Shown piece after piece: positions 1-42,651 of a stretch of 42,651 nucleotides of DNA. Source of the DNA: a virus. The first letter of the stretch is position 1. Each line of letters starts with the position of its first letter. The stretch is taken from positions 1-42,651 of the IMG/VR virus record IMGVR_UViG_3300010392_001236. One strand, written 5' to 3'. The position numbers and the translations under genes were made by a program. The notes under the pieces were generated by a model. The model had not been told where the DNA came from, did no database searches, and saw nothing but the letters and a program-made list of their open reading frames with translations.

Positions 1-29
1 AAGCCCCTCTTCTTTTTTCTCTCCCCCAA

Positions 30-584
30 TTGAATGATAATATGGAAACTACACTTAAACATAAAGCTGATACCAGTAAAGTACAAGTTGGAGATGTATT
101 CTCTAGGTTCTCTTGTGGTAAAGTCACTCAAGTTAGATTCGATGGATTTACCTTAAAGAATACAGATGGTTTAGAGTGGGATATTTCTAAATCTATTGTA
201 GAGAATGAGTTTGCCTTTGCCTCCCATACAGAAGGAGAGCCAGAAGTAATCAATCGTACAACTATGATTGAACTAGTAAAGCAATACCCTAGAGTAGCTA
301 TGAGTATTACCTTTACAAAGAAACCAGACCCTAAGCACACAGCTACTCTTCTTGCAGAAGGAAAAGCAGGAAAGACAGATCGACAATGGAACTCTCTTGT
401 AAAGTCTGCAATGCAAGGAGAGGAACGAGTAATGCAAGGAGTTCATCATAGAGAATTTGATGAACATGGAAGACTACGCTTCACTGAGATTGATGGAAAT
501 GGAGGAATGAGTGGACATAGGTTAGTTGACCTACGTACTATTACTGGACTCATTTTCCACAACCAAGAATACAAGGTGAAGTAA
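30..584 (+). CDS. Hypothetical protein, possibly 5'-partial
   Basis: An unrecognised 184-residue protein. The frame can start at TTG 30 or ATG 42, neither with a visible Shine-Dalgarno. The frame also stays open to the left edge, so the gene may begin outside the window. It is Lys/Glu-rich, with no signal peptide and no membrane segment. The C-terminal half (roughly residues 100-180) contains a run resembling a small soluble fold with FDEHGRLRF and GHRLVDLRTITG, but I cannot assign a family. It is followed by a structured non-coding region. Confidence 0.7.
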   Translation: MNDNMETTLKHKADTSKVQVGDVFSRFSCGKVTQVRFDGFTLKNTDGLEWDISKSIVENEFAFASHTEGEPEVINRTTMIELVKQYPRVAMSITFTKKPDPKHTATLLAEGKAGKTDRQWNSLVKSAMQGEERVMQGVHHREFDEHGRLRFTEIDGNGGMSGHRLVDLRTITGLIFHNQEYKVK

Positions 585-594
585 CTACCTTTCT

Positions 595-642
595 TTCTTT
601 CCTCGTGAGCCTCGTACTTCGGTCGAGAAGCCTTGGAAAGAA
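595..642 (+). other. Stem-loop between gene 1 and the tRNA-like region
   Basis: TTCTTTCC (595-602) is perfectly complementary to GGAAAGAA (635-642), and a smaller CTCG/CGAG stem sits inside. No T-run follows, so this is not an obvious intrinsic terminator. It lies just 5' of the first tRNA-like fold and could be a processing or protective hairpin. Confidence 0.45.
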
Positions 643-646
643 GAGT

Positions 647-876
647 GACCAAGTGGCGAAATAGGTAGCCGCTACCCCTAACGTGCAGAGCTAACTGAAC
701 TCGACTATTAAGGGGAGATTGATGACCAACCCATACGAACTGGGGTATTAGTTAGATTGTTTGGGGATTATCTATTTCCCGTCGGAGCGTGATATGCCGA
801 TTGTATCAACAACAAAACTAGCCACCACCTTTGGAAGAGTCGCTTTTATGCAGGGTGCAAATCCCTGCCTTGGTCA
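647..876 (+). ncRNA. tRNA-like element 1 (Leu-type ends, enlarged body)
   Basis: GACCAAG (647-653) pairs perfectly over 7 bp with CTTGGTC (869-875), as in an acceptor stem. The next bases, 654-672, match the D-arm of leucine tRNAs (GCG stem, AAATAGGTAG loop, CGC) except that conserved A21 is C. A T-arm-like hairpin CAGGG-TGCAAAT-CCCTG lies at 851-867, with G in place of T55. About 180 nt separate these halves where an anticodon arm and variable arm should fit. CCCCT/AGGGG (675-679 with 711-715) could be an anticodon stem, but no proper 7-nt loop results. No CCA is encoded. It could be an intron-bearing tRNA-Leu, a degenerate tRNA or a tRNA mimic. Confidence 0.4.
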
Positions 877-921
877 ATCCAGTAATAATCACCAAATACT
901 GGGATAACAACAATAGGTGAG

Positions 922-970
922 TTGTCGTATCCGTAGGAGGGGTGGAAGGGTTCAAATCCCAATACGACAA
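922..970 (+). ncRNA. tRNA-like element 2 (minihelix)
   Basis: TTGTCGTAT (922-930) and ATACGACAA (962-970) are perfect 9-bp complements. Inside, GGG-TTCAAAT-CCC (948-960) has the exact loop of a canonical T-arm, though with a 3-bp stem. Only 17 nt remain for D, anticodon and variable arms, so this is at most an acceptor/T-arm minihelix. A separate CCAGTA/TACTGG hairpin (879-884 with 897-902) precedes it. Function unknown. Confidence 0.35.
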
Positions 971-998
971 TTACTATTCACTATCTATAGGATCTATA

Positions 999-1100
999 AT
1001 GATACTTACCTTTGAACTAGGACCAGGTCTATTAACTTACCTCTTCTTCCTTACTTGTGCTGTCTTTGTAATGATCTGGCACATTGTAGGAGATAAGTAA
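999..1100 (+). CDS. Small membrane protein (33 aa)
   Basis: ATG 999 is preceded by AGGA at 989-992 (6-nt spacer) and runs to TAA 1098-1100. The product is almost entirely one hydrophobic segment (LLTYLFFLTCAVFVMIWHIV) with short polar ends, so a single-pass inner-membrane peptide is predicted. It sits between tRNA-like elements 2 and 3. No family is recognisable. It belongs to a set of tiny membrane proteins in this phage (also at 3657, 6489 and 12289). Confidence 0.6.
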   Translation: MILTFELGPGLLTYLFFLTCAVFVMIWHIVGDK

Positions 1101-1109
1101 TTCCTCTTT

Positions 1110-1207
1110 AGATGTCTTGTAGTACGGCGGCTCTTTCTCATGACAGTCGTTATCTCCCAACCCACTCCTAAACTACATTAACAAGGGTGAAAGTCCCAAG
1201 TGCATCT
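1110..1207 (+). ncRNA. tRNA-like element 3
   Basis: AGATG-T-CTTG (1110-1119) is complementary, with a small bulge, to CAAG-TG-CATCT near 1197-1207. Immediately 5' of the latter is GGG-TGAAAGT-CCC, a T-arm-like hairpin resembling those of the two preceding elements. The 98-nt size would suit a tRNA, but I cannot place a 5-bp anticodon stem or a standard D-arm. Confidence 0.3.
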
Positions 1208-1229
1208 TTTACTAACAAAAGGAATAGAA

Positions 1230-1616
1230 ATGACCCCACATCCACCCCTTGACCTTCTCTACAGAGAACACCTCAAGTACACCCCTAACGTACCTACTTA
1301 CAGTCCCCTTCTAGCACAGGCAGCACAATCACATGCAGAGTGGATGGCACAGAAAAGACGTCTATCTCACAGAGGAGCAGGAAACTCAACTCATAGTCAA
1401 AGAATAGCAGGGGCAGGATTTGAGTCTATGGCTTCTGCTGAGAACATTGCATCAGGCTACTCTCTACCAGTTCAGGTAATGGAAGCCTGGATGAAATCCC
1501 CTGGACACAAGAAAAACATTAGAACCCCTTACTCTTTCATAGGAATGGGAATGAAAGATAACTATTGGTGTGTTGTATTTGCAAACCCCGCTGACCCACA
1601 ATTGGTAATGCTGTAA
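1230..1616 (+). CDS. CAP-superfamily (SCP/PR-1/YkwD-like) protein
   Basis: A compact CAP domain of 128 residues. The typical blocks appear in order: AQSHAEWMAQ, LSHRG, SAENIASG, VMEAWMKSPGHKKNI and GMGMKDNYWCVVFA. The conserved His, Glu and second His of the CAP cavity are present (SHRG, AENIA, PGHKKNI). The start is taken at ATG 1230 because AAAAGGA lies at 1217-1223; a 10-codon upstream extension is open. No signal peptide is visible, which is unusual because bacterial CAP proteins are usually exported. A role at the cell envelope or in the virion is inference only. Confidence 0.85.
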   Translation: MTPHPPLDLLYREHLKYTPNVPTYSPLLAQAAQSHAEWMAQKRRLSHRGAGNSTHSQRIAGAGFESMASAENIASGYSLPVQVMEAWMKSPGHKKNIRTPYSFIGMGMKDNYWCVVFANPADPQLVML

Positions 1617-1786
1617 TGCTGACCACAGGTGATAAATTCATTGTCCCAGACACCCCTTACTTTCGTGAGAAAGGAGTAGTAGGACAAGAAGTACAGATAT
1701 TCGCAGTAACAGACTTTCACTATAGAGTCTGGACTAAAACAGGTATTGTTTCCCTTTCCATAGATGAGGTAAATAGAACACTATGA
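1616..1786 (+). CDS. Small hypothetical protein (56 aa)
   Basis: ATG 1616 overlaps the TAA of the CAP gene (TAATG), and the frame ends in a TGA overlapping the next ATG at 1783. This tight overlap with both neighbours supports real coding. The sequence begins MLTTGDKFIVPDTPYF and ends in a beta-rich stretch (YRVWTKTGIVSLSIDEV), like a small SH3-type barrel. Function unknown. Confidence 0.65.
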   Translation: MLTTGDKFIVPDTPYFREKGVVGQEVQIFAVTDFHYRVWTKTGIVSLSIDEVNRTL

Positions 1787-2031
1787 AAACCAAACACTCC
1801 TCCACCTACACTGTTTCCTACGCCGGCCTATACCACACAGTAGTAGCTCCTTCCCTCCAGAAAGCCTGTCGTCAGGCATTCAAGTATTGGATTTCCTCAG
1901 GACAGATTAAACGACAACCACAAACACGACCTGGTGGTGGATGGAAAGGTGTTACAGTTGATGGAGACTTTCAATTCAGAAGCATCGAGGATGTTACTCC
2001 GGAGAAATTTCTACCTAATCCAATTCATTGA
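1783..2031 (+). CDS. Hypothetical protein (82 aa)
   Basis: Starts by ATGA overlap with the preceding gene. The N-terminal beta-rich run (STYTVSYAGLYHTVVAPSLQKACRQAF) is followed by an SGQIKRQPQTRPGGGWKG linker. The first copies of the dispersed pyrimidine-CCAGAAAG motif lie inside it (1851-1864). No family assigned. Confidence 0.65.
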   Translation: MKTKHSSTYTVSYAGLYHTVVAPSLQKACRQAFKYWISSGQIKRQPQTRPGGGWKGVTVDGDFQFRSIEDVTPEKFLPNPIH

Positions 2032-2164
2032 TGGTCCATTAGCTGGTAAGCACACGTATTCAAAAGAGATGAGAGACACCATTAAAGTAGATGAGTATTC
2101 TTACTACTGGATTGTCTCTCACAGAAACAAAGCACACCAATACAGGTACTACGAAGAACAATGA
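1991..2164 (+). CDS. Small DGP-type protein
   Basis: The frame is open from 1934, but the protein-like part begins at ATG 1991 (MLLRRNFYLIQFIDGPLAG), with GAGG directly upstream. It overlaps the previous gene by 41 nt and ends in ATGA overlap with thyX. The DGPLAGK signature followed by a beta hairpin resembles a short domain seen in many phage hypotheticals. A similar opening (VKILDGQHKG) occurs in the gene at 9636. Function unknown; the start codon is uncertain. Confidence 0.5.
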   Translation: MLLRRNFYLIQFIDGPLAGKHTYSKEMRDTIKVDEYSYYWIVSHRNKAHQYRYYEEQ

Positions 2165-3213
2165 CCTCCCCACTCACTTGGAAGAAATTCCACCCACTAA
2201 CCGATCAGAATGCCTTTATCTGTCTTGTAGACAGTATGGGAGACGACTCAAGCATTGTACAAGCAGCAAGAGTAAGCTATGGAAAGGATAAACAAGCAGA
2301 CGATATAGAAATCTTTAAGCAAGCTTTTCCTAATGAACCTGTACCAGAAAATACATTCCGAAACTGGGAAGATGGGTATTTAGCAACAAATTGGTTATTA
2401 CCTATAGATGGAAAAACTTATTATGAAGGTAGTAGTTCTACAGATAACATAAGAAAATACGATAAATTATGGAAAGAGAGAAATTTGGAAACACCTGTAA
2501 AAGACCGCAACTTAATCCGTTACCTTCTCAATCACGGACACACCACACCCTTTGAGATGGTTGAAATCAAATTCATGGTACAAGTACCAATGGATTGTTG
2601 GAGGCAGTGGATTCGACACAGAACTGCATCTGTTAATGAGTACTCTACTCGTTACACAGAAGCATTAGACTTCTTCCAAGTAACTGATCCTAAGGAATGG
2701 AGGTTACAAGCCACAAGTAATAAACAAGGAAGTAGTGGATACCTGGAAGAAGGAAAAGGAGGTGCCAATCTTAGTGCAACGGAAAAGGCCTATCATAATA
2801 CAGCTAAGCATTTGTACCAAACTCGCTTAGACCTAGGAGTCGCCAAAGAACAAGCCCGCAAAGACCTACCCCTTTCAACCTACACTCGTGCCTACTGGAA
2901 ATGTGACTTACACAACATCTTTAACTTCCTACGTCTACGAATGGATTCTCATGCTCAATTAGAGATCCGTCAATTTGCCAACTGTATGTTTGAGATTGTT
3001 AAGTCTATTTGCCCAGTAGCTTGTGAAGCATTCGAGGACTACGTATTACATGCAAAGAAATTTAGTAGAATGGAAATGGGAGTGTTAAGAGAATTACTAA
3101 GTGTTCTGCCAGATGGCTCTATTGTTAATTCGGACTACCATGGTAGAGAAGCAAAACCATCTTCAATGACAGACCGTGAGTGGAAAGAGTTTCAGGAGAA
3201 AGTAGCACTATGA
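2161..3213 (+). CDS. thyX: Flavin-dependent thymidylate synthase ThyX
   Basis: Makes dTMP from dUMP using FAD, NADPH and methylene-tetrahydrofolate, supplying thymidine for phage replication. The diagnostic ThyX motif RHRTASVNEYSTR is complete near residues 156-168, after FEMVEIKFMVQVPMDCWRQW. Downstream helices with DLPLSTYTRAYWKCDLHNIFNFLRLR and AQLEIRQFA match the substrate-binding half. At 350 residues it exceeds the usual 220-260. The excess includes about 60 residues between ARVSYGKD and DRNLIRYLLNHGHTTP, and another stretch after the ThyX motif. It is followed by overlapping DUF3310-like and small genes. Confidence 0.95.
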   Translation: MTSPLTWKKFHPLTDQNAFICLVDSMGDDSSIVQAARVSYGKDKQADDIEIFKQAFPNEPVPENTFRNWEDGYLATNWLLPIDGKTYYEGSSSTDNIRKYDKLWKERNLETPVKDRNLIRYLLNHGHTTPFEMVEIKFMVQVPMDCWRQWIRHRTASVNEYSTRYTEALDFFQVTDPKEWRLQATSNKQGSSGYLEEGKGGANLSATEKAYHNTAKHLYQTRLDLGVAKEQARKDLPLSTYTRAYWKCDLHNIFNFLRLRMDSHAQLEIRQFANCMFEIVKSICPVACEAFEDYVLHAKKFSRMEMGVLRELLSVLPDGSIVNSDYHGREAKPSSMTDREWKEFQEKVAL

Positions 3214-3419
3214 ATGATCCCGTAAATCACCCATCTCATTATACCTCTCATCCCTCAGGAATTGAGGTAATTCAAATTACTCGTCACATGGGATTTAATC
3301 TAGGTAATGTAATTAAGTATGTTCTTAGAGCAGATCACAAAGGAAATACTATTGAAGACTTAAAGAAAGCACAGTGGTACTTAGCCGATAAGATAAAGAA
3401 ATTAGAGGATTCACAATGA
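3210..3419 (+). CDS. DUF3310-like protein (nucleotide-kinase-annotated family)
   Basis: A 69-residue protein starting at ATG 3210, which overlaps the thyX stop by ATGA. NDPVNHPSHY at the start, GIEVIQITRHMGFNLGNVIKYVLRADHKG in the middle and DLKKAQWYLADKI at the end match the phage family DUF3310, often annotated 'protein of unknown function/nucleotide kinase'. Kinase activity is not evident, because there is no P-loop. The location next to thyX fits nucleotide metabolism. Confidence 0.85.
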   Translation: MNDPVNHPSHYTSHPSGIEVIQITRHMGFNLGNVIKYVLRADHKGNTIEDLKKAQWYLADKIKKLEDSQ

Positions 3420-3676
3420 CCCCAGAACAACTAATTACTAGAGGACAAGAGTGTCAACGACTAAAAGAGAAATTAAGTATCTTACAGACAGATGATTGTT
3501 ACTTAATCGTAGGTAAAGAAAATATTTTCTTTAGGACAAATTCTAGTGAGGGATTAACACCCACAGAGGAACAGCGAGAAATCCTACGAACTGTTAGTAA
3601 TATGGTAAAGCATAAAATGATAAGCTCCCTACAACAACAAATGGAAGAACTTACTAATGACACAGGAACAGCGTAA
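3416..3676 (+). CDS. Hypothetical protein (86 aa)
   Basis: Begins by ATGA overlap with the DUF3310-like gene. Predicted mostly helical with charged N- and C-terminal helices (QECQRLKEKLSIL, VKHKMISSLQQQMEEL). No recognised domain. It overlaps the start of the next small gene by 20 nt. Confidence 0.65.
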   Translation: MTPEQLITRGQECQRLKEKLSILQTDDCYLIVGKENIFFRTNSSEGLTPTEEQREILRTVSNMVKHKMISSLQQQMEELTNDTGTA

Positions 3677-3785
3677 AGGAACAGGATTCGTTCTAGCTTG
3701 TCTAGCTGGAGCTTCTCTAACAGTGTGGTGGCAATCTCCCTCTCCCTATGTACTAGGACTGTGGATACTTACAATCAAGCCCTAA
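3657..3785 (+). CDS. Small membrane protein (42 aa)
   Basis: ATG 3657 to TAA 3783-3785. After a polar start (MTQEQRKGTG) comes FVLACLAGASLTVWW, then a second hydrophobic stretch YVLGLWILTI. One or two membrane passes are likely. AATGGAAGAA about 10 nt upstream could act as a ribosome site. It occupies the reading frame between two longer genes and matches the pattern of tiny membrane proteins elsewhere in this genome. Confidence 0.5.
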   Translation: MTQEQRKGTGFVLACLAGASLTVWWQSPSPYVLGLWILTIKP

Positions 3786-4090
3786 AACAGCTAGAACTAA
3801 TCACTAGAGACTGTGGGTGGTTCGTCTACTGTTATGAAGAAGAGGAGTGGCATCTTTACAATGACGAAGATGAACTTCTCTTCGCCAGAAAGACAATAGA
3901 GGAACTAGCAGAAGCTAAACAACTAGGCTTCACTCATAAACATGATGATACCTGTGTTGATACAAGAAAGTATGGTAAGAGAGCTTATGTAGCACCTACT
4001 AAGAACGATAATCCTGCCCTAGATGATAGGGAAGAAAGAACAAAGACAATCCATGGAACAGACGAGGAGAAAGGTGCTTCTAGCAGTTGA
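3761..4090 (+). CDS. Hypothetical acidic protein
   Basis: The frame is open from TTG 3698, but the part before GTG 3761 overlaps the membrane-peptide gene and reads like an out-of-frame shadow. From GTG 3761 the product (109 aa) has a helix (TYNQALKQLELITRDC), then GWFVYCYEEEEWHLYNDEDELLFARKTIEELAEAKQLGF, then a charged disordered tail. The ELAEAKQLG run resembles short phage proteins displaying local features of their own sequence, but no family is assigned. The start is uncertain. Confidence 0.5.
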   Translation: MDTYNQALKQLELITRDCGWFVYCYEEEEWHLYNDEDELLFARKTIEELAEAKQLGFTHKHDDTCVDTRKYGKRAYVAPTKNDNPALDDREERTKTIHGTDEEKGASSS

Positions 4091-5996
4091 CACTGAAACA
4101 ACAGGAACTGACTTCTTCCACGGTTGTCGTCCTTTTATGATTACAGCATGTGATGGTAAGTCTAACTATCACTGGACAGGGGAGGTAAACCCATATGACA
4201 GAGCAGAAGTAACATGGCAAGAGGAGGATTTAGAAGAGGCAAGGACTCTTCTCTCCTCTGCCTCCACCCTTCTCATGCACAACTCCAAGTTTGATGTAAG
4301 GGCACTCCACTCCATAGGAATAGACTTAACATCTTCATGGGATAGAATTGAAGATACTATGATTGCTTCCCACGTATGTTGCAGTGGAGAGCGTCACGCA
4401 CTTAAACAACTAGCCTTCCGATACTTGGGGTATGCCAATGAAGAACAGAAGAAGCTAAAGGCAGCAGTCCTTAAAGCTAGACAAGAACATAAGGACTATG
4501 ATCTAGCTAAAGAAGGACACCATACAATGCCAGGAGAAGGAGGACCAGGTACTAGTTGGTCTTCAATGGATTACTGGTTGTGCATTGATGAATGTACTAG
4601 ATATGGTATTGATGATGTAGAGATGACCTGGTTAATGTGGCAACTCTACAAGAATGTCATGGCTAAGTATTCTCTAAGGGATGTTTATGAAGAGAGGAAA
4701 GCCCTCCTCAAGATTACCTATGAAATGCAATCACACGGGATGCACCTCTACACTGATGCAGTAGAGGAACAGATCGCACTACAAGGTGTTATGAGGACTA
4801 TCCTCTCCAGAAAGATACATGAGGAGTGCCAATTAGGTAATGACTTAGACTTTACTAATGAGAAGCATATCTCTTTCTTTCTCTTCAACGTACTTGAACT
4901 ACCAGTAACTCACAGATCAGAGAAAACTGGTAAACCCCTAATGAATAAGGATGTGATAGATGGATACATCAAAACCTACCCTGAACATACACCACTGCAA
5001 CACTTTGCAGATTTTAGAAGGGAGGGTACAAAGAGAGGATACCTTTCGTCATATCTCAAATGGGTCGATGATAGTGATTACATCCACAGTGACATGCTCA
5101 TTACGGGGACCAGAGAGACAAGACAAGCCAGTAGAAACCCTAACACTCAGAACATTGACAAAGCACTTACAAACATATTTGGACCTCCTAAAGGAAAAGT
5201 ATGGTTAGTTTATGACTTGGTAAACATTGAGCTTCGTATCTGGGGATATGAAGTAGGTAATAAAGAACTAACATCCATCTTCGACCAAAAGAAGTCTTTC
5301 CATGCAGAAATCGCAAGAACCCTCTATCCCCGCACCTTCAAACAATGTGAAGAAAGATCAATCCCGTTCAAAGTCCTCTTTAACGGAACCTACTACCAAT
5401 GGATCAAGAATGGAAACTTCTGCATTATCTATGGAGGCTCTGAAAAGAAGGCAATTACTACGTACAAGGCTGTTTCAGATGAAGTGCTCTTACACGAGGC
5501 TTGGCCAAAAGAGTATGCTCCGCCCTCCGCCAAAGCAAAACACTTAACTAATGCCTATACTAAGATTGTAGGTAGGTTTCCCGAAGTACCAAAGTTCACA
5601 GCCTCTAAGATTAAAGAAGTATTTGACAATGACAAGAAATATGGATACCCCTTCATCACCTGTAAGGGAGGATACAGACTTGACGTCAACCCAGATCAAA
5701 TCTATACTACAGCGTGTAATTACTTTTGCCAAGGAAGTGCCGGATACATCATCGGACTCGCAATGCAAGAAGTTGACAGGAACCCTGATTATAGGGAAGC
5801 AGGGGCAGCAATGGTCAATCAAGTCCATGACTCCTTGTACATCGAAGTAGACAGGGATAAGTGTACTCCTTCCCTCCAGGAAAGTCTAAAGCGTAGCATT
5901 GAAGCAGGAGGAGAACGTCTTCTCCCAACCTGTGAAGCAGAACTAGAGAAAATCATCTACCACCCCGAGGAAGACCCAAGTGACTCCCTATGTTAA
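4053..5996 (+). CDS. Family A DNA polymerase with 3'-5' exonuclease
   Basis: Replicative T7/Pol I-type polymerase of about 647 residues without a 5'-nuclease domain. Exonuclease motifs: DTETTG (Exo I), HNSKFDV (Exo II) and YGIDDVEM (Exo III) carry the metal-binding acids. Polymerase motif A is YDLVNIELRIWG near residue 390. Motif B is KNGNFCIIYGG near 452. Motif C is QVHDSLYIEV near 590. In motif B the Lys, Phe, Tyr and Gly line up with E. coli K758, F762, Y766 and G767, but the position of R754 is Tyr. ATG 4053 is preferred to ATG 4023 because the protein-like sequence begins there. Copies of the dispersed motif lie at 4801 and 5870. Confidence 0.95.
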   Translation: MEQTRRKVLLAVDTETTGTDFFHGCRPFMITACDGKSNYHWTGEVNPYDRAEVTWQEEDLEEARTLLSSASTLLMHNSKFDVRALHSIGIDLTSSWDRIEDTMIASHVCCSGERHALKQLAFRYLGYANEEQKKLKAAVLKARQEHKDYDLAKEGHHTMPGEGGPGTSWSSMDYWLCIDECTRYGIDDVEMTWLMWQLYKNVMAKYSLRDVYEERKALLKITYEMQSHGMHLYTDAVEEQIALQGVMRTILSRKIHEECQLGNDLDFTNEKHISFFLFNVLELPVTHRSEKTGKPLMNKDVIDGYIKTYPEHTPLQHFADFRREGTKRGYLSSYLKWVDDSDYIHSDMLITGTRETRQASRNPNTQNIDKALTNIFGPPKGKVWLVYDLVNIELRIWGYEVGNKELTSIFDQKKSFHAEIARTLYPRTFKQCEERSIPFKVLFNGTYYQWIKNGNFCIIYGGSEKKAITTYKAVSDEVLLHEAWPKEYAPPSAKAKHLTNAYTKIVGRFPEVPKFTASKIKEVFDNDKKYGYPFITCKGGYRLDVNPDQIYTTACNYFCQGSAGYIIGLAMQEVDRNPDYREAGAAMVNQVHDSLYIEVDRDKCTPSLQESLKRSIEAGGERLLPTCEAELEKIIYHPEEDPSDSLC

Positions 5997-6471
5997 ACGT
6001 AGAGAAGGTATGCTCTACTACAAAATTATAGAAGAAATGATCCTATCCTTTGCTCCCTCAGGTAATACATTCATTGATGTAGGAAATGGTGGTACAGATG
6101 TAATTACCTATGGTACTTACTCTAGAAGGATAGTAGTAGATCCCTCTTCCCTCCCAGAAAGAGAAGGAGTAGAGACTATCAAAGGTAAGTGGGTAACTGT
6201 CCCTCTCCCAGTAGAAAAGGCTGACTTAGTTACTTGTTGTCAAACACTAGAACATATTAGAGACTATGCTCCCTTTGTAAAACGTCTATTCTCAGTAGGA
6301 ACCACTGTACTTATCTCAGTTCCCTACAAGTGGTCTAAGGGAGCAAGTAAAGGGCACATCCACGATCCTATTGATGAAGATAAACTAGAGAAGATGACAG
6401 GCAGGGTTCCTTACATAAGTAGTATTGTTAGGGAACCAGAAGGACCACAACGAATGATCTGTTTGTACTGA
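5980..6471 (+). CDS. SAM-dependent methyltransferase-like protein
   Basis: Starts at GTG 5980 with GAGGAAG about 6 nt upstream, overlapping the polymerase 3' end by 17 nt. A shortened class I methyltransferase fold: a SAM-binding loop FIDVGNGGTD, an acidic strand end RIVVDPSSL, and ADLVTCCQTLEHI as motif IV, followed by VLISVPYKW and a HIHDPIDEDKL block typical of small phage and sugar-type methyltransferases. Substrate unknown. The 163-residue length is short for the family but all core strands appear present. Confidence 0.7.
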   Translation: MTPYVKRREGMLYYKIIEEMILSFAPSGNTFIDVGNGGTDVITYGTYSRRIVVDPSSLPEREGVETIKGKWVTVPLPVEKADLVTCCQTLEHIRDYAPFVKRLFSVGTTVLISVPYKWSKGASKGHIHDPIDEDKLEKMTGRVPYISSIVREPEGPQRMICLY

Positions 6472-6488
6472 AAGGAGAAACTAAAACA

Positions 6489-6647
6489 ATGACTACAGAA
6501 TTACTTCTAGGATTCTTACTATATTTTCTTTACAGTATGAATTCTTTGATGGTTTGGTATAAAGCAGAGTCTTCACACAAAGATACGACTGTAATTGTAG
6601 ATCTAATAGCATCTGCTCTAATTATTGCTTATCTGGTAAAGAACTAA
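6489..6647 (+). CDS. Small two-pass membrane protein (52 aa)
   Basis: ATG 6489 lies 8 nt after AAAGGAG, and the TAA overlaps the next ATG at 6647. Two hydrophobic stretches (LLLGFLLYFLYSM and IVDLIASALIIAYLV) are separated by a polar loop WYKAESSHKD. This layout closely parallels the 58-residue protein at 12289, whose loop is YTKEES. The two may be paralogues. Function unknown. Confidence 0.65.
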   Translation: MTTELLLGFLLYFLYSMNSLMVWYKAESSHKDTTVIVDLIASALIIAYLVKN

Positions 6648-7498
6648 TGGGTGTGGCATGTTACTATAATAGCAGTTTAGATGTAGAAAATCCAACATGG
6701 GAATATTTAGGAGAATGTACAATGAATGTTAATCAAGAGAAGAATCAAGGGTGGGTTACAGATGGTACACAACCTAAAGAGGAGGATGCAGTTAATGATT
6801 GTGTCTGGATAACTAAGCATGATGGGGAAGTAATCAAAGCCGTTTGGTGTCATACTTGGGGTGCTCCCTGGAAACGAATAGAATTAATTGAAGAGCCAAC
6901 CCCAAAACCCTATGTGCCACCGAAGCCAGTTCCAGACATGACGGAAATAGGTGAATTGACGCGAATCAATGGCAGATTAAAGACAGCGATTCAGCATAGG
7001 GATGGAGAGATTGAAGAGTTACAAAGGCGAATTGCGGAGCTTGAATCGCAGAGGCAAATGGACGCCAAGACAGATCCCGGCGAAAGGTGTGCTAATTGCG
7101 GATGTGATATGTCTTCATTGACCGACTGGGACTGTATTAAGTATGGTTTAGAGTTTTGCTCAACTACGTGTGCTGCTAGTCACCATCGCCACATTAAGCC
7201 AATCCCAGAACCCCACGTGTCACCAAAACCGAAGCGGCGTAAGCTCGCTTTCTATGAAGAAGCATTAGAACGAATTGATGACCCAAATCAAGAAGTACTC
7301 TTAAGGTCTACTGAAAGGAGAGTTATAGAAGGTGAAGTGATTTTCCAAGAAGTGCTTCCGACAGACCCAACGCCGGAAGCGATAGATAAGTTATTACAGA
7401 AGATCGCTTCACTAGAGGAAAAGAACCTCATACTAGTAAAAGAAAGAGATAGGTTAGCAGATAAATTACGAGAGGTATCCATTGCGATTAACTCCTGA
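6647..7498 (+). CDS. Coiled-coil protein with FCS-like zinc finger
   Basis: A 283-residue mosaic. Residues 1-85 form a Trp-rich domain (DGTQPKEEDAVNDCVWITKHDG...VWCHTWGAPWKRI). Two Pro/Lys linkers with the repeated form P-x-P-K/H-V-x-P-K-P (KPYVPPKPVP and EPHVSPKPKR) bracket a coiled coil (INGRLKTAIQHRDGEIEELQRRIAELE) and a Cys cluster (CANCGCD...FCSTTCAASHH) resembling an MYM/TRASH-type FCS finger. The C-terminus is a second coiled coil. Base composition from about 6900 to 7400 is more GC-rich than the flanks, consistent with an acquired segment. Function unknown. Confidence 0.65.
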   Translation: MGVACYYNSSLDVENPTWEYLGECTMNVNQEKNQGWVTDGTQPKEEDAVNDCVWITKHDGEVIKAVWCHTWGAPWKRIELIEEPTPKPYVPPKPVPDMTEIGELTRINGRLKTAIQHRDGEIEELQRRIAELESQRQMDAKTDPGERCANCGCDMSSLTDWDCIKYGLEFCSTTCAASHHRHIKPIPEPHVSPKPKRRKLAFYEEALERIDDPNQEVLLRSTERRVIEGEVIFQEVLPTDPTPEAIDKLLQKIASLEEKNLILVKERDRLADKLREVSIAINS

Positions 7499-7631
7499 TG
7501 AGATACGTGTTCTCCTCCACGTACTAGACATTAGTGTCCCTATTATCTCCCCTCTCCTCCCACCAGAAGATGCTATTACCTTGGAAAAGTTACAACAACG
7601 AATGAAGGGAGAATCGGATGACTCCAATTGA
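7482..7631 (+). CDS. Small hypothetical protein (49 aa)
   Basis: TTG 7482 follows GAGAGG with a 6-nt spacer, and the frame closes at TGA 7629-7631. It overlaps both neighbours (16 and 14 nt). The product MRLTPDEIRVLLHVLD... contains LTPDEIRVLL, a common helix start of small phage HTH or helical proteins, then a Pro-rich turn and LEKLQQRMKGE. It fills an otherwise empty gap. Confidence 0.5.
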   Translation: MRLTPDEIRVLLHVLDISVPIISPLLPPEDAITLEKLQQRMKGESDDSN

Positions 7632-9639
7632 GTTTCATACTAACTTCATACCTACCTATAAGAAGAAGTACCATGAAGGTAAGGAACCAGAAGAGTATCA
7701 TATCTATGATTGTCCTTTCTCAGACTGTGAGGGTAGTCAACACCTCTACTTCTTTCCTGCAACTACAACTTGGGACTGTAAGAAGTGTGGCAAGAAGGGC
7801 AACGTACATATCTTTAATCAACATATCTATAATGATGTTTGTAACAGAAACATTGGAGGATTAAAAGATATATGGAAACTCCCTCATAAGTGCTTTGAAT
7901 CTATTCGCTATAACCCTCTCAATGAATGCTGGGTACTACCTACTTTCAGAGAAGGAAAGTTAAACAATCTCTACAAGATTACAGTTGTACGAGAAGAGAA
8001 GCACGGAGAGTGGAGGGATGCAGTTAGAGTATTTGGTACACCTAGTCTAGGAACAACTCTCTTTGACTGGCCTACCCCCGAAGCAGAAGAGGTATGGGTA
8101 ACAGAGGGACAGAAGGATAAATTAGCAGCAGAAGCAATCATTGGTAGTAGGGAGATTGTAGCAGTAGGTTGTCCTGGTGCCTCTTCCTTTCAAGCTAGAT
8201 GGGCTATGGCATTCCAAGATAAGAATGTAGTCCTTCTCTTTGACAATGATAAACCCGGTAAGGAGGGAATGCAGAAGGTACTTAAAGCCCTGCAATCCTC
8301 CCCATATAAACCTAAGGCTGTTAAGAGGATTGAATGGCCAGAGAATACAGAGGATGGCTATGATCTCTATGACCTCTACCAAGACCTTAAGGCTAGATCG
8401 TACTCACATGTATCATCTCTCCTCCAGGAAGTAGTGCAGGAAGACCTAACAAAGGTATCTTCTGAGTCTGTAGTAGCAGATGACTCTTGTGATACCTATG
8501 AAAAGGTACTCACTGTTATGAGATCAGTGTACTATGTTCCTCCTGACATGGAAACTGTATTAGCTATTGTACTTGCCTCTATCTACTCAACTAACTTAGA
8601 AGGTGAACAAGTATGGTTTAAGATCATTGGTAGACCAGGGTGTGGTAAGTCAACAATTAGTAAAGCAGTATCTGCCTCTGAGTTTACAAAGTTACTTAGT
8701 ACGTTTACAGGGCTGTTCTCTGGGCACAAGGATAAGGAAGAATCAGATAACTCTCTCATCCCTGAGATTCAGAACAGAACTTTGATTGTAAAGGATGCTG
8801 ATGCTCTGCTACGTCAAGGTAACATTGAACAAATCATGAGTGAACTTCGTGACTTCTATGATAAGGATAGTTCAGTTCGTTACCGACACGGACTTGCCTT
8901 TGAGTATCAGAATGTACGATCTACATTTATCCTAATGGGTACTCAAACTCTCCGTAGAGCTGACCAGAGTTTCTTGGGTGAACGTCTACTATCAATTGAA
9001 ATGGATGTCACTGACAAGGAAGAACAACTCATTAAGAAGAGGGTAGCAGAGAATGCTCTTAAACTAGCACTAAATAGACCTACTCCCACAACTAAAGAAG
9101 TAATGTCTAGTGTAAAGGGCTTCATTGGGCACTTAAAGGATAAGAGTGCAGATCACATACTTCTCTCTGATGATTACGTTGATATGATTATCCGTCTATG
9201 CTCTCTTGCTGCTAACATGAGAACTCAGGTAGATAGAGACTTAAGAGGTAAACTCCTTTCACCAGCAATGTCAGAAGTACCCTCTAGACTCATTGGTCAA
9301 CTAATCAATACTACTATCTCCCTCTGCATGGTGTATGGTGTAGACTCTCCCTCCCAGAAAGTAGAGCAAATAGTCAAGAAGGTTATTCGAGATACCATTA
9401 ATCCTAGAAGTCATAGGTTCCTTATCTGTGATGTAATTCTAGAATCACCTGGTGTTACTGCACCTCAACTAGAAGAGAAGACTGGATTATCTAGAGGAAC
9501 AATTAAGGATGAACTAAGGGATCTTGTAGAACTCAAGTTTGTCAGAGCAGTAAAGGTAATGCAAGACAATGGGTTAAAGACCTATGGTCTTTGGCTAGAA
9601 GAATGTATTAGGAAGGAATTCTCGGAGATAATCGAATGA
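7618..9639 (+). CDS. Primase-helicase (zinc ribbon, TOPRIM, P-loop ATPase)
   Basis: A 673-residue multidomain replication protein. The N-terminal CHC2-like zinc ribbon is CPFSDCEG...WDCKKCGKKG (residues ~32-62). TOPRIM follows with WVTEGQKDKLAAEA (Glu, ~162) and VVLLFDNDKPGKEG (Asp pair). A P-loop GRPGCGKST sits near residue 337, a Walker B-like RTLIVKDAD near 385 and an arginine-rich segment after it. The last ~100 residues form a winged helix (GVTAPQLEEKTGLSRGTIKDELRDL). It probably primes and unwinds DNA for the polymerase encoded just upstream. The ATPase looks closer to AAA+/SF3 helicases than to DnaB. Confidence 0.85.
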   Translation: MTPIEFHTNFIPTYKKKYHEGKEPEEYHIYDCPFSDCEGSQHLYFFPATTTWDCKKCGKKGNVHIFNQHIYNDVCNRNIGGLKDIWKLPHKCFESIRYNPLNECWVLPTFREGKLNNLYKITVVREEKHGEWRDAVRVFGTPSLGTTLFDWPTPEAEEVWVTEGQKDKLAAEAIIGSREIVAVGCPGASSFQARWAMAFQDKNVVLLFDNDKPGKEGMQKVLKALQSSPYKPKAVKRIEWPENTEDGYDLYDLYQDLKARSYSHVSSLLQEVVQEDLTKVSSESVVADDSCDTYEKVLTVMRSVYYVPPDMETVLAIVLASIYSTNLEGEQVWFKIIGRPGCGKSTISKAVSASEFTKLLSTFTGLFSGHKDKEESDNSLIPEIQNRTLIVKDADALLRQGNIEQIMSELRDFYDKDSSVRYRHGLAFEYQNVRSTFILMGTQTLRRADQSFLGERLLSIEMDVTDKEEQLIKKRVAENALKLALNRPTPTTKEVMSSVKGFIGHLKDKSADHILLSDDYVDMIIRLCSLAANMRTQVDRDLRGKLLSPAMSEVPSRLIGQLINTTISLCMVYGVDSPSQKVEQIVKKVIRDTINPRSHRFLICDVILESPGVTAPQLEEKTGLSRGTIKDELRDLVELKFVRAVKVMQDNGLKTYGLWLEECIRKEFSEIIE

Positions 9640-10043
9640 TAAGAGTAAAGATACTAGATGGACAACATAAAGGATGTCTAGTGGATGTACATAACTTTAA
9701 GCAATTTGATTATGGAGGGGATATCCTTTATGTCCACACTGCTGCAATCATCGTCTATATCAATCAGTATTGCTATAAAGCATATACCGATGTAGCTTCT
9801 ATCCATAAGGATAAGAAAGAGGTAAATCTCACTGCTGCTATTGAGGAAGGAATCTGGACAGTAGAAGGTACACATCCAAATGCACCCTTCCTATACAAGA
9901 CACAAGCTCTATCTTACAAAAGTAAAGCAGAATGGATAGAGTATGCATCACCAATGTCTGGGTATGGAGTTTCCCCAGAGAACTTACGAGGAAGACGATT
10001 AACCTGGAAAGAACGATTATTGGGTAAGATTATATGTCCCTAG
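9636..10043 (+). CDS. Hypothetical protein (135 aa)
   Basis: ATGA overlap with the primase-helicase, and a 10-nt overlap with TerL. It opens MIRVKILDGQHKGCLVDV, a beta-hairpin module like that at 1991, and ends in a basic tail (LRGRRLTWKERLLGKI). The middle is Tyr-rich. No family recognised. Its position just before the large terminase is where a small terminase often lies, but no HTH or DNA-binding signature is visible. Confidence 0.65.
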   Translation: MIRVKILDGQHKGCLVDVHNFKQFDYGGDILYVHTAAIIVYINQYCYKAYTDVASIHKDKKEVNLTAAIEEGIWTVEGTHPNAPFLYKTQALSYKSKAEWIEYASPMSGYGVSPENLRGRRLTWKERLLGKIICP

Positions 10044-12292
10044 ACTTTTATGACGAGTTCCTCGACGATGGCGGAGATGATGATGTAATAGGAGGTAATG
10101 TCAAGAATGATAAGATACGAGAAGGAAACTATGGCAGTGATGGCTACCTTAGACACATTGCTAACCACTCTCGTAAGCTAAAAGCAAAAGCTGCTAAAGA
10201 TAAAGTAAATGAAGTAGGGATAGCCCCAGAGGTTTCTCCTGAAATACTAGAGAAGAGGGAATACTACAAGAAGGACTTTGTAGCTCTTCACAAAGACATC
10301 TTTCCTGACTCCACTGGTATGAAACCCTTTGGAGAGAAACAGATTGAATCCATTCAATTTGGTCAAGACATCTTCAACACAGGCTCTGGACGCCTAATCA
10401 AGCTAGAACCTCGTGGGTATGCTAAGACTACTCGTATTACCAATGAGGCTACCTTTGCTGCTCTTTCCGGTATTCAAGAGTATATCGTAATTGTATGCTC
10501 TAGTCTGGAGAAGTCCCATGAGATCATTGAATCTATTAAAACGGAGTTATACAACAATGACCAACTACTAGAGCTATTTCCTGGACCTATTGCTTGTTTT
10601 AGGCACCTAGGGGATAACCCACACAGATGTCCTCACCAAACATATGGAGGAGAGAAGACCTACATTACTTGGGGTAAGCAAGAGATTCAGTTTGCTTGTG
10701 TCCCTAACGAACCTAGTGCGGGTTGTATTATTGAAGCCCGTCCTATGACTAACCTCAAGGGATTGCACAAGAAGATTAGTGCTGGACCTAATGTAGGAAA
10801 GATTTATAGACCTACCCTCTTCCTCTTTGATGATCCACAAACCCATGCAGATGCTAAGTCTCCATCTTCAGTAGCTACTATTATCTCAGCTATTAAACGA
10901 GATGCTATGCGAGGAGGATCACACCATAGAAGGGCAGCAGCTATTATGGCTATTACTCCAGTTGCTCCTGGGGATGTAGCTTGGCACTTTGCTAAGGAAG
11001 AACAGAGTTGGGACATCATTGATTACAAGATGCTAGAGGAGCGTCCTGACAATGAAGAGTGGTGGTTAGAGGACTATGCAAAGGTTTACCTTAATTATGA
11101 TAGAAGGATTCGGGGAGATAGAACTAGAGCAGCACTAGAAGCAAAGCAATTACTAGAGGATAATTGGGACTTTGCCCATGAAGGAGCTAAAGTAACCTGG
11201 GACCATGCCTTTGGTTGGGACGAAGATCCTCAAACAGAGATTAGTGCAGTCCAACATGCCTATAACATTATCCTAGATGATGGGCTAGAGGACTTTGAGT
11301 TTGAATGTCAGTGTAACATTGAGTTTGGTACCTACGATGAAGGAGAACAGATTCATGCACCAGTTAGTAGAATTGCTACTAAGACTCTTCCTTACAAAAG
11401 AACCCAAGTACCACAAGATGCCTCTAAGCTAGTAGCTCACATTGATGTTAACAAAGAGATCCTTACTTATGTAGTAATGAGTTCTCCTCCTGTTATGCGT
11501 CCCCACGTGGTAGACTATGGTACTTGGCCTCAACAACCGGGACTGTTCTCTAAAAGAAGATTAACACTAGGACTATCTCGTCTCTACCCTGAGATCAGTG
11601 ACTTCAGGGAAGTTCTCTATAAAGGGATTAAGGATCTTATAGCCTCTCTGGTAGAGAGATCCTACGTTAGAGAGGATGGAGTACCTATCGACTTTACTAG
11701 GATTGGTGTAGACATTAGGTATGAGGATGTTTATACAACTAGGGCAGTAAGGGAATCTGAACACAGACCTATCCTTAGAGCTTGTTGGGGTGTGGGTGTA
11801 GATCCAGATGATGACCTCCTCCATGAAAAGAACAGGGCAGATGCTATTGCCACCTATGAGAACTGTTTCATTCAACCTAATAAGAGAAGAACACTAGATG
11901 TACTTAACTTCGACTCTAACTTCTTTAAGACAGAACTCCACAAAGGATTCAACCTAGAAGAAGGTGTAAAGGGTAGTGTAACTCTATTTGGTAAAGAATC
12001 AGATGGAACTCCCCTTCATAATGATAGACATATGCCCTATGCCCTTCATTGTAACTCTGAGGCACCTAGCCGTAAAGAGGGTAAGAAGAAAAGAAGAACT
12101 CGTATCATTTGGACAGAGAAGATGCACCAAGCAGACAATGAGTTCTTCGATAATTCAGTCAACTGTTTAGCCCTCCTTGTAAGTGAAGGCATCCAACTAA
12201 CTACTTCTGTATCTTCCACCCAGAAAAAGAAGGAGCGACAGCAAGATATGAAAGACTTCCTAACACAACAAAAAGGAAAGAGCCTCCTATGA
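10034..12292 (+). CDS. terL: Terminase large subunit (TerL)
   Basis: Packaging motor ATPase-nuclease. After an acidic N-terminus, EPRGYAKTTR (~residues 125-134) is the phage Walker A (RGxxKTT). PTLFLFDDPQ (~259-268) is Walker B with the catalytic acid, and AIMAITPVAPGD fits the coupling segment. The C-terminal RNase H-like nuclease starts at LVAHIDVNKE, with the first metal Asp, and continues through IDFTRIGVDIRYEDVYT. At 752 residues it is longer than typical TerL (450-650), mainly at the N-terminus and between the ATPase and nuclease. The start is ATG 10034. Confidence 0.9.
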   Translation: MSLDFYDEFLDDGGDDDVIGGNVKNDKIREGNYGSDGYLRHIANHSRKLKAKAAKDKVNEVGIAPEVSPEILEKREYYKKDFVALHKDIFPDSTGMKPFGEKQIESIQFGQDIFNTGSGRLIKLEPRGYAKTTRITNEATFAALSGIQEYIVIVCSSLEKSHEIIESIKTELYNNDQLLELFPGPIACFRHLGDNPHRCPHQTYGGEKTYITWGKQEIQFACVPNEPSAGCIIEARPMTNLKGLHKKISAGPNVGKIYRPTLFLFDDPQTHADAKSPSSVATIISAIKRDAMRGGSHHRRAAAIMAITPVAPGDVAWHFAKEEQSWDIIDYKMLEERPDNEEWWLEDYAKVYLNYDRRIRGDRTRAALEAKQLLEDNWDFAHEGAKVTWDHAFGWDEDPQTEISAVQHAYNIILDDGLEDFEFECQCNIEFGTYDEGEQIHAPVSRIATKTLPYKRTQVPQDASKLVAHIDVNKEILTYVVMSSPPVMRPHVVDYGTWPQQPGLFSKRRLTLGLSRLYPEISDFREVLYKGIKDLIASLVERSYVREDGVPIDFTRIGVDIRYEDVYTTRAVRESEHRPILRACWGVGVDPDDDLLHEKNRADAIATYENCFIQPNKRRTLDVLNFDSNFFKTELHKGFNLEEGVKGSVTLFGKESDGTPLHNDRHMPYALHCNSEAPSRKEGKKKRRTRIIWTEKMHQADNEFFDNSVNCLALLVSEGIQLTTSVSSTQKKKERQQDMKDFLTQQKGKSLL

Positions 12293-12465
12293 GCCTAGTA
12301 AGTCACCTTATTTACTTATTCTTATTATCTATTGAGGGAATCTTATGGTACTCTGCCTACACTAAAGAAGAGTCAATGTTGTGGAATACAGCAGCAACTT
12401 CCTTTATATTTGGGGTATACTGGGGAAGGATCTGCTCTACTTACGGAAGGATGGATACAAAATGA
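12289..12465 (+). CDS. Small two-pass membrane protein (58 aa)
   Basis: ATGA overlaps the terL stop, and the TGA overlaps the next ATG at 12462. Hydrophobic runs HLIYLFLLSIEGILWYSAY and AATSFIFGVYWGRI flank the polar loop TKEESML. The organisation matches the protein at 6489. Function unknown. A position right after terL is sometimes used by holin-like genes, but nothing here is diagnostic. Confidence 0.65.
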   Translation: MSLVSHLIYLFLLSIEGILWYSAYTKEESMLWNTAATSFIFGVYWGRICSTYGRMDTK

Positions 12466-12797
12466 GCATCTTTGATACAGTAAATATAAAATGCCCTAAA
12501 TGTGATTACTTAGATGAAGTACAAACTAAAGCAGGATTTCCTAATCAAAGAGAATTCTTATATGAGGATGCTCCTTGTGAGGTAAGGAATGAAGCATACG
12601 AGTTACTTCAACTATGTCCTGCTGAATGTCCAGAACATGGAATTTACTACCCTCCTATAGCAGAGCTTCATTGCCCACATTGTACCTATTATTTTGATGA
12701 AAACAAAGGAACCCCTTACCATGTTGGTTTAACCACAAAAGGAAGTATTCCTCACGTAGAATGCCCTAATTGTCATAGATGTATAGGCTGTAAATAG
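12462..12797 (+). CDS. Cys-rich multi-zinc-ribbon protein
   Basis: The frame is open from 12381, but ATG 12462 overlaps the stop of the upstream gene and is the natural start (111 aa). Cys pairs appear at IKCPKCDY, LCPAECPEHG, LHCPHCTYYF, VECPNCHRC and IGCK. That is enough for two to three zinc sites. It could be a nucleic-acid or protein adaptor. Last gene before the promoter region at 12.8 kb. Confidence 0.7.
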   Translation: MSIFDTVNIKCPKCDYLDEVQTKAGFPNQREFLYEDAPCEVRNEAYELLQLCPAECPEHGIYYPPIAELHCPHCTYYFDENKGTPYHVGLTTKGSIPHVECPNCHRCIGCK

Positions 12798-12804
12798 GTC
12801 TCCC

Positions 12805-12824
12805 TTATCTAAAAAAGATAATTT
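12805..12824 (+). terminator. Weak AT-rich terminator candidate
   Basis: TTATCT (12805-12810) and AGATAA (12816-12821) form a 6-bp stem with an A5 loop, followed by TTT. The stem is all-AT except for one pair, so it would be weak. It stands between the end of the first transcription unit and the promoter at 12835. Confidence 0.35.
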
Positions 12825-12834
12825 GATTTACCCC

Positions 12835-12863
12835 TTGACACCCGATTTTCTTTGGTATAGAAT
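12835..12863 (+). promoter_or_regulatory. Sigma70-type promoter with nested palindromes
   Basis: TTGACA (12835-12840), 17-bp spacer, TAGAAT (12858-12863). This is a full-consensus -35 and a 5/6 -10. Two dyads overlie it. GGTAT-AGA-ATACC (12854-12866) straddles the -10, and ACACCCG (12838-12844) pairs with CGGGTGT (12876-12882). The symmetry suggests an operator or a structured 5' leader. The downstream gene at 12910 has AAGGA at a proper distance. Confidence 0.75.
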
Positions 12864-12909
12864 ACCTTAGAAGACCGGGTGTTTCTGCATATACAAAAAG
12901 GATAACTTA

Positions 12910-13173
12910 ATGACCATCCCCTGGGACCAATTGTTTGACTTACTATTCAAGTTGATTGAAGACTGCGGAGATGATACCTCTGCTGCTTCTTTACGAGATC
13001 GACCTGTTGCTACCTTTATGGGTGTAACTCGTTCTCTTCGTAAACTAGGTTTCTCTGGCAAGAATCTTCGTCAAGCAAGACAAGAAGTAATGGAAGAGAT
13101 CAATGACGCATCAGACGATGAGCTAACAGCATTCATCTCTGGTGGACCCCAAGCCCTCGCAAACCTACGGTAA
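12910..13173 (+). CDS. Hypothetical protein (87 aa), first gene of the second unit
   Basis: ATG 12910 lies 7 nt after AAGGA within the leader ATACAAAAAGGATAA, which recurs near 37.36 kb. The protein is predicted helical: PWDQLFDLLFKLIEDCGDD, then SLRKLGFSGKNLRQARQEVMEEI. No family recognised. Its position directly behind a strong promoter suggests abundant expression. Confidence 0.75.
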   Translation: MTIPWDQLFDLLFKLIEDCGDDTSAASLRDRPVATFMGVTRSLRKLGFSGKNLRQARQEVMEEINDASDDELTAFISGGPQALANLR

Positions 13174-13178
13174 TCTTT

Positions 13179-14111
13179 GTGGCAAAACGAACTCCCCCCG
13201 TTTATACTGTACCACCAGATTTAGTCCTAGAGCCAGATGTGTATGCTGCGGCTCCTTCAAATCTTTGGCATCTACCAAAGGACATCTGGTCGAGTATTTG
13301 GGCCAAAGTATCTGGTCGAACAATAAAGATTGCAATTCTTGATACAGGAATGAACTCCCATGAGGATCTTCCTGATCCAGTAAGTGCAAAGTCATTCATA
13401 TCAGGTCAGTCTTGGCGTGACGGAAATGGTCACGGAACTCACTGTGCTGGTACCGCCCTTGGTCGGAACGGTATTGGTGTAGCCCCAGGGGCAGAACTAA
13501 TCGTTGGAAAGGTGCTATCCAACGGTGGCTCTGGTTCTTCCTCTGGTATCGCGGCAGGAATTCGTTGGGCTGTAGACGAAGGTGCTGATGTAATCAGCAT
13601 GAGTCTCGGGGGAGGGAGTAGCTATGGTCCAACGAATTCTGCCATTGATTACGCTTGGACTAAAGGATGTATCGTAAACGCTGCTGCTGGTAACTCAGGC
13701 TACAATGGTAGAAATACTATTGGTTGGCCTTCGAAGTACAAGTCATGTATCTGTAACGGAGCTACAAGAAGTGATGGTTCAATTGCAAACTTTTCAAGTG
13801 GTGGACGAGAACTTGACTGGGCTACCCCAGGTCAAGCAATTATCTCTGCATCCTACAGAGGTGGCTATGCAACAATGTCTGGCACAAGCATGGCTACTCC
13901 TTTTGGGAGTGGGCTTCTTGCTCTCATTGTAGAACTTATGAGAAGGGAAGGACAAGCTGAATGGACAGCTAAAGAATCCTTTAATGCCTTCATTGCAAAG
14001 TTTACAGAAGATCGAGGAACTCCAGGTCATGATGTAAGATTTGGACATGGTGTCCCACTCTACACCGAAATCGTACACGCACTAAACAACGAGAACATTC
14101 AATGGGCATAA
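13179..14111 (+). CDS. Subtilisin-like serine protease (S8)
   Basis: All subtilase landmarks are present: Asp in AILDTG (~residue 55), His in GHGTHCAG (~87), oxyanion Asn in AAAGNSG, and Ser in GTSMATP (~236). The start is GTG 13179 with only a weak upstream purine run. There is no signal peptide and no long propeptide, so either it works in the cytoplasm or virion, or it leaves after lysis. Subtilases are uncommon in phages. Candidate roles are virion maturation, degradation of host protein layers, or lysis. The neighbours (secreted and membrane proteins) favour an envelope role, which is inference. Confidence 0.92.
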   Translation: MAKRTPPVYTVPPDLVLEPDVYAAAPSNLWHLPKDIWSSIWAKVSGRTIKIAILDTGMNSHEDLPDPVSAKSFISGQSWRDGNGHGTHCAGTALGRNGIGVAPGAELIVGKVLSNGGSGSSSGIAAGIRWAVDEGADVISMSLGGGSSYGPTNSAIDYAWTKGCIVNAAAGNSGYNGRNTIGWPSKYKSCICNGATRSDGSIANFSSGGRELDWATPGQAIISASYRGGYATMSGTSMATPFGSGLLALIVELMRREGQAEWTAKESFNAFIAKFTEDRGTPGHDVRFGHGVPLYTEIVHALNNENIQWA

Positions 14112-15040
14112 AGAAAGCACTAACGTGGTCCCTCCTCACTCTCCTTCTTACCTCTCCTTTACTTGCAGCAGAAGCAGTAATCACTGGTCCAGATCAAGTG
14201 AGGCCAGGACAGTTCACAGTTCTCTCCTCCCAGGAAAGTACCATCGCAGATGGGGGAAAGGGATTCTGGATACCCGACCCTAGCCTACCAGAGGATTGGC
14301 AATCCTCAGAATGTGGTGGAGTCCTTAATACTGCCTTTGAGCTTCCTCCGGGTAAAGCTCAAGTAACCTACTACTTTCATTACGTAGCCTATGATGGTGA
14401 TGGACATAGTGTAGCAACAAAGTCTATTCTAGTAAAACCAAAGGAAGGTACTCCACCTCCCGTAGATCCTCCCCCGATTGACTCTCCTTCTTTAGTAGAG
14501 TTAAAAAAAAAGAGTGATACCTATGTAGTTAAAGCAAACGACTCTGTAACAGCAAAACGCTTAGCGGCAGTTCTTCGAGAAATTCAACCAGCTCCTTCAA
14601 TTGAAGCAACAGCCAACTTAGTAAGGGATGGGATTGAAGAAGTCCTCTTAACACGAGAAGATGCTCAAAGGAACTCCGATTGGTTGTCCTGGAGATTAGC
14701 AGTTAATCAAGAGATTGTAGCAATTGCACCAACTAATGTCCCAGATTACATGGAATGCCTCCAAGTATTAGCAACTAGTCTAGAGAGTGCATCTATGCAG
14801 TCTTTCCTCCCCAGAAAGACAGAGCCTGCCGTAAAGCTAACCGTTATTGTTGGACCAGACTGTCACTACTGTGACCTTTGGAAACAAAGAGAACTACCAA
14901 AGATAACTGATTGGGAGGTAACAATTCAAGATGCTACAACAAGGATGCAAATTCCTTCTTTTATCCTAAAGAAAGGAAGTTCTACAAAGACATTTGTAGG
15001 ATACACTCCTTATGAGACACTTCTTTCTTCTCTAGAATAA
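14102..15040 (+). CDS. Secreted thioredoxin-like protein
   Basis: An N-terminal signal peptide (MGIKKALTWSLLTLLLTSPLLA, cleavage likely after LLAAEA) is followed by an Ig-like beta domain (VITGPDQVRPGQFTVLSSQ ... YYFHYVAYDGDGHSV). Then come a proline linker (TPPPVDPPPIDSP), a helical segment, and a C-terminal thioredoxin-fold domain beginning VKLTVIVGPDCHYCDLW, with a CHYC redox motif near residues 255-258 and the downstream IPSFIL cis-Pro strand. It is exported to the periplasm and could form or reduce disulfides. It overlaps the subtilase by 10 nt, so the two are probably co-translated. Confidence 0.8.
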   Translation: MGIKKALTWSLLTLLLTSPLLAAEAVITGPDQVRPGQFTVLSSQESTIADGGKGFWIPDPSLPEDWQSSECGGVLNTAFELPPGKAQVTYYFHYVAYDGDGHSVATKSILVKPKEGTPPPVDPPPIDSPSLVELKKKSDTYVVKANDSVTAKRLAAVLREIQPAPSIEATANLVRDGIEEVLLTREDAQRNSDWLSWRLAVNQEIVAIAPTNVPDYMECLQVLATSLESASMQSFLPRKTEPAVKLTVIVGPDCHYCDLWKQRELPKITDWEVTIQDATTRMQIPSFILKKGSSTKTFVGYTPYETLLSSLE

Positions 15041-15059
15041 CTACTAAGAGAATCATAGT

Positions 15060-15386
15060 ATGATAGGACAGACTGACCCAGAATCTGGGTTACTTGGATG
15101 GGTGCTTGGGGCATGTGGTGTAATCGGTACTACTCTAGTGGGTGCAATCGTGTTCCTTGCAAAATACATATCATCGGAAGTAGCGAAAAGAGCAATAGAA
15201 AACCAGAGGAGATTGGAGGAAGTTCAAGAAGCTCACACAAAAGAACTTCTTGAAGTAAAGGAATACAATAAAGAACTTGGACTTAAATCAGAGAAGTGTG
15301 AAAAGGATAGAGAACAACTCCTGGTCTCTCATGCAAGACTGGAAACAAGAGTATCTCTACTAGAGGCTAAGGGCCAAGATGTCTGA
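15060..15386 (+). CDS. One-pass membrane coiled-coil protein (holin/spanin-like)
   Basis: Residues 11-35 are a membrane segment (LLGWVLGACGVIGTTLVGAIVFLA), followed by a long charged coiled coil to the end (EVAKRAIENQRRLEEVQEAHTKELLEVKEYN...). N-out or signal-anchor topology with a periplasmic coil would suit an inner-membrane spanin, while a cytoplasmic coil is common in XkdA/holin-type proteins. Neither can be proven. It overlaps the next, similarly built gene by 8 nt. Confidence 0.65.
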   Translation: MIGQTDPESGLLGWVLGACGVIGTTLVGAIVFLAKYISSEVAKRAIENQRRLEEVQEAHTKELLEVKEYNKELGLKSEKCEKDREQLLVSHARLETRVSLLEAKGQDV

Positions 15387-15720
15387 TAAATCAAAAGGGT
15401 TAGATTATTTACTTATTGCTTTAGTTGCAGTAATGGTTTCTGTTGGGATTACTTTCACAATAGCACAGATTATAGCTTACAAAAGGGAAGTAGTTAGACA
15501 AGCTGACATAGCGGCGATTAAAAATGAATTGTCAAAGACAGCACCTGCCGATGTTTTACTAAAAACAAATGAAGTTTTGGAACAAACTCATCGTCTGCTA
15601 ATCGATCTTAAACAGGCAAGAGAAGAGTTCGCATCTACTCGTTTCACCAGCGATGATGGCGAGAAGATGGACAAAAGAGTTAAAAATCTAGAAACTCAAA
15701 TCCAACAACTCGATAAATAA
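15379..15720 (+). CDS. Second one-pass membrane coiled-coil protein
   Basis: A hydrophobic segment at residues 9-32 (YLLIALVAVMVSVGITFTIAQIIAY) is followed by a charged helical coil ending in KRVKNLETQIQQLDK. The same architecture as the preceding gene and the 8-nt overlap suggest the pair acts together, as two-component holin or spanin systems do. No lipobox is visible, so it is not a typical outer-membrane spanin. Confidence 0.65.
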   Translation: MSDKSKGLDYLLIALVAVMVSVGITFTIAQIIAYKREVVRQADIAAIKNELSKTAPADVLLKTNEVLEQTHRLLIDLKQAREEFASTRFTSDDGEKMDKRVKNLETQIQQLDK

Positions 15721-15731
15721 CAGATAACTGA

Positions 15732-17798
15732 ATGTACCTACAAATAGCCGCAACAAGACGACGACGAGGAGGAAGATCTACAACTGCGGACCAAGGCCCA
15801 TCGCTGATTGATCCGTATTTTCAGTTCACTGGAGTCAAGAATTTTACGCAGTTACAGGCAGACATATCGGCAACTACGGATGGTCAAACGCTGGATCTTG
15901 GCGGCTACTTATATGAACCGGATGACTTGACAATCGAATCGGTAATCGGACCAAACACAGGATCACGCACCATAACGAATGGCGGCGTGACGATGACCAA
16001 GACAGTTTCTTGGACCTCTATCGGCAGTGGAGTTTGGGCAACGACTGACGTAGATCCTAACGATTACGTGTCGGTTTTTGGTACGACTCTGGTCTATATG
16101 ATCGACACTCGACTGGCCCCCGACAGCCAACCACTTGTCAGCCAGTACCCAACGTCACCAAGCCCCTACGAAAAGTATCGAATGACGTATAGTTCGGCCT
16201 GGATTCAACCTCGAAACGAATCTGAGTCAGACTTGCGAGCTGATGTACACACGACAACCGGCGATAACACCGGCGGGGACATCACGGGTTTCACGACAAC
16301 GGACCTGACACTAGCAACAGAAATTAAGGCGTTTACTGATGGCCGCGATGGTTCGCAGTTGGCGATCATTTACAGAGCAGGTGGCAATACGATTTCGTCA
16401 ACGGCTTTGGCGTCTGTCACGGATGCAGGTGGTGGTCATGTTACGGTAACCTTTGCAGGCACAGAGCATCTATCATTTGACGGGTACATCCAGCTCGCTT
16501 TTTTTGGCGATGCTGCGTCAATGGTCGCTGGCGAGTATAGCTTTGATTACGTCAACAACCGGATGCTCTACAAACCGGAAACCACAGGTAATCCAGGTGA
16601 CTATGCACGATTAGTCATCAAGGGCAACTACGCTTTGTCGATGGGGCAGAACACGACTATCGACAATATTCGAGCATTTGGTCAGGTTTCCAGCGGTTCG
16701 TCTGCCGGAATATTGCGTGGTGCAACAGGTGCATCTGGGGTAACTGTTAGCAACTGTAGGTTGCTTCGGGTAGACAACGGAATCACGACCAGTGAACCAA
16801 TAACTATCGAAGACACTTGGATTAGCTGGGCCGTATCCCGCTGCATGGCTGTATCGGATGGTGCGACGGTTGAACGATGTGTGCTGAGCAATGCCGAAGG
16901 TGCCTCCGCAATCATTTGCCAAGGAGACCGAAATGGGCTCACGAACTTACTCACAACGATCCGAGACAATGCGTTCTACTTACCACGTTCCACACATGGC
17001 CAAGGATTAGCGTTGTATGCAAACGCTTGGCAGAACGCTCTGGTCGAGCACAACTTGTTCTACAACAACCAGCGACCCTATTCATTCCAGCCCAGCGGCA
17101 CGCCGGACCCGACAGTGCAGGGGCTAACGTTTCGAAACAATCTTTGCGTCTGGAATGCGACGATGGACGTTGCCGCCGACGGTCAAGTCGGGATTGCGTG
17201 GAACGGGTCGCCGGATTTGTTCACAACGACTGCCGGAGACGTGCTGTTTGAACACAATACATTCATCGCCGACGACAATATTTCGCTCAATAAAGGCGAA
17301 TCAGACAGCATTCCAAGGCCGGGTGTCTTGGACATCAACGACTTGGTTCGAAACCGTGTGATTATCCGAGGTAATCTTTACTACGCGTTGTTCGCACGCA
17401 ACGGAACGACGTACCCAGTCGATGGACTCGACCCAGCGACACCGGATAACGGCGGAGACGAATGTTACTACAACCTCAGCGTTGCCAACTCGTGGAAGGG
17501 ACAGGGAGCCCACGGAGCAACAGACCTGGCGTCAGTTGGCAGCCATCCCGCTGATGTTTCGACGGTGTTCAATTTCACCACGAATCAGCAGGCTGGTAAT
17601 GCTGCAACCGGAGCGATTGATAGCGGCAAGGTAGGTCACCGATGGGCAACCACACCGACGGCGGCACAATGTCAAGCGATCTTTGATGAGTACGACATTG
17701 GCTGGGCAGTTAACTATCCCGCAGCGTCGATGCCTGATTACTCAGGGTTCACGGCGGATGCGGATGATCATGTTTTGAAGGATGAGGACAAGCGATGA
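15732..17798 (+). CDS. Right-handed beta-helix protein, probable tail fibre/adhesin
   Basis: A 688-residue protein. The start at ATG 15732 gives a short basic leader (ATRRRRGGRSTT) and no signal peptide. The N-terminal region contains FTGVKNFTQLQADISATTDGQTLDLGG, the typical entry to pectate-lyase/beta-helix folds. The central portion has stacked short strands with N-ladders (TIDNIRAFG, VTVSNCRLLRVDNGI, ATVERCVLSNAEG, ALVEHNLFYNN, GLTFRNNLCVWN, VLFEHNTFIAD, VIIRGNLYY). Likely a virion spike or polysaccharide-binding depolymerase; catalytic residues are not identifiable by eye. Base composition is unlike neighbouring phage genes. Confidence 0.75.
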   Translation: MYLQIAATRRRRGGRSTTADQGPSLIDPYFQFTGVKNFTQLQADISATTDGQTLDLGGYLYEPDDLTIESVIGPNTGSRTITNGGVTMTKTVSWTSIGSGVWATTDVDPNDYVSVFGTTLVYMIDTRLAPDSQPLVSQYPTSPSPYEKYRMTYSSAWIQPRNESESDLRADVHTTTGDNTGGDITGFTTTDLTLATEIKAFTDGRDGSQLAIIYRAGGNTISSTALASVTDAGGGHVTVTFAGTEHLSFDGYIQLAFFGDAASMVAGEYSFDYVNNRMLYKPETTGNPGDYARLVIKGNYALSMGQNTTIDNIRAFGQVSSGSSAGILRGATGASGVTVSNCRLLRVDNGITTSEPITIEDTWISWAVSRCMAVSDGATVERCVLSNAEGASAIICQGDRNGLTNLLTTIRDNAFYLPRSTHGQGLALYANAWQNALVEHNLFYNNQRPYSFQPSGTPDPTVQGLTFRNNLCVWNATMDVAADGQVGIAWNGSPDLFTTTAGDVLFEHNTFIADDNISLNKGESDSIPRPGVLDINDLVRNRVIIRGNLYYALFARNGTTYPVDGLDPATPDNGGDECYYNLSVANSWKGQGAHGATDLASVGSHPADVSTVFNFTTNQQAGNAATGAIDSGKVGHRWATTPTAAQCQAIFDEYDIGWAVNYPAASMPDYSGFTADADDHVLKDEDKR

Positions 17799-18925
17799 CC
17801 ACTTACTACGTTGATCCGAACTCGGGAAGCAACGGCAACGCTGGTACGTCATTCGGCGCGGCATGGGCAACGACTCAGTTTGCAGCGAACAATACCGCCG
17901 CCGACGACGAAGTGAGATTGTGCCAAACGGCGGTTGAATCCGTGGCGACACAGATTGATTTTGACACAACATCCGGTACGAAAGGGTCGGACATTCGCTT
18001 TATCTCGTACAGTGCGGACGGAACAACTCAGCAGGACGGCTACACGCTGCAAGCGTCGGCCAGCATCGCATCACTGGCATTCCTGTCAGTTGACTACTTG
18101 CGAATGGTCGGCGTGATCTTTGACGGCAATAGCAACGCGACAGATGGTCTGACATCGGCTGGCGGTGCAGCAAGAGACGGGCTGCGGTTCTTGCGATGTT
18201 CATTCATCAACTGCCTCGCCGATGGAGTTTCGCCAGCATGGAGCGTTGGTGAAGTTTCTCGACTGCCGCGATTTCTCGACTCCATCTTTGGCAACAATGG
18301 TCAGCACGGCATTGGTTCACCAGCCGCCAGCGACGGTTCGGTTTACGCATTAGGCTGCGTATTCCACGACAATGTCAGCGACGGAATTTACATGGACTCG
18401 CAGAATTCTTTTATCGGCCGATGCAGGTTTATTGACAACGGAGGCAATGGAATCACCATCCACCTTCGCGGCGACTACACCATCGTGCAGCAGTCCACGT
18501 TTTTTGGCAACACTGGCGATGCCATCAATCTTGAAGCTGGCGGAAATGATGACTGCGTTGCCGAGGGTTGCAGTTTCCGATCGAACGGCGGGTATGGCAT
18601 TAACTTTCCCTCGGGCGGATTCAATCTTTCCTACATGGACTTCAACCATTTTTCAAACAACACGCTAGGGGCTGTTGAGGATGGCGGTGCCGTGTCCGAG
18701 GCGACACTCCTGGCAACCGCAAAGTACGGCACCAGCAATATCAACGGTGACCCACTGTTTGTATCGGAGACAGACGGATCAGAGGATTTAACACCTGGAA
18801 CAGGTTCACCACTGATAGGTGCAGGGCTAAGCGGTGGCGTCATTGGTGCATTGCCACCGGCAGTGAGTAGTGGTGGCGGAGGACTTTTAACACATCCGGG
18901 AATGTCCGGTGGAATGCGAGGATAA
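17795..18925 (+). CDS. Right-handed beta-helix protein
   Basis: Starts MTTYYVDPNSGSNGNAGTSF, a common opening of right-handed beta-helix (pectate lyase-like) proteins. It continues with strand repeats (YLRMVGVIFDGNSNA, GLRFLRCSFINC, SVYALGCVFHDNVSDGIYM, NSFIGRCRFIDNGGNGITIH, YTIVQQSTFFGNTGDAI, DCVAEGCSFRSNGGYGI). It ends in a Gly-rich tail. It overlaps the previous gene by ATGA. It is probably a second fibre or spike subunit. Planctomycete-like sequence style is an impression, not a search result. Confidence 0.75.
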   Translation: MTTYYVDPNSGSNGNAGTSFGAAWATTQFAANNTAADDEVRLCQTAVESVATQIDFDTTSGTKGSDIRFISYSADGTTQQDGYTLQASASIASLAFLSVDYLRMVGVIFDGNSNATDGLTSAGGAARDGLRFLRCSFINCLADGVSPAWSVGEVSRLPRFLDSIFGNNGQHGIGSPAASDGSVYALGCVFHDNVSDGIYMDSQNSFIGRCRFIDNGGNGITIHLRGDYTIVQQSTFFGNTGDAINLEAGGNDDCVAEGCSFRSNGGYGINFPSGGFNLSYMDFNHFSNNTLGAVEDGGAVSEATLLATAKYGTSNINGDPLFVSETDGSEDLTPGTGSPLIGAGLSGGVIGALPPAVSSGGGGLLTHPGMSGGMRG

Positions 18926-18928
18926 AAC

Positions 18929-20509
18929 ATGAAACTGGTATACCCGAAAGGCTCGACAAGCCGAATCGCCACTGTCTTTATTCAAGATTCATCCGCAACG
19001 GATGGTTCAGGTCTTGGCTCACTTGACGAGTCGTCATCCATCGTTGGCGGTTTCGTGCGAGAAGGCAGCACCGGCGTTGCCCTGGCTGTTGATGAAGACG
19101 TGACAACCGAAGGCACCTATCAAGCGCCATCGGCAGCGGGGAAAGTCCGCATCGGCACGCCTGCAAACATGCGGACCGGGACGTACGAATTGCATTTCCA
19201 TAACGACCTTTTCGCTACTGGTGCGGAATCCGTTGTGGTGACACTTGGAGGTGCCACCAACATGGCACCACTGACCTTAGAAATTCAGCTATCCGATTTA
19301 GAAACGAACATCGTCAATATTAAGTCTGCTGTATCTCCCTACCCAGAGACGATTATTGCTTCTGGCAGTGGCACAAGTTTGACTCTGGCTTCTGATCCTG
19401 GTGCAGATTTTACTACTGGCTATGCAGTTATTTTCGACGTATCAGCGTCAAGACAGCCACGAATAATTGAAACGGTTAGTAAAGTAGGAACTACCCTTAC
19501 CTTGGTAAACTCAGTTTCAATTACGATTGAGAATGGAGTCGACACTGTACTTTTAGTCCCACTTCCATCAAGCCCATTTGTAGCTGCCGACTTTGACAGT
19601 GGAGTATTTCCCCCTAACTTCCCGGTTCTCGGCATCAATGCCAGTGGTCACCTGTCACGAGTTACTTTGACGGATACGACGACAACGAACACGGACCAAC
19701 GGGGCACTGACAATGCAGCTTTAGCAACAGCATTATCTGCACTGCAATCGTCCGTCGATGGTCTTGCTGTTGGTGTTGCAACTCGCTGCCGTATCGCAAC
19801 TGCCGCCGCATTCGAACATCCGGAATCAGGGTCTATTGATTACTCGATCCAGATTCTGACTGTCGACGACTTAGGGGTTCCGGTTGCTGCCGATTCAACG
19901 CCGACTGTTACGATCACTAATGTTGCTGGGACTGATCGGTCCGCGAACCTGTCGGCAATCAGCAACCCGTCAACTGGTCGGTACACTGCGACTTACACGG
20001 TTACCAATGGTGATACGTTGGAACCGCTGATCTTGTCGGCGACAGCAACTATCGGTGGCGAATCACACGTGGCTGTTTCCTTGCCAGTCGTGACCGATGC
20101 GGTGTCTGTCGATTTTACGGCGACGGACCGCAACAATCTTCTGGCAGCACTCGCCGATACGAACGAAATGCAACAGGATTGGGTTGACGGAGGACGGTTA
20201 GATTTGATTCTCGACGCGGCGTTGGCTATTGGCAATGCGAACAGTGCGGACCTTAACACAGCAGCACAGGTACGGGCTTTGATGTCAGCAACGGTAACAG
20301 ACACCAACAATCTCGCATTCGCCATTAAAGCAGTGACGGATTTGTTGCCAGACAGTGGAGCACTGACCAGTCTGATTAATCTGCTAACTGCGATCCAAAC
20401 CGAAGTTGGCAAGATCCCTCGTGCAGCAACTGAGAAAACAGCAGGCGGTCAAATCACCAGAACCAAAGTTTCGGCTGACGGTTCGACTTTAGTGGAGACA
20501 TTGAGCTAA
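18929..20509 (+). CDS. Modular tail/fibre protein (Ig-like and BppU-like regions)
   Basis: A 526-residue protein; GAGGA lies 7 nt before ATG 18929. The N-terminal domain (KLVYPKGSTSRIATVFIQDSSATDGSGL...GTYELHFHNDLFA) resembles phage baseplate-upper/fibre modules. Residues ~115-225 are encoded by an AT-rich insert with a Gly-rich loop-plus-strand pattern. Residues ~285-390 look Ig-like (TPTVTITNVAGTDRSANLSAISNPSTGRYTATYTV). The C-terminus is an Asn/Ala-rich helix. The mosaic structure suggests domain shuffling in a host-range protein. Confidence 0.6.
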   Translation: MKLVYPKGSTSRIATVFIQDSSATDGSGLGSLDESSSIVGGFVREGSTGVALAVDEDVTTEGTYQAPSAAGKVRIGTPANMRTGTYELHFHNDLFATGAESVVVTLGGATNMAPLTLEIQLSDLETNIVNIKSAVSPYPETIIASGSGTSLTLASDPGADFTTGYAVIFDVSASRQPRIIETVSKVGTTLTLVNSVSITIENGVDTVLLVPLPSSPFVAADFDSGVFPPNFPVLGINASGHLSRVTLTDTTTTNTDQRGTDNAALATALSALQSSVDGLAVGVATRCRIATAAAFEHPESGSIDYSIQILTVDDLGVPVAADSTPTVTITNVAGTDRSANLSAISNPSTGRYTATYTVTNGDTLEPLILSATATIGGESHVAVSLPVVTDAVSVDFTATDRNNLLAALADTNEMQQDWVDGGRLDLILDAALAIGNANSADLNTAAQVRALMSATVTDTNNLAFAIKAVTDLLPDSGALTSLINLLTAIQTEVGKIPRAATEKTAGGQITRTKVSADGSTLVETLS

Positions 20510-20772
20510 TGGGGAATTACTGTCCAGAATACTACGCAGAGGATGCGGTCTTTCCTGCTGCCGGAGATGTTGAATCCGGTTCAGGTGTCTACGGGATTGA
20601 TGGGAACAACTCGACACCGACATTCGCAGTCCCAACCGAAGCACAGGTCGAAAATGGAGTTGACTACGGTGCAGATGGGACTGAATTTACTGGTACCTTA
20701 GATGCTACTACTACTACCCCAGAACAAGTTACCTTATTAACCTTCACACAACTTACCGCAGTAGCTCCATGA
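20509..20772 (+). CDS. Small fibre-associated protein
   Basis: An 87-residue product with FAVPTEAQVENGVDYGADGTEFTGTL, the V-x-x-GV-x-YG-x-x-G-x-x-x-TGTL signature seen at the ends of many phage tail-fibre genes. ATG overlaps the preceding stop, and its own TGA overlaps the next ATG. The last 25 codons return to AT-rich phage style (DATTTTPEQVTLLTFTQLTAVAP), so the module border runs through this gene. Confidence 0.6.
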   Translation: MGNYCPEYYAEDAVFPAAGDVESGSGVYGIDGNNSTPTFAVPTEAQVENGVDYGADGTEFTGTLDATTTTPEQVTLLTFTQLTAVAP

Positions 20773-21356
20773 CAATCCAAGAAGATGAATTCATTAGAAG
20801 CTTAACTACCGGAGAGTTAGTTAATGCTAATGAGGGAGAATCCTACATTGTTAGAGCATCGTTAGTTCCTGAAACAGGAACCTTTGTTAAAGCAAACTTG
20901 ACTACTCTCAATGCAACTCTATTAGACGTAGATACTAATACAGTAATTAATAACAGAGAGAATCAAAATATCCTAGACGTAAATCAAGGATATGTAGGAG
21001 ATGATGGAGCCTTCCAATTATCTCTAACACCTACAGATACTACTCTCTTAAACCAGACTAAAGAGAGAGAGACTAGACTCCTAATCCTTAAGTGGACGTG
21101 GGAGGATGAAAACAGTGAAATTCAAACAGGTATCCTCCGTGCTAGATTCTATACACTAAATACAGAATCTTCCACAGAGGCTGTACTAGCTGCTGCCTCA
21201 AGTGTACTAGATACTACTGGTATCAAAAGAGTTAAGACTAAACATATCGAAGTAGAAACACATGACCCCCGGCATGTACAAACAGCAAGGGATAAGGAGA
21301 ATGCTACTCATCCTACCTTCTGCTCCCTCTCATTTTGTAAAGGAACCCCTAAATGA
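20769..21356 (+). CDS. Hypothetical structural protein
   Basis: 195 residues starting by ATGA overlap. Beta-rich N-terminal domain with long runs such as GESYIVRASLVPETGTFVKA, then RLLILKWTWEDENSEIQTGILRARFYTL, suggesting an Ig-like or tail-tip fold. The C-terminus is basic. It links the fibre block to the morphogenesis genes. No family recognised. Confidence 0.6.
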   Translation: MTIQEDEFIRSLTTGELVNANEGESYIVRASLVPETGTFVKANLTTLNATLLDVDTNTVINNRENQNILDVNQGYVGDDGAFQLSLTPTDTTLLNQTKERETRLLILKWTWEDENSEIQTGILRARFYTLNTESSTEAVLAAASSVLDTTGIKRVKTKHIEVETHDPRHVQTARDKENATHPTFCSLSFCKGTPK

Positions 21357-21553
21357 CACTTCAAACAATAACACTCACCAATGAGTACTCACCCATTCTC
21401 TCCCCAGAAAAACCAGAAGCCCTGGTAGTTTGCAGTAAGAAGAAGAGTGATACCCGAGTTATCTTAGAGTGTAGTTTAGATAAGAAGACTTGGGTATCCC
21501 TGTCCATTGGTAATGAAAATCCCCTCTTCCTATCAGAGCGGTTATTTTACTGA
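21353..21553 (+). CDS. Hypothetical protein ending at a suspicious TGA
   Basis: A 66-residue beta-rich product (TITLTNEYSPIL...ALVVCSKKKSDTRVILECSLDKKTWVSLSIG) that stops at TGA 21551-21553. The same frame stays open for 72 further codons (see next entry), so the mature product may be longer. It carries a copy of the dispersed motif at 21395-21410. Confidence 0.6.
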   Translation: MTLQTITLTNEYSPILSPEKPEALVVCSKKKSDTRVILECSLDKKTWVSLSIGNENPLFLSERLFY

Positions 21554-21772
21554 GCATTCCTTAGAGAAGGTAAGAAACAAGTAGAACCAGTCATCCTTCA
21601 ATTTTATGGCAAGACAGAGAATGAGCAAGTTAAGAAAGTTGAGGAACTGGCTAAGGAACCCGAAACCCCTCAAGTTAAGAAACTCGATAAACAACCAGTG
21701 GCCGACAGAGTACAGTTACGACGTCCTCCCTCCAGAGACAATCAGAGCGGCAGCAGCTCTACCTCACGTTAA
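21554..21772 (+). other. In-frame extension past TGA (possible readthrough)
   Basis: After TGA 21551 the same frame continues AFLREGKKQVEPVILQFYGK..., with VKKVEELAKEPETPQVKKL further on, until TAA 21770-21772. It contains no ATG, GTG or TTG that could start it (a GTG lies only near its end). Its codon choice (GAG, GAA, AAG, GTT) looks like neighbouring genes, whereas the portal frame across the same bases gives an R/K/L-rich shadow-like string. CCTT-AGAG-AAGG can form a small hairpin 6 nt after the TGA. Either the TGA is read through or recoded, or it is a sequencing error or recent mutation. Confidence 0.45.
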
Positions 21773-23102
21773 GCATACTTTACAAAAGTTCTCAGCCGAA
21801 GAGTATGATAGGAACCCTCACTACCAGTTAGTAATTGAAAACCTAGTTAATCATACATTAGGTCCACATACAAAGATTATTGGAATATCCGATTCAGTTG
21901 AGGATCGACACAATGATTTGGTGGAAGATGAATATTTGTACTGGGTGAGCCAGAACTCTATTGGTAAGGCTTTTAGAGAGCTTAGAAGGGAAGCAGCAAG
22001 ATCAGGTATTGGGATTGGTATTCCTTTCCTAGACAACAATAGTGAAGAGAACGATGTACCAACTAAGTACAGAATCTTCGGTGGACAATCCCTAAAGTCT
22101 CCTAGTGATGCTACCTACCAAGATAGGATTATCAATGGAATTGAGTATGATGTAAACTGGGAACCTAAGAAATTCTACATCATTGATACAGACTATGAGT
22201 GGTATCAACCAAGTATCAATGAAGTAAAAGAGTATGAAGTAAGTAGTGTCATCCACTGGTGTAGAACTTCCCTTAAAGGGATTATGTGGCCTGTTCCAGA
22301 GTGCTATGCAGCTTTCACCGTATACCCTTACCTGAGGCGTTACCTACAAGCTGTAATTGAGAAGATGGAATTCCTCTCCTCCTTTCCAATGGCTGTTGAA
22401 CTTGACCCACAAGTTTACTCAGCTTATGCACAGACTGTATCTGAGCAGCATCCCTCTGGTCAATTCGAGTATGAACCTCGGATGATTCCTACCCTTAAAC
22501 CGGGTATGAAACTAACAGGTTTACCAGCTAGTTACGCTGGACAAGAGACAAGAGAGACAATGGAAATGTTTGCAGCTACTTGTGCTGTAACAGTCCAAAT
22601 GCCTAAGAACCTTGCTATTGCTAATAGTGATAACTCTAATATGGCAAGTGCTCAAGTTGATATTCAACCTTGGGCTACTAAGGTAAACATTGATAGATTC
22701 GATATGGAACCCATGTTTAGGAAGTCATTCCGAGACTGGTGGGATCTAGCAAAGTACATGAAAATACCTGCTGCTGTAAGAAACAAGCACACTAACTACT
22801 TCCCTCACACTTATGTCTATCAGGACCTATTCCAGCATCCTGATCCAAACAAACGAGCTAGTGCAAGAGCAACAGATCTAGCTAGTGGTGCTACTACTCT
22901 CAACAATCTCTACTCCCAGAGAGGGTTGAACTTCCGAAGGGAGATAGAGAGAGAAGCTAAAGCACTACAACTATCTGTTGAAGAACTAATTAAGATTCTG
23001 GTTAGTTCACGAAGTTCATCAGCTTTAACAGTCCTTCAAAATAATCAGGAGCTTGCTAATGACAGCCAAACTGCCAGTACCGGGAAAGATAACAGTCCAT
23101 AA
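21606..23102 (+). CDS. Portal protein (lambda gpB-like)
   Basis: The dodecameric portal at the capsid vertex through which DNA is packaged. The core shows the lambda-type pattern: HTLQKFSAEEYDRNPHYQLVIENLVNHTLG, an Arg/Ala-rich stem entry (AFRELRREAARSGIGIG), and the hallmark VIHWCRTSLKGIMWPVPECYAAFTVYPYLRRYLQAVIEKMEF near residues 210-250. The annotated ATG 21606 has no good ribosome site, and its first ~35 residues (KLRKLRNWLRNPKPLKLRN) look like an overlap shadow. A later start nearer WPTEYSYDV is possible. It overlaps the protease/capsid gene. Confidence 0.88.
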   Translation: MARQRMSKLRKLRNWLRNPKPLKLRNSINNQWPTEYSYDVLPPETIRAAAALPHVKHTLQKFSAEEYDRNPHYQLVIENLVNHTLGPHTKIIGISDSVEDRHNDLVEDEYLYWVSQNSIGKAFRELRREAARSGIGIGIPFLDNNSEENDVPTKYRIFGGQSLKSPSDATYQDRIINGIEYDVNWEPKKFYIIDTDYEWYQPSINEVKEYEVSSVIHWCRTSLKGIMWPVPECYAAFTVYPYLRRYLQAVIEKMEFLSSFPMAVELDPQVYSAYAQTVSEQHPSGQFEYEPRMIPTLKPGMKLTGLPASYAGQETRETMEMFAATCAVTVQMPKNLAIANSDNSNMASAQVDIQPWATKVNIDRFDMEPMFRKSFRDWWDLAKYMKIPAAVRNKHTNYFPHTYVYQDLFQHPDPNKRASARATDLASGATTLNNLYSQRGLNFRREIEREAKALQLSVEELIKILVSSRSSSALTVLQNNQELANDSQTASTGKDNSP

Positions 23103-25221
23103 TGCAGACGATAAGACAGTATCAATCGTAGGCTATACTGGTGCGGCTGTTGACGCAGATGACTACGGCTTTCCTCATCCGCTGGTTTATGACATTGAGA
23201 ACTTTACCGTATCTAATCATATTCCCTACAGCTATGAACATGAAGAACTCATGGGACATACTTTAGAGAATAAGATCCACAACGGTAAGATGACCAATGT
23301 TGCAAAGCATACTGTAGACTCTCCTACCTCAGAAGCTGTCTATCAGAGGATCTCCAATGGAGAAAAGTATCAAGCATCTATGGATGCTGAGTTCCGTTAC
23401 AAGGACATTGTGTTCATTGAAACAGGAACAGTAGAGATTAACAATAAGGTGCATTCAGCTCCCATCTTTGTTGCCTCGAAAGGACGCATTACAGAAATTA
23501 CCGTCACTAAAACAGGACGGGATTCCGAAACCCTCGTTACTAAGAATTCTCACTATGAAGAAGGACGTGAACTACTCATGAAAGTTAAGAATAGTAAGTT
23601 AGCTTACTTGGATGCCTATAAGGATGATCCAAAGGCTTCTGTTCTCATCGAGAACGCTAAGAAAGAAAGTTGGGATAAAGAGAAGTTTGAAGAAGAACTT
23701 GCTAAGATTAGCAACAGTGACCCCTCTACTCCTCCCCAGAAAGAATGGGACGGCAGTTACCTGTTAGACTACATTGATGATAAGGATGCAGTATCTCTTA
23801 TCAAGAATGCCCGAAAGGATAAGTGGGAAGCAGACAGGTTTAAGGACGAACTCCTTAGAGTGAAGAATGCTACTCCTGCTCCTTCCTTTGACTACCTCTT
23901 TGATTATATTGGGGATGAAGAAGCAACTGCTCTTATCCCTAATGCACGAAAGGAAGGTTGGGATAAGGATAAGTTTGAAGCACAGCTTCAAATCGTTAAG
24001 GTTAAAAATAAATACCCACAACTTCCAGGTATCCATGTGAGCCAACGTGAAGGCGGAGAGGATGTCATGAAGGCCCGAATGGGTCGTGCTCTTGACATTC
24101 CAGAACATGTTTTGATTAAGAACACCAGTGAGAAGATTCTGGGAGAGGCTGATAAAGAAGGTCCTCTTTACATTCGTGAAGCATTGACAATGTCTTGCAA
24201 TGCGAATGGTGGACGATTCAATGGTCACAGTGACGTTGAATCAATGTCGAAGTACATGAAGAGGCTTGTTGTTAGCAACTCGTTCTCCACTGTCAACTTC
24301 CCCAACTTGATGCACCACGTTGCATCCTGGAAGAAGGAAGAACTGTGGGAGATTGACAAGCCAGAATGCCTTGAGTTCTGTAAGGTCGAATCAGAGAAGG
24401 ACTTCCGTAAGAAGGGTCACCTAAAACCTCGTGGTGGTAAGGTCTGGGAAGGCTTTGATCATGAAGGTAAGCTGACTCACTTTACTGCTGGTTCAGAGGA
24501 CACCTGGACTTCTGAACAAAAGACAGTTGGTCAAATCGTTACCTTCAACCGTGAAGTTGTCATTAATGATGATATGGGTTGGATCAACGATGCACTGACT
24601 CTCATGTTGGAAGGAGCTATCATGCTCCCAGACTACATGTTCATCAACTTGCTGTATGAGGCAAATGCTCAAGGTGTTGTTAACACAAGTGGTGCAAATC
24701 AAAACTGGTTCACCCTAGCTTTGACCGAAACAAACCTAGCTACTGTGTATGAGGCAGCCCGTCGACGTTATACTGACAAGGATTCTGCAACTGGTACAAC
24801 GACAGTTAACGGTACCTTCAATACTCGTTGGGCTTTGTTTCACACTTCAGGTTTGGAGCAAACTGCTTGGGATCTTATTAAACAAGATCGTATTGTTAGT
24901 AATACTACTGCTAATACGAAACAAGGTGACAAAAACTACTGGACCAACAAATTTGACTTGAAGTTGCTCCAGAACTTGGATAACGATACTTATCATGCAA
25001 GTGCAGATACGGATGTATGGGGACTATTGCCTATGCGTGACCTGTACAAACCTTTCTACGTTCGTTACCTAAACAATCAACGATCTCCAGTTACTGAAAC
25101 TGTTGATCTCCCTATGGATATGTTAGGATTTGGGGTCCGTGGATACTGGGACATCAACCTAGGTTATCGTCCTGTTGAAGGCGGAAAACTTCAGTCCTTC
25201 GTGTTCTCAAACCCAGCCTAA
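23059..25221 (+). CDS. Prohead protease-scaffold-major capsid fusion
   Basis: ATG 23059 has AGGAG 7 nt upstream. Residues ~1-170 resemble a prohead protease (PHPLVYDIENFTVSNHIPYSYEHEELMGHTLENKI ... SAPIFVASKGRITEITVTKTGRD). Residues ~181-320 contain three related 40-residue repeats starting near 181, 235 and 280. Each has the pattern L-D-Y/A-x-D-D/E, I-x-N-A-R/K-K-x-x-W-D/E-x-x-K/R-F-x-x-x-L. Residues ~350-720 look like a major capsid protein (YMKRLVVSNSFSTVNFPNLMHH..., WTSEQKTVGQIVTFNREVVINDDMGWINDALTLMLEGA, ending LPMDMLGFGVRGYWDINLGYRPVEGG). Protease-capsid fusions are known in phages. The repeat linker probably acts as scaffold or delta domain. Confidence 0.8.
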   Translation: MTAKLPVPGKITVHNADDKTVSIVGYTGAAVDADDYGFPHPLVYDIENFTVSNHIPYSYEHEELMGHTLENKIHNGKMTNVAKHTVDSPTSEAVYQRISNGEKYQASMDAEFRYKDIVFIETGTVEINNKVHSAPIFVASKGRITEITVTKTGRDSETLVTKNSHYEEGRELLMKVKNSKLAYLDAYKDDPKASVLIENAKKESWDKEKFEEELAKISNSDPSTPPQKEWDGSYLLDYIDDKDAVSLIKNARKDKWEADRFKDELLRVKNATPAPSFDYLFDYIGDEEATALIPNARKEGWDKDKFEAQLQIVKVKNKYPQLPGIHVSQREGGEDVMKARMGRALDIPEHVLIKNTSEKILGEADKEGPLYIREALTMSCNANGGRFNGHSDVESMSKYMKRLVVSNSFSTVNFPNLMHHVASWKKEELWEIDKPECLEFCKVESEKDFRKKGHLKPRGGKVWEGFDHEGKLTHFTAGSEDTWTSEQKTVGQIVTFNREVVINDDMGWINDALTLMLEGAIMLPDYMFINLLYEANAQGVVNTSGANQNWFTLALTETNLATVYEAARRRYTDKDSATGTTTVNGTFNTRWALFHTSGLEQTAWDLIKQDRIVSNTTANTKQGDKNYWTNKFDLKLLQNLDNDTYHASADTDVWGLLPMRDLYKPFYVRYLNNQRSPVTETVDLPMDMLGFGVRGYWDINLGYRPVEGGKLQSFVFSNPA

Positions 25222-25240
25222 TGAGGGTAGAGACAGAATT

Positions 25241-25456
25241 ATGACAACTAGATGCAAATTTAGGTGTATTCAGAAAGAAGAGAACGTGGTCCGCTTTACT
25301 CCAGTAGTAAGTGGTTCAGAAGAAAATGAAAACTTCTTCAAATGGACTCCAGGAGGAGAACTTACCCTCTGGACAGTTAACGAAGAAGTTCTACAACAAT
25401 TTAATGTCGATGAGGAATATTACTTAGATATTTCTCCTACAAAAGTCGGAGCCTAA
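25241..25456 (+). CDS. Small hypothetical virion-region protein
   Basis: ATG 25241 is preferred to the upstream open codons, which overlap the capsid gene. A 71-residue beta-rich product: CKFRCIQKEENVVRFTPVVSG ... GELTLWTVNEEVLQQF. This pattern is common in small proteins placed next to capsid genes. Role unknown. Confidence 0.6.
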   Translation: MTTRCKFRCIQKEENVVRFTPVVSGSEENENFFKWTPGGELTLWTVNEEVLQQFNVDEEYYLDISPTKVGA

Positions 25457-25459
25457 CAA

Positions 25460-25981
25460 ATGCCAGTAGCCTCAAGTACAGTTGAAGTAGCTCAACTCTT
25501 CAACGAAACCTATGATCGTGTAGGTTGGTATGTAGGAGACGATACCTTCGTCCCTTACTTCAATCCCAGTGATAGTGCCATTACATTCCTCCCAGGAGAA
25601 TTTGTTCTCCGCCAGTTTGGGGGAACAGGGGTACAAGAAGTGATGATGGTACAAGACGCCATTCAGCCTGGACAGTGGGGTCAGATGGCCCGCTACTTCG
25701 CTGCTGATGTTGCTTGTAACTTCTCAGCCAATGTCATCCTTGGTGATGAAGTAATGTGGGACATTGATAATGATGTAGTTTCCTTGGCAGCGGATGTTAC
25801 CAATGGATTCATCATCGGTCGAGCCTCAATTGCTTTGTCAGCTAAACCTGTAGGACTCGATGCTCCTACGGTAGATGGTAGTGACCGAATTGTATGTGCC
25901 ACCTCAAGTAGCACAAAGGTTCGAGTCATCTCTATCCCTCACACCGACATTACCCCTAAGGGTACCGTTACCGTTTACTAA
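25460..25981 (+). CDS. Head decoration-like protein
   Basis: 173 residues, Val/Ala/Asp-rich and beta-rich. Its features fit capsid decoration proteins of the DUF2190/gpD type: internal segments ITFLPGEFVLRQFGG, VMWDIDNDVVSLAADVTNGFIIGRASI and a Pro-rich end. Position immediately after the capsid gene supports this. It carries a dispersed motif copy at 25585 (within CCAGGAG). The family is assigned from position and style only. Confidence 0.5.
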   Translation: MPVASSTVEVAQLFNETYDRVGWYVGDDTFVPYFNPSDSAITFLPGEFVLRQFGGTGVQEVMMVQDAIQPGQWGQMARYFAADVACNFSANVILGDEVMWDIDNDVVSLAADVTNGFIIGRASIALSAKPVGLDAPTVDGSDRIVCATSSSTKVRVISIPHTDITPKGTVTVY

Positions 25982-25989
25982 GTAGAGTA

Positions 25990-26337
25990 ATGAGTAACAT
26001 AATTAAACGTGGTATAGACTGGCTTAACATAAAGGTGGATGCCCACTGTGTTGAGCCAGTCTATGTGATAACCGCAGCGAAGAAGAAAAGTGTATCTGCT
26101 ACTGTTATTGAACCTGAGTCTAGGATAAACAATAATGGAGTAAGAGTACAGAGTGATACCTTTACTTTCCTTATCTCTAAGGATCAGTTAGAGGGTTTAA
26201 CAATACAACGAGGCATACAATTTCGAAGAGTGAACACAAATTCCCTCTATGAAGTAGTAGCCCAATCAGGCTCATTAGATGATTACAATGATCCTAACCT
26301 AACCAAAGTTGCCATACCAGCAAAACTATGCTCTTAA
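25990..26337 (+). CDS. Head-tail connector/adaptor candidate
   Basis: 115 residues, beginning MSNIIKRGIDWLNIKV, then beta strands (VYVITAAKKKSVSATVIE, DTFTFLISKDQLEGLTIQRGIQFRRV) ending in NSLYEVVAQSGSLDDYND. The size, beta barrel-like pattern and position between decoration and tail genes match head-tail joining proteins. No direct motif evidence. Confidence 0.5.
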   Translation: MSNIIKRGIDWLNIKVDAHCVEPVYVITAAKKKSVSATVIEPESRINNNGVRVQSDTFTFLISKDQLEGLTIQRGIQFRRVNTNSLYEVVAQSGSLDDYNDPNLTKVAIPAKLCS

Positions 26338-26828
26338 CAACTCTAGTTGATACTCTTGTTACTCACCTGAATGACAGAGTACTTAAATGGACAGCAGAAG
26401 ACATTACAGTAAAGGCAGAATTAGATGTTATGCCAGACTCTGTAGATGCTCTCTCTGTATTCATTGTTCCTCACTTCTTTCAACCAACAGTTGATAGACT
26501 ACACACAAGAGGGAACAGGAGTCTTAATAAGAATATTAATGAACTACTCATTGTGCAACTTATGTTAGCAAAGAAGTTCACTGAACTCCCTTCCTCTACA
26601 ACAGTAGGGATTGGGAACTGGGCAACAGATGTCAAGCCTATGATAGACACTTGGCAAAGAGCCACAGAGCAACTCATTCTCTGGGAGACCTCTGAGGTTA
26701 CTTTACAAGACATAGAACCAGGACCACCTGAACCAATTGAGTTAGATAACAGAGTCTATGCTGTACTAACTACCTTTTCTTGGAGTACATCCCCTTGCGT
26801 TACAGCACACGAGTTACCCTCTTCATAA
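26328..26828 (+). CDS. Tail-terminator/minor tail-like protein
   Basis: 166 residues, overlapping its upstream neighbour by 10 nt. An N-terminal amphipathic helix (LTTLVDTLVTHLNDRV) and later helices and strands (NINELLIVQLMLAKKFTELP; RVYAVLTTFSWSTSPCVTAHEL) resemble tail-terminator proteins, which cap the tail tube. Position supports the role, but there is no diagnostic motif. Confidence 0.5.
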   Translation: MLLTTLVDTLVTHLNDRVLKWTAEDITVKAELDVMPDSVDALSVFIVPHFFQPTVDRLHTRGNRSLNKNINELLIVQLMLAKKFTELPSSTTVGIGNWATDVKPMIDTWQRATEQLILWETSEVTLQDIEPGPPEPIELDNRVYAVLTTFSWSTSPCVTAHELPSS

Positions 26829-27238
26829 ATCGGTTTAACCGACAGTATAGAGTAGCAAGAGATAGGGGACTATACCAAGTATCTGCTCTCATTAGGCTAG
26901 AAGCTAGGGAGAGCATGAGAAGAGGGAAGGGTCCATCTAAGAAAGGTACTCCCCCCAGAGCACACAGGAGAGCAGGGCTTAAAGAGATCAACTTCCATGT
27001 GTATGAAGGAAGTTCAATCATTGGTCCCAGGAAGTTTCCTAGAAGTAACATGTTCAACAGAACTGTACCTAACATCCACGAGAAAGGAGGAATGGCTATT
27101 CCTATCTCTTTCCGTAGACGTAAAGAAAAGAACCGTTTATACCCTGAACGTAGCTTTATGTGGAATGCAGTCAAGAAGCTAAAGCAGAAGGGCAAGATTC
27201 AATCACGATTTAACGTAACCCTAAGGAGTTCATGGTAA
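26795..27238 (+). CDS. Basic tail-completion-like protein
   Basis: The frame is open from TTG 26780. TTG 26795 is preferred because GGAG lies 9 nt upstream. The product is strongly basic (RRGKGPSKKGTPPRAHRRAGLKEI, FRRRKEKNRLYPERSFMWNAVKKLKQKGKI). Basic proteins of 140-160 residues in this position are often HK97 gp10-like tail-completion proteins. The run SRNMF.../NIHEKGG also fits. Tentative. Confidence 0.5.
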   Translation: MRYSTRVTLFINRFNRQYRVARDRGLYQVSALIRLEARESMRRGKGPSKKGTPPRAHRRAGLKEINFHVYEGSSIIGPRKFPRSNMFNRTVPNIHEKGGMAIPISFRRRKEKNRLYPERSFMWNAVKKLKQKGKIQSRFNVTLRSSW

Positions 27239-27768
27239 TGTCTACCGCAGCCCCAAATAGTTGTCAGAAAGGTTCAGAACTTGTCCTTTACTACAACACA
27301 GGAACAGAAGCTACCCCAGTGTGGGTAGAACATGTTGGAATGATTAACGACCTTAACTGGAGTGAGGTTGAAGAAGCAACTGAACTTACAGGTCGTCGTA
27401 CTACTCGTGCAGTTAAGGAGTACAATGAAGGAGAGATTGAACTTTCCATTACTGGAGAACAAGTCACCGACACTGAGTATGAGGGATGGCAATTCCTTAA
27501 CTCGATGCGTCGAGGAGGTTCTTCACGAGAAGTAATGATCCTAACTGGACCAGTTACTTCTGGTAACAGCTACGGTTGGAGAGGAGACTTCCGTAACTTT
27601 GATAGGTCAACTAACGGACCAGCCTCTGGTTCAATGACCAACCCTGTCAACTTGCAACCAGCAGCCCAATGTAGTGACACTTGGTCAGAGTGCCGAGTAG
27701 TTAAGACAAACTCTGGTGGTACAGCATTGGCTAACTTTGACGCTACTACCTACTCCGCTTCCGCTTAG
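27238..27768 (+). CDS. Major tail (tube) protein
   Basis: ATG 27238 has AAGGAG with a 9-nt spacer; ATG 27232 is too close. A 176-residue product with the classical tail-tube opening and body (PVWVEHVGMINDLNWSEVEEATELTGRRTTRAVKEYNEGEIELSITGEQV..., WQFLNSMRRGGSSREVMILTG) and a beta sandwich end. It is placed upstream of the tail chaperones and tape measure, as expected in siphoviruses. The sequence is tolerated without introns or frameshifts. Confidence 0.7.
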   Translation: MSTAAPNSCQKGSELVLYYNTGTEATPVWVEHVGMINDLNWSEVEEATELTGRRTTRAVKEYNEGEIELSITGEQVTDTEYEGWQFLNSMRRGGSSREVMILTGPVTSGNSYGWRGDFRNFDRSTNGPASGSMTNPVNLQPAAQCSDTWSECRVVKTNSGGTALANFDATTYSASA

Positions 27769-27779
27769 GAGACTCCCTA

Positions 27780-28187
27780 ATGTCTAAACCCCGAGACTTA
27801 ATTCAAGGACTACACCGCACGCAAGCCGAGGTAGTCCATGTGCCCTATGAGACAGTATGTGAACTCATTGGAGAAGAACTTGCTGATGCTCTTGTAATGG
27901 CTAGAGTAGGCTTCCAACAGACAGCTCATAAACCAAAGATGTTGTCCAAGGATGCCATCGAGAAGATGGAGATGAGGAAACCTCATGATATTGCAGCATT
28001 CGATAGAGAAGACCTATTGGATGTAATTGAGGATCTTATTGAAGAGAAGGGTGGGTTAGATGAACTACTCAATGAAGTAGAAGATAACCGATCCGTTCTA
28101 CAGAAGTTAAGAGACTCTATACAACCTACGGTACCCTTTACTCCACCTATCTCTCCCCAGAAAGAACAGGACGACAGTGAGCTATGA
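27780..28187 (+). CDS. Tail-region protein before the chaperone
   Basis: 135 residues with a helical acidic middle (DIAAFDREDLLDVIEDLIEEKGGLDELLNEVED) and a Pro-rich C-terminus (QPTVPFTPPISPQKEQ), which contains a dispersed motif copy at 28147-28164. ATGA overlap leads to the chaperone gene. Function unknown. Confidence 0.6.
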   Translation: MSKPRDLIQGLHRTQAEVVHVPYETVCELIGEELADALVMARVGFQQTAHKPKMLSKDAIEKMEMRKPHDIAAFDREDLLDVIEDLIEEKGGLDELLNEVEDNRSVLQKLRDSIQPTVPFTPPISPQKEQDDSEL

Positions 28188-28597
28188 GCGATACACCAAT
28201 TTCTCCCTCCTTCAAATACAATGGTACTGAGATTTCCATTGAGTTTGGTTACAAGGAAGTAATGGGAGAGTTTAAGAAGAAGGGATTGGATCTCTTTGCC
28301 CTCTTTGAGGGAGATGAGACTATCATGACCATTATGGCAAATGATAGAGTCATGCTTCAAATCTGGTATCATTATGTATCTCCTTATGCACAGAGCGAAG
28401 AAGCTGCTATTGAGAACCTAAAACCACATGAACTCCATTCATTCAAGGAGGCATTCTGGCAACAAGTAATAAATTTTACTCAACCCCAAATGCGTCCACT
28501 AGCAGTGGAAATGTGGAAGAAGCTAAAGGAGAGACTAAAATCTCCCGAGAAGATATTAAAGGATTCATCATCCGACTCGTCGGAAAAACCGGAATAG
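28184..28597 (+). CDS. Tail assembly chaperone (short form)
   Basis: 137 residues just upstream of the tape measure: FKYNGTEISIEFGYKEVMGEF ... ENLKPHELHSFKEAFWQQVINF. This size and position match gpG-type chaperones that escort the tape measure. The C-terminal ~30 codons overlap the next open frame, which lies at -1, the classical arrangement for a programmed -1 frameshift. Confidence 0.6.
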   Translation: MSDTPISPSFKYNGTEISIEFGYKEVMGEFKKKGLDLFALFEGDETIMTIMANDRVMLQIWYHYVSPYAQSEEAAIENLKPHELHSFKEAFWQQVINFTQPQMRPLAVEMWKKLKERLKSPEKILKDSSSDSSEKPE

Positions 28598-28815
28598 ATC
28601 CTTTTGTATGGACCTTCGGTGAAATGGTTATGCTCAATGAAGAGTACGACTATGAAAAGCAGGTGGATCGTGCTTGCTCCGCACAAAGTCCAGATATGCT
28701 CCCCAAGAGCAAGGTGGACGACAAGAAACTGGAGGAAGTACAACAGAAGATTAAACAGCAAAAGTCCCAATATAAAGTACCAGCAAGCTCATGGCATTTC
28801 GACCAGACATCTTAG
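28513..28815 (+). CDS. Tail chaperone extension (probable -1 frameshift product)
   Basis: The -1 frame is open from GTG 28513 and reads RLVGKTGIDPFVWTFGEMVMLNEEYDYEKQVDRACSAQSPDMLP..., ending at 28815 inside the tape-measure start. GTG 28513 has no convincing ribosome site, so the sequence is better read as the T-part of a G/GT fusion. The best slip position is GAA-AAA before CCG (~28580). It is not a textbook heptamer, so the site is uncertain. Confidence 0.5.
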   Translation: MEEAKGETKISREDIKGFIIRLVGKTGIDPFVWTFGEMVMLNEEYDYEKQVDRACSAQSPDMLPKSKVDDKKLEEVQQKIKQQKSQYKVPASSWHFDQTS

Positions 28816-31700
28816 CAGGCCGTGCCGTTATCCTCGTGAACATCGAGGATACGATTGACAAGCAGTTACGTGGGATTCGCACAAGACTCCGTCGATTCTC
28901 CAATTCCCTTGGAGATATTGGCGGAGATCTTTTTCGTGGTGGAACAGTAGGTATTCTTGGAACAATCTTTCCTGTAAAGGAATTCATTGACTTTCAGGAC
29001 CAATTACTGTTCATCCAAACTAAACTTCAAGCTACCGATATGGAGATGCTTCAGCTTGAACAAACAATTAGAGACTTAGGTAAAGCTACCTCATTCACCT
29101 CTAAGGAAGTTGGACAAGCAGCACAGAAACTAGCTCAAGCAGGTTTCTCCCTTTCTGAAACACAAGATTCACTACAAGCTGCCCTAGACTTAGGTCGTGG
29201 TGGACAAGTTGATCTATCTACTGCTACTGACATTCTTGCTAATTCTATTCGTACCTATGGACTTAATGCTAAGCAAGCACAAGAAGTATCTAGTAAGTTT
29301 ATCACAGCAGCTAGACTTGGTACACTAGACATCGTTGACCTGAACGAAGCAATTAAGAACAGTGCAACTACATTTAGGCTCCTTGGTCTGGATCTCTCTA
29401 CTTCTCTTGCACTTATTACTCGACTTTCCACAGCTTCTCTTCGTGGTACTATTGCTGGTACTAGTCTTAACCGTGCTTTCCAAAAGTTAGCTACAGAGAA
29501 CAAGAAGCTAGCAGATGCTGGTATTACACTAGAGGACAATGACCTAAAGAATCCACTACAGATTCTAACTAAGATTGAAGAGGTTCTTGGAAGACTAAAT
29601 GAGAAGGAGGGAGTTGCATTCCTCAACGATCTACTTGGTATTCGTGGTGGACGAGGTTTAGGTGGTATCCTAATCCAAGGTCTTGGTCCACTAGATGATA
29701 CGATTCAGCAGATTCGAGGATCAATGGATGAAGCAGCATCCTCAGCAGCTAAACTAGATAGCCGGCTAGGTGGTGTATATCGTAGGGCACTATCTTCCTT
29801 CCAGGAATTCCTTCTGGCCGCAGGGGGAACCAGCGAAGGACCACTCTCTAAGTTTGGGGAGTCCCTTCGTAAAGCATTCAATGAACTATCTGCCCTTAGT
29901 ACAAAGAATCCAGAACTCCTTCAAACACTGTTCCTCTTACCACCTATTGCACTAGCAGCAGGTGCAGCTTTCTTAGGATTCGCATTTGCCCTTAACAAAG
30001 TAGCAAGTGCAATTACTCCACTGATTAGTCTAAATGGACTACTCTTTAAGAGCCTGGCAAAGATAGTAGGAGGAAATCTTCAAGCATTAGGTCAAGGCAG
30101 AAAAGGACTAGCAGCCCTAGGTTTAGGTAGTAAAGTAAGAAATCCTTCCTTTAACTTAGGGGGTATTCTTTCCAAGGGAATAAAGACAGCAGCAACAACT
30201 CAAGGACTGAGAAACCCTTTACGATACTTTGCTATGCAGTTTGTCGTCTCGTTGGAGAAAGCCTTTAAGACAATTAAAGGTAGAAGACTAAGTCTTATCA
30301 TCTTCGGTCCTATTTTTACCAGCATAGAATCCTTTGCAAGAAAGTTTAGAAGTATTCCTAGATTGTTAGTAGGAGGAAAGAGTCTCTTACAAGGGATGTT
30401 TAATGTAAACTACCTTGCTAAAATAATAAGTGGATTTAAATCCTTAGGTAATATACTAAGAGGACTATTTGTAGGATTAAATGTAATCCGTAGATTCGCA
30501 TTCTCCTTCTCAGGTGTTCTAGCACTAGTCGAAGCACTAATCATCTTCGGTCCTAAGATTCCTCCTATTAGAGATTTCTTTCGAAACATTGGTACTTACC
30601 TAAAGGACATTGTGGCAATTGGACCAGCAGTGGTACCTCAATTAAAACAAATCTTTGGTGGATTCAAAGAGATATTTAGAGGAGACATTACCTCAGGCAT
30701 TAGTACTATTAAACAAGGACTAGGTGATCTAGTAGAGATCGTTGGTATTAAACTAACTAATGCTTGGCGTAAACTTATTAGAGAGATTAAACCCTTTGCT
30801 GATGCAATTCAACAGGTAGGAAATGGTCTTCTTCAAATAGTAAATGGAATATTTAGTATTATTGGAGAAATTGGAGGTGTAGCAATCGAAGGGGTAGGTA
30901 GAGGATTAGCTGACTTAGGTGGTGGCTCGCTAACAGAGAACCTCACAGCTAACCTTAATGTTTTCTTTGCAGGAGTCTTTGAACTCTTCAAAGTAATTGG
31001 TGTACAAATACTAAGAGGATTCGAAAGGTTACTAGATGTTAGTGAAGCAATAGAGTCTGGTATCCGAAGTATTCTTGCTATCCTTCTACAGTTTGTCAGT
31101 AACCCTGTAGCAGAAAAAGCCTATAGAGAGTTAAACAGAAAGGCAGGTCTAGCTCCTGATGGAACAGAAGTAGACGGAGTTTCTGGTAGAGGAGGGAGAA
31201 TTCCCTTCCGTGAGGTTATTGGTAATGCTATTGATAGGATTATGACTCTATCATTTAAGACCTTCACCCCAGGAGACCTTCGTCCTCTGATTGATGAGAA
31301 TGAAGCAGCAGCTCTAAGGGAAGTAAGGGGACAAAATGCAGATCCTCTAGACATTGCTCCCCTCTCCTATAGGAATGCAGAAGCAGACAAAATCCTAGAG
31401 GCATCAAGAAAAGTACTAAATGGTATGCTTAAACGTCCTGATATGAAGAAGGTAGAACAAGAGGCATTTCAGAATCTCCGTGAATCTAGAGAGATGCTAG
31501 AACTGCGGAAGAATACAGTAGATGCTCCTGAACTTACAAGGGTCTTCACTAAACTTCAATCTGTAGTAGGTTCATTCTCTCAAACTCGTGGTCAACTACT
31601 CAAGCTTGCCTCAAGGAATGATGAACTCAAGGAGTTGAAAGGAATTAACAAGGGTGTAGCAGACCTTAACAAAGCTGGAGGTCCAAAGTTTGCATCATGA
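28791..31700 (+). CDS. Tape measure protein
   Basis: A 969-residue protein with the TP901-type tape measure core (KEFIDFQDQLLFIQTKLQATDMEMLQLEQTIRDLGKATSFTSKEVGQAAQKLAQAGFSLSETQDSL..., AGTSLNRAFQKLATENKKL), followed by hydrophobic helices around residues 380-600 and long helical C-terminal repeats. It sets tail length and is threaded during infection. The length implies a tail of roughly 140-150 nm by the usual ~0.15 nm per residue rule (inference). It follows the chaperone pair as expected. Confidence 0.9.
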   Translation: MAFRPDILAGRAVILVNIEDTIDKQLRGIRTRLRRFSNSLGDIGGDLFRGGTVGILGTIFPVKEFIDFQDQLLFIQTKLQATDMEMLQLEQTIRDLGKATSFTSKEVGQAAQKLAQAGFSLSETQDSLQAALDLGRGGQVDLSTATDILANSIRTYGLNAKQAQEVSSKFITAARLGTLDIVDLNEAIKNSATTFRLLGLDLSTSLALITRLSTASLRGTIAGTSLNRAFQKLATENKKLADAGITLEDNDLKNPLQILTKIEEVLGRLNEKEGVAFLNDLLGIRGGRGLGGILIQGLGPLDDTIQQIRGSMDEAASSAAKLDSRLGGVYRRALSSFQEFLLAAGGTSEGPLSKFGESLRKAFNELSALSTKNPELLQTLFLLPPIALAAGAAFLGFAFALNKVASAITPLISLNGLLFKSLAKIVGGNLQALGQGRKGLAALGLGSKVRNPSFNLGGILSKGIKTAATTQGLRNPLRYFAMQFVVSLEKAFKTIKGRRLSLIIFGPIFTSIESFARKFRSIPRLLVGGKSLLQGMFNVNYLAKIISGFKSLGNILRGLFVGLNVIRRFAFSFSGVLALVEALIIFGPKIPPIRDFFRNIGTYLKDIVAIGPAVVPQLKQIFGGFKEIFRGDITSGISTIKQGLGDLVEIVGIKLTNAWRKLIREIKPFADAIQQVGNGLLQIVNGIFSIIGEIGGVAIEGVGRGLADLGGGSLTENLTANLNVFFAGVFELFKVIGVQILRGFERLLDVSEAIESGIRSILAILLQFVSNPVAEKAYRELNRKAGLAPDGTEVDGVSGRGGRIPFREVIGNAIDRIMTLSFKTFTPGDLRPLIDENEAAALREVRGQNADPLDIAPLSYRNAEADKILEASRKVLNGMLKRPDMKKVEQEAFQNLRESREMLELRKNTVDAPELTRVFTKLQSVVGSFSQTRGQLLKLASRNDELKELKGINKGVADLNKAGGPKFAS

Positions 31701-31954
31701 GTGAGTTACCCTCCCTAGCCAAAGAAGTCTTCCTGGTAGACATGATCTCTACTTGGTCCTCCTCTCCCAGGAAGACTGTTAGCATAGAGAAGGATCTCTA
31801 CATTGAGTTCTTCTCTTTCCTAAAACCAGTACACACTATTCATGATAGAGCTACTGGTAATCCTATCTTCTTTCTGTTCAATCGCTTAGAACTAATTGAA
31901 GCAGTAAAGAGAAAGTACAACTTCCGAGAACAGGGTAAGAAGAATGGCACATAG
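31697..31954 (+). CDS. Hypothetical tail-region protein (85 aa)
   Basis: Follows the tape measure by ATGA overlap. A helical-beta protein (SIEKDLYIEFFSFLKPVHTIHDRATGNPIFFLFNRLELIEAVKRKYNF). Length and place fit small distal-tail adaptors, without a recognised family. Contains a dispersed motif copy (31757-31774). Confidence 0.6.
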   Translation: MSELPSLAKEVFLVDMISTWSSSPRKTVSIEKDLYIEFFSFLKPVHTIHDRATGNPIFFLFNRLELIEAVKRKYNFREQGKKNGT

Positions 31955-32918
31955 TTACGTAGAAATAGCTAATGATAGTAGAGAATTCGATGTAACTAAC
32001 AGTGGAATCTCTCAAACACTAAAGGTTGTTATTCTCCTAGACCCTGAGGATGAATTACCTATTGAGCACGCTAACCCTGACTATGACTTCCTATCTTATA
32101 GTGATGATGTAGTTGCCTTAGAGTATGCTTATAGTATCATCCCTGAATTTAGGTACTGCCCTAACTACGATCTAGAGAAGAAAGTACTTGTTCTAGAGAA
32201 TATTAAGTTAAAGCAAGAAGGCCCTAGACAATGGATGGTAGATGCTAGTTACACCTTTAATATCAATCAAGGTAGTGGAGGTAGTCGTCCAGAAGAAGGA
32301 AAGAACACCCTTCCCTTTGTTAAGTTAAACTTTAACATTGGAGGAGGAACCAAGAGAGTAATGAAGAGTAGAGTTGTAAGTGATGTAGCAGTAAGAGAAG
32401 ATGCTCCTATTGCAGAATCACTTGAACTATCTACCTATGCCTGGAAGGGAGCAATTGGTATTACTGATGACTCAATTGAGGGAACTGATGTACCTTCAAG
32501 TGATCTCAGGGTACAAATCACAGTGTACTACCTACCTGCCTTTATCACCTTTGACTTCATGAAGTTGATTAGAGATACAATTGCAGGTATCTCCAACAAA
32601 GGTAGTTACAATGATGCAGAGTATCTTGACTGTGAAGAAGGAGAGGTACAGCTAAGAGGAGCTTCTGGAGGAGGAGTGGTAGTAGATATTGTTCCTATTA
32701 CCTTTGACTTTCACATAGGAAAGAACATAGAAGATGTTGAAGATGAAGGATTCTCTAACCTCACTATGAAAGCACATGATGTACTTGACTACCTCTTCCT
32801 AAAGGAATGGGACCCCGATGTTAAGAAGATGTTAATTAACCCTGCACTTCGAGTAGTACATGAAGTAGCAGATCCCATGGACTATAGTGTACTAGAACTC
32901 CCACTTAACAATGCCTAA
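31944..32918 (+). CDS. Tail/baseplate structural protein
   Basis: 324 residues with an acidic beta-rich fold (IANDSREFDVTNSGISQTLKVVILLDPEDELPIEHANP...), a Gly-rich loop (NINQGSGGSRPEEG), and a C-terminal domain with VVVDIVPITFDFHIGKNIEDVEDEGF. It overlaps its neighbours by about 10 nt on each side, indicating translational coupling. A distal-tail or hub role follows from position only. Confidence 0.55.
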   Translation: MAHSYVEIANDSREFDVTNSGISQTLKVVILLDPEDELPIEHANPDYDFLSYSDDVVALEYAYSIIPEFRYCPNYDLEKKVLVLENIKLKQEGPRQWMVDASYTFNINQGSGGSRPEEGKNTLPFVKLNFNIGGGTKRVMKSRVVSDVAVREDAPIAESLELSTYAWKGAIGITDDSIEGTDVPSSDLRVQITVYYLPAFITFDFMKLIRDTIAGISNKGSYNDAEYLDCEEGEVQLRGASGGGVVVDIVPITFDFHIGKNIEDVEDEGFSNLTMKAHDVLDYLFLKEWDPDVKKMLINPALRVVHEVADPMDYSVLELPLNNA

Positions 32919-33615
32919 TACACCTGTATCTCCTGGAGATCCTCTATTCCCTAGCCTAACCGCTCCTTGGTATAACTCCACCTTACCAAAGAATGATCCC
33001 CAGGCTAAGGGTAGGTCTAACATATTCCTCCCCAGAGAGGGGGAACTCCTCGGCATAGCAAAAGATTCAGATGGTACTAGGTTTAACCCAGTAGCAGTAA
33101 CTACTCTTGGAAATGAAGAAGAGTATCATGTAAGAACACCTTATGTATCTACTGCTGACTTAGACCAACACAACTGGATCATTCCCCAAGAAGACTTGGT
33201 AGAGGGTGGTGCAGTAATGTGTGTTGTATTTGGCTTAACTAGGGCATGGGTCTCCACTACTAGAGCAAGTGATAACTGTGTTATTTATGACCCAGTCTCT
33301 TCTACCCTAATAACTGCTAAAGAGGGAAAGGCACAGATCCTCGTTAAGGGAGGAAGTTCCTTCCCTTCCCTAATTAACATTGGTGTTCAATGTAACTGTA
33401 TTAGAGTAGTTGGCACATTAACTAGTACAATGCCTGCTGTAGCTGCAAGTTATGGTATCAGTAACCTCAAAGGGGTTAACTTTACTGCACAAGAACTTAG
33501 TACTTCTATCTCTGCATACAATGCACACCGATTTGAAGCAGATAGTGGAGCACTAGTAAGAGCAGAATGGGTTTACGATAATGCAAGGTGGGAAATCTTC
33601 CAGGTGAGTTGCTAA
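32911..33615 (+). CDS. Tail-tip structural protein candidate
   Basis: 234 residues with a Pro/Asn-rich N-terminus (NTPVSPGDPLFPSLTAPWYNSTLP) and a beta-rich body (VMCVVFGLTRAWVSTTRASDNCVIYD..., RAEWVYDNARWEIFQVSC). A dispersed motif copy lies at 33024. No family recognised. Confidence 0.55.
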   Translation: MPNTPVSPGDPLFPSLTAPWYNSTLPKNDPQAKGRSNIFLPREGELLGIAKDSDGTRFNPVAVTTLGNEEEYHVRTPYVSTADLDQHNWIIPQEDLVEGGAVMCVVFGLTRAWVSTTRASDNCVIYDPVSSTLITAKEGKAQILVKGGSSFPSLINIGVQCNCIRVVGTLTSTMPAVAASYGISNLKGVNFTAQELSTSISAYNAHRFEADSGALVRAEWVYDNARWEIFQVSC

Positions 33616-33617
33616 TT

Positions 33618-34235
33618 ATGAGTGGATACCCTTGTTGCTGTGCTGTCCCTAGTAGTAGTAGTTCAAGCTCTAGTTCTAGTTCAAGTAGTAGTAGTAGTTC
33701 TAGTAGTAGTTCTGGTCCTATCTGTTTTTGTGCTAATACTGTATATTCCTCAGGAGAACTTATTAGTACAGACTTCTCTACTCTTAACTTTTCTTGGTCA
33801 GATCCTCCAGCACAAACATACTGGACTTCCGGTTCTACACCATCTCTCGTCCTAGCTAATATCAGTGGTTTTTTATGTACAGGAACACCAAATACAGGAT
33901 GGTGCTGGAAAACTACGGCCAATGATGGTACAGATCCCTTGATGAGAGATATTGGACTAGCTAGCCTACACATGGGTATTGTGACTGTATCCTGTCTCAA
34001 TGTAAGCACAGTATCAATTACTGTTCAAGCATATACGTGGAATGGATCTACTGCTAACTACTCTAGTGCTCATCGAAAGTCTATTGATATCCCCTGTGGT
34101 GATATTGATGAGACAGGTACACTCACCGGAGTAATTTCAGACTTTGGCTCAGGTGACGGTTTCTTTGAATCTCCCCTCCAAGTAATGATCTCTGGAAACT
34201 CAGGAGCAATGGGAGGAATGTCACTTCTCCTATGA
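33618..34235 (+). CDS. Cys-rich protein with poly-serine linker
   Basis: ATG 33618 follows AGGTGAG. MSGYPCCCAVP precedes about 21 serines (residues ~12-32), then GPICFCANTVYSSGE and a beta-rich body (TVSITVQAYTWNGSTAN, TLTGVISDFGSGDGFFESPLQVMISG). The Ser run is coded by a near-perfect AGT/TCT/AGC trinucleotide repeat at about 33647-33714, which is prone to length change. It is probably an exposed virion or fibre tip protein with a flexible linker. The CCC...CFC ends could form disulfides or bind metal. Confidence 0.65.
   Translation: MSGYPCCCAVPSSSSSSSSSSSSSSSSSSSSSGPICFCANTVYSSGELISTDFSTLNFSWSDPPAQTYWTSGSTPSLVLANISGFLCTGTPNTGWCWKTTANDGTDPLMRDIGLASLHMGIVTVSCLNVSTVSITVQAYTWNGSTANYSSAHRKSIDIPCGDIDETGTLTGVISDFGSGDGFFESPLQVMISGNSGAMGGMSLLL
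33647..33714 (+). repeat. AGT/TCT trinucleotide repeat encoding poly-Ser
   Basis: A run of ~21 serine codons, mostly AGT and TCT/TCA with AGC, within the preceding gene. Length variants are expected through slippage. It gives an acidic/hydrophobic shadow on the opposite strand and explains the apparent minus-strand ORF there. Confidence 0.8.
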
Positions 34236-35386
34236 ATTTACTCAACACATATACCTATAAAGGACTTACCCTAGATAAACAAGATTCCTTTCTTAAAGTA
34301 ACCCCATCGAATAAAGTAGATCACTGTCTGAGGAATTCTCTACTAGCAGAGAAACACACCCTCCTATCCCTGATAGAAGAAAGGGAGTCCCTTCTAGCCT
34401 GCCAAGGTGTAGGTACTCAGTTATCCTCTCTCCTCCCAGGAAAACTCTTTGCCTCACCCTCTTGCAACTGTAAGGATACCGCTAGGAGATATGATGAATT
34501 AGGACCACTGTGGTGCAGGGAGAACAAAGAAGCAATAATTAAAGCACTAGAGAAAGAAGCAGCTAAGGTACACCTATCTTTACTCAAATGGGGTATTCCT
34601 TTACTAGTAGAGAAAGCTATCAGTAAAGCAGAAAAGATAAGTCAAGAACGTTTATCCTCTTACTCTTCTTCACTGTTCGTTGGGGTAACCACAGCACCTA
34701 GAACTCCCTCTACCTTACTTCCTTGCCTGTACTCTCTCCAGTGTGCAGGTTTCTCTCCTATCGTATTTGCAGAACCAGGTAGTCAAACAACAAAACTACC
34801 AACAGTACATAACACAGAGAAATTAGGGATATGGAGAAACTGGGTGAGTATGGTAAAATATGCTTTGTCAACCTCAGCTTCTTCCTTCTTATTCGTTCAA
34901 GATGACATTGTATTTCATGAAGATACCAAAGAGTTTCTGGAGGGAATAGAAGTAGAAGGATTCCTAAGCCTCTATACCTCTAAGAAGTATGGATACAGAA
35001 AAGAACCAGGAATACATAGAGTTTATACTAAATCCCTTTGGGGTGCCTGTGCCCTTTATTTCCCTAGAAAGGTATTAGAACAAGTTTACTCTCACTCCAT
35101 CATCTCTTCTTGGAAAGGTGCCGCATCAAGAGGAGGAAGAAAGAAAAGACTATCTGTGTATAAGAAGAGAGAGGAAGACCCTACCCTAATAGGTAACTCA
35201 GATACAGCTATAGGTAAGATAATGAACTCTTTAGATCTACCTATGTTGTTTATCTCTCCCTCTCCAGGAACACACATAGCCTCTACCTCAACCGTAAAGC
35301 ATGGAGGAAACGGTGGTAATAGAAATTGTTACCCATGTGCCTCCCCTACACTCCCTTTAGCAAAGCAAGTATATGAAAAATTATAG
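34232..35386 (+). CDS. Glycosyltransferase (GT-A type) with N-terminal CNC-K domain
   Basis: 384 residues. The N-terminal part has FASPSCNCKDTARRYDELGPLWCRENKEAIIKALEKEAAK, a Cys-Lys signature I associate with planctomycete proteins. It continues into a GT-A-type domain: LFVGVTTAPRTPSTLLPCLYSLQCAGFSPIVFAEPG, then FVQDDIVFHEDTKEFLEG (DDD/DxD-like metal site), LWGACALYFPRK and HGGNGGNRNCYPCA. The C-terminal half is clearly paralogous to the gene at 35885. Likely modifies a virion or host glycan. Confidence 0.7.
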   Translation: MNLLNTYTYKGLTLDKQDSFLKVTPSNKVDHCLRNSLLAEKHTLLSLIEERESLLACQGVGTQLSSLLPGKLFASPSCNCKDTARRYDELGPLWCRENKEAIIKALEKEAAKVHLSLLKWGIPLLVEKAISKAEKISQERLSSYSSSLFVGVTTAPRTPSTLLPCLYSLQCAGFSPIVFAEPGSQTTKLPTVHNTEKLGIWRNWVSMVKYALSTSASSFLFVQDDIVFHEDTKEFLEGIEVEGFLSLYTSKKYGYRKEPGIHRVYTKSLWGACALYFPRKVLEQVYSHSIISSWKGAASRGGRKKRLSVYKKREEDPTLIGNSDTAIGKIMNSLDLPMLFISPSPGTHIASTSTVKHGGNGGNRNCYPCASPTLPLAKQVYEKL

Positions 35387-35900
35387 TATCTTTTACAAGA
35401 AAGGAGGATTCAAATACTCAACTCAGACAGTAGATGTCCACCTCTCTATGGTTAACTCCTTCTCACCCCTTCAAGGAAAAGTATTAGATGCTCCTTCTGG
35501 TTTAGGGGAGTGGACCTATGGTCTAGAGAGAAGAGGATGTGAGGTTACTTCTAGTGATATATGTCCTGAGGGACTAGGTATTACTTGGGACTTAGAGCAG
35601 TATAACCCTTCCTGGGAGGGAAAGTTTGACTTAGTATTCAGTAGAGGTATTAGTCATCTTCATAGAAGAGATATACCTACCTCTTATGAAAAGGTAGTAA
35701 AGAATTTAAGTAGATATGCTCCTAGAATTCTGATAATTTACTATACTAATCAGACAAACGAAGGACCAAACTCTCATTTCAATCCTACTAAGAAATCCCT
35801 AGATGACCTACATCAACTCTACCTCCCCTCTTGGAACCTACGTTCTACTGTTAAAAACCATTACTACATAGGTGAACTAACACAATGTACATTGGTATAA
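35373..35900 (+). CDS. SAM-dependent methyltransferase
   Basis: Motif I is VLDAPSGLGEWTYGLERRGCEVTSSDI, with an acidic strand end (TSSDI). Motif IV-like is FDLVFSRGISHLHRRD, and the C-terminal strands are RILIIYYTNQT. 175 residues, class I fold. It overlaps both flanking glycosyltransferases by 14-16 nt. The tight module suggests O- or N-methylation of a transferred sugar. Confidence 0.75.
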   Translation: MKNYSIFYKKGGFKYSTQTVDVHLSMVNSFSPLQGKVLDAPSGLGEWTYGLERRGCEVTSSDICPEGLGITWDLEQYNPSWEGKFDLVFSRGISHLHRRDIPTSYEKVVKNLSRYAPRILIIYYTNQTNEGPNSHFNPTKKSLDDLHQLYLPSWNLRSTVKNHYYIGELTQCTLV

Positions 35901-36550
35901 CCTCCGCTCCCAGAAAAGAACCAACCCTAGCTCACACCATTCAATCAGTAAGAGATTGTGGATATGAACCAGTAGTATTTGCAGAGCCAAGGACTAAGGT
36001 ACCAGAAGGTGTAAAAACAATTTGGAATCCCTCACGCCTGGGAATATGGAAGAACTGGAAACAACTTGCAGAGAAGGGGCTAGCTTCTGGGGAAGAGATT
36101 ATTGTAACACTACAGGATGACATTGATCTTCACCCAGATACCCTATCCTTTGTAGAACGTACTTCTTCCTCAATCACTGGACTCCTCTCCCTTTACACAA
36201 GTAAGTTCTATGGAAGAGGAAAACCACCAGGGGTCCACCACATTAAGGCAAGGCATCTATGGGGAGCATGTGCCCTAGCCTTCACTAGAGAGAGTCTTAC
36301 TACTATCCTTTCCCACCAGAGAGCACTTTCCTGGGAGAGGGATACAGGACAAGACATAGTGATAAGCAACATTCTCTACGACCTATCACTACCTATGCAC
36401 TTTGTAGTTCCTTCACCAGTGAGCCATATCTCTCCCTACTCAACAGTGGGACACGGAGATAACTCAAACTACAGGAACTGTCACAAACAAGCTAACAAGT
36501 CCATTTCACTGGAGTCACAAGTATGGCCGAACTTGCAATCTCAACCCTGA
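35885..36550 (+). CDS. Glycosyltransferase (GT-A-like)
   Basis: 221 residues: YIGITSAPRKEPTLAHTIQSVRDCGYEPVVFAEP, RLGIWKNWKQLAEKGLASGEEIIVTLQDDIDLHPDTLSFVERT (DDID metal site), GLLSLYTSKFYGRGKPPGVHHIKARHLWGACALAF and HGDNSNYRNCHKQA. It aligns by eye with the catalytic half of the gene at 34232, so a duplication is likely. The N-terminal CNC-K domain is missing here. It overlaps the next gene by 28 nt. Confidence 0.75.
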   Translation: MYIGITSAPRKEPTLAHTIQSVRDCGYEPVVFAEPRTKVPEGVKTIWNPSRLGIWKNWKQLAEKGLASGEEIIVTLQDDIDLHPDTLSFVERTSSSITGLLSLYTSKFYGRGKPPGVHHIKARHLWGACALAFTRESLTTILSHQRALSWERDTGQDIVISNILYDLSLPMHFVVPSPVSHISPYSTVGHGDNSNYRNCHKQANKSISLESQVWPNLQSQP

Positions 36551-36927
36551 AACCAACAGCAGCATCCCCTTCTAAACTAAAGAGAGTACAAGTAGGGGAG
36601 GCAGTTAATGAAGGTTCATTTGGTGTAAAGATAGGAGCCAAGTACTATCACGCTAAGAATGATACAGCAGCTAATGCAGCAGTTAGTGTCATCTTTGCTA
36701 ACTCAGCAGCACTAGACGGATATGCCTTTGTCTATGAATCTGGGCATACCTTTGACATAGGGGCTACTACATCTAGTGGAGAGGTTTACTGTGTTGCTTC
36801 AACAGCAGGAGAGAGTGAACCACATTCAGAAGTAGCTACTACTGAGTTTGTTTCCCCTGTGTTCACTGGTACCGGTACTTCTGTCATTACATTTCAACCC
36901 CGTCCTAGTGGTTATGCTAAACCGTAA
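36523..36927 (+). CDS. Structural protein (134 aa)
   Basis: Starts within the glycosyltransferase. Beta-rich, Ala/Ser/Thr-rich: FGVKIGAKYYHAKNDTAANAAVSVIFANSAALDGYAFVYESGHTFDIGATTSSG. This style fits a fibre or spike accessory protein. No family assigned. Confidence 0.6.
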   Translation: MAELAISTLKPTAASPSKLKRVQVGEAVNEGSFGVKIGAKYYHAKNDTAANAAVSVIFANSAALDGYAFVYESGHTFDIGATTSSGEVYCVASTAGESEPHSEVATTEFVSPVFTGTGTSVITFQPRPSGYAKP

Positions 36928-37333
36928 GCCAACTTTCCTCTATCACCCACCTACTAACAGTACACTGGTAGTACCCCCTTATCTTCCCCTCCCAGAAGGA
37001 AACTTCACCAGAGAGGAGGGTAAGGGGGCTTCTTTTTACCTACTAGTAATGGACCCACAAGACTATGTAAAAACAATTTGGAGAGAAGCTACGCAGGAGA
37101 TATTAGACTTCAAATGGTTTGTCCTTAACTCTCTCCTAACCCCTCAAACTAAATACCTATCTAATCCAGACTATGTAATCAGAGTGGAACACTTCTCTTG
37201 GGACTGCAAGGAGATAGGTCTAGAGGCATCACTACTAGTATCTACTCCTCCCCAGAAAACCCTTTGCCTTAGCTCTAGTGCCTATGTTCGAAGAGTGTTT
37301 GCACTAGACTACAAATTGGGGGACTATGACTAA
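36914..37333 (+). CDS. Hypothetical protein (139 aa), last gene of the structural block
   Basis: ATG 36914 (MLNRKPTFLYHPP) is preferred to the longer open frame from 36848, whose start overlaps the previous gene. Domain: ASFYLLVMDPQDYVKTIWREATQEILDFKWFVLNS ... DYVIRVEHFSWDCKEIGLEASLLVSTPPQKTL. Two dispersed motif copies flank it (36982 and 37242). TAACTAC around its stop pairs with GTAGTTA at 37354-37360. Confidence 0.6.
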   Translation: MLNRKPTFLYHPPTNSTLVVPPYLPLPEGNFTREEGKGASFYLLVMDPQDYVKTIWREATQEILDFKWFVLNSLLTPQTKYLSNPDYVIRVEHFSWDCKEIGLEASLLVSTPPQKTLCLSSSAYVRRVFALDYKLGDYD

Positions 37334-37612
37334 CTACCCCTAGTATCAACTTAGTAGTTATACAAAAAGGATAATGGCCCTCTCCCGCCCTCTAGCCTAT
37401 ATGTGACATAGTTCCCACATAATCAATCCAATCGCGTCTATGCCCCCTTCTAGGCCCTCAGAATGGACGTGGTGCCACTTAGCGACCGCCCTATCCCATC
37501 CTCTGATACCCTCCCCCCCAAGAGAATTATCTAATTGTTATCAATCTCGATTGTAGCCATAGCGTATATACCTACCCCAATCGCCCTATATTATCCTTTT
37601 TAGATAACCCTA

Positions 37613-37687
37613 CTTTCCTCTCTCCTCTCTTTCCCTCTCTCCCTCCTTTCCTCTCTAGTTCCCTCTCCTCTCTTCTCTAGTCCCTTC
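37613..37687 (+). repeat. Polypyrimidine tract
   Basis: 44 uninterrupted C/T bases (37613-37656), then AG, 20 more, AG and 7 more. Such tracts can unwind or form triplex DNA and are typical near origins. The function here is inferred only from the setting. Confidence 0.7.
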
Positions 37688-37760
37688 AAAAACAATCTGA
37701 CTGATCTTTACGCGGGGAACAAACAAGTCAAAAAACAATGTGACTTCTCCCTACGCGGGG
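37687..37760 (+). repeat. Direct repeat pair (CAAAAACAAT...TACGCGGGG)
   Basis: A unit of a CAAAAACAATSTGAC-like box (37687 and 37729) followed by TACGCGGGG (37709 and 37752) occurs twice, 42-43 bp apart. Both boxes recur at 40196-40232 beyond the ParB-like gene. Confidence 0.65.
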
Positions 37761-38026
37761 CTATACATCCTCAGAACCAACAATCGGTTTTAGCTAGCTT
37801 CCCCCCTATTCAGGTTCCCCCTCTACTAGGTGTCCCTTCTACTGGGGGAGGATCATCTACCAGGGGGTTCGCTGGTCCCTAGGAATATTCTCTAAACTTT
37901 CCCCGGTTTGGCACGCTCTATGCTTCGCGGGTACACGTACCTATTTATGATCTGGGGACATTCTCGCCCCTTCTCCCCCTAACGGGTGGCAAGTGTTGAC
38001 GGCTAGGGGAGGATTTTGCCCTTATA

Positions 38027-38050
38027 GCGGTCTAGTGGTAGATAGACCGC
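38027..38050 (+). terminator. 8-bp hairpin, possible terminator or operator
   Basis: GCGGTCTA (38027-38034) and TAGACCGC (38043-38050) form a perfect stem with an 8-nt loop, followed by CCCTATTTT. The T-run is imperfect. Terminator is one reading, protein-binding dyad another. Confidence 0.4.
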
Positions 38051-38280
38051 CCCTATTTTCCCATTGTGCAATTACTAAGTGTCTAGCCACAATTCCCCGC
38101 GTCCGTTTAGATTATTCGGGAAAGTTTTAAGTTGTTGCCCCGCCTAGACTTAGCTCAATTCTGGCCCTTTCTTTCTAGTTTTCTTACCGTTAGCCATTGT
38201 CCTAGCCCGATAATCTGCAATACTCCTTTCAGACGGGAAACAAACACCGTCGCCTCCTTCACCAACTAACGGTTAGAACT

Positions 38281-38445
38281 ATGATGGCTACCACAACGCA
38301 CCCCGCACTAGCCGCCCATAACGCAGGGAAGTCTCGCCCATTCTCTAGCGGGCACGATTGGCAAGCATACGTTGTGAACGTGTCGGGAATCCCCTACATT
38401 GTGACGGTATGGGCCGATGGTTCAATTGGCGTTCAATCTGCCTAG
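38281..38445 (+). CDS. Small hypothetical protein (54 aa)
   Basis: ATG 38281 (or 38284) to TAG 38443-38445. C-terminal DWQAYVVNVSGIPYIVTVWADGSIGVQSA reads like a compact beta-rich domain. The ribosome site is weak. Composition is GC-richer than the structural genes but matches the following ParB-like gene. Confidence 0.5.
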   Translation: MMATTTHPALAAHNAGKSRPFSSGHDWQAYVVNVSGIPYIVTVWADGSIGVQSA

Positions 38446-38510
38446 TGCCCCCTCCCCCTATCCCCTCCCCTAGAGGGGGTAGACTTGGATGCACTAGCAC
38501 CTAGCGGGAA

Positions 38511-38534
38511 GGGTTAGCCCGCAATATCTAACCC
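38511..38534 (+). promoter_or_regulatory. Inverted repeat upstream of the ParB-like gene
   Basis: GGGTTAG (38511-38517) and CTAACCC (38528-38534), 7 bp with a 10-nt loop, 35 nt before ATG 38569. The upstream 38446-38510 also holds CCCCTC/GAGGGG (38462-38478). Possible operator or leader hairpin. No -35/-10 pair was recognised. Confidence 0.4.
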
Positions 38535-38568
38535 ATGTTTAGCACCTTCCTACATTAGGAACCATACT

Positions 38569-40089
38569 ATGTCATACGACATTTACAGCAACCACGCAGA
38601 CGTTATCGAAGTAACCCGTTCTACCTACGAATCGGCTACCTTATCCGAATCTGACCGTAAATGGGCAGATGAGATGATTGAATCCGGTAGCCGGGTCAAG
38701 TATTATGACTTGTCCCCAGAGCAATGCGAGATTCTGAACGAATGGACGATGGAAAACTACGTCCAGGGAGTAGCCAAGTTTACATTCAACTATGCAAAGG
38801 ATCGCGTCGGTCTAGTTGTTTGCAGCAAAGAAGGAGCACCCGTCCTAGACCCTGATACCGGGGAACCAAAGACGGATGAGGATGGTAACCCGGTAACAAC
38901 AACAATCATCCCAGACCATGACTTCGGATGTACGGTTAAGGCGGAAGGATTGACGGACACAAACGGCACCACGATTCCTAGTGGCTACCAGTACTTCAAA
39001 GTTATCAATCAGTCCGGTAACCGTCCCCGAACTGAATCCAACTTCAAGGGCTTGATGAATCGCCTCCTCAAGTGGATGCTGAACGGGGAGCAACTCATTA
39101 AGGACGCAACCGGTCAAGGGATTACAGAGCAACACCGCTGCATTGCCCGTTGTCTACTGTCTCTTATGGGTGTTAAGTCACCCGGTAGCAAGGAAGCGGA
39201 AATTATCTCCCCTGATTGGGGACCGTTGGTATTCTTCACAGATGGTATCCACCCGGTAGCGGCTATCACTGCCGACACTGGCAAGAGCAATTCGGGCAAG
39301 GATATTTTTGCATCGGACCCACAACTACTCCCCGTTGACTACCTGCAAACTCCAGAGTCTATTACCGGTCACACCCCAGAACCCGTGTACCTTACCGATC
39401 GAGTAGGGGAACGGACCAAAGCCCTTGGCAAGTGTGAATCGGCGGTCAAAATGGTGGTAGCCCGAATGGGGGGCAAGAATGTCAACGCTAACATCGGGAA
39501 CGCCAACGAGAGTACAGAACTAGCCCACTACGCTATCAGTAACTATCTACCCGATATGGACATTCTAGCGGGTTACTGCCACGTCTTGGCGTGTCCACGA
39601 TTCGAAAAGTCTACGGTAGCAGGAAAGACCACTAAGGTACAACCGGTTAGCCCAAACGATATGGCAGCAGCACTAGCCCTATACTCTATGCGAGACGTTG
39701 AACCGGTTGACGTGTTCGGAACGGGACGACGTGGCACCCGCCCCCTAGACGATGTTGACCCGATTCGAATCGACTCCCAACAATTCCTCCCCCTCCTTGA
39801 GGACATTTTCAACTCATCGGGAACGGAAGCTAGCCCGGTCAAGGATTGGTTGCAAGCCCGTGCGAGTGGCCGATACAGTACGGCTAAGGCTGATAAGTTT
39901 GCCCAACTGTTGCGGATGGTAGTTGCGTACTTCTCCCCAGAAGAAGAAGTCACCGCCGATCTACTTGTTAAGAAGAATTGGACACCCAACAACGGAACCA
40001 GCAAGGGATTCTACACCGTGGGGGGTGCCGATCTTGGGGCCGTACCTAAGAAAACGAAAAAGGATACAAGTGAGGAGGATGAAGCGTAA
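38569..40089 (+). CDS. ParB-like/DGQHR-type protein
   Basis: 506 residues; AGGA lies about 9 nt before ATG 38569. The central segment LNGEQLIKDATGQGITEQHRCIARCLLSLMG resembles the NGE-x-I-x-x-x-x-G-x-x-x-DGQHR segment of phage ParB-like proteins. The following VFFTDGIHPVAAITADTGKSNSGKDIFAS resembles their G-D-x-x-A-F-x-x-I-D-T-G-x-x-R-x-x-x-D segment. The canonical DGQHR is altered to TEQHR. N-terminal DPDTGEPKTDEDGNP is a beta-turn-rich insertion and the C-terminal tail is acidic. It lies between two repeat-rich intergenic regions that share sequence modules, so it may bind them. Function inferred. Confidence 0.55.
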   Translation: MSYDIYSNHADVIEVTRSTYESATLSESDRKWADEMIESGSRVKYYDLSPEQCEILNEWTMENYVQGVAKFTFNYAKDRVGLVVCSKEGAPVLDPDTGEPKTDEDGNPVTTTIIPDHDFGCTVKAEGLTDTNGTTIPSGYQYFKVINQSGNRPRTESNFKGLMNRLLKWMLNGEQLIKDATGQGITEQHRCIARCLLSLMGVKSPGSKEAEIISPDWGPLVFFTDGIHPVAAITADTGKSNSGKDIFASDPQLLPVDYLQTPESITGHTPEPVYLTDRVGERTKALGKCESAVKMVVARMGGKNVNANIGNANESTELAHYAISNYLPDMDILAGYCHVLACPRFEKSTVAGKTTKVQPVSPNDMAAALALYSMRDVEPVDVFGTGRRGTRPLDDVDPIRIDSQQFLPLLEDIFNSSGTEASPVKDWLQARASGRYSTAKADKFAQLLRMVVAYFSPEEEVTADLLVKKNWTPNNGTSKGFYTVGGADLGAVPKKTKKDTSEEDEA

Positions 40090-40202
40090 CCCCCTAGCCC
40101 CCTATTCATTCCTTCCCAGAAAACCCCCTAGCCCTAGTGGCTAGCGGGGTTATTTTCGTTGATAAAAACAACTTGAAAAACTATCTAGGGCACCCTACGC
40201 GG

Positions 40203-40232
40203 GAAAAACAATCTAGCGAAAAACAATCTAGC
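40203..40232 (+). repeat. Tandem 15-bp repeat GAAAAACAATCTAGC x2
   Basis: Perfect adjacent copies at 40203-40217 and 40218-40232, with degenerate relatives just upstream (40161-40188). They follow TACGCGGG (40196-40203). Both elements also occur at 37687-37760 upstream of the ParB-like gene. Confidence 0.8.
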
Positions 40233-40243
40233 CCGCCCCTATA

Positions 40244-40313
40244 CACGACAAGCAAGTCACGACACACAATTCACGACAAGGGAAGCACGAATTGTAAAGC
40301 ACGACTAATTTGT
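40244..40313 (+). repeat. 14-bp iteron array (CACGAC x5)
   Basis: CACGAC starts at 40244, 40258, 40272 and 40300, with CACGAA at 40286. That is five units at an exact 14-bp spacing. Units 1 and 3 continue AAG, unit 2 continues ACA, and an inverted GTCGT closes the array at 40312-40316. Exact phasing with drift between boxes is what iterons of replication origins or partition centromeres look like. The adjacent ParB-like gene makes either role plausible. Confidence 0.75.
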
Positions 40314-40478
40314 CGTACTTCTCTGGGAGGGGGAACAAACTACCCTCCCCCCGTCCTATCGTCCTAGTACACTAGTGGGCTAGTACACCCTGCAACTATC
40401 ATGCCAATACGTCATTCCTTCCCAGAAAAGCCCAATATAGTTAATGGCGTTTATTCTCCCCTAGTCTATCTTACCTAT

Positions 40479-40575
40479 CTTCCTATTGAGAATGCCGCCA
40501 TGTGGGGGATGCCAAATTTACGAGGAATAACACTATTTTGGGTTTTCTTGAGATTTTCTATTCTCAATAAGGAAG
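40479..40575 (+). repeat. Long inverted repeat (15 bp arms)
   Basis: CTTCCTATTGAGAAT (40479-40493) pairs with ATTCTCAATAAGGAAG (40560-40575) with a single bulged base, enclosing 66 nt. ATTGAGAAT also recurs near 42.49 kb. Could be a transcript structure or a site with dyad symmetry. Confidence 0.6.
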
Positions 40576-40705
40576 CTTACCCCCCGAACTAAAATCTCGA
40601 TCTACTCGGCAATTTACGGGGTGAAACCCTTAAACCCCTCTGGTGGGGCAATTTCCTAAGGGTAGACGGTCTTTATTTGAACGCGACACAAACAAGGAAA
40701 CGACA

Positions 40706-41128
40706 ATGACACGCTATCCCCGCCAAACACGATACACCTTAGTTATCCGTCTTCGAAACGGAAAGGATAAGACCCTTTCCACGACGTACCCGACACGTCA
40801 ACTCGCATCCGATGCAGCTAACCGCCTGATCGATCAGAATGGGTGGATTGTGCGAGTAGTTCCCCCTACCCCTAAACGTCAATCGACTACCTCCAAGATT
40901 ACCCGCAAAGCATACTATGCTATCGTTCACTACTTCGCATCTAACCTTGCTGATAATCCGGGTCTGATTGTCCGATACAAGGGCAAGGAATACGGGGTTG
41001 TAGGTGCAAGTCAGGAACGACTGTATACGCTGGAGGGCGTGGTGCTCTTTCCGTATCACTGCACAATCAGAAAGGGTACACTGGCAAGTTGTGAAGCCGA
41101 TATGGGTCTTGTGTTCACCTCTAACTGA
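40706..41128 (+). CDS. Hypothetical protein (140 aa)
   Basis: ATG 40706 is preceded by AAGGAAA with proper spacing; the upstream open codons are discarded. N-terminal RYTLVIRLRNGKDKTLSTTYPTRQLASDAANRLIDQNGWIVRVV resembles small beta-alpha domains that recur in the next genes (42028: VLTIRMKDGSTDELSRGEAIHAIDEYL). The C-terminal half is a separate beta domain (GLIVRYKGKEYGVVGASQERLYTLEGVVLFPYHCTIR). No known family. Confidence 0.65.
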   Translation: MTRYPRQTRYTLVIRLRNGKDKTLSTTYPTRQLASDAANRLIDQNGWIVRVVPPTPKRQSTTSKITRKAYYAIVHYFASNLADNPGLIVRYKGKEYGVVGASQERLYTLEGVVLFPYHCTIRKGTLASCEADMGLVFTSN

Positions 41129-41156
41129 TAACTTCCCTCATTCCTCAGGTCTTCCA

Positions 41157-41387
41157 ATGTCAACCCGCAAAGCCAAGCTAGTGTTTCCTGCCGATATGCC
41201 GGACCAGACTTACAATAAATTGATACAGGTCATTCAAGCTAACTGCATATCATTTACAGAGACAGAGTGTGACGAAGAGAATTCGTTGACGTTTATTTGT
41301 ATTGCTCCCTCCTACTATATCTTCCGTCACACCCGTGACGTGTTTGGATGCCAAGCCAACGTCTGGTTTCAAGGTTATGTAAACTGA
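41157..41387 (+). CDS. Hypothetical protein (76 aa)
   Basis: ATG 41157, weak AGGT upstream. The frame is open from 41004 but the earlier part is the shadow of the previous gene. Beta-rich with Cys pair: FPADMPDQTYNKLIQVIQANCISFTETECDEENSLTFICIAP. Short phage-unique gene of unknown function. Confidence 0.55.
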   Translation: MSTRKAKLVFPADMPDQTYNKLIQVIQANCISFTETECDEENSLTFICIAPSYYIFRHTRDVFGCQANVWFQGYVN

Positions 41388-41431
41388 TTCCCTCCCTCAT
41401 TCCCATTCATTCCTTCCCAGAGACTATTTCA

Positions 41432-41761
41432 ATGCAAACTCCTAACACACTGGCCAACGTATCATTTAACCCGTTTGACCCATTGGACGACCCTATCTGC
41501 GATGCCCTATACCGCGGCTGGGTTAGACAATACGCCAAAGTGTTTACCGATGCCGATGCCGAGTACCCCTACGCTTCACACTGGCACCTCAGTCCTGAAT
41601 GGCAAGCATGGTGTGACTACTGGAATGGTGAACGTGGCATTGCCTTGCCCGATTGTGCTATCTGGTTGATCGACCGGTATGGTATGGCGAAGTATAAGCC
41701 GGGATGCCCTGAATGCGGTATCTTGTATACTCATCATCCCAATTGCCCCAATGCTAACTAG
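41432..41761 (+). CDS. Hypothetical protein (109 aa) ending in TAG
   Basis: ATG 41432, directly downstream of the motif CATTCCTTCCCAGAGA (41408-41423) and without a normal Shine-Dalgarno. Trp/Tyr-rich (ALYRGWVRQYAKVF, HWHLSPEWQAWCDYWNGE), with a C-terminal Cys-Cys-His-His-Cys cluster (GCPECGILYTHHPNC) that may bind zinc. The frame continues beyond TAG 41759-41761 (next entry). Confidence 0.6.
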   Translation: MQTPNTLANVSFNPFDPLDDPICDALYRGWVRQYAKVFTDADAEYPYASHWHLSPEWQAWCDYWNGERGIALPDCAIWLIDRYGMAKYKPGCPECGILYTHHPNCPNAN

Positions 41762-41929
41762 TTCCCCGTTGTTACCCTTTATTTCCTTCCCAGAGAGACT
41801 ACCCGCTATGTCGAAACCTCCGATCGGGATAGCATTGCCCCGTTTTTCAATGAGCTAGGGTGGTCTGTCCAAGTATGTCAACGAGTAGGGGGCCAAGCAC
41901 CTGATAACACTATTAGGATAGAGTTGTAG
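41762..41929 (+). CDS. Start-less open frame downstream of TAG
   Basis: Same frame as the previous gene after TAG 41759-41761. It reads TLYFLPRETTRYVETSDRDS and IAPFFNELGWSVQVCQRVGG and stops at TAG 41927-41929. It looks protein-like but contains no ATG, GTG or TTG. An out-of-frame ATG 41811 opens only a 16-codon frame, from which a -1 slip could enter this frame. Amber readthrough, an unusual start, a frameshift or decay are all possible. A dispersed motif copy lies at 41781-41798. Confidence 0.4.
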   Translation, partial: FPVVTLYFLPRETTRYVETSDRDSIAPFFNELGWSVQVCQRVGGQAPDNTIRIEL

Positions 41930-42027
41930 TCCCTAGCCCCTATCGTCATTCACCTAGCCTAGCCTAACAAGTGCAGTATTGACTATTTTGTTTATCCATT
42001 TTGCTCCAAGAACTGAGGATTGAGACA

Positions 42028-42309
42028 ATGCCCAGCGTATTAACTATCAGAATGAAAGATGGCTCAACTGATGAGCTATCCCGTGGAGAAGCTATCCATG
42101 CTATTGACGAATACCTGTGTAAAGCATTCGACGAACCTATCCACCCTATTCATTGGTTCAGGGGGTGGGTCGACAATATTGGAATGTTCCTCGCATGTGG
42201 TAAAACTTGGAACGAGTGTCGCGAGATATGGAAGGAGATACCCGACCAGTTAGAGGTGATTGATTGGATGGAAGAACATACAATGGCCGATGGTCATTAT
42301 GAGAGGTAG
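42028..42309 (+). CDS. Hypothetical protein (93 aa)
   Basis: ATG 42028, GAGG at 42014-42017. N-terminal SVLTIRMKDGSTDELSRGEAIHAIDEYL shares layout with the protein at 40706 (beta strand, G-x-D/S turn, helix). C-terminal is Trp-rich (HWFRGWVDNIGMFLACGKTWNECREIWKEIPDQL). Short 41930-42027 upstream contains no clear promoter. Function unknown. Confidence 0.65.
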   Translation: MPSVLTIRMKDGSTDELSRGEAIHAIDEYLCKAFDEPIHPIHWFRGWVDNIGMFLACGKTWNECREIWKEIPDQLEVIDWMEEHTMADGHYER

Positions 42310-42346
42310 CGTAGCGTAGCCTAACCCTCTAACGCCCTCTCACGTG

Positions 42347-42378
42347 AGCCTACCCTAACCCGGTAGGCTTTCTTCTTG
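42347..42378 (+). terminator. Rho-independent terminator
   Basis: AGCCTACC (42347-42354) and GGTAGGCT (42362-42369) form an 8-bp stem with a 7-nt loop, directly followed by TTTCTTCTT. It is placed 38 nt after the end of the last gene. Best terminator in the window. Confidence 0.8.
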
Positions 42379-42488
42379 GCCTATTCTAGGCCCCTAGCTT
42401 CGTCCCTCTGACGCAAAGCGTAGTCTCAAGTGTTCTGTGTGGTGTATTGGTTTGGATGCGTTAGGAACGATCTGGGGAGTTTGGTTGG

Positions 42489-42520
42489 TATTGAGAATGA
42501 TTCTCATTAGCATTCTCAAG
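42489..42520 (+). promoter_or_regulatory. Fur-box-like palindrome
   Basis: GAGAATGATTCTCATTAGC matches the classical 19-bp Fur box at 16 positions. It extends into a larger dyad TTGAGAATG/CATTCTCAA. It may be a genuine metal-repressor site or just an interesting palindrome; no promoter elements are clear beside it. Confidence 0.35.
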
Positions 42521-42584
42521 TAGACGAAGTGTCTAGAGTTCGAATTATAGACAGACTGTCTAGCTCGACATATCGTGATATCGC

Positions 42585-42616
42585 GAGGTATCGAGGTGGA
42601 GAGGTAGCGAGGTAAA
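42585..42616 (+). repeat. 8-bp-phased GAGGT repeats (x4)
   Basis: GAGGTATC, GAGGTGGA, GAGGTAGC and GAGGTAAA start at 42585, 42593, 42601 and 42609. GAGAGGTAGCG also occurs at 42301. Possible binding-site array near the window end. Confidence 0.6.
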
Positions 42617-42651
42617 GAGTTAAGGTTCTTCCTGGGTTTTGGGGGCGGGGT

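Follow-up and report, generated by a model that had tools for sequence, protein, structure and literature searches.

Gene content and organization of the control region

The window analysed here is the whole of the IMG/VR record IMGVR_UViG_3300010392_001236, with a length of 42,651 bp and no terminal repeats. It is probably incomplete or cut at its ends, because the span from the ParB-like gene to ThyX is unbroken for 18 kb in the relative G027, as compared with about 4 kb across the two contig ends of the window. At the extreme right contig end (42585-42619), GAGGT recurs every 8 bp in four copies, which is a second short-period repeat in addition to the array described below. Elsewhere, the window has the gene for a subtilase-family protease (13179-14111; Peptidase_S8, E=9e-43), a gene for a likely CAP/SCP-like domain protein (1231-1616, from a reading of its sequence only) and, between 600 and 970, tRNA-like debris (GTGGCGAAATAGGTAGCCGC; TTGTCGTAT...GGTTCAAATCC...ATACGACAA), in which ARAGORN finds no tRNA.

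A gap of 616 bp without a credible gene (40090-40705) separates the gene for a 'ParB-like' QHR-family protein of 506 aa (38569-40089, + strand) from a small gene of 140 aa (40706-41128, + strand), whose ATG at 40706 is the next plausible start. On the + strand, the gap includes a terminator-like GC-rich hairpin followed by TTATTTT (about 40121-40156), located between the end of the 38569 gene and the array, three AAAAAC(A/T)ATCT elements at 40176, 40204, and 40219 (40176-40229), the last two within the tandem 15-mers GAAAAACAATCTAGC (40203-40232), and the phased array of five CACGAC/CACGAA units (40244-40316). The RNA of the gap folds better than shuffled sequences (z -4.7); an RNA reading of the gap was considered and set aside, as the folding excess apparently comes mainly from the terminator hairpin and there is no Rfam match for the gap. 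Downstream of the array, a 60-bp stretch (40514-40573) has the lowest stability of the right arm, though it reaches only the 98th percentile genome-wide, and is a candidate unwinding element; a second, partial 14-bp pair, CACGAC-N8-CACGTC (40780-40799, + strand), lies within the first part of the following gene. Such a pair occurred no more than 500 bp from the array in 0.6% of the simulations. The candidate unwinding stretch sits between the array and this pair, a layout that was spotted after the fact.

The first of the three elements in the gap is part of a bipartite element, AAAAAC(A/T)AT(C/G)T-N9/10-TACGCGGG, which has three copies in the window (37688, 37731, and 40176), only in the gaps flanking the ParB-like gene. 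Two of them, with the form AAAAACAATST-N10-TACGCGGG, are in the upstream gap (37688-37759, + strand, comprising 37688-37716 and 37731-37759) and the third is at 40176-40203, and two additional AAAAACAATCT copies abut the array. Six 11-mers are common to the two gaps, a number reached in 1 of 500 simulations. This element of about 30 bp (AAAAACAATCT ... ACGYG), found in tandem in the control gaps, may be promoter-like or binding-site-like.

No Pfam, NCBIfam or meaningful PDB match was obtained for the 38569 protein, and its AlphaFold model has a pLDDT of 30; PDB 'Pizza' matches to the ParB-like profile were rejected as artefacts of designed repeats. Its assignment comes from the homologue in the relative G001 (25% identity over 173 aa; phrog_5931), through which it joins the 'ParB-like nuclease domain protein' of Mycobacterium prophage prophiGD43A-1, as well as an unnamed phiAH14a gene adjoining 'ParBc-like nuclease' and replication genes. 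As in other members of this phage 'ParB-like nuclease' or QHR family (prophiGD43A-1 gp11, phiAH14a p43, phrog_5931), the positions NR, GE, QHR (or NHR), and D-G-[KR] are present in the 38569 protein and in its G001 and G027 homologues; however, the 38569 protein has long extensions in its 506 aa, with no recognised DNA-binding domain and no partition partner. The name 'ParB-like' given in the initial annotation was right at the family level, that of the QHR proteins with the prophiGD43A-1 'ParB-like nuclease domain', and the case shows how a phage gene so labelled may wrongly suggest partition. The protein is the neighbour of the array in the window and not its demonstrated binder.

Sequence and phasing of the array

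The units of the array start at 40244, 40258, 40272, 40286, and 40300, in exact 14-bp steps, and read CACGACAAGCAAGT, CACGACACACAATT, CACGACAAGGGAAG, CACGAATTGTAAAG, and, as the last, CACGACTAATTT. With GTCGT at 40312-40316, the array is closed by the dyad ACGAC-TAATTT-GTCGT (ACGAC-N6-GTCGT; 40301-40316). The five units and their closing inverted GTCGT, reported in the initial annotation together with a gene-free stretch of about 600 bp and two tandem 15-bp repeats near the array, could be read directly, and the stretch and the repeats correspond to the 616-bp gap and the GAAAAACAATCTAGC copies given above. In an unbiased scan of the 42.65-kb window for periods of 7 to 40, this array was the sole case of a 5-mer with five copies at a fixed period, and among 200 sequences simulated for the 5.35-kb right arm with a Markov model, none had an array of at least four copies.

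The 6-bp cores have 56 of 60 pairwise position matches (93% identity), whereas the 8-bp spacers have 28 of 80 (35%), with about 31% expected from the spacer composition. A core that is kept while the spacers are free indicates binding sites at a fixed spacing and not a decaying tandem duplication, since decay hits all positions alike; the copies are not alike over the whole unit, as those of a simple tandem repeat are. The array is not a coding repeat either, because its 14-bp period is no codon multiple. The unit sequence with its 14-bp spacing had no match in the phage records searched, and the array is an iteron-like direct-repeat array, with a sequence that is new to the databases searched.

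Conservation of the array in related phages

The terminase, portal, and head protease had no tblastn match in INPHARED, the control region of the window had no DNA match in the same database, and single-protein searches and the P0001 alignment found no relatives. A scan of IMG/VR with the exact pattern returned 10 matches, all of them unrelated simple tandem repeats, and the matches of a pattern scan of bacterial genomes were overwhelmingly near-identical tandem repeats. L010/G007 has a homologous terminase, but the repeat there is a tandem of the 7-bp CACGACG. A search with the terminase and a weak homologue combined led to the relative G001, and an alignment of the tape-measure proteins to G027.

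G001 (IMGVR_UViG_3300020043_005951) is colinear with the window, with identities of 35% for the terminase, 30% for the polymerase, 35% for the primase, 37% for the portal, and 41% for the tape measure. The 38569 gene has a homologue in G001, and no CACGA array is found in the G001 contig, which stops 7 bp past this homologue. In the gap upstream of its ParB-like gene, G001 has a 13-bp tandem AATGACATGCCAG. A possible diverged analogue of the bipartite element, AAAAGATCAAATTTCC...TCGCATA, is present at 49829, 51117, and 51158 of the reversed contig, also with a tandem pair. Positions 1-100 of the reversed contig, its left end, repeat an internal stretch (about 1450-1500) in inverted orientation, probably through an assembly snap-back.

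In G027 (IMGVR_UViG_3300042298_002501, 40,679 bp), with identities of 49% for the tape measure, 45% for the portal, and 55% for ThyX, the array region is intact, and the gene order in the reversed contig is tail genes, AAAAACAATCT elements, array, small gene, 40706 homologue (37% over 70 aa), and ParB-like gene. The upstream gap has five AAAAACAATCT elements (18235-18384), and four of the five are followed, at a similar distance, by CACGTGTGT or a related word. The array, at about 18474-18643, has 12 units in exact 14-bp register, which read TGCTTTTCAATTAC / CGACAACCATGTCG / CGTCCCCCAATTCA / eight TGCTTTTCAATTCA / CGATAACTTTGTCG TA, and it is likewise closed by CACGA..TA..TTTGTCGTA (18626-18643). 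Directly after the ParB-like gene (21547-21697), the reversed contig also has a 17-bp array, GATTTTTCTTATAGTTA x8.8, which is the least stable DNA of the contig.

The two arrays were compared by alignment in the 14-bp register. In the homologous register, the window units occupy 40246-40315 (5 x 14 bp) and read CGACAAGCAAGTCA / CGACACACAATTCA / CGACAAGGGAAGCA / CGAATTGTAAAGCA / CGACTAATTTGTCG TA, from CGACAA (40246) to TTGTCG (40310), and this bracket CGACAA...TTGTCG is identical in both phages. The first two homologous units match at 11 of 14 positions each and the last unit with TA at 13 of 16, for a total of 35/44; the maximum for the same two anchors, with their placement freely chosen in simulated gaps, was 32/44 in 300 runs. 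Thus, the spacing and the ends are conserved, and the unit number (5 versus 12) and the interior sequence are not. As judged from this alignment, the array is conserved between the window and G027, which also have in common the AAAAACAATCT elements upstream and the 40706-family gene downstream of it. The presence of the same element in a distant relative makes it very probable that the array is a genuine control site, most likely one for the start of replication or for gene switching, and a pattern first spotted by eye thereby becomes a cis-element shared by uncultured phages that are only distantly related (best proteins about 45-55% identical).

Proposed role as a replication origin

As read from the two sequences, the array has a fixed phase, a core that is kept against free spacers, and boundaries and neighbouring elements that are conserved in a relative. 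It would be a lineage-conserved protein-binding site in the main non-coding control region of the phage, for which we infer the cooperative binding of one protein. The reading that is tentatively favoured here is that the units are replication-origin iterons, with the phage's Toprim primase/helicase (7618-9639, + strand) as the putative initiator. Direct repeats at a fixed spacing in non-coding DNA, as found here, and their conservation in a relative are features of iteron origins. The primase/helicase has a Zn ribbon, a Toprim primase, and a P-loop ATPase (helicase) in one chain, as the P4 alpha type does, with a weak C-terminal winged-helix match (MarR_2 at 606-644, E=0.004, below the Pfam cut-off). 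Its AF2 model is of low confidence (pLDDT 39), and a fold search re-found the Toprim primase domain only. When compared with G001, the C-terminal end is 28% identical and the helicase core 45%; a less conserved C-terminal end is as expected if the iterons of each phage differ.

In the proposed mechanism, several copies of the phage's own primase/helicase would occupy neighbouring sites 14 bp apart, with about four turns of the helix to every three units, as far as the inverted half-site that closes the array. Recognition of the units would fall to the winged-helix-like segment at the C-terminus, as with P4 alpha, and the bound initiator would help to melt the AT-rich stretch near 40.51 kb.

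Like the sites of plasmid iteron origins, those of the window are direct, phased and cooperative-looking, with a conserved core; however, in plasmids the iterons usually have a greater length (about 17-22 bp) and adjoin the rep gene, and the rep-like gene of the window is distant from the array. The P4 replicon, in which the alpha protein joins a Toprim primase to a winged helix that binds the origin repeats, has in common with the window a phage-encoded Toprim primase/helicase and an array of short direct repeats in non-coding DNA (PMC4234260); the C-terminal winged helix of alpha has only a weakly matched, candidate counterpart in the window, which belongs to a 42-kb tailed phage and not to a satellite. 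In the origins of E. coli satellite islands (PICI), two iteron sets flank an AT-rich region (PMC6092414), which resembles the order of array, AT-rich stretch, and second repeat pair in the window, whereas in the window the second set consists of only one imperfect pair, within a gene.

Some observations count against the origin reading. Even with the contig ends joined, some 10 kb lie between the array and the candidate initiator, the primase segment is missing from the contig of G027, G001, a relative with the primase, shows no such array (its contig ending right after the ParB-like gene), and the second 14-bp pair lies in coding sequence. The initial annotation had suggested origin iterons or a centromere, to be sought through conservation in relatives and a GC-skew signal near 40.2 kb. 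The iteron or cis-site part of this proposal is supported by the homologous array of G027, with its exact 14-bp register and preserved boundaries, and the centromere part is not, given the results on ParA, ParB_N, and gene placement in G027 described below. The skew signal is absent, with no extremum at 40.2 kb and a cumulative peak at 33.7 kb. The presence of the array had also been considered surprising in a lytic-looking phage, a weak point, since it is normal for lytic phages to have initiator iterons. With its 70 bp, the array is a defined target on which to test how replication starts or the early switch is set in a lineage with almost no database relatives.

Alternative explanations

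The main rival, which is somewhat doubtful and yet has to be taken seriously, is a direct-repeat operator, in which a regulator would bind the array cooperatively, switch the gap promoters (AAAAACAATCT..ACGYG), and control the 40706 operon. Its location between the terminator-like hairpin and the next operon, with promoter-like bipartite elements just upstream in both the window and G027, is consistent with an operator, but about 390 bp separate the array from the next start codon and an excess of sigma-70 promoters was not found. Similarly, a 40706-family gene accompanies the array in both phages, but the 12 units of G027 are many for an operator; and, while members of the ParB-like family adjoin repressor/Cro genes elsewhere, no regulator was identified by homology.

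It is unlikely, as a further reading, that the array, the AAAAACAATCT..ACGYG elements, and the QHR protein form one system, in which the QHR protein would be an array-binding switch coupling early transcription to replication. The QHR family adjoins repressor and replication genes in temperate phages, and if this reading were true, the little-characterised phage 'ParB-like nuclease' family would gain a DNA target.

A cosB- or pac-like packaging site, with the array bound by the terminase small subunit, is quite improbable. The large terminase has a gpA-type nuclease domain, and cosB sites are made up of short repeated boxes; however, 2.4 kb separate the array from the end of the contig, a small terminase could not be recognised, and the G027 region is unbroken for 18 kb past the ParB-like gene.

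A functionless tandem repeat produced by neutral slippage is already disfavoured and very improbable. CACGA-rich tandem repeats of 7 or 14 bp are common in bacterial genomes, and the middle units of G027 are perfect copies, but among 322 four-unit matches from loci fetched from bacterial genomes, the spacer identity was below 0.45 in none and between 0.45 and 0.6 in three, with 0.46 in the window. Furthermore, slippage neither keeps a core with randomised spacers nor conserves boundary units between phages.

Finally, there is scarcely any probability that the array is a partition centromere to which the 38569 ParB-like protein binds, despite the ParB-like gene adjoining the array in the window and the existence of direct-repeat centromeres, because no ParA ATPase (a search positive in all 14 control genomes) and no ParB N-terminal domain (PF02195, ParB_N; positive controls detected) were found in the window or G001, and the G027 gene is on the other side of the array, in swapped order and with small genes between, to which are added a QHR family that is not known for partition and the lack of an integrase or other sign of plasmid-like maintenance among the findings.

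A dispersed oriented motif

In addition to the array, the window has a dispersed, oriented motif, YYYCYYYCCAGAR (about TTCCTCCCCAGAAAG), with a ratio of 16:1 between the coding and the other strand, and of 11:0 in G001. The copies on the + strand of the window are at 1850, 6147, 9347, 14804, 21397, 21725, 23729, 28150, 33025, 36985, 37245, 39930, 40109, 40415, 41410, and 41783, and the one on the - strand is at 40333. Within the window genes, the motif was found 11 times versus 0.6 expected from synonymous shuffles, which is an 18-fold excess. It is nearly absent from G027 (1:0) and from other terminase relatives. Matrices trained on one phage and run on the other at an equal cut-off gave 22:2 and 19:1 by strand. 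The motif is conserved between the window and G001, two divergent phages, and may be a Chi-like or processing-signal-like element.
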